From Candidatus Bathyarchaeota archaeon (lineage in GTDB: Archaea > Thermoproteota > Bathyarchaeia > 40CM-2-53-6), in contig VBBD01000020.1 of NCBI GenBank assembly GCA_005882895.1, positions 1 through 48,773 of the forward strand: a stretch of DNA of 48,773 nucleotides, written 5' to 3'. Position 1 is the first letter of the stretch; every line of letters starts with the position of its first letter. This document shows positions 1 to 48,773 of this stretch, piece by piece. A program made the translations under genes and the position numbers. The notes under the pieces are model-generated. The model had not been told where the DNA came from. It saw only the letters and a list, made by a program, of their open reading frames with translations, and ran no database searches.

Positions 1-213
1 CGCGATGCATCGGAACTTGTCGCTGAGATGTTGGATGTGGTAGCGGTAGGTGAAGCTCCAACCTGGGCCTGGGTGTATGAAGAGCAGGAGGGGTGCGTCC
101 CGTGGTCCCTCGTCTACGTAGTGGATGGAGTTTCCGTCGATTTCAACCCAGTTATCGTGAAACGGGTAGAGGTTGGAATCAACCCAGTCAGGACGACCAA
201 TGTTTTCTTGCAC
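1..213 (-). CDS. alpha/beta hydrolase, N-terminal part (runs off window start)
   Basis: Minus-strand open frame from GTG at 213 to the window edge: VQENIGRPDWVDSNLYPFHDNWVEIDGNSIHYVDEGPRDAPLLLFIHPGPGWSFTYRYHIQHLSDKFRCIA; typical strand/HPGPGWS oxyanion-type start of alpha/beta hydrolases. Absent from the ORF track because it has no stop in the window. Confidence 0.75.
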   Translation of the reverse strand, partial: MQENIGRPDWVDSNLYPFHDNWVEIDGNSIHYVDEGPRDAPLLLFIHPGPGWSFTYRYHIQHLSDKFRCIA

Positions 214-565
214 CTTGTGTCATTCCTTGTCCTGCAACTCGAACCCTGGATGGCACCTGGCCTCGCGAGCATAGTCGTCGATCGTGGAGTCTTTCGTAAG
301 ACTGTATCCCATTCGGAGGAAAGAAGATCGGACGCTGTGACTCTTCGAGATCGGGGCGGAATCGACCGACTCCTTATTTTTCGGCAGACTCGACTTTACA
401 GCTCGCATGAACTTAGTGGAGTCGTCGTCAGATTTAGTGGTGCATTAGGTTGGACTTTCGATTAAGGGAGGCTTTCCCTTGCTTTGACCTTGGACTATTC
501 GAGAGAAGGCAAAGAGCGGCTATGAGGAAGCGTATCCGAATTCGAGTGGTAGGAAAAAAAGGAGG

Positions 566-590
566 GCCTAACTTTGTTAGTTAGGCTGTG
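566..590. terminator. hairpin (GCCTAAC..GTTAGGC) downstream of the DUF3224-like gene
   Basis: ggGCCTAACtttgttaGTTAGGCtg, just 3' of the minus-strand CDS ending at 594. Confidence 0.35.
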
Positions 591-593
591 CTG

Positions 594-1100
594 TTATGGG
601 TCGAAGTGGTATTGGAGCGAGTAAGTTCCAGTGACGGTTGTTGGTCCTGTTACTGTGGGTTGGAAAGTTCCTTGGGCGTGTAGTCCTGAGAGGCCCGCGG
701 TGCCTAGTTCGACGACGAATTGACCTGAGCCAGTTGCGCCGGTTCCGGTGCTGCTGCCGGTGATGACCGCGGTTCCTGACATGCCGTTGACGCTTCCGGT
801 GAAGGTTCCTGAATCGTGGGCATTGAATGTACCGTCAGGGTGGATTATTTCCACACCTTCTGCGATACGCGTTCCGGTGAGGAAGCCTGAGAGTGTCTGC
901 GTCTCAATGGCAGTGATGATGGTGTTGCCGTCAGCCTGGCTGATGCCGGTAATGGTAACGGTTGCTGTGAAACTTCCGGTCGCAGATGCGGAAGTGGATG
1001 CGTTTGCCATGGGAACGAGAAGGATCAGAGAGAGCAGCGGGAGCAAGAGTTTCAGAGTTTTTGCTGTGAGTAGCTCTAGGACGAACGTATTGTTGTTCAT
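594..1100 (-). CDS. secreted DUF3224-like protein
   Basis: Signal peptide followed by Gly/Thr-rich beta-barrel-like sequence (SGTFTGSVNGMSGTAVITGSSTGTG...). Confidence 0.55.
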   Translation of the reverse strand: MNNNTFVLELLTAKTLKLLLPLLSLILLVPMANASTSASATGSFTATVTITGISQADGNTIITAIETQTLSGFLTGTRIAEGVEIIHPDGTFNAHDSGTFTGSVNGMSGTAVITGSSTGTGATGSGQFVVELGTAGLSGLHAQGTFQPTVTGPTTVTGTYSLQYHFDP

Positions 1101-1195
1101 GGCGTTGTTTCTGCTTGGATCGGATTTAGTCGTACGTTAGGTGCGACTTTCGATTTAGGGAAACTTATAGCTCGCGAACAAGCTCTGGACTAAGT

Positions 1196-2083
1196 GTGGA
1201 CTCGAAGGACTTCCAACTCCTGGTCGCGCTGCACCAGAACGCTCGACAGAGTCTTCTCTCACTCGGACGGCGCGTGTCACTATCGGCTCCGGCTGTTCGG
1301 GAACGGCTGAGACGCCTGCATAATACTGGTGTCCTTTTGGGATACGGTCTCTGGGTAGACCCAATTGTCTTCGGTCGTCAAGAAGTCTTGGTGTTCTTCG
1401 AACGTGACCGGACTCGCGAACAAGTGATCAGGGCTTTGAAGGCGCCGGACGTGAGTTACATAGGCTGGAAACTGGACGGAGGCTTGACTGTTGGAGTCTG
1501 GTCCGATAATATTGGCCGCTCCACAAGAGAACTCAGCCTAGCCCTAGGAGAGAAGCCATCGGGACACGCTGTCACCGGAACCGGCGACCTCCAACCGCTC
1601 TCCATCCTCGACTTTATGGTGGTTGATGCCCTTATTGACAATCCGAAGATTCCGTTCAAAGAACTCGTCGAGTCGACGGGGCTTAGTCCGAAGACTGTCC
1701 GCAAACACCTCGACTCGCTGAGCAGATCAGAAACGATAGTGATCATGCCGAGACTGGGCGCAGGCTCCAGTCCGGGCGAACTAGTGTACAACCTTGCCGT
1801 GGCTGGCAAAGCATCGATGAGCGAGATCCGCAAGGTTCTAGAGGATGCGTTACTGGTTCACGAGACCCGGAATCCCCCGATGAAATACTTGCTCTGCCGA
1901 AGCATAGACCTCGGGGACGTCAATTCCAAGACCCGTGCACTGAACCGATTGCAAGGCATCGAGTCCGCCGCTGTTACGCTGAACAGGGAGCTTGTGTTCG
2001 CGAATGAGTTCATTCACTCACTCGTGCAGGAACGAATCGAGAAGTTGGAGAAAATACGAGTGTCTCAAACAGTGTTCGCGTAG
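1196..2083 (+). CDS. Lrp/AsnC-type transcriptional regulator with two winged-HTH segments
   Basis: GTG start; AsnC-like HTH at N-terminus and second HTH (IPFKELVESTGLSPKTVRKHLDSL). Confidence 0.7.
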   Translation: MDSKDFQLLVALHQNARQSLLSLGRRVSLSAPAVRERLRRLHNTGVLLGYGLWVDPIVFGRQEVLVFFERDRTREQVIRALKAPDVSYIGWKLDGGLTVGVWSDNIGRSTRELSLALGEKPSGHAVTGTGDLQPLSILDFMVVDALIDNPKIPFKELVESTGLSPKTVRKHLDSLSRSETIVIMPRLGAGSSPGELVYNLAVAGKASMSEIRKVLEDALLVHETRNPPMKYLLCRSIDLGDVNSKTRALNRLQGIESAAVTLNRELVFANEFIHSLVQERIEKLEKIRVSQTVFA

Positions 2084-2116
2084 AGCCCAAATCTCGAATG
2101 GACTAACATGATTATT

Positions 2117-2974
2117 CTAGTCAAGCCCAGAGTATGAAGGTATGACGTTCTTCGCGAATTCCTTGAGGTTGCCAAGGTAGCCGGCGCGTTGTAGAGGCGC
2201 TATGTAGTATAGGGACCCGTCTTTTGCCGCCTTTTCCACATCCTGCTCGACGGCTTTCAGGTCGAACTTTTGGTTCCGGTTGGCGACGGACCCGGCTGCG
2301 AACGCTATCTTGTCCTCGCGATGGAACCGCCGCGCCTCCTGCTTGACAATCACCCGTGCTTTCTCTGTGGGAATCTGAACCCAGGGCGGGATGTGGCAGA
2401 TGTCAGCGTACTGGCCTGCGAGCCTTAGCATTTTGGGGCCGACGCCTCCGAACATGAGGGGCGGGTGGGGTTTCTGAACGGGTTTAGGATCTAGAATCGC
2501 GGCTTTCGCATGGTAGTATTTTCCTTTGAAGTCGACCTGGGGTTTCTCCCAGAGCTGGAGGACCAGCTCCACGCCTTCCTGTGTTTTTTCGACTCGTGTC
2601 TTCGGATTGTCCCATGTGCTGTAGCCTTCGAATTCTGTTTGGGACCATCCAGCCCCTACGCCGAGGACTGCCCGTCCGGATGATAGCACATCCATGGTTG
2701 CTACCATCTTGGCCAACATTGCTGGAGGCCGGAAGGGAATTGGGGTTACGATGGTTCCAAGCTTGATCTTCTGGGTCTTGGCCGCGAGATAGGTGAGGGC
2801 GATCCAGCTCTCCACGGTCGAGTCTTTCTGGGGTTGTCCGAATGCTTCGGCCCACATGTAGTGGTCTGGGATGACCGCGCCCCAGAATCCTAACTTGTCT
2901 GCGAGCTGAACAGCCTGATCGGTCAGGCTCCAGCCATTGTACCAGTTTCCGAGACCTGAAAGAATGAATCTCAA
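2117..2974 (-). CDS. LLM class (luciferase-like, probable F420-dependent) oxidoreductase
   Basis: VLGVGAGWSQTEFEGY, PHPPLMFGGVGPKMLRLA motifs. Confidence 0.85.
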   Translation of the reverse strand: MRFILSGLGNWYNGWSLTDQAVQLADKLGFWGAVIPDHYMWAEAFGQPQKDSTVESWIALTYLAAKTQKIKLGTIVTPIPFRPPAMLAKMVATMDVLSSGRAVLGVGAGWSQTEFEGYSTWDNPKTRVEKTQEGVELVLQLWEKPQVDFKGKYYHAKAAILDPKPVQKPHPPLMFGGVGPKMLRLAGQYADICHIPPWVQIPTEKARVIVKQEARRFHREDKIAFAAGSVANRNQKFDLKAVEQDVEKAAKDGSLYYIAPLQRAGYLGNLKEFAKNVIPSYSGLD

Positions 2975-3037
2975 AATTCAACCCTCACATCTTATGGCTA
3001 TCGCTATTTATTTCAGCTTGGAAGGTTCTCCTTCACT

Positions 3038-3598
3038 GTGATGAAACTCGTATTCATCTATGGACCCCCAGCCTCAGGTAAGCTGACCGTTGGGACTGAG
3101 TTGGCGAAACTGACAGGTTTCAAGCTTTTTCACAATCATGTCTCGATCCAGTTTGTCCAGTCTATTTTCGAGTTTGGAACAAAGACCTTCTGGCGCCTCA
3201 CCGACAAGTATCGAATGGAAATGTTAGAGGCGGCTGCAAAAGAAGGAATCGACACAATTTTCACCTTTGTCTACAGCAAGGACGATGAAGACGACCAGTT
3301 TGTGAAGCAAGTGGTCCAGCATGTCCGCTCGCGCGGAGGGCAAGTGCTCTTCGTGAGGCTCTATTGCGAGCGGGAAGAATTGGTCAAGCGTGTGAAGAGG
3401 AGTCAGAGGAAGAGGATGGGAAAAGTCAGTACAGTGAAGATGCTGAGCGACCTGTTTCGGAAGTATGACCTCAACTCAGAAATCCCGTTTCGTAAGAGCT
3501 TGAGCATCGACACCACGAAACGGTCTCCAAGAAATGTTGCAAAATTGATAGCACGCCAGTACAGTCTTCCCGAGTCTAAGGAATTCCTTAGACGCTGA
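3038..3598 (+). CDS. P-loop nucleotide kinase-like protein
   Basis: Walker A GPPASGKLTVG at N-terminus. Confidence 0.65.
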   Translation: MMKLVFIYGPPASGKLTVGTELAKLTGFKLFHNHVSIQFVQSIFEFGTKTFWRLTDKYRMEMLEAAAKEGIDTIFTFVYSKDDEDDQFVKQVVQHVRSRGGQVLFVRLYCEREELVKRVKRSQRKRMGKVSTVKMLSDLFRKYDLNSEIPFRKSLSIDTTKRSPRNVAKLIARQYSLPESKEFLRR

Positions 3599-3637
3599 GG
3601 AGCCAATCCCCCTGACCGTACTGATTCGGGCTTCAGG

Positions 3638-4831
3638 CTAGGTTTTCAGTTCCCGCAACAACTGTTTTGCAATCGTCAGTCTCTGAATATCGTTGGTGCC
3701 TTCGTAGGTCTTGATGATCTGCGAGTCTCGCAGGAATCGCTCCACCGGATATTCCGTCGCGACACCGTAACCACCGTGAATCATCATTGCGAGCAACGAC
3801 AGTTTTTCTGCCGCTTCCGTTGATGTGACCTTCGCGATCGAGGATGCCTTCACGAAATCCTTTCCCTGATCTTTCAGGGACGCGGCCCAGTAGGTCAACA
3901 GTCGCGCTGTATGCAACCCCATAGCCATATCCGCAAGCTTGTACTGCACCTGTTGAAACTCGATCAATGGCTTCTCAAAACTGGTCCGAGTCTGCGCGTA
4001 GCTTACAGCGGCCTCGTATGCAGCCTGGCAGATCCCGACCCCCTGTGCTGCTACGTCAATCCGGCCGCGGTCGTAAGTCTTTACTCCAACATAGAAGCCA
4101 TCACCCTCCTTCCCTAGCAAATTGTCCTTGGGAACTTTCACATGGTCAAGGACTAGCTCAGATGGTTGTGAGCCACGTAATCCTGTGGTCTCGATCTTGC
4201 TGGCTACCTGAAATCCTTCGGTTCCTCGTTCGACTAGAAACGCGCTGAGACCCTTGTGTCTCTCCTGTTTGCTCGGGGACGGGCTCGTCCTAGCAAAGAC
4301 GAGATACAGATCGGCTATCTCTCCGTTTGTGATGAACGTCTTTCGGCCAGATATCTCCCAGTGTGTCCCGTGGAGTTTCGCTGTAGACTTGATCCCCGCA
4401 ACGTCGGATCCAGCGCCAGGCTCGGTCATAGCATGTGCCCCGATCTTCTCGCCCGCGACCATCGGGATGAGGTAGCGTTTCTTCTGCTCCTCCGTCCCCC
4501 ACTCGTTCAACGGCTCAGAAACGAGATGGCTCGCCACGAACACAGTCGAGCACGCAGCTGAGACACGGGCCAATTCCTCGAGCGCGATAACCATCGAAAG
4601 GAGATCGGCACCGAGTCCGCCGTACTCCTCTTTGTAAGTAATCGCTGTCACGCCGAGCTTCGCAATCTGGTTCAACAGGTCGCGTGGAATGTGGTTCTTG
4701 TGATCAATCTCTGCAGCTATCGGCCGGATCTGTTTCTCGGCAAAATCGCGAATGGTATGCCGGAGGGTCTCGTGTTCCGGTGTCAACTTGACCTCGTAGT
4801 CGGCCGAACGTGGAAGAATTGTACTCGTCAA
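3638..4831 (-). CDS. acyl-CoA dehydrogenase
   Basis: AMTEPGAGSDVAGI, GGYGVATEYPVERFLRD, YEGTNDIQRL. Confidence 0.93.
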   Translation of the reverse strand: MTSTILPRSADYEVKLTPEHETLRHTIRDFAEKQIRPIAAEIDHKNHIPRDLLNQIAKLGVTAITYKEEYGGLGADLLSMVIALEELARVSAACSTVFVASHLVSEPLNEWGTEEQKKRYLIPMVAGEKIGAHAMTEPGAGSDVAGIKSTAKLHGTHWEISGRKTFITNGEIADLYLVFARTSPSPSKQERHKGLSAFLVERGTEGFQVASKIETTGLRGSQPSELVLDHVKVPKDNLLGKEGDGFYVGVKTYDRGRIDVAAQGVGICQAAYEAAVSYAQTRTSFEKPLIEFQQVQYKLADMAMGLHTARLLTYWAASLKDQGKDFVKASSIAKVTSTEAAEKLSLLAMMIHGGYGVATEYPVERFLRDSQIIKTYEGTNDIQRLTIAKQLLRELKT

Positions 4832-4894
4832 TGCGAACAGATGCTCAGAGCGTTTAGCAGCCTATCGTTCCTTTAAACTTTGAATCAGATAGGT

Positions 4895-5851
4895 TTACGA
4901 TTCCACGATCTGGGATCGCCGAAATGCGAACCAGCTGAGAAGCAACAGCCCTGCGACGTAGACTAGAGAGACCCAGAGATCTCTGAACGCAACATTTGCG
5001 AAGGTGTCGGATGCGAGCAGGGTCGTGGTTGGGTTTCCAGATGCGCGGAACTGGAAGCCACAGAAGTTCAAGACCTGTCCCGGGTTCAGGACCCAGCGCA
5101 TAAGCATCGAGGCGAGACCATCTGTCCCCGTGCTGAAGGTTTGGCCTCCGCCTCGTTCCAAGCCTGCGCACGCCGCAGTCGTCCCTGTCGCACCCATTCC
5201 TGGTGCATAGAACAGTACAGTTGACGCTCCCAGTTGCGCCGCGATGAGGGTCCCGCCTATCAAGAGTCCGATGTAGAAGCCGAAGGAGCCGAGGGCTGCT
5301 AGAACAGAGTTCTTCGATAGCGTGCCCAGCGTTAGGGCGACGGAAGCCCAGACCATGCTTCCGATGGTGAGCCCCAGAATTCCCAGGGGAACGAGGTTCA
5401 GGTTGTCTTGGGGGCCATAGATCAAAGTGCCTCCGATCGCTATGTAGCCAACGAGAAACGAGTAGGCCGCAAGGAGCGTTATCACGGACGCGACGATTTT
5501 AGCTGCAAAGACAAGGGTCTTCGATACGGGTTTCGTCAGCAGAGGAACTATCGTCCCTGACTCAAACTCGCCCGAGACGGTGTTCATGGTCGTTGCGACA
5601 CCAACGAGGAAGAGGAAGATTCCCGTCAAGGCCTCGATTCCGGCGAAGACGAATGTAGAGTTCGCCTGAAGGGCTTGGGGCGGGTTTGCAATGGCGTCGG
5701 CTATCGGGGTGAAAGCGAGCTGAACGGTCGCGATGGCGAATATGATGATGAATATGGTGATGATCTTCTTCTTTCGAATATTCCATAGGAATTCGTAGTA
5801 GAGAAGGGCAATGAAGGCGGCTAGGGTCCCGGCTCGTTTTTTCTGTGCCAC
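4895..5851 (-). CDS. ABC-2 type transporter permease
   Basis: Multi-TM; SGEFESGTIVPLLTKPVSKTLVFAAK motif; adjacent to the ABC ATPase. Confidence 0.85.
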   Translation of the reverse strand: MAQKKRAGTLAAFIALLYYEFLWNIRKKKIITIFIIIFAIATVQLAFTPIADAIANPPQALQANSTFVFAGIEALTGIFLFLVGVATTMNTVSGEFESGTIVPLLTKPVSKTLVFAAKIVASVITLLAAYSFLVGYIAIGGTLIYGPQDNLNLVPLGILGLTIGSMVWASVALTLGTLSKNSVLAALGSFGFYIGLLIGGTLIAAQLGASTVLFYAPGMGATGTTAACAGLERGGGQTFSTGTDGLASMLMRWVLNPGQVLNFCGFQFRASGNPTTTLLASDTFANVAFRDLWVSLVYVAGLLLLSWFAFRRSQIVES

Positions 5852-6793
5852 CTAGGCCATTCCCTCCTTTCCGACCAGGCTGAGGAACGCGTCTTCTAGT
5901 CCTCCTCCTTCCTCTTGCATCTTTACAATGACTCCTCCCGCTGATGTTACCGCACGCGAGACCTCTGCTCGTACGTCCTCACGGGTGTCCAAGTGGAGCG
6001 TGTAGGTGTTCATGTTAGCTTCAACGGTCGCGAACTTCATCGTCTTCAAGGCGGCAAGGACCCCGTCAACTGGTTTCTCTAGTTCTATGACGATTCTGCG
6101 GCGCGCCATCACCTTGCTGGAGATGTCTTCTAACGTTCCCGAGTAGCGCATGACGCCGAGATGGATCACGGTCACGTGGTCGCAAACCTGCTGGACCTCT
6201 GCAAGGAGGTGTGACGAGAAGAAGACTGTTGTCCCGGACTTGACGATGTCCTTGACCATGTTCCTGACCTCGACCATTCCTACAGGGTCGAGACCTATGC
6301 TCGGCTCGTCCAGGATAACTAGTTCAGGGTCGCTGATCAGCGCCTGGGCGATCCCGATGCGTTGCTGCATACCCTTGCTGTACTTTCCAATCCTGTCTTT
6401 GCCACGGCCTTCGAGCCCTACCATCTTGATTAGCTCCGTTATCCTCCCCTGCCTCTCCGTCTTCGACATTCCATACATGCGCCCGTAGACATCGAGCAAC
6501 TCCTCTCCCGAGAGGTGCTTTGGAAACCGGGGTAGTTCCGGCATGTAGCCAATTTTGCGACGAACCCTCGGGTTGTCCCCGCTGACCCCCTGGCCAAGAA
6601 TACTGAGACTCCCAGTCGTGGGCCTAAGGAGGCCGACCATCATCTTGATCGTGGTTGACTTGCCTGCCCCGTTCGGGCCGAGAAAACCGTGAACCTGCTT
6701 AGAGGCGACGGTGAGGTTCAGCCGGTCGACCGCAAGCCTGTCACCATACTTCTTCGAGAGGTCGTGAGTCTCGATGGCGCGATCTTCAGGCAA
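5852..6793 (-). CDS. ABC transporter ATP-binding protein
   Basis: GPNGAGKSTTIKM, YSKGMQQRIGIAQAL, LVILDEPSIGLDP. Confidence 0.95.
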   Translation of the reverse strand: MPEDRAIETHDLSKKYGDRLAVDRLNLTVASKQVHGFLGPNGAGKSTTIKMMVGLLRPTTGSLSILGQGVSGDNPRVRRKIGYMPELPRFPKHLSGEELLDVYGRMYGMSKTERQGRITELIKMVGLEGRGKDRIGKYSKGMQQRIGIAQALISDPELVILDEPSIGLDPVGMVEVRNMVKDIVKSGTTVFFSSHLLAEVQQVCDHVTVIHLGVMRYSGTLEDISSKVMARRRIVIELEKPVDGVLAALKTMKFATVEANMNTYTLHLDTREDVRAEVSRAVTSAGGVIVKMQEEGGGLEDAFLSLVGKEGMA

Positions 6794-6896
6794 CGCTCAT
6801 CACACTTGGTGCCGGTCACGCCGACGACTCGGGCTATTTAGTGGTTTTACTAGTCGGTCGCCGGGATTCTCCCGAAATAGGTGTGGCTTTCAATAA

Positions 6897-7024
6897 TGGG
6901 GCGGGTGGGATTTGAACCCACGATCACTGGTGCCCGAGACCAGTATGTTCTCGAACCGGTAGCTGCCTACCGGCCCTCTTAGACCAAGCTGTCCCCACTG
7001 GTGGGTGGTCTGGACCACCGCCCC
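6897..7024 (-). tRNA. tRNA-Pro (anticodon CGG) with two apparent introns in the D-arm region
   Basis: Acceptor GGGGCGG/CCGCCCC, anticodon arm CTGGT-CTCGGGC-ACCAG, T arm GTGGG-TTCAAAT-CCCAC. Removing ~21 nt (6989-7009) and ~31 nt (6946-6976) gives GGGGCGGTGGTCCAGCTTGGTCTAAGATACTGGTCTCGGGCACCAGTGATCGTGGGTTCAAATCCCACCCGCCCCA. Exact splice sites uncertain. Confidence 0.75.
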
Positions 7025-7211
7025 TGCCGCGTGCCTCGATTCAATGATTCAAAATGCTTTGGTTCGGCTGCAAACGGAACCAAGCGCGCTCGAGCATGTT
7101 ACACTACGACCTTTACGAACGGATGTGAGGAACGCCTGAGTTATCCGCATTCGTGGACTTGGAGTAACTGGGCGTATTTGATTTGATGAACTTTCTTGGC
7201 AGGATATCGCG

Positions 7212-7385
7212 TTATTTGGCTTGCTTATGGTCGGATGGGGTTTTCTTGTGTCCGTTAAAGTATGTTCGAACCAACTTTTCGAAGAAGATGCTGAATCCGC
7301 CGGTTCTGCCATAGTAGACCTTGTCAACTTCCTGTCTAACCAGCTGTTCCGCTTCGGACGATAGAGAGATCATTACTTTGCCCAT
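7212..7385 (-). CDS. 57-aa small protein, possible ribbon-helix-helix-like
   Basis: Read directly: MGKVMISLSSEAEQLVRQEVDKVYYGRTGGFSIFFEKLVRTYFNGHKKTPSDHKQAK*; below the ORF-track length cutoff. Confidence 0.6.
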   Translation of the reverse strand: MGKVMISLSSEAEQLVRQEVDKVYYGRTGGFSIFFEKLVRTYFNGHKKTPSDHKQAK

Positions 7386-7552
7386 GGTATCTCTAGACTA
7401 CTGGAGATAGCTCTGGGCCGTTTTATGCTTATCCCCTGCGGCCGCATCTTATCGGCAAAGAATAAGAGCCAGAAAACACCGATTTGACGCAGCTAAACAC
7501 GGCTTGCGAAGAAGGGCCGGAGCAATAGCAAGCCTAAGACAAAGCTCTTAGA

Positions 7553-8437
7553 TTGGCCCCAGATTTTCTCAGAACCTTGCCACGATACCCCTTGGACTTC
7601 ACGCCAGACCTACGTCGGTTGACGCCCTGGCCAACGATGAAGGACAGTCTTTGGAGGCAACCCTATCTTATCGAACTCACATATGCCGATAACTTCCACC
7701 TGGTAGAAGATTCCATTCGTGGCCGAAATCTCAAGATTCTGGAAGTTGGTTGCGGGACCGGTTTCATGAGTCTAGAGCTGGCTCGGATGGGCCATGACGT
7801 TGTCGGGATAGACTCAAATCAGAAGATCATCCGCATAGCCAGGCGGACCATGGAAACCGACCCTTACAGTAAAACTCGTGGCTGTCTACGATACGAAGTA
7901 GCGGACTTCAACAAATGGTCCGACATTCCAGGAACATTTGATGTTGTTCTCTTTAGCCGCGTCCTCCATGACCTTCCTCACCCCAAGAATATCTTGTTTA
8001 GAGCTTGCCGCTTGTTGAAAAATGGAGGAAGAGTAGTCTGTCTAGAGTATGCGTATGATAGAATAGACAGGAGAGGTGCGACGTGGCTCTATCAAATCCG
8101 ACGAGCACTAGAACTAACAGGCTGGTATTCGTCGCATCTTCCCGAGAATCCGAGAGAAGGTGTTGACTGCATTATGAAAGAGAACCTGTATGGAAGGAAG
8201 GAGCATATCAACAAGTTTGAGGAGATGAAGCATCCCCTCGAACAACTCTTCCGTAAAGAACACCTCTCCTGGCACTGCTACCATTGCTGGGATATACTCA
8301 GAGATATGAGGGTCCCTGATCGGAAGAGGGAGAAGGCACTTGCGAGTTTGTTCAAAAGAATGGAACGACTCTTGATAGATTCCGGAGAGATTCAACCGGT
8401 ATTGTTTCGCTTCGTGGGAACCAAAGCTTCAGCGTAG
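7553..8437 (+). CDS. class I SAM-dependent methyltransferase
   Basis: LEVGCGTGFMSLELARMGHDVVGIDSN; TTG start. Confidence 0.88.
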   Translation: MAPDFLRTLPRYPLDFTPDLRRLTPWPTMKDSLWRQPYLIELTYADNFHLVEDSIRGRNLKILEVGCGTGFMSLELARMGHDVVGIDSNQKIIRIARRTMETDPYSKTRGCLRYEVADFNKWSDIPGTFDVVLFSRVLHDLPHPKNILFRACRLLKNGGRVVCLEYAYDRIDRRGATWLYQIRRALELTGWYSSHLPENPREGVDCIMKENLYGRKEHINKFEEMKHPLEQLFRKEHLSWHCYHCWDILRDMRVPDRKREKALASLFKRMERLLIDSGEIQPVLFRFVGTKASA

Positions 8438-8472
8438 ACTCTTTGCCATTACTTCTCTACTGATGTGGTCCT

Positions 8473-8787
8473 CTAGGCGAGTTTCTGAAGGAGTCTAGCC
8501 ACTGCCGTGACCGCGACTACGGCTCCAACGGCGAGACCTAACTGATCATTGAGAGCCAGAGACAGGATTGCCGTGATGCTTCCGGCCATGAAGTCTCGGA
8601 AGAGTCCCTTGCTCTTGTCAGAGGTGTCGAGAACGTCGGAGCCGAGAACGAGTAGGAGGATCAGGAAGTATACGGGTTCTTGGCTAATGGCGTTAGCGAT
8701 GACGAAGCTGGCTATGCAGGCCGCTGACTCCGCGACCGGCCGGAGGGTTGGTCGTAGTTCAGCCAGCTTGTACGACAGATCGCTCAT
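8473..8787 (-). CDS. small membrane protein, unknown
   Basis: Hydrophobic segments VYFLILLLVLGSDVL and LGLAVGAVVAVTAVARLL. Confidence 0.55.
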   Translation of the reverse strand: MSDLSYKLAELRPTLRPVAESAACIASFVIANAISQEPVYFLILLLVLGSDVLDTSDKSKGLFRDFMAGSITAILSLALNDQLGLAVGAVVAVTAVARLLQKLA

Positions 8788-8958
8788 GTAGTATGGCCGC
8801 TATAGGGGGATAGAAAAGGCGACCCGACTTTTTCTACTGCGTCCCAGTCCAGTAATAAAAATGTCAATCTCGCCCAGGGTGGGACCGGACCCCAGAACGA
8901 CTGTGGAAGGAAAGATTGGCAAAGTGACAAGTACGAACCATAACTGTTCTCTGGCATC

Positions 8959-9435
8959 TTGGCAGCCATCAGAATCCACAAAGCGATGCCGAATGCTCCG
9001 GGAATGGACCAGTCTGAGATTGACATGTTTCTGGCCAGCAGCAAGACACCACTCCGACTCGGAACCACTAACTCGAAGGGCGAACCCAACATACACCCAG
9101 TATGGTACCACTACATGACAAACAAGCTCTACCTCATGAGCTACAAAGACGCGGTGAAAGTCCGGAACCTGAAACATAACAAAACGGTCTACTTTTCGGT
9201 CGATACCGACGCGATGCCCAACAGGGGAGTAAAAGGAAGAGGCACCGCTATCATAGTCAAGGACACAGGGAAAGCATTGTCGCTATCGGAGAAGATTGTA
9301 GCGAAATATCTGGGCGATCTCAACAGTAGCATGGCGAAGAACATGGTAGACGAGGTAAGGAAGGGCTCGGAAGTTCTGGTTGAGATAACTCCGCACTACT
9401 TCTCGACTTGGGATTACACCAAATCGAAATTCTAG
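8959..9435 (+). CDS. pyridoxamine 5'-phosphate oxidase-like flavin-binding split-barrel protein
   Basis: PLRLGTTNSKGEPNIHPVWYHYMTNKLYLMSYKDAVKVRNLKHNKTVYFSVD. Confidence 0.8.
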   Translation: MAAIRIHKAMPNAPGMDQSEIDMFLASSKTPLRLGTTNSKGEPNIHPVWYHYMTNKLYLMSYKDAVKVRNLKHNKTVYFSVDTDAMPNRGVKGRGTAIIVKDTGKALSLSEKIVAKYLGDLNSSMAKNMVDEVRKGSEVLVEITPHYFSTWDYTKSKF

Positions 9436-9465
9436 CCGGCAGATCTTGTAACCGTGAAGGCCGGC

Positions 9466-10899
9466 TTACACGATTTCTATGAGGTCTAGAGCGGGATATC
9501 CCTTGTCGAAGTTGAACGTTGCCCCATGAATATGCGTGAAAGGTTTCACGCCGTAGATCAGAAGATGACCGTTCCAGCTTTGCACCTTTACGTGGTAGTC
9601 AGCTTGTCTTAGAAACTCATCACGAACCTTTGTGGGACGCGATGATATGCCAATGCTGAAGGCTCCTTCGTCCCGCAGGCCTTCTCCTATCTCTGTAAAG
9701 CCTGGAAGCGTCAGCTCTTCCCCGTAGACCTGCACGAGCTTGTCAAAGTTCATAGTTAACATCATCTCAGTTGACGTCTCTTTCAAGGCGTTCCATGTTC
9801 TGTAGAACTCTGCGAGATCGCTCATTAGCTGGCCCCTCAACTTCAGTCGCCAAGGTTTCGAAGGTAGCTGCGAGTTGAATTCGATTATCCGAACTCTCTC
9901 TCCCAGGGCTTTGTCGCCTATGTATGGTCTCAGCGCCTCAGCGGACGATTCCGAGCTGAAGGTCCCAGTTGAAATGCTGAAGCACGCCCCGCCCTGGCTA
10001 ACGAAATTAGACCGGATCATGTTGATCAACAACCTCAACGATTGCGGAGAAACATTGCTCTCAGTGTCGATCATGAAGAAGGAGCCTCTCCGGACTCCGC
10101 CTCCCAATATCTGGTCGAGTTCCCTACTCCCCGTGGAGAAGTGGGTTTCCGTGTGCGGAACTTTCTCTGGACTTCTCACTATTGAAGGTGGGCCGTTTTC
10201 GTATTCCTCATCCAAGAAAGTGAACCTTCCCGCTTCCAGAGAGAATGGAAAGTGTTGGCTCTGGACTCTGAATCCTCTAAACTTGTCGATTCCGAGAGAC
10301 CTGATTCTCCTTCCATCTAGCTCGTTCTGTTCGAGGGTTACGACTCCGTCGACTAGGTAGCCGAGGTTGTCGGCTCGTTCGGCCTCACTGACAAGAATCA
10401 CGCTCACTTTTGTCTGATCTAGTTCTGACATGACGGCCGACTCGAGCATTTTTCGTCCTTCGGGCGTAGCGTTTCTCAACGCTCCCTCCCAGCTGTCTAC
10501 GACGAGGATGGATTTCTGTTTTGCCTGTTTCAACCGTACGATCTTCGAGAAGACGCTGTCGGTGTCGGAGCCTCGGAGGTCGTGGAATTCGTCGTTCCAG
10601 TCTGCCTTCGAGGACCTTCCGGACATTGAATCGATGACCTCATCGATCCAGGGAAATTGGATCCGCAATTTGACTGGTGAGACTCTGCTGGACGCGTAGA
10701 CCCGATGCGAGTCCCCAATAGCGTTCAGTATCTCAAACGCGAGAGTGGTCTTTCCAGTCCCGGGTGCTCCTTGGATGAGCAGGACGTTTCCTGGAACTTC
10801 GAGAAACTCCAAGAACATGTTCATCATAGGGGACGATGTCGCACGGACTACAGAAGATTCGAGAGCTTCATTATCGGGTTTCGTCCCTGAGGCTATCAA
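9466..10899 (-). CDS. KaiC/GvpD-like RecA-superfamily ATPase with a degenerate second domain
   Basis: N-terminal GAPGTGKTTLAFEIL Walker A; second half has STGSRELDQILGGGVRRGSFFMIDTE without a P-loop. Confidence 0.75.
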   Translation of the reverse strand: MIASGTKPDNEALESSVVRATSSPMMNMFLEFLEVPGNVLLIQGAPGTGKTTLAFEILNAIGDSHRVYASSRVSPVKLRIQFPWIDEVIDSMSGRSSKADWNDEFHDLRGSDTDSVFSKIVRLKQAKQKSILVVDSWEGALRNATPEGRKMLESAVMSELDQTKVSVILVSEAERADNLGYLVDGVVTLEQNELDGRRIRSLGIDKFRGFRVQSQHFPFSLEAGRFTFLDEEYENGPPSIVRSPEKVPHTETHFSTGSRELDQILGGGVRRGSFFMIDTESNVSPQSLRLLINMIRSNFVSQGGACFSISTGTFSSESSAEALRPYIGDKALGERVRIIEFNSQLPSKPWRLKLRGQLMSDLAEFYRTWNALKETSTEMMLTMNFDKLVQVYGEELTLPGFTEIGEGLRDEGAFSIGISSRPTKVRDEFLRQADYHVKVQSWNGHLLIYGVKPFTHIHGATFNFDKGYPALDLIEIV

Positions 10900-11134
10900 A
10901 TTATTTCATCATATATTGAGAGGCAGCGTGAAAGATTTCAAGAATTTGTCTCCTTTGCCGTGTTCTGGCGGGAACCGATGCGATATTGTTATGTCACGTT
11001 GACTCTCCACACATAGACAATTAGAAGCACAAGAATCCGGCGTCTTTTCCAGACGAAGGCTTGGAACGCTCTGGTAAACGTCGGACTCGATAGGAAAAGT
11101 GGAAGACTAGAGAGAGAAGGAATCGAACCTGATA

Positions 11135-11404
11135 TTGAAGAAGAGCTTCACTGTCTTTGGAGTCGTGCTCGTCCTCTCAGGGTTCTATGCACTCGCAACA
11201 ATCACGAGCTTAGTCCGAGCTTACATGGCCAAACCCGACGCACAGAACGGGGGGATAGTGATTCTATCCCGGTTCGTGCATATCAGCTACACTGCGGCTC
11301 TAGGTATTGCCAGCGCAGCTGGCCTCATGATCCTGGATGGAGTCTTCGTCATCTTCATCGGAACTCGAAAACCAACCCCAGTATCGACCACCTTGCGACC
11401 TTAG
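11135..11404 (+). CDS. small membrane protein with two TM segments
   Basis: Two hydrophobic segments; TTG start. Confidence 0.5.
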   Translation: MKKSFTVFGVVLVLSGFYALATITSLVRAYMAKPDAQNGGIVILSRFVHISYTAALGIASAAGLMILDGVFVIFIGTRKPTPVSTTLRP

Positions 11405-11536
11405 CCCTTGGACCACCTCACATCTATCGTCTACGGGCCCTTGAACAGTTGCGTGATATTGGCTTGTAGCGACGACTGAAGTCGGTCAGAACCTAGTCTT
11501 CAAAGCCTAGAAGTTACCTGTACTGGCTGGGTAAGT

Positions 11537-11782
11537 GTGCCGAAACTCAAGTACAGCAAAGACTACCTTAAGCGTTTGACGAAACCTATTCCGAAGAAAG
11601 ACCCGAACATGCGGGCGGCAGCGTCGATCGAGACTCTATCAGAACCGCGGCATCCCAGAGGATTCCACCAGTACTGCACGAATTGCGGGAGAGATCAGCT
11701 TTTCAGCGTGGACACGTTAGGCTGGAAGACTTGCACTGTCTGCCGCGTTACCGCACCAGATAGAAGCCAGAGCCCAATCTGA
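11537..11782 (+). CDS. small zinc-ribbon protein
   Basis: CTNCGRDQLFSVDTLGWKTCTVCR. Confidence 0.6.
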   Translation: MPKLKYSKDYLKRLTKPIPKKDPNMRAAASIETLSEPRHPRGFHQYCTNCGRDQLFSVDTLGWKTCTVCRVTAPDRSQSPI

Positions 11783-11916
11783 AGATAGCAGTTCTTGACC
11801 ATATCAATATTCTAGGTAAACCTCAGGTTATGACTGAACGCGAGCTCAGTGGCGTCCAAACACGATTCAAGTACAATTTTTTAAACAGGGTGAGGGAAGA
11901 AAGACCCTGATTCTTT

Positions 11917-14160
11917 TTGCAGCGATCCTACGAACGTTTCAGTTCGGATGTTCTGGATGCTGCTTCTGCCCCGGTTAGGCTTCAGATTCTCAAGCTCCTA
12001 GTTTCCAAGGGCCCTCTCCCCTATACTGAGATAATGTACGAGGCAAAGCTGGACCCTGTACGGGATGCCGGAAAGTTCGTCTATCACCTCAAAACCCTTC
12101 GCAAAGCCGGTCTAGTCGCGATCGAAAAAGGTACGAAAAAGTACAGCATAACCGACCTTGGAAAGATTCTGGTCGAGTTCTCACGGGACCTTGAGGAGTG
12201 GATTGCGGTCAAGAGAGGGCGCCTCTTCGTTCGAACCTCCAAAATGACGATAGAGGAGTTTGACCGGACCAGAATTGCTTCATCACTTGTCACTGAGGCC
12301 GGTATGCCTCAGAGCCTAGCTGATGAGATTGCGTCTGAAGCCGAAGAGAGACTCCTCCGGTTTGGGACTACCTACCTCACCGCGCCCCTAGTACGCGAGC
12401 TTGTCAATACCATCCTCGTCGAGAGAAAACTCGAAGAGTACCGCCACAAACTAACCCGCCTTGGACTCCCCGTCAACGACGTGACAGTCCTCCTACGGGA
12501 GGCAGGACAGAAACACCTCGACTCGGCTTGGGTTCAATCCTCCGCGGGCGCAGCCGTAACCGAAGAGTACGTCCTGCTCAACATTCTTCCAAGACCTCTG
12601 GTCGATGCACATTTCTCGGGACAAATACACCTAGAGGATGCCGAGTCCTGGATCCTCAAACCTAGCGTCTTCTCACATGACCCACGCCCGTTCCTCCGAA
12701 AAGGATTGCCCGGATCTCCACCCCCAATCTCTTTCGAGAGTGCACTAGGAACACTGCTGCGACTAGCCAGAGTAACTGAAGGACAGGTATCTGGGGAGCA
12801 AATATTCGACCACATCAACATACTTCTGGCGCCATTCATCAAAGGCGTCCCAAGTCAAAGAGTCCAGGACGCGGTCCAAGTCTTTCTCTCGCAACTAAAC
12901 TGGGAGGGTTTCTCAAACACTCTTCCTTTCCGATCGGCCATAGGCCTCGACCGAACCATCCCCGATGTCCTCGAACAGTCTGATGCGATTGGTCCCAACG
13001 GGAAGAAAGAGGGCAGGTACGGGGACTGTGCCCATGAAGCTGAAGAGCTGCTCCGTACGGTGATCGATGCAGCTCAAGAAATTGCTCGGGACAATCCACT
13101 TGTCAATCCTTCGATTACTCTGAGACTCAATCGCGACAAACTCTCTGAGACCGACGGACTTCTCTCAATGACCCACGAAACCTCTCTGAGATACTCTATC
13201 ATGAATTATCTCATACAAAATCCTGGGGAAACCTACACCGTTTCCTCGGACGGGTGCATATTCGTTGCCGATAGCATGGGCAATGTCGCAAGGGGAGCGC
13301 TGGTGGGAACGGTCCAAATCAATCTGCCAAGAATAGCCTATGAATCAACAGGGAAAGACGACCGTTTTCTCCAAGGGGTTACGAACGCGGTAGACGAGGC
13401 GGTTAGGGCTTTGGAGATTCGCGGCCAAGCCATTCAGGAACGAATGAAGGAGGGACTTTTGCCTTTGCTTTCATGGCAGACGGATGGGAGCGCGTATTAT
13501 GGGTCCCAGTCGATGGGAGAGATAAGCCTCCTGGGACTAAACGAGGCAGTAAAGCATCATATGAAGAAAGATGTGGACGCCAAAGATTCTCTTGTTTTTG
13601 TCAAGAAGATCATCGAGGCGGCGAGACGTGCCATATCTGAAAGTGACTCGCGTAAGCTTAGAATTCGGGTTGGGCTTCATCCGTCTCCTGAGGCATCATC
13701 GCGGCTCGCGAGTATCGACGCTGAAAAATACGGTTTCTCCACTATCGTATATCAAGGGTCCAAACGATATCCCTACTACACTGACGTTCCCGTGATCCCG
13801 CTCACACAGAAAATTCCGTTCACTTCGCGCGCATCTCTCGAGGGAGAGGTTCAAAGATTCCTCGACGGAGGATCAATCCTCCCGCTCCTGATAGGAGACA
13901 AAACAGAGACCGGAGGTTTGACGAAAGCATCCCAACTGCTCGCAGAATCGGGAATCAAACACTTCACGTTTTCCAAGATATTGTCCCGATGCCAATCCTG
14001 TTATCACGTCGATACAGGCGTCCGTGCAAAATGCTCGAAATGCAATTCAGACAAGCTCACAACTATTGCAAAGTATGCTGGTAGACTGACCCCCCTCGAC
14101 CTATGGACCGAGTCGAGGAGGAGAGATTTGGATAGAATCGCAGCCTATGATCTAGCGTAG
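11917..14160 (+). CDS. nrdD: anaerobic ribonucleoside-triphosphate reductase (NrdD-type) with N-terminal winged-HTH and ATP-cone
   Basis: N-terminal ArsR-like HTH, ATP-cone region, DGCIFVAD...GALVGTVQINLPRIA (catalytic-Cys region), C-terminal CxxC...CxxC and YAGRLTPLDLW (putative glycyl-radical loop). Confidence 0.8.
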   Translation: MQRSYERFSSDVLDAASAPVRLQILKLLVSKGPLPYTEIMYEAKLDPVRDAGKFVYHLKTLRKAGLVAIEKGTKKYSITDLGKILVEFSRDLEEWIAVKRGRLFVRTSKMTIEEFDRTRIASSLVTEAGMPQSLADEIASEAEERLLRFGTTYLTAPLVRELVNTILVERKLEEYRHKLTRLGLPVNDVTVLLREAGQKHLDSAWVQSSAGAAVTEEYVLLNILPRPLVDAHFSGQIHLEDAESWILKPSVFSHDPRPFLRKGLPGSPPPISFESALGTLLRLARVTEGQVSGEQIFDHINILLAPFIKGVPSQRVQDAVQVFLSQLNWEGFSNTLPFRSAIGLDRTIPDVLEQSDAIGPNGKKEGRYGDCAHEAEELLRTVIDAAQEIARDNPLVNPSITLRLNRDKLSETDGLLSMTHETSLRYSIMNYLIQNPGETYTVSSDGCIFVADSMGNVARGALVGTVQINLPRIAYESTGKDDRFLQGVTNAVDEAVRALEIRGQAIQERMKEGLLPLLSWQTDGSAYYGSQSMGEISLLGLNEAVKHHMKKDVDAKDSLVFVKKIIEAARRAISESDSRKLRIRVGLHPSPEASSRLASIDAEKYGFSTIVYQGSKRYPYYTDVPVIPLTQKIPFTSRASLEGEVQRFLDGGSILPLLIGDKTETGGLTKASQLLAESGIKHFTFSKILSRCQSCYHVDTGVRAKCSKCNSDKLTTIAKYAGRLTPLDLWTESRRRDLDRIAAYDLA

Positions 14161-14361
14161 ACGAACCGAGCCCCCCGGCAACTCACCATTGAGTGATGGA
14201 GGGTGCATGTGGCTGGACGAGAACTCAATTGAGTTTATCTCTCTGAATGTTTGAGCAAGGGGGCTGGGAATGCGCTGGCTTTGACAGAAATCCGAGTTGA
14301 TTCGAAGAAGCCTTTCAGAATAGGTCTCCTGACGGGCATTCTGGCCAAAATCGCCGAAGGG

Positions 14362-15291
14362 CTAGACGGCCCCAAAGACCAAGCCTAGTAGTCCCATCCT
14401 CAGCACCACGCCGTTCCCGACCTGGGGAAAATATTTCGCGTGGCTCGTCGAGTCGACACTAGAGTCTATCTCGTCAACCCTAGGCAACGGATGCATGACA
14501 ATCGAGCTTTTCTTTGCGCGTGCCAGCTCGTCAGAGGTCAACCTGTAAGACCCTTTGACCTTCTCGTACTCGGCTAGATCTCCAAATCGCTCCTTCTGGA
14601 CCCGCGTCATGTAGATCACGTCCAATTCTTTCAGATGCTGTTGAAGCGATGTTGTTTCTTCGACGTCTATCTTCTTCGAGACCTCTTCCAGGACCTCTTT
14701 CCTCATCTTTAGTATCTCTGGAGAGATGAGGACTAATCTCACCTTGTATTTCGCGAGCGCATAGGCGAGCGAGTGTACTGTCCGGCCGTACCGGAGATCC
14801 CCGATGAGTCCTATTGTAATGCCGTCAATGGCTCCAAGCTCTTTCTTGATCGTGTAGAGATCGAGCAACGCCTGCGTTGGATGCTCCTCCGCGCCCGATC
14901 CAGCGTTAACCACTGGGACCCTTGAGAACTCCGCGGCCATTCTTGCCGCCCCCTCTAGAGGATGCCTAACCACCAACACGTCAGCATAGTTTTCGACAAC
15001 CCGCACGGTATCTGCGAGGTTCTCACCTTTCTCAACAGACGTCCCCTTTGTCTCTGCAAATCCGAGAGCCGTCCCGCCAAGCCTCGTCATCGCGGACTCG
15101 AAGCTCAATTTTGTACGGGTGCTCGGCTCGTAGAATAGAGTCGCCATTATCCTTCCATGAAGCATATCGGACCCAGTCTTCGCCAGAGGCTCCATGACCT
15201 GTGCCATGTCGAGAATCTGGTCGATCTCCGATCGGGAGAGGTCGCGAACGCTAACTATGTCTCTGCCGGCGAAGTTAGATGTGGGAGGCAT
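14362..15291 (-). CDS. pyrB: aspartate carbamoyltransferase catalytic subunit
   Basis: FYEPSTRTKLSFESAM, EEHPTQALLDLYTI, MHPLPRVDEI. Confidence 0.97.
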   Translation of the reverse strand: MPPTSNFAGRDIVSVRDLSRSEIDQILDMAQVMEPLAKTGSDMLHGRIMATLFYEPSTRTKLSFESAMTRLGGTALGFAETKGTSVEKGENLADTVRVVENYADVLVVRHPLEGAARMAAEFSRVPVVNAGSGAEEHPTQALLDLYTIKKELGAIDGITIGLIGDLRYGRTVHSLAYALAKYKVRLVLISPEILKMRKEVLEEVSKKIDVEETTSLQQHLKELDVIYMTRVQKERFGDLAEYEKVKGSYRLTSDELARAKKSSIVMHPLPRVDEIDSSVDSTSHAKYFPQVGNGVVLRMGLLGLVFGAV

Positions 15292-15347
15292 TCCGATTCC
15301 TAGCTGAGTCGAGGAGTCCTATAACTATCTTCAGAAGTGATGGAACA

Positions 15348-15713
15348 ATGACCGTTCAAGTTCTTGCAATAATGTCAGACTTATTCCTCCAATCGAGAAT
15401 TACAGAGCTCGCGAAGTCAATTGGTGCAAATGCCAAGATTGTAACAACCGAGGAAGACCTGCTTATACAAGCAAACTTGAGTACTCCAAACTTAGTGGTC
15501 CTCGACCTAGCTTCGTCAGAGTATGACCCTTTCTCGTGCGCCCAGAAGCTGAAAACTATGACCTATCCACCCAAGATACTGGCCATATTCCCCCATGTCC
15601 GAACAGACCTAAAGCTCAAAGCCGAAAAAGTAATGATCGACTACATTGTTCCCAATTCAGGTTTCCTCAAGACCCTAAAGCGGGTCCTGGAGAAAGAGGT
15701 CCGGGGCAAGTGA
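15348..15713 (+). CDS. response-regulator receiver-like protein
   Basis: Internal ATG of the 15279 ORF chosen; LVVLDLASSEYDPFSCAQKLK receiver-like pattern. Confidence 0.55.
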   Translation: MTVQVLAIMSDLFLQSRITELAKSIGANAKIVTTEEDLLIQANLSTPNLVVLDLASSEYDPFSCAQKLKTMTYPPKILAIFPHVRTDLKLKAEKVMIDYIVPNSGFLKTLKRVLEKEVRGK

Positions 15714-16183
15714 GCTGGATCGTCAAAGACCTCTGGGACACGCTAGACAAGCGTCGCGATGATTTCGAGAGTCTCTGGCAAGATCGTACTCTGCGGGCCT
15801 TTGAGACGATCAACTGGATTGCCAGCGAAGTCGGCGAACGCTGGGGCGTTCTCATACAGATCAACTTTCCACCCGGCCAGGAAAGACCAGAAGCAGCCAG
15901 TATTGGACGAAAGAACGTGAGCATTCTAGTAGACAAGAACCGGAGGAAATTCGAAACAGTAGAAGAGGACGATGTCAAGCGAGCGATTCAACCGTTAAGC
16001 CCTCAATCTTTTGACCCTGCCCGTTTTGGCCACGAAGGATTCAGGGCAGACCTACCCACCGGACGCATAGACTGTCTGCCAAGCGGGGTCCATCTATGGT
16101 GCACGATAACCCCCGAGGTCCTGAAGTTCCTCGACTGGATATTCGTAAACGGATACGGGTTGAAACCCGCGTCCCGTGCTTAG
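15710..16183 (+). CDS. hypothetical protein, translationally coupled to the receiver-like gene
   Basis: GTG start overlapping the upstream TGA stop; in frame with the 15536..16183 ORF. Confidence 0.5.
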   Translation: MSWIVKDLWDTLDKRRDDFESLWQDRTLRAFETINWIASEVGERWGVLIQINFPPGQERPEAASIGRKNVSILVDKNRRKFETVEEDDVKRAIQPLSPQSFDPARFGHEGFRADLPTGRIDCLPSGVHLWCTITPEVLKFLDWIFVNGYGLKPASRA

Positions 16184-16518
16184 GAGACAGGCATAAGCTT
16201 CTTGCCCAGTCTTCTCTCAATGTCCATCTTGGCCCGCTTCAGCTGTCTAGCACGCTTAAGCAGCTCGATCAGATAGTCCAGGTCAACTATCGGGCGCAGA
16301 GCTGGATACTCCCAAGGAGTCTTGTTAATCTCGTCAGGATAGATCATGTACCCGTTAGGATAGTGCGTCAGCAGTATCCCCGTCGGGTCCGTCTCAAGGC
16401 CCTTGGAGAACTCTCGCAGGGTGTATCCTGCCTTCTTGAGCTGTTCGAGCGCCCTATCGAGCTCGTCACAAGCCCTCTCCAGCTCCGCAAACATCTCTCC
16501 CCTGTCGCCATCTCCCAC
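16180..16518 (-). CDS. hypothetical protein, helical
   Basis: Coherent ORF with charged heptad-like ends. Confidence 0.5.
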   Translation of the reverse strand: MGDGDRGEMFAELERACDELDRALEQLKKAGYTLREFSKGLETDPTGILLTHYPNGYMIYPDEINKTPWEYPALRPIVDLDYLIELLKRARQLKRAKMDIERRLGKKLMPVS

Positions 16519-16709
16519 AGAATATCCGCTCTAGGACCCTTATTCGCGAGAAGCGGGGTCCGCGGCGGGCATAAGTGTTCTCTAACCCACACACCCTCCC
16601 CCCCGAAACAAGGACAGCCGCGCACGGACGAGACCCCCGAGAAACCGATCCCCGACTGGAGTCTGCAATCCCTCTTCCGTTAACTATGGGACGATTTATT
16701 CTTCGGACC

Positions 16710-17546
16710 TTACTCTTGCTTGCGGCCAGCCACGAGAACCATTCCCCCCGTGCTGAAGACTGTGTCGTTTCGAAGCTTCTGGTGATCATCAAGAAGACTC
16801 TTCGTCCACCTCTCATACCACCGGTTATACTCCTCGATCTGCTTTCTGGAGGCGCCCCCGGAAGCCATAGCCTTCGCGTCGAGCTTCTTTGTCTCCTTGA
16901 AGGTCTCAAGGTTAAACCCGAGCTCGTCCTTCACATCTTCTAGCTTCCTTCTTGGGTCCGAGGTCAGATATGTGTCTGCTTGGACTTCGGCCATTATTTC
17001 CCGCAGTCCTGCTTCGTGGAAGATAGTCGGTAATCTATTGCCGATGTCGAAATATTTCCCTTCCAGTTTTCTCACCCCATCAACGTATAATCCTCCGAGC
17101 TTAATGCCCAGCTTTGTGATTCTCTTATCATTCGGAACATAGAAATAGAAAGATTCGAACCGGCCCCGCTCGAATGCGGCGACCGTCCCTCCTTTACGGG
17201 CGACTCTGCTCATATCTTTGACAGCTTTCAACGGTTCAGTGAGATGCATCAAGAGAGTCCTACAACACACAAGATCGGCCCACCGATCTTCAACAGGAAT
17301 GTCATACGCATCTCCCTTGCGGAAAGTAATCTTGCCGGACAGTCCTTCTTTCTTGGTTTGTTTTTGGGCGGTACTGATGTTGGTGGCTCGAATGTCCACT
17401 CCGATGATTTCGCATTTGCCAGGTATGAGGTTGGCTAGATATCGGGTAAAGTCTCCTGTTCCGCATCCAACGTCCACGATTTTCATTCCTGGCTTCATTC
17501 CAAGAAAAGTAGAATGCATCAATGTGATCCATGGCTTGGTTTCCAA
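16710..17546 (-). CDS. class I SAM-dependent methyltransferase
   Basis: MKIVDVGCGTGDFTRYLANLIPGKCEIIGVDI. Confidence 0.88.
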   Translation of the reverse strand: METKPWITLMHSTFLGMKPGMKIVDVGCGTGDFTRYLANLIPGKCEIIGVDIRATNISTAQKQTKKEGLSGKITFRKGDAYDIPVEDRWADLVCCRTLLMHLTEPLKAVKDMSRVARKGGTVAAFERGRFESFYFYVPNDKRITKLGIKLGGLYVDGVRKLEGKYFDIGNRLPTIFHEAGLREIMAEVQADTYLTSDPRRKLEDVKDELGFNLETFKETKKLDAKAMASGGASRKQIEEYNRWYERWTKSLLDDHQKLRNDTVFSTGGMVLVAGRKQE

Positions 17547-17809
17547 GTAGCGACGGTAGATTTCCCTGCTACGCCGTAGGTAGCGAACGCGGAACGCGTG
17601 TGATGAGATCCCAGTTTTCTTGGGAGACAGCTACTTTCTCACTTCACTCTTAGATGTCAATTCCTCGCCGCCTCGGGTCCCGTCTACTAGGCTCAGCCTC
17701 AGTGGACGAGCATTTGGGTCCCAACACGGCTTTTCTGAAACTAGGTATTATGAATACAAATGTAGAGACGCGTAGATGTGATTCAGAGACGGTGGAAGTG
17801 GATAGAAGG

Positions 17810-19825
17810 TCAAACTTGATTCTTCGATCCTTGTGTACTTTTCTCATCATCTAGATGCCTCGGGTGACGTGCAAGTTTCCAGGCAATGAGCAGGACTCCG
17901 AATATCGCAACAAGCACTGGTCCGATGTATCCTGCAAGTAAGTAGCCTATCGGCGACGCGTTCTGGCTTATCCATTGTTGCATGAAATAATTGGACTGGT
18001 ATTCGTTGGAGATCGCAACGAGTAGGCCCACAGTAATCAGGAACTGAGCGATAATGATAGTGCTCACCGCTCGTGATGTTTCTCTATGACTAGCTCTCGG
18101 GACAACAGGTTTCGCGGTCTGGGCGGATTTCGGGTTCGGAATTAGAAGAGAGCTGATTGCTCCGAGGGAGACGAAGATGCCGGCTGTAAAAGCTGCCCAG
18201 CGCGTTCCCTGCGTAATCGCGTCGTAGAGGATCGATATAACGGCGGGTGCGTTTCGGCCGAAGCTGGCGATGAAGGATGGGTCGATCCCTCCGGAGAGTC
18301 CTGAGTTGAGGGCCGTTGCCAATGCCGATCTTAACGGGCCGAAATTGATGGCGCTCGCCGCGAGGTCGGCCTGTCCGACTGCTGATATTTGGGCCACCAA
18401 TACTGCGCCGATTACGGCGATTCCGAAAGCTGAGCCAATCTGTCTTACAGTGTTGTTGGCTCCGGATCCTACTCCTGCCTTCTGCCAAGGTATGCTCAGC
18501 AATACGGTGCTCGTTAGCTGGCTGATAGCTAGGCCGACTCCCGCCCCGTAGATGACGAGGATGGGATACAGGTAGTAGACGGGGTTGGCGACGCTGATAG
18601 TCTGGGACATGCTGAAGAGAGCGATGGCTTCAAGAGTCATGCCGGTTGTGACAATCCACTTGGGTCCGAACCTGGTCGCTAGAATACCGGCTACTGGTGC
18701 AAAGATGAAGACTGAGATGGCCATAGGTAGGAATGTGAGTCCGGCATTGAACGCTGATAGTCCCTTGACTGTCTGCAAGAATATTGAGATGATGAATACT
18801 GCTCCGAACTCGCCCATGGCAACGATTGTGACGGTGAAGAGGCCGTACCTGAAGCCCTTGAATTTGAGGAGGCTGAAATCAAAGAGAGGAACCCTCCCGC
18901 TCCTAAGCCGGCGGACCTCGTAGAAAGCAAACGCCGTCAGTAGAACGAGCCCGCTCATGATCGAGACCAAGGGAAGGGATACGGGGTTTGAGGTCGACCA
19001 TGACAAGCCTGCCACACCGAATTCGCTTGCTGGAACTATCCATCCATAGGTTTGAGCTTCGATAAAACCAAACAATAGGCTCGATAGACCCAGTGTGATG
19101 AGGATTAGTCCGAAATAGTCCGTTGTGTATTTTGGATCTTTGAACCTGGTCTCCTTAATCGCGAAGAGGGCTCCGATGAGGGCTGTGATTCCTATGGGGA
19201 TATTGATGAAGAACGCCCAACGCCAAGTGAGAGTCGGGTCACTCGTAAAGTACCCTCCCAAGACTGGTCCCAGAACCGCAGCCGCCCCGGCTGTCGCGCC
19301 CCATATCCCGAAGGCGACGCTGCGGGCCTTGCCGGTGAAAGTGGTTGTCAGGATTGACAGGGTTGAGGGAGAGGCCATTGCTGCCCCGAATCCCTGGATA
19401 ACCCGGCCTGCAAGGATCTGGGTTAGATTCTGTGAGAATCCATCGATGATAGATCCGGCAATAAACAGGGAGATTCCACTGATGAAGATCCGCTTTCGGC
19501 CAAACTCATCGCTTAGTTTTCCCCAGGTGAGAAGAAACGATCCGAATATCAGAGCATAGAGTGAGGTGATCCACTCTAGGTCCTTCAGGGAGATCCCGAA
19601 GTCTTTCTGGATTTGATACTGAGCGACAATCACTATCGTAGCGTCAATCACGATGATTGCGAGGGAGAGGCTCAGGACGAGCAGGATGAGAAGCTGTTTT
19701 CGCTCGATCTTGGTCGACCCTCCAACCGGCGCCGTACCCGCTGGACCTGCTCCTTCCCACTTCTGGTCGGAGGGTTTGCGCTCGCCTGACATTGAAATGC
19801 CATCACATTTGTTCGGGGTAATCAA
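17810..19825 (-). CDS. MFS transporter, DHA2/EmrB-QacA type
   Basis: DATIVIVAQYQIQKDFG, LIFGSFLLTWGKLSDEFGRKRIF, 14-TM-like length. Confidence 0.9.
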   Translation of the reverse strand: MITPNKCDGISMSGERKPSDQKWEGAGPAGTAPVGGSTKIERKQLLILLVLSLSLAIIVIDATIVIVAQYQIQKDFGISLKDLEWITSLYALIFGSFLLTWGKLSDEFGRKRIFISGISLFIAGSIIDGFSQNLTQILAGRVIQGFGAAMASPSTLSILTTTFTGKARSVAFGIWGATAGAAAVLGPVLGGYFTSDPTLTWRWAFFINIPIGITALIGALFAIKETRFKDPKYTTDYFGLILITLGLSSLLFGFIEAQTYGWIVPASEFGVAGLSWSTSNPVSLPLVSIMSGLVLLTAFAFYEVRRLRSGRVPLFDFSLLKFKGFRYGLFTVTIVAMGEFGAVFIISIFLQTVKGLSAFNAGLTFLPMAISVFIFAPVAGILATRFGPKWIVTTGMTLEAIALFSMSQTISVANPVYYLYPILVIYGAGVGLAISQLTSTVLLSIPWQKAGVGSGANNTVRQIGSAFGIAVIGAVLVAQISAVGQADLAASAINFGPLRSALATALNSGLSGGIDPSFIASFGRNAPAVISILYDAITQGTRWAAFTAGIFVSLGAISSLLIPNPKSAQTAKPVVPRASHRETSRAVSTIIIAQFLITVGLLVAISNEYQSNYFMQQWISQNASPIGYLLAGYIGPVLVAIFGVLLIAWKLARHPRHLDDEKSTQGSKNQV

Positions 19826-19863
19826 ACATTCCCGTCAGAGAGATGCTCCTCAACTTTTGAACT

Positions 19864-20727
19864 GTGAAACGTCTAAGAACTCGTCTGGAAAGGCATCATC
19901 TCAGTTTGCCAAAGGACCTTCACACGGGCCGCTATAGAATCGAGCCGGGACACGAAGTTCGCCTGAGCGATTTCGACCCGAACGATACCTCTGGTTTCGG
20001 AGGAAAAGATGAGGATGAACAGAAAGAGTCGAAGAAGCTCAACGAGAAACTTAGACAGCTTCAGGAAATGCTCTACGCAGAGCACGAACAGAAAGTCCTA
20101 GTTATTCTTCAAGCAATGGATACTGGTGGCAAAGACGGAGTCATAAACCGGGTCTTTCAGGGAGTTAACCCCCAAGGGGTCCGAGTCGCACATTTCAAAG
20201 AACCTACACCGGAGGAACTTGATCATGGTTTCTTGTGGCGAGAACACAAACAAGTGCCTGGAAAAGGAGAACTTACGATTTTTAATCGAAGCCATTACGA
20301 AGGCGTTCTTATCGAGAGAGTTCACAAGATCGTTCCTGAAGAAGTCTGGAGCCATCGATACCGGCAGATTAACGATTTCGAGCGGATACTCTCCGAAGAG
20401 AACACGACGATACTGAAATTCTACCTTCACATTGACAAGGACGAGCAGAAGAAGCGGTTGCAACAGCGCTTGGACGATCCTTCCAAGCGGTGGAAGTTCA
20501 GTGGTGACGATCTTCCTGAACGAAAATTCTGGAAAGAGTACATGAAGGCGTACGAGGACGCTCTGAACAAGACCAGCACGGAATGGGCACCTTGGTACCT
20601 CATACCCTCGAGTCACAAATGGTACCGCGACCTCGTCGTCTCCCGGACTATCGTGAAGGCGATGGAAAAGATGAATCTGCATTATCCAAAGACGAAGCTG
20701 AGCCCGAGCTCAATAACAATAGAATGA
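19864..20727 (+). CDS. polyphosphate kinase 2 family (PPK2) phosphotransferase
   Basis: VLVILQAMDTGGKDGVINRVFQGVNPQGVRVAHFKEPTPEELDHGFLWR. Confidence 0.93.
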   Translation: MKRLRTRLERHHLSLPKDLHTGRYRIEPGHEVRLSDFDPNDTSGFGGKDEDEQKESKKLNEKLRQLQEMLYAEHEQKVLVILQAMDTGGKDGVINRVFQGVNPQGVRVAHFKEPTPEELDHGFLWREHKQVPGKGELTIFNRSHYEGVLIERVHKIVPEEVWSHRYRQINDFERILSEENTTILKFYLHIDKDEQKKRLQQRLDDPSKRWKFSGDDLPERKFWKEYMKAYEDALNKTSTEWAPWYLIPSSHKWYRDLVVSRTIVKAMEKMNLHYPKTKLSPSSITIE

Positions 20728-20827
20728 TCATTTGCTCAGCAATTCACGTCGGACCGAAGACGGGGCTAAGGCAATGTGACGCAATGGTCGAGGGGGCCAG
20801 TTAGAGGGATTTTTCTAGTTTGGCGAG

Positions 20828-21739
20828 CTACTTGCCGGTGACAGTTACGGACCCGTTTGTCGTTGTCAGGTTGACAATGGCGCTTCCGGTCCCGATGGTG
20901 CCTGTGGCGTGGTTTGTGAGTTGGACCCCTAGCCCGGAGCTAGAGACTGTGCCGTTTGTTGTGTTCGGCGTGATCTTGCAGGAGGCGAGGGCTGGCAGTG
21001 TGAGGCTGACGTTCCCGTTCGTCGAGGTCACTATGTAGGATCCGCCTAGAGGTAACGTCGATAGTTCTACGGTTACACTGCCGTTCGTCGTTGTCAACGT
21101 AGCGCTCCCGCATAATGTGCAGGTCAGGTTGACTGAGCCGTTAGTATCAGTCGCGGTCATGGTTGTGGCGCTGATATTCGAGGAGGTAATGGCTCCGTTA
21201 GTGTCCGTAAGAGTTAGGCTGGACGTGCTGATGTTTGAGACCTGCAGATTGCCATTCACGGTTACGATTTGCACCGTGTTGAATTGGGCGGAAGCTGGCG
21301 CATACACGTGAATGTCTACGCTGTAGCTTGCACCGAAGAAGAAGTTGCTCGCGGGAAATATGGCCTGGAAAACGATGTTTCCGCTAGAATTTGACTCTAC
21401 AAACGTTATTGCGTCGGGAGATGATCCGAAACCTCTGGCCGTCACAGTCCCGTTGACTTTGAGGTAGGCCTGGGACCATGATGAGACAGTGACCCCGCCG
21501 TTCGTGTTTGAGACTGTCATCGAGGAAGGGTTGCTGCTCTGGGAAACCGAGGACTGGTAGGGTGTGAAGTTCTTCGTCGCTACCGAGAGGGATGGACCGA
21601 GGAACAGCGATGCCGCGACCACCACAACGACCGCGCCCACCACTACTGCAAGGATGATGACAACGAGCATTGTCTGGCTAAGGCCAGGCTTCTTGACCCT
21701 TCCTGCCGGACCAGGAACAGCCTTGACGGTCGTCAACAT
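20828..21739 (-). CDS. membrane-anchored DUF4097-like beta-repeat protein
   Basis: N-terminal TM then repeated TNGxV/TTTNGSVTV units. Confidence 0.65.
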   Translation of the reverse strand: MLTTVKAVPGPAGRVKKPGLSQTMLVVIILAVVVGAVVVVVAASLFLGPSLSVATKNFTPYQSSVSQSSNPSSMTVSNTNGGVTVSSWSQAYLKVNGTVTARGFGSSPDAITFVESNSSGNIVFQAIFPASNFFFGASYSVDIHVYAPASAQFNTVQIVTVNGNLQVSNISTSSLTLTDTNGAITSSNISATTMTATDTNGSVNLTCTLCGSATLTTTNGSVTVELSTLPLGGSYIVTSTNGNVSLTLPALASCKITPNTTNGTVSSSGLGVQLTNHATGTIGTGSAIVNLTTTNGSVTVTGK

Positions 21740-21850
21740 GAACTAGTAGCAGAAGCTGAACCGCCCTCCTTAAGCCTCTTTTCCGGCCAGTAGGACCGTC
21801 GCCGCATATCCTTCTCTTTCTCGCAGCTATTTTTCTAAAACATTCTTTTT

Positions 21851-22160
21851 CAAAAATAAGCATGCTTTTGTCGACCTCGGGGTGGTCGATTTCCCCGCGC
21901 CCCTCCGTCCACGGAATCAGGGCCCAGGCACCTGCTCGTCCGAGCCACTGATTCACAGAACAGAAACAACCAATCGAAAACCACTCTTAGAAATCATATC
22001 CGGAAACCTATTACTGAATCGGGTCCTTGAAACGGGTACTGAATCCGGTCCTGAAAACGGTTACTGAAACGGTTATTGAAACGGGTATTGAAATCGGTTA
22101 CCGGTGATTTCTCGGGCGCCTCGGGGGCCTACTCGAGTCTCGCGCCCCGCCCGTCATCAA
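21851..22160 (-). repeat. intergenic repeat copy: GC-rich block, tandem (a)accgtttcaata units, TCGACC/GGTCGA stem and AAGCATGCTT+T-run
   Basis: On minus strand: ...CTCGAGTAGGCCCCCGAGG...GTAACCGATTTCAATACCCGTTTCAATAACCGTTTCAGTAACC...GGGGCGCGGGGAAATCGACCACCCCGAGGTCGACAAAAGCATGCTTATTTTTG; matches segments near 36.8 and 48.2 kb. Confidence 0.7.
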
Positions 22161-22267
22161 AAACGCCCAAGAATCCCGTCCCCGGCAAGGACGAGCTTGT
22201 CCCTGACCTGCTGGGCACGGGGCCTTCAAATAAGTGCCAGCCATGATTCTAGGGTAAGTCTTCCTGT

Positions 22268-23410
22268 ATGCGGACTCTCGTAGCAGAATGTAAGATTCCC
22301 TCGGCTCCCTCCCGGTACGAGGAGGTTGAGACCATGGCTGAGAGCATAGGCTACGAGGTAATCGACACGATCGTCCAGCACCGCAAGAACCTCCACCACA
22401 CCTACTGCATTGGACCGGGAAAGCTGGAAGAGATCAAAATGGTCGTTGCCGAGAATGACATCGAGGCTGTCGTCTTCGCCAATACCCTCCCTAGCGCTCA
22501 GGTCTTCAAGATCCAGCGGGTCCTCGGTGGAACAGACGTCAAAGTCATCGACCGCAACCTCCTGATCCTAGAGGTCTTCGACAAACGTGCCATGACCAAG
22601 GAGGCAAAACTACAGATCGCCCTTGCTAAACTCCGCTACACATTCTCTTGGGGCAGAGAGTTCCTCAGGCTCGAAGGCATTCTAGGTGAACAGGTTGGCT
22701 GGAGCGGACCCGGAGACTATCCGTACCATGATTACGAGAGAACGGCCAAGAAGCGGATCGCGAACATGGAAAAGGAACTGAGAGATCTCTACTCGAAAAA
22801 GAACCTGCTCAGAGACCACCGTCGAGAACGAGGCTTCCCCATAGTCGCCCTCGCCGGCTACACACAGAGCGGGAAGACCACGTTCTTCAACCGCATGTCC
22901 GCCGAACACAAAGACACAGGGCTGGGACCGTTCACTACTCTGTCCACGTTCGCGAGAAGAATCGACCAGAACAACGGTGGCGATAATTTCAGCTTCATAC
23001 TCATCGACTCCATCGGCTTCATTGAAGACATGCACCCTACAATCCTCAAAGCGTTCAACACGACCCTCGGCGAGATATCGAACGCGGACCTAATCCTCCT
23101 GTTCGTTGATATCAGTGAGGACCTAGAGTCAGTCTTTAGAAAACTCACGGCCTCGAAAGAGGTTCTCATGAAAATAGCTTCCAAAGTTCCGCTAGTCATC
23201 TGCGCGAACAAAACAGACCTTTGCAACGACGAACGACTTGAGGAGGGGAAGAAACTGATCTCCCGAACATTCGAAGGCGTTCCACTGGTCGAGCTTAGCG
23301 CGTTGAAGGGAAACAATACCGAGGAGGTTGTGAAGCAGGCCTATACTCACCTCAATGGTTCAGCCTCCCTTGTACCGAGTGGCTCTCTAGAGTTGCACTC
23401 CTCTTCATAG
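22268..23410 (+). CDS. hflX: HflX-family GTPase
   Basis: VALAGYTQSGKTTFFNRM, LIDSIGFIEDMHP, NKTD. Confidence 0.93.
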   Translation: MRTLVAECKIPSAPSRYEEVETMAESIGYEVIDTIVQHRKNLHHTYCIGPGKLEEIKMVVAENDIEAVVFANTLPSAQVFKIQRVLGGTDVKVIDRNLLILEVFDKRAMTKEAKLQIALAKLRYTFSWGREFLRLEGILGEQVGWSGPGDYPYHDYERTAKKRIANMEKELRDLYSKKNLLRDHRRERGFPIVALAGYTQSGKTTFFNRMSAEHKDTGLGPFTTLSTFARRIDQNNGGDNFSFILIDSIGFIEDMHPTILKAFNTTLGEISNADLILLFVDISEDLESVFRKLTASKEVLMKIASKVPLVICANKTDLCNDERLEEGKKLISRTFEGVPLVELSALKGNNTEEVVKQAYTHLNGSASLVPSGSLELHSSS

Positions 23411-23469
23411 TAGATCCCGAGAAATCCTAAAATTCTTCAATGCCATTAGTTGGAGATGGGATGTTCTAA

Positions 23470-24438
23470 GTGGAATTAAGGAAACTTCAACGAACACCAG
23501 ATGGAACCTTTCTCGTCACCATACCCAAGGCATGGGCCAAACGCGTCGGACTTGACCAGGGGTCGGTCGTTTCCTATGAGGAACGACAGGACGGGAGACT
23601 TCTCCTGTCCCCGAGAATTGACGAGGAGAGGCCTCCTCTCGAAGTCATACTGGAAGCAAGTCCTTTTGTCAGACGAGAGATTATCGAGCGATATCTTCTC
23701 GGATACGATATAATCCGCATCCAATCCAAAGATAGCTTGTCCCCCGAGATAAGAGACGAAGTCCGCAAAACCACCAAGCGCCTCGTGGGCCTGGAGGTCT
23801 TGGAAGAGGACGCGAAGAAGATCGTCCTGCAATGCCTGATGGAACCTTCGCTTCTCAACCCCGAGCGAATCCTCCGACGGCTCGAAATGCTGTCCATGCC
23901 GATGCAGATAGACGCGGTCCAAGCCTTCGTCGAATCCAACACCGAACTTGCTAACGGAGTGGTTGAGAGAGATGAGGAAGTGGACAGATGGTACTTCCTC
24001 TTGGTCCGACTGGTCAGAGCCGCGATCGCCGATACGTACCTACTTGAGAAGATCAAAGTCTCCTCCGTGGACTGCCTAGACTTTCGCCTCTTGGCAAGCT
24101 ATATCGAAACGTTCGCTGACTACTCAGTAACCGTTGCAGAGAACACTCAAGACAAGGTTCCCGTTCCGAAAGAGCAACAGGTCCTGTTCCAGAAGATCGG
24201 AGCCTCTGTGAATACAATGTACAAGGATGCTGTCGGGTCCGTCCTCTCACGAGACCTCAAGCTGGCCTCGTCTGTAAGCCCGAGATTCAAAGAGACCAAG
24301 AAGATTCTTGCGGATGCTGAGACAAGCATCGCCAAAGCCCCGCGTCCCATGGTTAACCATCTCGTCGCAGCACTCATAGCGCTGAATAGAATGTGCGAGG
24401 TGTCGGTTGACATATCAGACCTCACCATCACAAGATAG
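23470..24438 (+). CDS. AbrB/SpoVT + PhoU-like domain regulator
   Basis: MELRKLQRTPDGTFLVTIPKAWAKRVGLDQGSVV swapped-hairpin domain, PhoU-like helical remainder. Confidence 0.8.
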   Translation: MELRKLQRTPDGTFLVTIPKAWAKRVGLDQGSVVSYEERQDGRLLLSPRIDEERPPLEVILEASPFVRREIIERYLLGYDIIRIQSKDSLSPEIRDEVRKTTKRLVGLEVLEEDAKKIVLQCLMEPSLLNPERILRRLEMLSMPMQIDAVQAFVESNTELANGVVERDEEVDRWYFLLVRLVRAAIADTYLLEKIKVSSVDCLDFRLLASYIETFADYSVTVAENTQDKVPVPKEQQVLFQKIGASVNTMYKDAVGSVLSRDLKLASSVSPRFKETKKILADAETSIAKAPRPMVNHLVAALIALNRMCEVSVDISDLTITR

Positions 24439-24503
24439 GCCTCGAGTTCGCGATAACTGGATAAGCTGCCATCACCCGTTAGACGGTCTAGAAGGGTCGC
24501 TAG

Positions 24504-26012
24504 ATGTCTGAAGAGAGGAAGAGGGCAATCGGCACGATACTGGAAGCAGGTTTCCAGATGGAAAGCGACGCCTTCAAGGCCCTTATGGAGATCAGCGCTA
24601 CCAGTCAGCTCGACCCACTCGTGAAGGAGGTTCTTCGGGTCGCCGGAACCGTAGAACCGCGGCCGGCGTCAATTAACAGAGACCTCGTTCTCAGGGCCGC
24701 CGAACACCTGGACATTCCCGGAAGGAACTTGGAGACTGAACATGCTGGATTAGGGCATAGGCGCCGTTTTGCGGAGGACCTTGAATCTCAGCTAGAAGTT
24801 GTCTCCGACCCCACAGGCAAGCTCGGAACGACTGGTGCGTTCGATGATTTTCTCCACTATTTCAGAAACCGTTTTGATAAGATGAGCCTGCTCTTCAGGC
24901 AGAGAATGGACACGCGAAACGCTGGGACCATTTCTGATGCGCTTTCAGGCGGATCAAATGGGCGAGGTCGTTTCATCTGTATGGTTCTCGACAAGAGAGA
25001 GAAGGGCGATCGGATCTTTCTGACAGTTGACGACTATGAAGATGAAGCCACTGTTCTCGTTGGACGGCAGAACCCTACAGTATACGAAATGGCGAGGAAG
25101 ATAGTCAGGGACCAGGTTATCTTCATCCAGGCCCGAAAGAGTGCGGGCCCCCTGCTGATTGCCGAAAGTATCGTTCTCCCGGAGATTCCGGATAGAAAGC
25201 CGGCCCACGCCAGCGAAGAGGTCTACGCCGCCCTAATATCCGACGTTCATGTTGGGAGCAAGGTGTTTCTCGAGGACGAGTTCCACAGGGTTCTAAGCTG
25301 GTTGAAAGGAGAGATCGGAACACCGAACCAGCGTGAGATCGCAGAAAGAGTGAAGTACGTTCTGATCGGGGGCGACCTAGTTGACGGGATCGGAGTCTAT
25401 CCTCGTCAAGAAGTGGACCTAGCTGTCCCAGATATCTACGAGCAGTATCGTTTGGCGGCCAAGTTCGTCAGCGAGATTCCAGAGTACATGGATGTAGTTC
25501 TGATACCCGGAAACCATGACGCTGTACGTCAGGCCCTACCGCAGCCTGCTATTCCGAAAGAATTCGCCGGACCCGTATACGACTCCCGGAAAATTGTCTC
25601 CTTAGGGGACCCCGCGGAGGTTCGCCTGCACGGGGTCAACTTTCTACTCTACCACGGAACCAGTCTAATGGATATCCTAAGCGGAGTCCCGGGCCTCGAC
25701 TACCAGCGTCCGGTAGAGGTCATGGAGTACCAGCTGAAAGCCCGGCATCTCTCTCCGGAGTATGGGAAGATGACACCTATTGGTCCTGAGCAGGAAGATT
25801 TCCTGGTAGTGGAACGGGTCCCCGACGTTTTCACCTCCGGACACATCCACGTTTCGGGTGCAGGCGTTTACAGAGGGACAACGATAGTGAACAGCGGCGC
25901 GTGGCAAGGGCAGACTGACTATCAGAAACGGATGGGTTTAGTTCCTAAACCTGGAATCCTTCCCGTTGTTAACCTGAAGACCCTTGATGTCAAGATGATC
26001 AACTTCCAGTAA
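24504..26012 (+). CDS. polB: DNA polymerase II (PolD) small subunit DP1
   Basis: ISDVHVGSKVF, GGDLVDGIGVYP, IPGNHDA, SGHIHVSGAG phosphoesterase motifs. Confidence 0.93.
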   Translation: MSEERKRAIGTILEAGFQMESDAFKALMEISATSQLDPLVKEVLRVAGTVEPRPASINRDLVLRAAEHLDIPGRNLETEHAGLGHRRRFAEDLESQLEVVSDPTGKLGTTGAFDDFLHYFRNRFDKMSLLFRQRMDTRNAGTISDALSGGSNGRGRFICMVLDKREKGDRIFLTVDDYEDEATVLVGRQNPTVYEMARKIVRDQVIFIQARKSAGPLLIAESIVLPEIPDRKPAHASEEVYAALISDVHVGSKVFLEDEFHRVLSWLKGEIGTPNQREIAERVKYVLIGGDLVDGIGVYPRQEVDLAVPDIYEQYRLAAKFVSEIPEYMDVVLIPGNHDAVRQALPQPAIPKEFAGPVYDSRKIVSLGDPAEVRLHGVNFLLYHGTSLMDILSGVPGLDYQRPVEVMEYQLKARHLSPEYGKMTPIGPEQEDFLVVERVPDVFTSGHIHVSGAGVYRGTTIVNSGAWQGQTDYQKRMGLVPKPGILPVVNLKTLDVKMINFQ

Positions 26013-26075
26013 TCCTACTGACCCTCGACCGTTTGAGAACAGATTCTAACCCCTGCATACTGGGAGAAGAACATC

Positions 26076-26103
26076 CACCCCCACCCCACGGTTTCCACTG
26101 CAA
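26076..26103 (-). promoter_or_regulatory. ORB-like element
   Basis: Minus strand TTGCAGTGGAAACCGTGGGGTGGGGG, 12/13 to the TTCCAGTGGAAAC core plus a G-rich tail. Confidence 0.65.
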
Positions 26104-26265
26104 GTACCCAACTTGCTGGGGGTGTCATTGTAGCTTTTGAAAACTTACTGGCAAGGTTAACTTGCATCCTAACAATTTATGTGGACCTGTACATTTTCCG
26201 GCACTAATTCATCTCAGATTCTGTACTTGGTAAAGGATTGAATTTTCTTGACGAGGCTCCTTCAT

Positions 26266-26288
26266 GTCTCCAGAGGAAGGAGAGGGGT
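26266..26288 (+). promoter_or_regulatory. ORB-like element
   Basis: gTCTCCAGAGGAAGGAGAGGGGT, resembles ORB (CTCCA..GGAAA.GGAGGGGT). Confidence 0.5.
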
Positions 26289-26316
26289 ACGGGTCCCCGG
26301 ATCTACTACTCGCCAA

Positions 26317-26651
26317 TTACTTGTCTAGAAATGGCACTGACAAGTCCGGTCCTATCATGGACGCTCTAATGTGTGAATGTCCGTTGCCATCATGCCAACG
26401 ATTCTCATGCTCGTAAGTCGCCTCCTTGGGGGCGAATCTTTCAAGGGCTATAGGGCTATAGGGAAATCGGTCAAAAGTCCTGGCTCGTATTCGATTGTGG
26501 TTAGGGCTCCGGTTGATCCGGGTACGAACAGAGCGGCAACCCCGTTTTTCAGCTTGGAAGAATTAACTATTCTCTGGGTCTTGTCGGTAATGTCAAGAAT
26601 TTCTCCTTCGCGGTGGGTCCGGAACCTCAACTCCTGAGCCTCGACGGTCAT
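26317..26651 (-). pseudogene. YjbQ/UPF0047-like gene, frameshifted
   Basis: MTVEAQELRFRTHREGEILDITDKTQRIVNSSKLKNGVAALFVPGSTGALTTIEYEPGLLTDFPIAL* then in another frame LERFAPKEATYEHENRWHDGNGHSHIRASMIGPDLSVPFLDK*; break lies in the tandem repeat gggctata-gggctata (26445-26460). Confidence 0.8.
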
Positions 26652-26720
26652 GATCTCCCCGTCTGTTTCAGGCAAGGAATTAAGAATGAAACCTATCCCT
26701 TGCCTGACAGGTCCAAGGTC

Positions 26721-27194
26721 TTGTCCAAGGGAACCGGCCCCAAAGAGCTCTACGTGAAGAAAATCCGTAACGGAACAGTGATCGACCATATTTTGGCCGG
26801 CCATGCGCTGGATGTGCTGAAGATTCTAGGAATACACGGTGGCGAAGGACACATTGTGAGTGTGGCGATGAACGTGATATCGAAGAAGCAGAACAAGAAG
26901 GACATCGTCAAGGTCGAGAATCGAGAGCTCAAGCCCGGTGAAGTGGACAAGATAGCCTTGATCGCTCCCAGTGCTACCATCAGCATCATTCGAGACTACG
27001 AGGTAGCTGAGAAGACGAGGGTAAAGCTGCCTGATTCTATCAGGGGGATTGTTCGCTGTTCAAATCCCGCGTGCGTGTCTAACGCTGAGCCTGTTGAGCC
27101 AAAGTTTACCGTGGAAAGGCAGGACCCTCTTCGGCTTCGCTGCTACTACTGTGTTCGGATAATGGAGAAGGCCGATGTTCTCAAGCAATTCTAG
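26721..27194 (+). CDS. pyrI: aspartate carbamoyltransferase regulatory subunit
   Basis: KELYVKKIRNGTVIDHILAGHALDVLKILGI..., four-Cys zinc site CSNPACVSN...CYYC; TTG start at 26721 proposed (ORF opens at 26613). Confidence 0.92.
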   Translation: MSKGTGPKELYVKKIRNGTVIDHILAGHALDVLKILGIHGGEGHIVSVAMNVISKKQNKKDIVKVENRELKPGEVDKIALIAPSATISIIRDYEVAEKTRVKLPDSIRGIVRCSNPACVSNAEPVEPKFTVERQDPLRLRCYYCVRIMEKADVLKQF

Positions 27195-27861
27195 CATAGA
27201 ACTCTCACCGATCGAGCATGAAAAGGCGATTCAAGAGCTACAGATACTCTATAATGAAAAACGCAATGCTATCCATGAGCGTCTGCAAGAATTCAAAGAA
27301 ATTCTTGATCGTAATGATGACGACATCTTTGCTGAACTCTGCTTCTGCCTGCTAACGCCGCAGTCGTCTGCGAAAACTTGCTGGGCTGCAGTTTCCCGGC
27401 TCAAGGAGCGGAGTCTTCTCTTGAAAGGCGAGGCTAACGAGATTCAACTGCAACTGAATGATGTCCGGTTCGGCGACAGTAAGGCGAAGTATATTGTCGA
27501 GGCGAGAGGAACGTTCACCAAGGATGGCAAGCTCTACATCAAATCCCATCTTTCCAGCTTCGCTAACCTGTTCGAGTTGCGGGAGTGGATGGTGGAGAAC
27601 GTGAAAGGGTTGGGGTACAAGGAGGCCAGCCATTTTCTCCGGAACGTCGGACTGGGGGAGGAGTTTGCGATTCTTGACCGGCATATTTTGCGAAACCTCA
27701 AGAGGCTGGAGGTGATCTCTGAGGTGCCGGTTTCGATCACGAAGAAGCGTTATCTAGAGATCGAGGAGAAGCTCCGTCGATTCTCACGGGAAATAAGAAT
27801 ACCGTTGGCTGATCTTGATCTCTTGTTCTGGTCGCGAGAAACAGGTTGGATATTCAAGTAG
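27175..27861 (+). CDS. ogg: archaeal N-glycosylase/DNA lyase (Ogg-type HhH-GPD)
   Basis: FAELCFCLLTPQSSAKTCWAAV, GLGYKEASHFLRNVGLG, ILDRHILRNL. Confidence 0.88.
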   Translation: MFSSNSSIELSPIEHEKAIQELQILYNEKRNAIHERLQEFKEILDRNDDDIFAELCFCLLTPQSSAKTCWAAVSRLKERSLLLKGEANEIQLQLNDVRFGDSKAKYIVEARGTFTKDGKLYIKSHLSSFANLFELREWMVENVKGLGYKEASHFLRNVGLGEEFAILDRHILRNLKRLEVISEVPVSITKKRYLEIEEKLRRFSREIRIPLADLDLLFWSRETGWIFK

Positions 27862-27890
27862 GTAGATGAGCTACGGGAAAGATTGGTGTT

Positions 27891-28193
27891 ATGGCGGACA
27901 AGGAGACAGCGATCTACTTCAAGCTCGGCGGGGTCAAGAATAGCTGGGTTGTGAAATCGGAAGATGAGGCGGTCAAGACGTTTGAGGACATCAAGAACAA
28001 ACAGACAGTCTCCCTCGTCATAGTTACTGACACAGTCTTCGACTGGATCAAGGATAAGGTTGGACAGGGGAAGAAGGAGATCGAACTCCCACTGGTTGTA
28101 TCAATACCCACAAGGCGCGGCGGCAAGTCCCAGGTTGACTTACTAGCTGATCTGATCAAGAGGACTGTGGGCGTGGAGATCAGGGTCCAATAG
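27891..28193 (+). CDS. V/A-type ATP synthase subunit F-like protein (stand-alone)
   Basis: FKLGGVKNSWVVKSEDEAVKTFEDI...LPLVVSIPTRRG...LIKRTVGVEI pattern. Confidence 0.65.
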   Translation: MADKETAIYFKLGGVKNSWVVKSEDEAVKTFEDIKNKQTVSLVIVTDTVFDWIKDKVGQGKKEIELPLVVSIPTRRGGKSQVDLLADLIKRTVGVEIRVQ

Positions 28194-28202
28194 CGACCAC
28201 CA

Positions 28203-28390
28203 AATCGCCGATAATCAGCCCTGATCTCGAATCTGGGACGCCTCCAGACTCTCGCCAGAGAATCGTTCGGGAACAGGCGAAGAAAACCCGACTTTTCGCC
28301 TTGCTATCCAAGCCAGGATTACGCCCCAAATCGCCGGACTCGCCTAGAATCAGGGCAAGACAGAAAATCCCCCTATCAAAAAGTGGGGTA
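28203..28390 (-). repeat. intergenic repeat copy (GATAATCAGCCCTGATCTCG family)
   Basis: atcgccgataatcagccctgatctcgaatctgggac...cgttcgggaacaggcg...agacagaaaatccccctatcaaaaagtgggg matches the reverse complement of 48.0-48.18 kb. Confidence 0.7.
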
Positions 28391-28488
28391 CGATTCAAGC
28401 GTCTCGCGTCGCATGAGCGGCTCCCGCAGAATCGGCTGTAATCGTTGATGATCGAGTTTTTGGTTTGTCCAGTTGAAATCATTGTACG

Positions 28489-28512
28489 AGAACCCTTAAT
28501 TCCACTGGAAGC
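28489..28512 (-). promoter_or_regulatory. ORB-like element upstream of orc1/cdc6
   Basis: Minus strand GCTTCCAGTGGAATTAAGGGTTCT. Confidence 0.55.
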
Positions 28513-28542
28513 CGGCTCGCAGAAAACCGGACCGTTTCAGAC

Positions 28543-29790
28543 TTGTCGCAACAGGGATTGGATCTAATCTTCGAAAGAGTACTGTCAGGCGGAGAAGTCT
28601 TTCGCGACAGAAACCTCCTTAGGCATGACTACATGCCTGCGACCCTTCCGCACCGGGGGGAGCAGATCCGGCGCCTTGGATCCGTGCTCGCTCCCGCCCT
28701 AACAAAAGACCGAGTATCGAATCTCTTCGCTTATGGCAAGACTGGAACAGGCAAGACAATCGTGACCAAATTTGTCCTCGATCGTCTACAGCGAAAGGCT
28801 CGGGAACACGGACGAGCTCTCGATACGAGCTACGTCAACTGCCGTCTCGCAGGAACAAACTATAGAGTCATTGCCGACCTCTGCCGATCCCTCGGTCGAG
28901 AAGTCCCATTTACGGGACTCGCGGTAGGCGAGCTCCTGGACCGGTTCCGAAGCGCCCTCCAATCCCGCGGCTCGGCGTTCCTCGTCGTCCTAGACGAGAT
29001 AGACGCGCTGGTGAAGAGGAGCGAAGACGACAGCCTACTCTACGAGCTAACCAGGATAAACGAGAAATTGACAGACGGCTGGATTGGGCTCATAGGAATT
29101 TCCAACGACCTTCACTTCAAAGACTTCCTGGACCCGAGAGTCCTCAGCTCGCTCGGAGAGGAAGAGGTCGTGTTCAAACCCTACACCTCAGACGAACTAT
29201 ATGACATTCTAAAGGAGCGAGCAGAGTTCGCCTTTCGCTCCGGAGTTCTTGATGAAGGCGCTCTCCGCCTCTGTGCTGCATTAGCCGCGGGAGAACACGG
29301 TGATGCGCGACGCGCTCTTGACCTCCTTAGAGTGGCCGCTGAGATTGCCGAAAGATCACGCGAGCTAAAGGTCGAAGAAAATCACGTCCGAGAGGCACAA
29401 CAGAAGGTCGAACATGACCGGGTCACAGAGGCCCTGTCATCGCTCCCCCTCCACTCCCGAATCCTCCTCATCTCCGTCATGCAGCTTGAGAATACCCGGA
29501 GAGAGAGCTCCGTAACAGGCGACGTGTACGAGGTGTATAGAGAGCTGTGCGCTGCAGGCTCGGTTGAACCTCTCACTCAGAGGAGAGTCAGCGGGTTGCT
29601 CAACGAGCTGGACATCATGGGCGTTCTAAACGCGCGCGTAGTAAGCTTCGGCAGGTACGGTCGTACAAAGAAGATCCGGCTCGGCGTAGAAGCTCGATCA
29701 GTGACCGCTTCGTTCAGCGGGGACGAGATGGTTCGAGGGCTGCTTAGCTATGCTCCACGGAGCGTCCTCAGACATCAAACCAGTCTCTAG
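28543..29790 (+). CDS. Orc1/Cdc6 replication initiator
   Basis: NLFAYGKTGTGKTIVTKFVLDRL, LVVLDEIDAL, C-terminal winged helix. Confidence 0.95.
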   Translation: MSQQGLDLIFERVLSGGEVFRDRNLLRHDYMPATLPHRGEQIRRLGSVLAPALTKDRVSNLFAYGKTGTGKTIVTKFVLDRLQRKAREHGRALDTSYVNCRLAGTNYRVIADLCRSLGREVPFTGLAVGELLDRFRSALQSRGSAFLVVLDEIDALVKRSEDDSLLYELTRINEKLTDGWIGLIGISNDLHFKDFLDPRVLSSLGEEEVVFKPYTSDELYDILKERAEFAFRSGVLDEGALRLCAALAAGEHGDARRALDLLRVAAEIAERSRELKVEENHVREAQQKVEHDRVTEALSSLPLHSRILLISVMQLENTRRESSVTGDVYEVYRELCAAGSVEPLTQRRVSGLLNELDIMGVLNARVVSFGRYGRTKKIRLGVEARSVTASFSGDEMVRGLLSYAPRSVLRHQTSL

Positions 29791-30346
29791 ATGTATCGGG
29801 ATAGATGATGGGCCGTTTCCGCCGAAAACGGATGATACGGTCAGGCATGCTCCTCTCCTAGCTGTCTGGCTGAAAGGGCCTCATCTACATCAGCTCAGAA
29901 CTGAACGGATCACCGTTGACGGATTGGACGCAACCAGAAAGACCGAGCTCCTCATCAAAGGATCCGTGCACGTTCCAGTCTTGTTATCAGGCGTGACTTT
30001 TGGAGGGTTCAATCTCATCGACCCTTGGAAGATCCAGAAATTGTGCAAAGCACCAGTAATAGTGGTTGTTGGGTCCCGACCGGATAACAGGGCTGTGAAG
30101 CGTGCCCTGTCCAGACACTTTTCCGATTGGAAGAAGAGATGGGATCTGATCAGGTCACTCGGCCCCTTACACAAAGTCCGGACGATGGCTGGTGAAGGCC
30201 CGGTGTTCTTTGAACGGTTCGGATGTTCCACTCGACAGGCGGGGGTGATCCTGAAGACTTCGGCGTTCGTCTCGCGGATGCCTGAACCATTGCGTGTTGC
30301 GGGAATCCTTGCTAGAGGCCTGTTCTCTTCGGAACCTCCTAGCTAG
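29750..30346 (+). CDS. DUF99 family protein
   Basis: CIGIDDGPF..., VPVLLSGVTFGGFNLIDPWKI; actual start may be downstream of 29750. Confidence 0.8.
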   Translation: MLHGASSDIKPVSRCIGIDDGPFPPKTDDTVRHAPLLAVWLKGPHLHQLRTERITVDGLDATRKTELLIKGSVHVPVLLSGVTFGGFNLIDPWKIQKLCKAPVIVVVGSRPDNRAVKRALSRHFSDWKKRWDLIRSLGPLHKVRTMAGEGPVFFERFGCSTRQAGVILKTSAFVSRMPEPLRVAGILARGLFSSEPPS

Positions 30347-30438
30347 GATTCTAGTTACAGGAGGCTTTAGTCGTCCCGTTGAGGTTGCTGTGGACAGTCG
30401 ACGGAAGAGTTCATGGATTTTGTATTGGTGAGTTTGGC

Positions 30439-30624
30439 ATGACTGGAAAAAAGGCCAACAGAGAAAACCAGCTGAACGATTACTTCCGCAGACGGTGCTG
30501 CAATTACGAGAACTTCGCCTGTGACCGGGTCTGGGAGTGCGCGATGTGTGCACGCCAATCAGTGAAGATTGAGCCGATAATGGATGACGTTGAATCGACT
30601 ACTGTGACTACTCGAAGGAGGTGA
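30439..30624 (+). CDS. Cys-rich small protein (CC..C..CxxC)
   Basis: MTGKKANRENQLNDYFRRRCCNYENFACDRVWECAMCARQ...; internal ATG of the 30379 ORF. Confidence 0.5.
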   Translation: MTGKKANRENQLNDYFRRRCCNYENFACDRVWECAMCARQSVKIEPIMDDVESTTVTTRRR

Positions 30625-30629
30625 GTTAA

Positions 30630-30851
30630 ATGGAGACTTTGAGAGAGGAAGAGGTTCTTCGCCTTGAAGAGGCACTTCTGAAGAAGATGGAAGAGAGGCT
30701 CACCCCTCTGATGGAGCAGGCCGCACGGGACGCCGCGCGAATGGCAATGCAAAGACTGCGGTTGGATATGATGGCTCATATCAGTAGGCACGAGGAGACT
30801 ATACAACGGCTCGCCAAAGCGGCACTGGCTGCTAGCCATATTCCAAGATAG
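30630..30851 (+). CDS. small coiled-coil protein
   Basis: ATG preceded by strong SD aaggaggtga; heptad-rich sequence. Confidence 0.6.
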   Translation: METLREEEVLRLEEALLKKMEERLTPLMEQAARDAARMAMQRLRLDMMAHISRHEETIQRLAKAALAASHIPR

Positions 30852-30956
30852 CTACATGCTTCCTATCCCTCATAGCGGGTGAAGGCTATGCCGGTCTAGT
30901 CGTTGCGACGCAAGCTTGAGCGGTCTTGGGCAGCGGTAAGAGAAGTTTAGCTGCTT

Positions 30957-32063
30957 CTATGCATTCTTGCACGTAGGGCAGAGTGGAATCTTGTTGACGA
31001 TTCCTTTTGTCACGACGCAGTCTGTGCAAAGGTGCTTGTGGCAGGAACTGCATGTTCTCTCGTGTTCAGTACAAACGGTCCCTCCACAGGCCTCACAAAT
31101 CGCTCTGGACTTGTGATCGCAAAGCGAGCATTTCTGAGTATCGTCCCAGATCATTTTTCCGGTAGCCGCTTGGAGGATCTTCCGATAGGACTTGCCGGCG
31201 GCAAGCATCTCCACAGTCACTATGGGAACGTGGAGCAGTTGAACTCCCATCACCGTTGACTCATTTCTACCGCCTAGAACCTCTTTGGTCTTAGCTCGGA
31301 TCATATCCTCGGTGACCCCTGCCGGTGCGACGGTGACTGTGTTCTTCATCTCAAGTTCCGGAGGCAGCTTCGGCATGGACCCCGTTGATGGTTCGATCTC
31401 AAGGCAATCGACAAAGAACCCTGTCGACGGGAGGTCTTCCAAGTGGCCTTCGAAGAGAGCGGCGTCGCATACTCGTCCGTCCACTCCGTCAAACACGAGA
31501 ACTCCCTGAGCAAGTTTTTTCCGGCCATCGTCGATCTGGAAATTGGCAAAGAAATACGGTCGAAACTCAAGCTTGGGCATAGAGGACAATTTGAGGAAAG
31601 CACCATTGACCAGGCCATGAGCCAAGATACGAGATGACGCGGCCCGAGCGACTGGCAGTGTGCCAGGAACCCTATGTCTCTCTGGTGCCTTGATATTTTC
31701 AACCCTCTCCTTTAGCTTGGCTAGGTCCCAGAGTTCGACGCCGAGTTTGCGAGCCATGAATTCAGCATTGCCTCCAAACCCCTTGGGAGAGACGTAGATT
31801 CCGCTTTGAATACCTAGACTCTTCAAACGGGCAGCGAACTTCTCGACTTCTCGACCTTCAACTTGGCTAGTTCCTTCCCAGCACTCGAACGCGACTTTCT
31901 GCACTTTCTTGCCTTTTTTTCTGGAAGCGAGAATGTCTACAAAATAGGTTGGCGAATCTCCAGTTTGCGCGTTCTTTTCCACCTCGAAACCTTCAACCCG
32001 GCAAACGTCGCAGACCATGTCCACTACGAAGTTGCCTGAGTCTGTTCTTGCATCTGTGGTCAT
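30957..32063 (-). CDS. Mrr-like restriction-endonuclease-fold protein with C-terminal zinc fingers
   Basis: N-terminal VVDMVCDVCRVEGFEVEKN...VDILASRKKGKKVQKVAFECW; C-terminal CSLCDHKSRAICEACGGTVCTEHERTCSSCHKHLCTDC...CPTC. Confidence 0.65.
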   Translation of the reverse strand: MTTDARTDSGNFVVDMVCDVCRVEGFEVEKNAQTGDSPTYFVDILASRKKGKKVQKVAFECWEGTSQVEGREVEKFAARLKSLGIQSGIYVSPKGFGGNAEFMARKLGVELWDLAKLKERVENIKAPERHRVPGTLPVARAASSRILAHGLVNGAFLKLSSMPKLEFRPYFFANFQIDDGRKKLAQGVLVFDGVDGRVCDAALFEGHLEDLPSTGFFVDCLEIEPSTGSMPKLPPELEMKNTVTVAPAGVTEDMIRAKTKEVLGGRNESTVMGVQLLHVPIVTVEMLAAGKSYRKILQAATGKMIWDDTQKCSLCDHKSRAICEACGGTVCTEHERTCSSCHKHLCTDCVVTKGIVNKIPLCPTCKNA

Positions 32064-32164
32064 GTGGGACCCGCCATATTCGATTCGAAGGGGTCAAAAT
32101 TGTGGAATAAGTGTGGTGTTACCTAGCACTGTCGTTGAGCGTGGGTGAGCAAGACTCAATAGCT

Positions 32165-32186
32165 ATGGATACAAAACCGTATCCAT
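32165..32186. promoter_or_regulatory. inverted repeat overlapping the start codon of the 32185 CDS
   Basis: ATGGATAC-AAAACC-GTATCCAT. Confidence 0.6.
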
Positions 32187-32676
32187 GGAGAATTTGGACA
32201 CCCTGAAGGGTTGGCACGAAGGGACCCGCTCGGTCATTGACGAAACTCTTCGCGATCGAATACTCTCTGCACTCTTGCAACGCAGCAATCTCACGAAGAT
32301 ACAGTTCGAAACGCTCCTTGTAGACCAGTTCGGTCACGATATAGCGAATAAACGCTTAACGAGGAGTGATATGGCTCAGTTGAGGCGAGGTCAGAAGGGA
32401 ATAAGTCGTGGGTCCTTCAATAGAACCCTAAGACAAGCGCGGGAAAACGTTGTAGAGGCGATTCACACAGTTCTGCTTCTCGGTTATTGTGGGCTGACGG
32501 AGTCTCCGAGCATCGCCCCATTCTTAGAGGCCTCCGAGCGCCTCAAAGGTCAAACCTCCCAGATTCGGGATGCTGCGCAAAACGAGCCCGAAGCCTATCT
32601 AAGAACAGTGGATTCGATAATCGACGATCTTGATCAGGCTTTCAGAGCAATGTTTGGAAGAAATCGTGATACGTGA
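32185..32676 (+). CDS. hypothetical protein, possible DNA-binding
   Basis: Coherent 163-aa helical ORF; regulator role is inferred from the surrounding palindromes. Confidence 0.6.
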   Translation: MENLDTLKGWHEGTRSVIDETLRDRILSALLQRSNLTKIQFETLLVDQFGHDIANKRLTRSDMAQLRRGQKGISRGSFNRTLRQARENVVEAIHTVLLLGYCGLTESPSIAPFLEASERLKGQTSQIRDAAQNEPEAYLRTVDSIIDDLDQAFRAMFGRNRDT

Positions 32677-32926
32677 CGTCACGCAAGTGATTGTTGCATC
32701 ACACGCATCACGCTCATAACGGACACGTACGCAGCTGGAGGTCACTTGTTGGTTCGAGCGTGAATGTCATTAGTCTTGTCATCTGCTTGACGTCATGATG
32801 CAACAGGTAAGTCACACCTCCATCACTTGTGACGGGTTACCGCTGAATTCGAGTCACAAATAGTTAGTGTTAAATGCATTCGTAGCTCTTACCGTGACGT
32901 CACAACTTCGATGGGCGTGATGTCAC
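32673..32926. promoter_or_regulatory. cluster of GTGACGTCAC-type palindromes
   Basis: gtgacgtcac 32673-32682, tgacgtca 32788-32795, gtgacgtcac 32894-32903, gtgatgtcac 32917-32926, plus several half sites. Confidence 0.6.
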
Positions 32927-32930
32927 AGAA

Positions 32931-33473
32931 ATGTTTGGGAGGGGAAAACGGCTAGGCGAAAACGGGGCCATGTTTTCCTTCGAGAATAAAGATATTGCGA
33001 GGCTGTTCTTCGACGCATTCTCAAGTAGGCTCGGCTCTTTTGAAGTGAGTTTGAGGGACTTATCTGTTGAAGTTGAGAGCCTCAAGATTTCCGGCGATCA
33101 ATCCAAGCTGTCCGACTTGGTATTGCTTGAGCGTCTACAAAAAACAGAGAAGCTTCTGGGTGAGTCGTTGAGCTGGATTAGGCAGGTCGCTGATGCAATT
33201 CTCCGCGTTCCGGCAGCGACCTCAGCGACGAAAAGAGTGGTCGAGGAGGTGTCTGAACCTGTAACAGCCAACTTGCAATCGACTGTGGGACAATTTCTTG
33301 TAAGGAATGACCCTTCGGTCGTGCAGCCGGGCTCATTAAATTCGATAACGACTCCCACTGAGCTTCAGGTTCTTACCCTTCTGGCAGACCGGGGGAGAGT
33401 CTCACAAAGCCTGAAGAGAAGGACCGCGAGCCAGAGACAGTTTCTGCTCCTCAATCTTGACCCGATATACTAA
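32931..33473 (+). CDS. hypothetical protein with a C-terminal winged-HTH start that appears cut short
   Basis: C-terminus TPTELQVLTLLADRGRVS resembles the start of a wHTH, then a low-complexity tail overlapping the convergent gene. Confidence 0.5.
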   Translation: MFGRGKRLGENGAMFSFENKDIARLFFDAFSSRLGSFEVSLRDLSVEVESLKISGDQSKLSDLVLLERLQKTEKLLGESLSWIRQVADAILRVPAATSATKRVVEEVSEPVTANLQSTVGQFLVRNDPSVVQPGSLNSITTPTELQVLTLLADRGRVSQSLKRRTASQRQFLLLNLDPIY

Positions 33474-33833
33474 GCCGAGCTTTTCCTGCTCTCTCTCGAG
33501 GACTCCTCGATCCGCTAGTCTCGTTAGATACGTGGATACTGTGCTCAAAGGTATCTTTTCTCGAAAGGTGGTCTCAAATGCCTTCCTCGCTTCACCTGAG
33601 GTAAAGCTTCTACCTTTCAGCTGGGATATGATTGTGCTTGCCAACTTGTCGAATTTTTTGGGGGAGAGCCCAAGAGCGGTAGGCGACGTTTGAGGCGTTC
33701 CTGCCATCAACTCAACGAGGTCCAGTATCTTGGCCACCTTTTCTTTTGTCACGGGACCGTCGATGGCGATGGAATGTCGGACCCCTTCCGAATCGTAGAA
33801 TTCTACCTTCAATCGTCGTGGTCTCATCTTCAT
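33402..33833 (-). CDS. winged-helix DNA-binding protein
   Basis: FTSGEARKAFETTFREKIPLSTVSTYLTRLADRGVLEREQEKLGLVYRV. Confidence 0.65.
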   Translation of the reverse strand: MKMRPRRLKVEFYDSEGVRHSIAIDGPVTKEKVAKILDLVELMAGTPQTSPTALGLSPKKFDKLASTIISQLKGRSFTSGEARKAFETTFREKIPLSTVSTYLTRLADRGVLEREQEKLGLVYRVKIEEQKLSLARGPSLQAL

Positions 33834-33949
33834 TCCTCGGAAAAAACACTGGGCTTCACAGTTCGCAGTTCACAGGTAGAAAAGGCTCACGCGTCATTGC
33901 TCGCGCAAGGCGTGAGTGTACAACACGACTACTCCTGACAGGTTCCATA

Positions 33950-33973
33950 GGTTCCAGTGGAAACGAAGGGGTC
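33950..33973 (+). promoter_or_regulatory. ORB element, near consensus
   Basis: gGTTCCAGTGGAAACGAAGGGGTC. Confidence 0.7.
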
Positions 33974-34088
33974 TCTGAACGATTTCACAGGTAGTGAAGC
34001 CATTCCAGAGCCAAAATTGGGAAACAACTCAAAGGATGACGCCGCGTTTGAGGCGAGAACGGTAATTCTACAGGTTGTGAACATGGGC

Positions 34089-36893
34089 TCAAGGATTTGC
34101 CGGGCTCGGGGTATCAGCAGGTTTGTCAGGTCCCGCGGGCACAGGTTGGGAAGGTGGCGCGATTTGAGGTCCCGCGGGGGTATTGACCCAGGGTTCAGGA
34201 TTCTTTTTTCGATGTCTGCCGACAAGCTTCAGGGTTTCAATGACGGGTGTGAGTAGAAGGGGGAGTAAGAGGAGATAGGAATAAGGTTGGAGGTCGGTAA
34301 AGGTCCGCGTAAACTGCGTCCAGGGTCCGCTTGATGACGATATCAGCGGCTTGTCTGTGGTGACTGTGTATCGTATCTTTGTCCCATTTGGCGCTTGCCA
34401 GACAAAATCTGCAGTCGCTGATGACAGAACATAGATGCCGCTGCTTTGCGTTGTTGCCGTGTAGCTGAGAAATTGGGTTTGGCCTGGAGGGAAACTAGCG
34501 AACTGGCCGGTTTGTACGCCGCTAGGCGATATCTGGAGGGTCTTCTGATAAGCGGATGGTGCCTGGTTGTCTGTGACGTTGAGGTTGGTGACGGTGACGT
34601 TGTCGAAGTTCTGAATCATGACAATGATATTGTGGCTGGTTCCGAGGGATCCGCTCGAGGGGGTCACGGTTTTCTGTAAGGTTATGTTTGGGGCGAAGGG
34701 ATAGGTGAAGTTCGCCGAGAAGTCTGCTCTCGGTGTAACGGTGGCATTGTAAATGTATGTTAAAGTGAAGTTGTTGTAGATTGGATTGGAGGGCGGTATC
34801 TGGCCGAGCGAGCTGTAGAGCACTGTTCCGCGTTGAAAGGAGATGGAGACGATGGATGCGTTTGAGTTAGTATCTCCCACGATTCCAGTTTGGAATCCAA
34901 AGAGTGTTTTCAGGCTGAGATAGTGTTGTCCGGCCTTGTAGAATTCTCGTGGAAACTGGGCGTTGAGGAGGAAGCTGAAGGCTTGTGTTGGTGTTTTGTT
35001 TAGTGGGGGTGGGAGGCTTATTGTTGCGAGGCCTATTGCAGCGAAGTAGTGTATGTTTTGGAGGGTGGCTGGTTTGATGAGGGTGGAGAAGCTTGAGCTG
35101 GGTAGCAGGCCGAGGACTCTTGTGAGTGCGTCGTTGTTTGTGAGTTCGGGGTTTGGCGCGTAGATTGTGATTGTCCCGGGCCCATAGGGAAGGGCGAAGG
35201 CTTTGGTGAAGATGACGCCGAGGGCTTGGGAGAATTGTGACGCGACATTGTCTGACTCTCCGCGAGTCGTGGCTGGGTCTCCTGTGTAGAATGTGATGAG
35301 GGCTGGTTGTGAGAATAGTCCGAGGATGAAGCTTGGAATGCCGAGACTCGAGCTGGCGCCGAGGGGTTGTGAGTAGTTGTTGTCGATGACGAAGATTGAG
35401 AGGTTGTTTCCGGCGTAGTTGTCGTCGAGAACGAGTCCTCTGCTTGAGAGGTCGAGGTTTGTCATTCGTAGGCTGGCGTTGGGGGCTCCGAGCATGTCTA
35501 ATCCGATGGCGAGGTTTTGCTGGTAGGGTCCGCTTGGTAGAGCCTGAGTTATCGGTGACGGGTGACCGGTGTGATAGCTCGGGATGAGTAGGAGGATTGC
35601 GAGTGCGAGTAGGAGGATTCCTTTCTTTGGTATGCTGCCGGTGCTTGTGCTCTGTGGAAATGTGGGTTTCTTTGTCTTGATCATTCCCCAGAAAGTCTTG
35701 AGGACGAACACGTCTCCTTGCCAGAAGAGGGAGGCTGCTCGACCGGATATCGTGGCGACGGCGAAGACGAGGCCAGCGTTTCTGATCATGGTCAGAACAA
35801 TGTCTTGAATGACCATCTGGCTTGTTGGAGATCCGCCTTGTATGAGGATCGGGATGATGTCACCTGCGACGGGTCCGGTGGTGGCGCTTATGATCGAAAA
35901 GCCTGGTGGTGGAGGCGGAAGATTGGAGAGTGCTGAGAGACTGACGTTCTGGTAGATTGCGAGGGCTGCGAGTCCTAGTGCTCCTAGGGTTGAGAGGTAT
36001 ACTGTCATGCCGACTAGGAATCCTCGTCTGATCTTGCCGCCAGCGATTAGGCCGCCGAGGAATCCTGCGAATGTCCAGAGGTAGAGTAGTGGTGGGTAGG
36101 TTAGTGGGTTGGTGAAGACGAGGAATAGCGCCACGATCATCGTGTTGAAGTGGACTCCTAGGACTGGTGAGAGCCAGTCGCTTACTTCTCTGAGGCCTGG
36201 TGATAGCTGGGTGTAGCCTATGTAGAGGACGAGGAGGTATGCTGCGATCCATCCGAGGTAGCGGCCGAGGAATATTCCCTCGCTTGGGTGGGGGAGGAGG
36301 TAGACTGTTTTGGGATCGTCAGGGGTTTGTTTGACCATTACGTTGCCTATTCGGGTGTAGAGGTAGAGGTAGAGGATGCCGGGGAGCATGCCGCCGACTA
36401 TGAATCCTAGGATGGCGGTGGTGAATGTGGAGCTGCGGGCTTTTTGGAACTGTCGTTCTGCGATCTCTTCTCTTATCCGGCTGCCTTTGTTTGAGACGAT
36501 TATTGTTCCTATTGCGAGGACGAGTAGTGCGACTGGTATGGTCTGGTGTGCGAGGAGTCCTGGGACCCATGTGGGGAGGGTGGCTATGATCAGGGTTGTG
36601 AATAGGATTCCGAGGCCGCGTGTGAACGAGCTGGAGATCTGGGCTACCGTGGTGGCTCGACGGATCTGGACTGGCGCGTCTTTCAAGGCCATGTAGGGCA
36701 GAGGCTGGGCCACGCGTCCCTCATCTCGGAAAGACGGTTCTTGGAACGGGCTAAGAAAGGGATTCTGATACCGGGGTTGGCTGTTCGGAGCGCAGGCTGG
36801 GGCTGGTTTAGGGAAGGGCGCGCGGCGCGCGACTTGAGTAGGTCCCGGGGGGCCCCTAAAATTCACAGTTACCGATTTCAAAAGTTGTTTCAA
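34089..36893 (-). CDS. large multi-TM protein with extracellular Ig-like/CARDB-type domain and Pro-rich tail
   Basis: Many TM segments; NLNVTDNQAPSAYQKTLQISPSGVQTGQFASFPPGQTQFLSYT; C-terminal PAGPQIAPPSQPVPAGPDKPADTPSPANP. Confidence 0.75.
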   Translation of the reverse strand: MKQLLKSVTVNFRGPPGPTQVARRAPFPKPAPACAPNSQPRYQNPFLSPFQEPSFRDEGRVAQPLPYMALKDAPVQIRRATTVAQISSSFTRGLGILFTTLIIATLPTWVPGLLAHQTIPVALLVLAIGTIIVSNKGSRIREEIAERQFQKARSSTFTTAILGFIVGGMLPGILYLYLYTRIGNVMVKQTPDDPKTVYLLPHPSEGIFLGRYLGWIAAYLLVLYIGYTQLSPGLREVSDWLSPVLGVHFNTMIVALFLVFTNPLTYPPLLYLWTFAGFLGGLIAGGKIRRGFLVGMTVYLSTLGALGLAALAIYQNVSLSALSNLPPPPPGFSIISATTGPVAGDIIPILIQGGSPTSQMVIQDIVLTMIRNAGLVFAVATISGRAASLFWQGDVFVLKTFWGMIKTKKPTFPQSTSTGSIPKKGILLLALAILLLIPSYHTGHPSPITQALPSGPYQQNLAIGLDMLGAPNASLRMTNLDLSSRGLVLDDNYAGNNLSIFVIDNNYSQPLGASSSLGIPSFILGLFSQPALITFYTGDPATTRGESDNVASQFSQALGVIFTKAFALPYGPGTITIYAPNPELTNNDALTRVLGLLPSSSFSTLIKPATLQNIHYFAAIGLATISLPPPLNKTPTQAFSFLLNAQFPREFYKAGQHYLSLKTLFGFQTGIVGDTNSNASIVSISFQRGTVLYSSLGQIPPSNPIYNNFTLTYIYNATVTPRADFSANFTYPFAPNITLQKTVTPSSGSLGTSHNIIVMIQNFDNVTVTNLNVTDNQAPSAYQKTLQISPSGVQTGQFASFPPGQTQFLSYTATTQSSGIYVLSSATADFVWQAPNGTKIRYTVTTDKPLISSSSGPWTQFTRTFTDLQPYSYLLLLPLLLTPVIETLKLVGRHRKKNPEPWVNTPAGPQIAPPSQPVPAGPDKPADTPSPANP

Positions 36894-37000
36894 AAACCGA
36901 TTCGAGAACCAGGTTTCAATAACCGATTCTCTCTCGGTTTCAAAGACCGGATCCCAATAACCGTTTCCAGAAATTGATTTCGAAAAAGGTGGTTTTTCTA
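36800..37000 (+). repeat. intergenic repeat copy with GC-rich block and tandem accgatt...gtttcaaa units
   Basis: gggcgcgcggcgcgcgacttgagtaggtcccggggggcccc...gttaccgatttcaaaagttgtttcaaaaaccgattcgag...gtttcaataaccg; resembles the minus strand of 22.0-22.15 kb. Confidence 0.65.
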
Positions 37001-37084
37001 ATTGCTTGTTTTCATTACGTTAATCGCAGAATTGATGGCCCTTTCCGACTGATCACTTTCGCAAGGGTCCGCGTGGGCCGCTCA

Positions 37085-37300
37085 TGCCGCGCGGGATGCC
37101 CTAGGGATCCGATTTTTTCTGCGAGGCTGTTTCTGTCTGGGCTGGATTATGGGCTTGTTTCTTGGAGACGGGCTTGTTATCGGCTTGTCCGGCTGTTTCT
37201 GATCCTTGTAGATTTCCCTAGGGATAGGCGTGTGATTTCGTGTTCTGGAAATCGCGGGTTTAGATTCGGGATTGGGGGTGATTATGGGCGAATACTGCCA
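37085..37300 (+). repeat. intergenic repeat copy (same family as 28.2 and 48.0 kb)
   Basis: ttgtccggctgtttctgatc...agattcgggattgggggtgattatgggcgaatac. Confidence 0.6.
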
Positions 37301-37321
37301 CAGAACTGTGGGATTAATCGG
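37298..37321 (+). repeat. left member of an inverted repeat pair
   Basis: CCACAGAACTGTGGGATTAATCGG. Confidence 0.65.
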
Positions 37322-37571
37322 CTAACGGGGCTTGAAACAACCCGTTCGACGTCTGGGCAGGTTGGGCAGTCGTCCCACCCGCATTCTGGAGCCGATTTCC
37401 CAGATATCATGGTTCTATGAGTAGAGTTTGGCCGGCCCCGCAAATAAACTGCGTGGGTTTTCGGCCAGGGACTTGGGTAAAAAGGGTGGCGGGTCGGGTA
37501 ACTGCGAGAAAGGGGATAGTGGGAGTCTGTCACCAAAATGTTTTGTGCGAAAGTGGAACTGTAAGGGCACT

Positions 37572-38015
37572 ATGGGTGTCCCAGTCTTAAGGACTGCGAA
37601 GGCGTACGAGAAGTATGCTTGGATAATCTTTGCAATCTTACCAGTGTTCCACCTGGGTTTCGGCCTGGTCTTAATTTTCGCGCCTGCGGTGTTCTTCGAC
37701 ACGTTTCTTGAGCCTACGGCCCCAGGTTTGAAAGTTACGAGCCTTCTAACGCCTTGGTCGGTAAACCATGCCGGAGCACATCTGGGTTCAGTTCTCGTGG
37801 GCTGGTTCATAATGCTGGAAGCTGTAACATGGTTCGGGTATAGGAAGGGTGAGAAGTGGGCTTGGTATGCGCTTTGCTACGTGCCAATCCTCCTTGTCTA
37901 TGACGCATCGCTCCACTTTCCCATCCTGTCTGACATGGCAATACCTATCCTCTTTCTCGGATTGGCCATATTCGGACTTATGTTGCCTTTCAGAAAGTTC
38001 TTCCCAGGCAAGTAA
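37572..38015 (+). CDS. membrane protein, unknown
   Basis: Four hydrophobic segments; internal ATG of the 37428 ORF chosen. Confidence 0.65.
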   Translation: MGVPVLRTAKAYEKYAWIIFAILPVFHLGFGLVLIFAPAVFFDTFLEPTAPGLKVTSLLTPWSVNHAGAHLGSVLVGWFIMLEAVTWFGYRKGEKWAWYALCYVPILLVYDASLHFPILSDMAIPILFLGLAIFGLMLPFRKFFPGK

Positions 38016-38143
38016 CCAACGAACGCATCCCCAGAGAGCCTCAGGAAAAGAGCCATCCTCGTGGCCCATGGATCGCCCCGAGCTCGGCGTATGAACTCAG
38101 TGAACCTGGCACGACAAGATTTCCCTTCTTTTCCGTCCCCACG

Positions 38144-39010
38144 ATGAACGCCAGGATTGAAGGTCTTTTCGGGTATTTATATAACCAAACTCCACCGACT
38201 TTAGTTTCGGAAATGCAGTCCCGGTCTAGAGGGTCGCGTCTCCGAGATCCGCTAATCCTGATACCTATCCTCGGTCTTCTATGCGCGGACTTGGTCCTGG
38301 CATCTAATGTCCTGCTGTCGATTACCGCAGGAGATGTCTTTGCGCTGTTGCTTGGGACTCCATTGCTGACACTGTATACCCTGAGCCTGTTGACCCTCTG
38401 GTGGAGGCCCCGGGCAGGATACATCATGTCCACCGTGGTCTCCGCAGTATCTCTCTTCATCTTCGTAGGGATAGGGAACCCGCTTCCTACACTGGCGGGT
38501 CCTGCTGACACGACGGCGTTCCTGTTCGCCATCAGCTTTCCCCCTGCATTGATTACCGTTCTTGTCTACTCCCTTCTCGGGCTGCGAGCTCAAAGACATC
38601 CTCCAGACACCGGCAAGCCCGCCCAGACTATTCCCCGATACACCGTTGCAAGCCTGCTCATACTCGGATTTGTTATGGGAGGCATCGCGGTTGGCCTGAT
38701 GGCAGGAGCCACGCAATCCCGGCTGCTGGCCAATTCTTCCCCAGCAGACATCACAATTGTAAAAGATGCCGCCTTGCCCAGCACTGCTCAGCCATACAGC
38801 CCAGCCACATTCCAGGCCCATGTAGGACAGACAGTGACATGGGTGAATAGAGATACGACAGCCCACACTGTCACGAGCAAGGATAATCTGTTTGACTCTG
38901 GAATAATGAACATCGGCGCGAGGTACGAGTTCAATTTCACACAGGCAGGGACATTTCAATACTACTGCACGTTACACCCGAAGATGACAGCCGAAGTCAT
39001 AGTCTCATAG
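38144..39010 (+). CDS. membrane protein with C-terminal cupredoxin domain
   Basis: QAHVGQTVTWVNRDTTAHTVTSKDN...AGTFQYYCTLHPKMTAEVIVS with His/Cys/His/Met copper ligands. Confidence 0.85.
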   Translation: MNARIEGLFGYLYNQTPPTLVSEMQSRSRGSRLRDPLILIPILGLLCADLVLASNVLLSITAGDVFALLLGTPLLTLYTLSLLTLWWRPRAGYIMSTVVSAVSLFIFVGIGNPLPTLAGPADTTAFLFAISFPPALITVLVYSLLGLRAQRHPPDTGKPAQTIPRYTVASLLILGFVMGGIAVGLMAGATQSRLLANSSPADITIVKDAALPSTAQPYSPATFQAHVGQTVTWVNRDTTAHTVTSKDNLFDSGIMNIGARYEFNFTQAGTFQYYCTLHPKMTAEVIVS

Positions 39011-39291
39011 GCCTTCTCAGACAACTCTCGCTCAACAGGGCTTCGACAGCGCGACAAACGGGACCTACGCCGTTTAGGGAACTCTTGTAACGCCCAGACC
39101 GACACTGACACAGCTTCAGCACCAACCGGGAGCTATTGCTGATCAGCAAATCCTCAGATCGACGAAATGCCTAAAGCAAGTTCCCATCGCCAAAACTGAT
39201 CGGTGTCAGTTGCCGGCTTGTCCTGGGGGTTCATCAGTCACTCACACTCACCCCCTTAGGGAGTCCATCACTTACCCCCTGTGTTCCCTTA

Positions 39292-39315
39292 CCGATTAAT
39301 GCCACAGAACTGTGG
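39292..39315 (-). repeat. right member of the inverted repeat pair
   Basis: CCGATTAATGCCACAGAACTGTGG, reverse complement of the 37298 copy at 21/24. Confidence 0.65.
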
Positions 39316-39366
39316 GAAAAAGGGCGATTTTTCTGCAAGGAGCTCGCTAAGACTAGAGCTGTGTGT

Positions 39367-39501
39367 TTAGTTCGAGTTGATTGCTTCTTTCCAGGTGGAC
39401 CCGCAATAGCGGCAGTCGTGGTATCTGAAAGTAGCGTTAGACTCAGGACCGGGGTAGATGCAGGGGCTTACGCTTCCGCATATGGGGCAAGTATGGCTCA
39501 T
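39367..39501 (-). CDS. 44-aa zinc-ribbon microprotein
   Basis: Read directly: MSHTCPICGSVSPCIYPGPESNATFRYHDCRYCGSTWKEAINSN*; starts 3 nt after the thioredoxin stop codon. Confidence 0.75.
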   Translation of the reverse strand: MSHTCPICGSVSPCIYPGPESNATFRYHDCRYCGSTWKEAINSN

Positions 39502-39504
39502 ACT

Positions 39505-39891
39505 CTACTGCCTCGCTGTTGGTGTACTTGTTTCGAAGCTTCTAGGACCAAGTGCATGATCGATGCGTTCTCTGTAGGCCGAAGCAGGATAGGCGCCTAT
39601 GAGGCTGTCCTTGACGATTCCGTTCTCAAACAACATGCTCGTCGGTATGCTCAAGATATCGTATTTCATTGCCAGCTGCTGGTTGTTGTCGACGTTAATC
39701 TTGACGAACTTTACTTTGCCGTTGTACTCTTCCGACAGGGCTTCGATAGTGGGCGCGATCATGTTGCAGGGTCCGCACCAGTCAGCATAGAAATCGACAA
39801 ACACCGGAACCTCTGATTGGAGAACAGTTGAATCGAAGTCGGATTCACTTACCAGAATGACTTTCTTGTTGCTAATTGCTTGCTTGTTCAT
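39505..39891 (-). CDS. trxA: thioredoxin
   Basis: VFVDFYADWCGPCNMIAPTIEALSEEY...SIPTSMLFENG. Confidence 0.95.
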   Translation of the reverse strand: MNKQAISNKKVILVSESDFDSTVLQSEVPVFVDFYADWCGPCNMIAPTIEALSEEYNGKVKFVKINVDNNQQLAMKYDILSIPTSMLFENGIVKDSLIGAYPASAYRERIDHALGPRSFETSTPTARQ

Positions 39892-40039
39892 ACCTTTGTA
39901 ATCTGGCTGTTCTTGATATAAACATATCGATAATCATCTATATGATTTTGTAGACAGGATCATCGAACGAGACATGTAACTCAAGTCCATAGATACATAT
40001 CGACATGTTAATACGCACGCTGGCACTAGAGATCGGGTA

Positions 40040-40348
40040 ATGAAGCTCGCAACTGAAGAGTTCGACCGGATCAGCAAGGCCCTGGCGGATCCCCAGCGAC
40101 GCGAGATACTCCAGAAACTTGTCGCAAGGCGGATGAACTGCTCCGATGTTCATGCCATGTTCAATGTCTCCCAGCCTACCGTGTCCCACCATCTGAAGGA
40201 ACTTGCCATCGCCGGGATTTTGGACAAGGAAAAACAGGGCCAATTCTGCTTCTACCAAGTGAAGGCGGAGGTCTTGTCTGCCTACGTAGCAGAGCTGCAG
40301 CGACGCTTAGGCTTGGAAGCCATAGCAGTTGCTCCAAGAATGAAGTAG
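40040..40348 (+). CDS. ArsR-family transcriptional regulator
   Basis: ALADPQRREILQKLVARRMNCSDVHAMFNVSQPTVSHHLKELAIAGIL. Confidence 0.92.
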   Translation: MKLATEEFDRISKALADPQRREILQKLVARRMNCSDVHAMFNVSQPTVSHHLKELAIAGILDKEKQGQFCFYQVKAEVLSAYVAELQRRLGLEAIAVAPRMK

Positions 40349-40405
40349 CATCGTACATAGACGCTCATCAATACGTTTATATGTTCACGACACACATAGG
40401 CGGAT

Positions 40406-40609
40406 ATGTCTGATCATTCAGAGCCTCACGAATCATTACACCTGACAGTCGTGCAGGAGTCAGCCAAGAATTACCAATCATTCCTCAACAAGAAGAAAAA
40501 CCTAACTGAGAAACGCTCGATCATATCCGCACTGCGAAAACTTTTCGCTGAACAGTTAGAACCCTTCAAACAGCATCCACATTCTGCGGACACTGCAGGA
40601 TTCAACTAG
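40406..40609 (+). CDS. small hypothetical protein
   Basis: 67-aa ORF preceded by tacgtttatatg TATA-like sequence. Confidence 0.5.
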   Translation: MSDHSEPHESLHLTVVQESAKNYQSFLNKKKNLTEKRSIISALRKLFAEQLEPFKQHPHSADTAGFN

Positions 40610-40637
40610 GATTCAACACTTTATCGAGTGAGACGGC

Positions 40638-42113
40638 TTGGAACAGGTAGCAATTCAGAAGAGCGATGGCGCTAAACCTAGAGTCTCCGCTCTCAATAAG
40701 CCTCGCACTCGACTAATTCTGATATTGATCATCGCCGCCGGGTTCCTAGACGTCATCGACTTCTCCATTGTCCAAGTTGCACTTCCAACAATACGGACAG
40801 AACTAGTTGTCTCGCTCGCGGAGAGCCAGTGGATCATAGGAGCATACGGACTCACATTGGCGGGATTCCTGATGCTCAGCGGCAGAGCAGGAGACATCTA
40901 TGGGCAAAAGAAACTGTTCGTCTTCGGAATCGTCCTGTTTACAGTCGCCTCTTTTACAGGAGGATTGGCCCCATCCCTTCTCTCCCTGATTGTATCCAGA
41001 GCGATTCAAGGCGTAGGAGCCGCCATCTCCACCGCCACAGCCTTCGCGATTCTCGTAACAACATTTCCTGAGGGAAGAGAAAGAAACCGCGCTCTAGGCA
41101 TATTCGTCGCAGTACTATCAGCGGGCTTCGCTGCAGGGTCCATCTCCGGAGGGGTCCTGACGGCTGCGTTCGGCTGGAGGTCCGTCCTCTTTGTCAACGT
41201 CCCGATCGGCATTGTCGCTGCCGTTCTCTCCCAGAAGTTTCTGGTAAACCACCCCGGGCGAGCACTGGACAAGCACCTGGATCTACCGGGTGCTCTGGCC
41301 GTAACGAGTGGACTAGTGCTGCTTGTATACGCATTGACAAATGCTGCAACCGACGGCTTCGTATCGGTTCAAACGATTCTGCCCCTTGGACTTTCTGCTG
41401 TCGTCCTGGCCGGATTCGTGGCAATAGAATATCGTTCCCAGTCGCCGCTTATGCCGCTGGCTTTCCTGCGACGCGGCACGGTCTTTACGGCGAACGTCCT
41501 GGCGTTGTTACTAACTGCATCCGCTGGAGGAGTAGTCTTCATACTGACCACCTTCCTTCAGCAAGTATCGGGCTACTCTGCTCTGGTTGCAGGCCTTGAA
41601 TTTGTCCCTGCTGCAATGATCTTCTTCTTTGTGGGAGGCTTTGGCTCATCACGCCTCGTAAACCGTTTCGGGTTGAAACTCGTCCTCGTAACCTCAATGA
41701 CCCTCATCACTCTGGGTTCTGCTCTACTTACTCAGATCACCGTCAATAGTGGGTACGTCGGCGTGCTGCCGGGCATGCTTATCTGGTCGCTTGGAGCAAG
41801 CATCGGATTTCCCGCACTGAATATCGCCGCACTGGCCGGAACCAAGCCGGGAGAAGAAGGCCTTGCCTCAGGAATAATTGGTACTTCTCAGCGAGTTGGC
41901 TTCCCACTGGGACTCGCGATACTGCTGACAATTGCAACTGTTACGGATCCGCCGCCGGTTGGAGCTACAAGCCAGTTAGGATCTTTGACAGGTGTCGTCA
42001 CTGGATTCCAGTACGCATTCTTAGCCTCCACGATTATCAGCGCAATAGGACTATTGATCGCTCTACGCGTCAAGAACCCCAGAATGAGGACTGAACAACC
42101 GATCTTCAGCTAA
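40638..42113 (+). CDS. MFS transporter, DHA2 type
   Basis: DVIDFSIVQVALPTIRTEL, FLMLSGRAGDIYGQKKLFV; TTG start. Confidence 0.9.
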   Translation: MEQVAIQKSDGAKPRVSALNKPRTRLILILIIAAGFLDVIDFSIVQVALPTIRTELVVSLAESQWIIGAYGLTLAGFLMLSGRAGDIYGQKKLFVFGIVLFTVASFTGGLAPSLLSLIVSRAIQGVGAAISTATAFAILVTTFPEGRERNRALGIFVAVLSAGFAAGSISGGVLTAAFGWRSVLFVNVPIGIVAAVLSQKFLVNHPGRALDKHLDLPGALAVTSGLVLLVYALTNAATDGFVSVQTILPLGLSAVVLAGFVAIEYRSQSPLMPLAFLRRGTVFTANVLALLLTASAGGVVFILTTFLQQVSGYSALVAGLEFVPAAMIFFFVGGFGSSRLVNRFGLKLVLVTSMTLITLGSALLTQITVNSGYVGVLPGMLIWSLGASIGFPALNIAALAGTKPGEEGLASGIIGTSQRVGFPLGLAILLTIATVTDPPPVGATSQLGSLTGVVTGFQYAFLASTIISAIGLLIALRVKNPRMRTEQPIFS

Positions 42114-42114
42114 A

Positions 42115-42207
42115 GCGCTTTTTCCTGCATTCACTCAAGGGGGCGTTTACAAGTACTATTGCACGCTCCATTCGTGGATGAAGGGAAACCTCACAGTGAC
42201 TGCCTAA
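42115..42207 (+). pseudogene. C-terminal cupredoxin fragment
   Basis: In-frame ALFPAFTQGGVYKYYCTLHSWMKGNLTVTA* immediately after the MFS stop. Confidence 0.75.
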
Positions 42208-42328
42208 CAGCTAGGGGCCGTCTCAAAAGTGTAAGATAATCTTCAGCATGAGCAAGCACTAAGTACTCGATCATCGTAGCACGAGTGGCAAGTTCCTGAA
42301 ATCAGGCAGAGCCCTCTTCTAAGGTTCT

Positions 42329-42814
42329 ATGCAGTTCCCGAGTTATTCCGCGTTTCGAGGCTTGAAGGCGGGAGCGGTAGGCGGTGTTGTAGGCGCTCTG
42401 GTTCTGGGTGTTCTGGCAGGTCTCAGCGCGTTCGTTCTTGACCAGGAAGTGTTCTACGTGACCATTGCCGGGAAACTAGGATTGCCTTCTCCCTTCCTGT
42501 CCGGATGGGCAATACATTTTGCTGTGGGTATAGTCGCCGGGGGAATATTCATCGCAACAACCGCTCTGTTCAAACGGTTCGCACTTGATACAACCCGGAA
42601 GAGCTTCTGGGTTGGCCTACTGGGAGGGATAGCCATCTGGGTTCTTGTGTATGTGCCGATTACCGATCTTCTCGCCCCAGCGGACCTTTCGAACCTGATG
42701 TTCGACGGAGGCAGCTTCATCTTCCACCTAGTCTACGGGGTTGTAACGGCTCTCGTCTCCCTCTCTCTCATACGCCGGAGCGTCAGGACGAGAACACTGG
42801 CCCTCACTCGCTAG
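42329..42814 (+). CDS. membrane protein, unknown
   Basis: Four hydrophobic segments. Confidence 0.65.
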   Translation: MQFPSYSAFRGLKAGAVGGVVGALVLGVLAGLSAFVLDQEVFYVTIAGKLGLPSPFLSGWAIHFAVGIVAGGIFIATTALFKRFALDTTRKSFWVGLLGGIAIWVLVYVPITDLLAPADLSNLMFDGGSFIFHLVYGVVTALVSLSLIRRSVRTRTLALTR

Positions 42815-42821
42815 ACGTGGA

Positions 42822-43220
42822 CTAGATCGTTTTGAGAGTGACCACTTGGAGCGAGTCTATCTTATTCCCTACAGGGTCGAAAAGCGTGGCGGTATCCCCT
42901 TCGTTGTTCCAGACGAAAGCAAGTCTTCCCCAGTGTAGGACCCACTTTGATGGCTTTCCTTCTTCGAACGAATCTGTCCCTGGCCCAGTGTGAATGTAGG
43001 CTTTCTCACGTGAGGAAAGGGAGACTATATCCGGAAACGTGTAGACGTGGCGTCTCGCCCCCGTAGCAGTCTCATCTGTCAGGGTCCATCCCGCTAGGGA
43101 GATTTTTTCGTTTCCTTCGTTTTCTAGAACAACAAATTCTTCGTTTAGTCTGTCAGAAGCGTCTCTTCCATGTGGAATGTGGTTGATATGTTCAATGATA
43201 ATTCGGTTAGAGGTCTTCAT
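42822..43220 (-). CDS. lamin-tail-domain (LTD) protein
   Basis: NEEFVVLENEGNEKISLAGWTLTDETATGARRHVYTFPDIVSL...LAFVWNNEGDTATLFDPVGNKIDS. Confidence 0.8.
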   Translation of the reverse strand: MKTSNRIIIEHINHIPHGRDASDRLNEEFVVLENEGNEKISLAGWTLTDETATGARRHVYTFPDIVSLSSREKAYIHTGPGTDSFEEGKPSKWVLHWGRLAFVWNNEGDTATLFDPVGNKIDSLQVVTLKTI

Positions 43221-43301
43221 AGAGTGAATATTGGAGAAATCCGATATAAGAGTTGAAGGGATGATCTTAGTTCTTAAGGACCACAGAGTTACGTTTGACT
43301 T

Positions 43302-43688
43302 ATGGCGGGACGAGCTTCGTCGGCTAAGGGCCTGGAGTGGGTCGAGGCCAGGGTCTCGAACTATGAAGAGATGAAGAAATTCTATAGAGGCATTCTGGAT
43401 CTGTCATTGAACTTCGAGGAGGAGCGCAAAGATTTCATCCAGTTCAAAGTGGGCCCGTCAAAAACCTACCTTGCTCTGCTGGACACTAAAAAGACAGGAA
43501 TGACACGGTCGAAGGGTTTCGTTCCAACATTCGAAGTACCTGATCTTGACAAATTTATCCGGTCTATGAAGGAGAAAAGGGTGAGAGTTGGCAGAAGAGT
43601 AGCGGAGGGCGATCATGTCCGTCTGGTTGATTTCTACGACCCCAACGGCAATCTCCTCCAGGCATTTGAGTGGAAACAAAAAAAGTGA
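43302..43688 (+). CDS. VOC/glyoxalase family protein
   Basis: EARVSNYEEMKKFYRGILDLSLNFEEE...VRLVDFYDPNGNLLQAFEWK. Confidence 0.85.
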   Translation: MAGRASSAKGLEWVEARVSNYEEMKKFYRGILDLSLNFEEERKDFIQFKVGPSKTYLALLDTKKTGMTRSKGFVPTFEVPDLDKFIRSMKEKRVRVGRRVAEGDHVRLVDFYDPNGNLLQAFEWKQKK

Positions 43689-43830
43689 GGCTGCTCTCGG
43701 AGGGCATTCGCAGAATTAGCCACGTCAGGGTGAGGCTGAGTCTGCGTTTTCGGAATCACGGTTCTGCCTCGCTTAAGTAGCGCGCACCGGAGAAACAAGG
43801 GTCCATACTCTATCGGGGTCTAACTGCGTT

Positions 43831-44394
43831 TTGTCCAAGGGCTTCAGCAAATGGATCTACCGTCTAACACTGGCAAGATGGTACTACAATTATGCGTGGG
43901 GCTGGGTCATAGGATACTTCCTCAGCACCTTCACGATGATTGTGACGATCTACTACCTGATACCCGGTTTACGCGATCTGGTCTCGTTTCCATTATTTCT
44001 CGGGAGTTCGGGAATCTTTCTCGTCGGGGGAGGTTGGGTGCTGGGGAAGGTGTTGGTGAAACGGTTCAAAATCCAGCCGATAGAGAACTATATTTCGAGT
44101 GAGGTTAACCCGTTTACGAATGCTTCGTTGACGGCGAAGGAGAGGGTGTACTGGAATGCGATGGTGGTCTTGCTAAAGAAGGAAATGGCGAGAGCGCCGG
44201 ACACTGAGGTGCAGAAGTGTGTCGAACAGATGAACATGTACATCCATGGTCAGGTCCCGTTCAACTTCGACGAGCTAGACAACTTCCAACTAGGCGAACA
44301 ACAGGATCTCGGCGTGCCCCTGTCGAAGAACGTGACGAAATTGTCTCTGGCTACGGAGCTGGACGAAGGCCCAGAGGCAGCAGTGTCAAACTAG
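43831..44394 (+). CDS. membrane protein, unknown
   Basis: Two N-terminal TM segments; TTG start. Confidence 0.65.
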   Translation: MSKGFSKWIYRLTLARWYYNYAWGWVIGYFLSTFTMIVTIYYLIPGLRDLVSFPLFLGSSGIFLVGGGWVLGKVLVKRFKIQPIENYISSEVNPFTNASLTAKERVYWNAMVVLLKKEMARAPDTEVQKCVEQMNMYIHGQVPFNFDELDNFQLGEQQDLGVPLSKNVTKLSLATELDEGPEAAVSN

Positions 44395-44491
44395 GAGCAT
44401 GCCCATCTTTGCCACCGACTGGTTTTGCCAATTCTGATAATCCTCAGAAAGACCTAAGTCGTCAATTCCAGATCTAACGCCCTGTCGTCTC

Positions 44492-45478
44492 ATGCTCAAA
44501 ACAAAGTTCACCGAGTTAACGGGTTGCAGAGTGCCGATACAAATGGCAGCCATCGGATCACTTGCAAGACCGCCGCTGGCTGCCGCCGTTTCTAATGCTG
44601 GCGGTCTGGGCATGCTACAACTGTCAGGTTTCACGCCGGAGCAAGCGACAAGGTCGCTGGACGAAGTTCGAAAACGCACCCGAAACGTGTTTGGAGCTAA
44701 CTTCATCGTCACAGAAGCGTGGTATCCTGATCTGGAAGAGCTTCGGGAAGTTGTAGAGACCGCTTCGAAACATGCCAAGGTTGTCGAGTTTTTCTATCGC
44801 CAGCCAGATTCGTCGCTTGTCGAGCTAGTGCACAAGAACGGAGCGTTAGCCTCGTGGCAAGTAGGCTCGAACGATGAGGCAGTGGCCGCAACTAAGGCTG
44901 GTTGTGATCTGATTGTCGCTCAGGGTATCGAGGCTGGCGGTCATATCCGGGGGAAGATCGGGTTACTCTCTTTGCTCGAGCAAGTATTGGATTCTGTTAC
45001 TGTGCCGGTGTTGGCGGCGGGTGGTATTGGCAGTGGCAGGGCGATGGCCGCCGCGTTAGCCGCGGGTGCGTCTGGGGTCCGGGTTGGGACGCGTTTCATA
45101 GTTGCTGAAGAGGCGGAGGCTCACCCTCAGTACCAGAAAGCGTTGATCGGGGCGGAGCCGGAGGATACCGTTGTTACGGAGGTCTTTTCAGAAAACTGGC
45201 CCAACGCGCCGCACCGTGTCCTGCGGTCGAGCGTCGAGGCCGCTCAGGCGTTCAAGGGAGAAATCGTTGGACAGCGAAGGCTCGCGTCAAGTGGTGAGAT
45301 GGCACCAGCGAAGCGTTTCGAGTCGATCACCATGACCCGGGACACGACCGGGACGCTTGAGGCTATGCCTCACTGGGCCGGAGAATCGGTCGCTAGTGTC
45401 GAGAAGGTCCAGCCGGCAGCGTTGATCATAGACGAGCTCATGTCGGAAGCAGAGAGGCTCCTGCACAACTGGAAGTAG
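44492..45478 (+). CDS. nitronate monooxygenase (2-nitropropane dioxygenase family)
   Basis: PIQMAAIGSLARPPLAAAVSNAGGLGML, AQGIEAGGHIRG, VPVLAAGGIGSGRAMAAALAAGASGVRVGTRF. Confidence 0.93.
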   Translation: MLKTKFTELTGCRVPIQMAAIGSLARPPLAAAVSNAGGLGMLQLSGFTPEQATRSLDEVRKRTRNVFGANFIVTEAWYPDLEELREVVETASKHAKVVEFFYRQPDSSLVELVHKNGALASWQVGSNDEAVAATKAGCDLIVAQGIEAGGHIRGKIGLLSLLEQVLDSVTVPVLAAGGIGSGRAMAAALAAGASGVRVGTRFIVAEEAEAHPQYQKALIGAEPEDTVVTEVFSENWPNAPHRVLRSSVEAAQAFKGEIVGQRRLASSGEMAPAKRFESITMTRDTTGTLEAMPHWAGESVASVEKVQPAALIIDELMSEAERLLHNWK

Positions 45479-45567
45479 AGACCCTCGCCAGCACTGAACT
45501 AACCCGGCGGAAAATGGTCCATCTCGTAAACTCTATTATCGCAAACTAGTTCTCGCGGTCTCTAGTA

Positions 45568-46596
45568 ATGCTGCGAAGGTTTCGCATAGGTGCATTCCGC
45601 CCGGCCCTGTCCTTCATCGGTCTATTGTCATTCATTACCAGCTTCTTCGGGTCACGGCTTTTTGCGACACTCAATCCTACGATCGTGATTCAACAACAAG
45701 GAATTCACTTCCACCATTTCTGGTATGGGATAGCTTTGATGGGGATTGCAGGGTGGCTTGCGATTACCTGGAAGAGTGAGCGGCTTGACAGGGCATACGC
45801 GGTGATGTATGGTCTCGGAGCCGGGTTCATCGGCGACGAGGTCGGACTCCTACTTACTCTCAACAACTACCAGTCTGAGCTGACCTATGATTTTTTCATC
45901 GGAGCCATCTCGGCTAGTGTCCTTCTTCTCTTAGTCATCCGGTATCGTGTCGTGCTGAAGAGAGAAGTGTCGTATCTGATGACCCGCGAAGGGCTGGCTC
46001 TTCTAGGCGTGTTCGTTACAGGATTCTCTTTCATCCTCTTTGCGTTCGGGTCGTTGAGCTTCGGAACGCCCCTCGCTCTCGTTGGAATCATCGTCATACT
46101 CAGAGAGGTATTCGTGAAGCATGACACTGTTCTTGAAGGTAGAATGCCTAGAGGCGTCACCGTCATCGCGGCGTTGTCCATTCTCGGTGGGGCAAACCTC
46201 ATACTTGCCGGAGTTGGAAACATTCTCTTTCCGCCAGTTAATGTGTCCGACCTTGCAGGAGCAGGTCTCTCGTCCGGAACTATTGGACTAATCTCAACAA
46301 TATTTTCGCTTCTGGCGTTCGTCGCATTGGGTCTGGGCTCTCTCAAGATTCTGGCGGGGCTGGTGCTCCGGACGGGCAAGAGCTGGGCTTGGAGTCTTGG
46401 AATAGCAACAAGCATATCTTCGATTTTCTTGGACGCATCCTCGCTGGGTACAAGTCCTGAATTGCTTTCTGGATTGCTCACAGGGAACGGTATCGAGTTT
46501 CCGACATCCATCATCGCGATTATCTATCTTACGAGGCCGTATGTGAAAGCCTTCTACAGAAAGGCCCTCGGCGGTCCCAGAAACGAAAAGCTCTGA
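45568..46596 (+). CDS. multi-TM membrane protein, unknown
   Basis: Repeated hydrophobic segments; HFHHFWYGIALM. Confidence 0.7.
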   Translation: MLRRFRIGAFRPALSFIGLLSFITSFFGSRLFATLNPTIVIQQQGIHFHHFWYGIALMGIAGWLAITWKSERLDRAYAVMYGLGAGFIGDEVGLLLTLNNYQSELTYDFFIGAISASVLLLLVIRYRVVLKREVSYLMTREGLALLGVFVTGFSFILFAFGSLSFGTPLALVGIIVILREVFVKHDTVLEGRMPRGVTVIAALSILGGANLILAGVGNILFPPVNVSDLAGAGLSSGTIGLISTIFSLLAFVALGLGSLKILAGLVLRTGKSWAWSLGIATSISSIFLDASSLGTSPELLSGLLTGNGIEFPTSIIAIIYLTRPYVKAFYRKALGGPRNEKL

Positions 46597-46613
46597 ACCA
46601 GGGATTGTTCGGA

Positions 46614-47024
46614 TCAACCGTTGAAGAGCGGGATCAGGGGCGTCGCCAGTATGCTGAAGAGAAGAATCGCTAGAACCGCTGCTGTCAAGTAGACAAACAT
46701 CCTGTCCTTCTCGGCGGCGAAAAGGAAGAGAGAAAGTGCGACTCTCGCAACGGGAGTGGCGAGAAGTACGAGGAAGCCTAGCTCTATCAACGAAAAAGGG
46801 TCGAGAGATCCAAGTCCTATGGCTATGCCAGTGAGGCTGACCGGGAAGGTGCCGTGGGGAACTAAGCTTGGATTGTATGCGAGGTATGCAGACGTATCGT
46901 CGAGGGAATGGTTAGCCACGAATAGTGTTGTTCCGATGGCGATTATGATGCCCGAAAGAACGACGCCGGCCCTCAGTACTATTCCGAGGATGTTGTTCAT
47001 CGAACTGGGATCTTTCAGGTTCAC
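46614..47024 (-). CDS. DUF1634-like membrane protein
   Basis: ILGIVLRAGVVLSGIIIAIGTTLF...; neighbour of a TauE/SafE gene. Confidence 0.75.
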   Translation of the reverse strand: MNLKDPSSMNNILGIVLRAGVVLSGIIIAIGTTLFVANHSLDDTSAYLAYNPSLVPHGTFPVSLTGIAIGLGSLDPFSLIELGFLVLLATPVARVALSLFLFAAEKDRMFVYLTAAVLAILLFSILATPLIPLFNG

Positions 47025-47061
47025 CGTCTAACCCTCTGTTTCTCCTGGTCCCGCATCAGAG

Positions 47062-47898
47062 TTAGAATCCTAGTGCTCTGATGATCATTTCTATGGCTGA
47101 GGCTGCTAGGACGAGTGCGAAGATCTTTCTGACCGCAGTATTCCTTGCGCTTACCAGGACGCGTGTTCCGAGGGATGCGCCGATTAGGATGCCTAGAGCG
47201 ACTGGCGCGGTTATTAGCGGGTTGACGTCTCCCCGCGCGAAGTAGATTCCTGCGCTCGCGGCTGCCGTGACTCCGATCATGAAGTTCGAGGTTGTCGTAG
47301 AGACTTTCATCGGAAGTTTCATCACAATGTCCATGGAGAGAACCTTGAAAGTTCCGCTTCCGATTCCGAGGAGCCCGGAGATCAATCCGGCTGCGAGCAT
47401 GCCTGCTAGACCTTTTCCGGGGTTTGTGGCATCGTACTCGATCTTCCTACCATCACGCTCGACGTAGTCGCCTCGTAGATTGAGTTTCTCTGCGAGTCCT
47501 TTGAGCTGTTGTTTCGGGGGATATTCTTCGCCGATCTTGCGTATGAGGGGTATGAGGGAGATGATGAGGATGGTTCCGAAGATGGCTTCGAGTATCGTGG
47601 CGCTGAGGTATGCGGCGATGGCTGCGCCGATGATGGCGCCTGTGGTTGTGGCTGTTTCGAGGAACATGCCGATTCTCAGGTTTGTGATCCGGTCCTTGAC
47701 GTAGGTGGCTGCGGCGCCGCTGGAGGTTGCGATTATCGAGACGATGCTCGCTCCGATGGCATAGTGGATGTCTACGCCGAGGAAGAGTGTGAGGATTGGG
47801 ATCACGATCAGGCCTCCGCCTATTCCAACAACTGATCCCAGGGCACCGGCCGCTATCGAGGCGACGAACAGAGTCAGAAAGAACTCGATTACGATCAT
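47062..47898 (-). CDS. TauE/SafE family permease
   Basis: GALGSVVGIGGGLIVIPILTLFLGVDIHYAIGASIVSIIATSS. Confidence 0.92.
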   Translation of the reverse strand: MIVIEFFLTLFVASIAAGALGSVVGIGGGLIVIPILTLFLGVDIHYAIGASIVSIIATSSGAAATYVKDRITNLRIGMFLETATTTGAIIGAAIAAYLSATILEAIFGTILIISLIPLIRKIGEEYPPKQQLKGLAEKLNLRGDYVERDGRKIEYDATNPGKGLAGMLAAGLISGLLGIGSGTFKVLSMDIVMKLPMKVSTTTSNFMIGVTAAASAGIYFARGDVNPLITAPVALGILIGASLGTRVLVSARNTAVRKIFALVLAASAIEMIIRALGF

Positions 47899-47984
47899 TA
47901 GCGAAGGGTCGGGCCTACGGTTTCTTAATTAAACCACGGCGGCTTTCTTGAAACCAGCTGGAAACCACTCTTGCGTCACAAGAT

Positions 47985-48262
47985 GCAATCGCTAAGACCC
48001 CCCTCTGATAGAGAATATTTGCTGTCTGGCGCTGATAACGGGCGAGACGGGTTGATCAGGGTAGAATATGGGCTCGATCTCGTTTTGGAACAGGACGCTT
48101 GGTTGTCCGGCTGTTTCCGAACGAAAATTTTAGGCATGTCTCAGACCCGAGATCAGGGCTGATTATGAGCGATTCTGGACGAGGTAAAACGTTCACGAAG
48201 GGTGGGGCGCGGGAAAATCGACCGCCCCGGGGGGTCGAGAAAAGCATGCTTATTTTTTGAAA
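47985..48262 (+). repeat. intergenic repeat copy ending in a terminator-like AAGCATGCTT + T6
   Basis: ttgtccggctgtttccgaacg...cccgagatcagggctgattatgagcgattctgg...ggggcgcgggaaaaTCGACCgccccggggGGTCGAgaAAAGCATGCTTATTTTTT. Confidence 0.65.
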
Positions 48263-48275
48263 GGCCGGGTACTGC

Positions 48276-48737
48276 TCACCATAGGGGTTTCTGAAGGGCT
48301 CTCCTAATCCGACCTATGGTTGTCGATTCCAGCCTGAAGAGCAGGTTCAAGCCTAACCCGCTCAGCACGAATCCGGTAAGAACCAAAACCGGACCCCGGA
48401 CCGCGGACGGGCCAAACTCGTTGAACAAATCGTAGGGAAGCAGAACTCCCAAGATTGCCAATATCACTCCCGCTGGAAACATTATGGAACCCAGAACCTT
48501 CCGGCCTTCGACGCTCTTCGGGAGAACTATCCATGAACGACCTAGGAGGGACAAGGTGGCTCCCGTCAAGCCTAACCAGTAACCGGGACCCAAAGTGAAG
48601 TGGCATCCAAAGGCAGGACAGGGGATTACGACGGAAGACCCGTCCCACAACCCAGCGACAGTAACCAACACCCCGAATCTCGAGAACAAAGTCAGGATGC
48701 TGCCGACTACGATTAGCTGAGGTACCCCCTGAGACAC
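48276..48737 (-). CDS. membrane protein, unknown
   Basis: Four hydrophobic segments. Confidence 0.6.
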   Translation of the reverse strand: MSQGVPQLIVVGSILTLFSRFGVLVTVAGLWDGSSVVIPCPAFGCHFTLGPGYWLGLTGATLSLLGRSWIVLPKSVEGRKVLGSIMFPAGVILAILGVLLPYDLFNEFGPSAVRGPVLVLTGFVLSGLGLNLLFRLESTTIGRIRRALQKPLW

Positions 48738-48773
48738 CGAGTAAGAGTCGAGGGGATACCATGGATAATCTCC

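Follow-up and report, generated by a model that had tools for sequence, protein, structure and literature searches.

The DNA analysed here, referred to as the window, is a stretch of 48,773 nucleotides that constitutes contig C58 of a soil Bathyarchaeota MAG (1.97 Mb in 92 contigs). The gene order around the locus is hflX, a phoU-like gene, the gene for the PolD small subunit DP1, an intergenic gap, a decayed UPF0047 gene, pyrI, ogg, an ATP-synthase F-like gene, orc1, and the gene for endonuclease dU. An Rfam scan of the window returned tRNA-Pro as its sole match. An initial annotation had proposed a candidate replication origin in the gap and described it as lying between DP1 and pyrI. DP1 does form the left border, but a decayed gene of the UPF0047/YjbQ type on the minus strand intervenes before pyrI, so that the ORBs sit between DP1 and the 3′ end of this gene. 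Here the UPF0047 gene has lost its 3′ end and is frameshifted at a short tandem duplication; it is intact in several relatives. The locus contains the following features (subclades A and B are sets of related genomes described below):

24504–26012, plus strand: PolD small subunit DP1, flanking the candidate origin core on its left (NCBIfam NF003118, 472.7 bits, above cutoff)
26078–26103, minus strand: left inner ORB, TTGCAGTGGAAACCGTGGGGTGGGGG, G-string pointing leftward (outward); exact motif at 26083–26100; conserved in relatives
26104–26265, no strand: AT-rich spacer, candidate duplex-unwinding element (DUE)
26142–26161, plus strand: conserved block 1, AACTTACTGGCAAGGTTAAC, near-invariant in subclade A, with TACT...GGT retained in subclade B
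26175–26197, plus strand: conserved central element, ATTTATGTGGACCTGTACATTTT, roughly midway between the ORBs
26267–26292, plus strand: right inner ORB, TCTCCAGAGGAAGGAGAGGGGTACGG, G-string pointing rightward (outward); exact motif at 26271–26288; conserved
About 26317–26650, minus strand: decayed UPF0047 (YjbQ-like) gene (Pfam PF01894; alignments and translations)
26742–27194, plus strand: pyrI, aspartate carbamoyltransferase regulatory chain (NCBIfam TIGR00240 from ORF residue 44; ORF open from 26613)
28543–29790, plus strand: orc1/cdc6, presumed ORB-binding initiator (TIGR02928, 421 bits; best solved relatives 2qby_A and 2v1u)

Inverted ORBs and the AT-rich spacer

Two inverted ORB-like sequences had been reported in the gap, and both are present in the orientations given, with coordinates correct to within two bases. 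The 26-mer TTGCAGTGGAAACCGTGGGGTGGGGG reads from 26103 to 26078 on the minus strand, and TCTCCAGAGGAAGGAGAGGGGT, whose start had been placed one base off, occupies 26267–26288 on the plus strand. The right ORB departs from consensus (CAGAGGAAGG). Motif matches, a position weight matrix (PWM), and related genomes all identify a pair of ORBs that face opposite ways, as is characteristic of an ORB-type oriC.

The ORB search pattern CANNGGAANNNNNGGGGT (CANNGGAAN5GGGGT) has three exact matches in the whole 1.97-Mb assembly, at 26083–26100 (minus), 26271–26288 (plus), and 33955–33972 (plus). All three lie in the window, and the reversed pattern, used as a control, has none in the assembly. Allowing one mismatch adds 35 matches in the assembly versus 33 for the control; since these relaxed matches stay at about the control level, the exact ORB set is clean. 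Across the 18 genomes of the genus, the pattern is matched 57 times and the control 22 times. A PWM trained on 38 ORBs, drawn solely from other families, ranks the same sites as the top three of the window, with 31.0 bits for the third ORB, 27.3 for the left, and 25.0 for the right, while the next-best window site scores 14.8 bits and the best among 20 shuffles 15.1. ORB density elsewhere in the genome and a PWM scan had both been suggested as checks on the initial annotation, and both come out in its favor: the ORB pair in the gap is far above chance. A second Orc1/Cdc6 homologue (G000:C52:45237) was considered as the seat of a second origin and rejected, given that the genome scan places no exact ORB there and that its upstream flank carries no conserved ORB-like element.

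The inner ORBs enclose an AT-rich region, as in an ORB-type oriC. This spacer, previously described as about 160 bp and AT-richer, measures 162 bp at 40.7% GC compared with 52.5%, and just 0.8% of 162-bp windows are equally AT-rich. Its inner part ranges from 35 to 44% GC across 19 related cassettes. Alignment of these 19 cassettes shows that both ORBs, the TACT...GGT block, and a central element are conserved while the remaining spacer has diverged. The central element, ATTTATGnnGACCTGTACA, has no second copy in the genome even with three mismatches allowed, and its consensus (ATTTAkGnnnnCCTrTACA) is largely kept in subclades A and B; a search for it in other families gave nothing convincing. 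Two short inverted repeats that had been put forward as an origin feature (26100–26116 and 26151–26165) do exist, but two such repeats compare with 2.04 expected in shuffles and most relatives do not keep them as palindromes, so we do not regard them as meaningful.

Placement of the cassette relative to orc1

The product of the orc1/cdc6 gene that the initial annotation placed at 28543 has relatives at 94–97% identity in soil MAGs, mostly deposited as Candidatus Bathyarchaeota. The protein aligns with Sulfolobus Cdc6-1 (2qby_A) and Aeropyrum Orc1 (2v1u), the latter an origin-DNA complex, over almost the full length of each, including the C-terminal wing GRYGRTKK. The window's Orc1 is likely to bind the ORBs.

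Both exact inner ORBs are present in 15 of the 18 genus genomes, and two more retain one with a diverged partner; the cassettes of relatives L032 and L034 have one diverged ORB. Subclade A (L032-L034, L037, L038, L040, L041) carries the ORB pair in the DP1-pyrI gap as in the window, where the core lies 2.3 kb from orc1 with pyrI, ogg, and the ATP-synthase F-like gene between them. In subclade B (L043, L046-L048, L051, and in part L044 and L045), by contrast, the ORB pair sits directly upstream of orc1, at about −283 (minus) and −123 (plus), and the orientation of the hflX-DP1-pyrI block is reversed. The orientation of the cassette relative to pyrI is the same in both subclades, so the simplest account is an inversion, one of whose breakpoints fell between orc1 and the cassette. 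Separate contigs carry the cassette and orc1 in G005. In most other Bathyarchaeia families examined, ORBs precede orc1 by less than 1 kb, or by about 3 kb in family f3, and inverted pairs or triples of them are common. The orc1-adjacent state is therefore most likely ancestral and the window's arrangement derived. The cassette is homologous to the orc1-linked ORB cassettes of relatives, as befits an ORB-type oriC. Relatives that have an intact UPF0047 gene carry the cassette between it and DP1, with the 3′ ends of both genes facing the cassette; this convergent arrangement makes a promoter role unlikely.

The third ORB and the candidate origin

The third exact ORB, which the initial annotation had overlooked, is the strongest in the genome and lies outside the gap:

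33402–33833, minus strand: BlaI-like winged-helix protein, 143 aa, conserved; adjoins the orc1 origin in other Bathyarchaeia
33953–33973, plus strand: third (outer) ORB, TCCAGTGGAAACGAAGGGGTC, lying apart from the core; conserved
33984–33998, no strand: inverted repeat TTCACAGGTAGTGAA (TTCACn5GTGAA), 3′ of the third ORB; unique in the genome

The published common archaeal ORB motif, TCCA[CG]T[TG]GAAA[TC][GA]AAGGGGT (PMC4164010), has a single perfect match in the genome, at 33953–33972. The module of ORB plus repeat occurs in 21 of 251 genomes of the class, at most once per genome, and reversed-pattern controls return none. Its usual position in the genus is 5.4–6.0 kb downstream of where orc1 starts. 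Other families have the winged-helix gene oriented divergently from orc1, with the module as the outer ORB of their orc1 origin. On contigs bearing the labels Brockarchaeota, Thaumarchaeota, and uncultured archaeon, weak homologues of the winged-helix protein are likewise encoded upstream of orc1. The protein has an N-terminal β-hairpin and weak, generic matches to BlaI/Fur/MarR-type winged helix-turn-helix (wHTH) folds; profile and fold searches against the PDB gave generic matches, none at E ≤ 0.001.

Several further observations concern this neighbourhood. Additional TTCAC-type half sites within 33850–34100 (TTCACAGGTAG at 33869 and GGTTGTGAA near 34073) are conserved upstream of the winged-helix gene and may be operators. 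A 934-aa ORF on the minus strand (34089–36893) has no Pfam match, is conserved beside the third ORB in the genus, and shows a strong local GC skew (0.25–0.37). A 163-aa uncharacterised protein (32185–32676, plus strand) recurs around orc1 throughout Bathyarchaeia, in many cases close to the gene for the winged-helix protein. In G011 (L143, G011:C155:47000-66900), the third ORB lies about 21 kb from orc1, apart from the winged-helix gene, and an inverted ORB is found 64 bp from it.

Nucleotide skew, a further check proposed at the outset, agrees weakly with an origin in this region and does not separate the core from the third ORB. Four subclade A contigs, which are syntenic and hence not independent, place the cumulative GC-skew minimum 2–9 kb from the core, and each of the four shows a positive side effect after correction for gene strand (t = 3.66, 3.35, 1.45, and 1.10). 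The minimum is broad, however, spanning about 17–34 kb in window terms, and the class-level relative G059 gives no skew signal. The GGGT skew bends in or near the interval from the core to the third ORB.

The inverted ORBs, their uniqueness in the genome, the AT-rich spacer, the closeness of the encoded Orc1 to Sulfolobus and Aeropyrum Orc1, and the conservation of the cassette in the genus, with its position next to orc1 in sister species, bear out the initial proposal of a candidate replication origin. We consider it highly probable that the gap at 26013–26316 is the chromosomal origin core and that Orc1 binds its ORBs, with an outer module that became detached and a core displaced by inversion. 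Orc1 (28543–29790) would occupy the two inverted inner ORBs, whose G-strings face outward, and load MCM onto the AT-rich spacer, which would then melt and permit bidirectional replication. The central element is probably bound by an accessory factor, comparable to ucm in Sulfolobus oriC1; for both MCM loading by Orc1 and such a factor we draw on analogy with Sulfolobus (PMC12141716). The ancestral unit upstream of orc1 would have comprised the winged-helix gene, the outer ORB with its repeat, an inner ORB, the spacer, the other inner ORB, and orc1. We infer that the outer ORB module was detached in the window's family, and that inversion of the hflX-DP1-pyrI block in subclade A then left the core 2.3 kb from orc1, between DP1 and pyrI. 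With the module detached and the core displaced, the ancestral origin is split into two places, both of which are conserved.

One alternative is that replication starts at the third-ORB locus (33.85–34.05 kb) beside the winged-helix gene, with the DP1-pyrI cassette acting as a secondary site for Orc1. This locus contains the best ORB of the genome in a conserved module that belongs to the orc1 origin of other families, the skew minimum is compatible with it, and in G011 an inverted ORB lies 64 bp away. Such an inverted partner is nevertheless missing from the window and from most relatives, no AT-rich spacer is seen there, and it is the inner pair, not the lone outer ORB, that matches the ORB2-DUE-ORB3 unit required in Sulfolobus (PMC12141716); we consider this alternative improbable. 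Slightly less probable still is that the cassette serves as an Orc1-binding regulatory site, for transcription control or initiator titration, or is a vestigial origin stranded by the inversion. The 2.3 kb that separate it from orc1, the diverged ORB of some cassettes, and the proposal that separate ORB clusters titrate the initiator in haloarchaea (PMC4010727) fit such a role, but the convergent gene ends in relatives leave no neighbouring promoter for it to control, retention of both ORBs and the central element would be unexpected in a vestige, and the assembly contains no other exact ORB pair. That G-rich sequence in an ordinary intergenic gap resembles ORBs by chance, a reading with which only the chance-level inverted repeats agree, is ruled out for practical purposes by the genome-unique pair, the wide PWM margin, and conservation across the inversion.

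The outer ORB, the TTCACn5GTGAA repeat, and the BlaI-like protein could together form a separate origin-control module of Bathyarchaeia, in which the protein binds the repeat and, jointly with Orc1 bound at the outer ORB, regulates the core remotely, by titration or as an accessory loader. We offer this only tentatively; if true, it would account for the conservation of the module after its separation from the core.

Comparison with known archaeal origins

A search of the open-access literature, with most subscription journals outside its reach, found no mapped or predicted Bathyarchaeota origin. The locus provides a base-level map of a candidate origin for a largely uncultured archaeal class, comprising a defined ORB set, a central element, and a conserved gene for a winged-helix protein linked to the origin. 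Both the inversion and the detachment of the outer ORB can be read as natural experiments on which origin parts must stay together and near the initiator gene.

By its sequence features, strict adjacency to orc1 excepted, the gap resembles an ORB-type origin; the relocation away from orc1 and the detached outer-ORB module are its variant aspects. Sulfolobus oriC1 likewise combines inverted ORBs, an AT-rich spacer that has a conserved motif at its middle, a further ORB, and an Orc1-1-type initiator, and both DUE-flanking ORBs and the central motif are individually required there (PMC12141716). Here, in contrast, core and orc1 are 2.3 kb apart, with the core in another intergenic gap, a distance of 7.7 kb separates the third ORB from the core, and the central element is likened to ucm by its midway position rather than equated with it by sequence. 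The Pyrococcus oriC shares the ORB repeats and the proximity to cdc6 and the PolD small-subunit gene (PMC2643942, PMC4010727) but lies directly upstream of cdc6, whereas the present core has moved to a site beside DP1 and pyrI. Haloarcula hispanica oriC1 and oriC2 also have ORBs with G-rich parts, and a regulatory role in initiation is proposed for additional ORBs that lie outside the core (PMC4010727); these form a cluster downstream of the origin, unlike the one detached ORB seen here with its TTCACn5GTGAA repeat and winged-helix gene. Sulfolobus oriC3-whiP likewise has a gene for a winged-helix protein beside an origin. The protein encoded here, for which a relation to WhiP or Cdt1 would be conjectural, matches the BlaI/Fur/MarR wHTH type only weakly.
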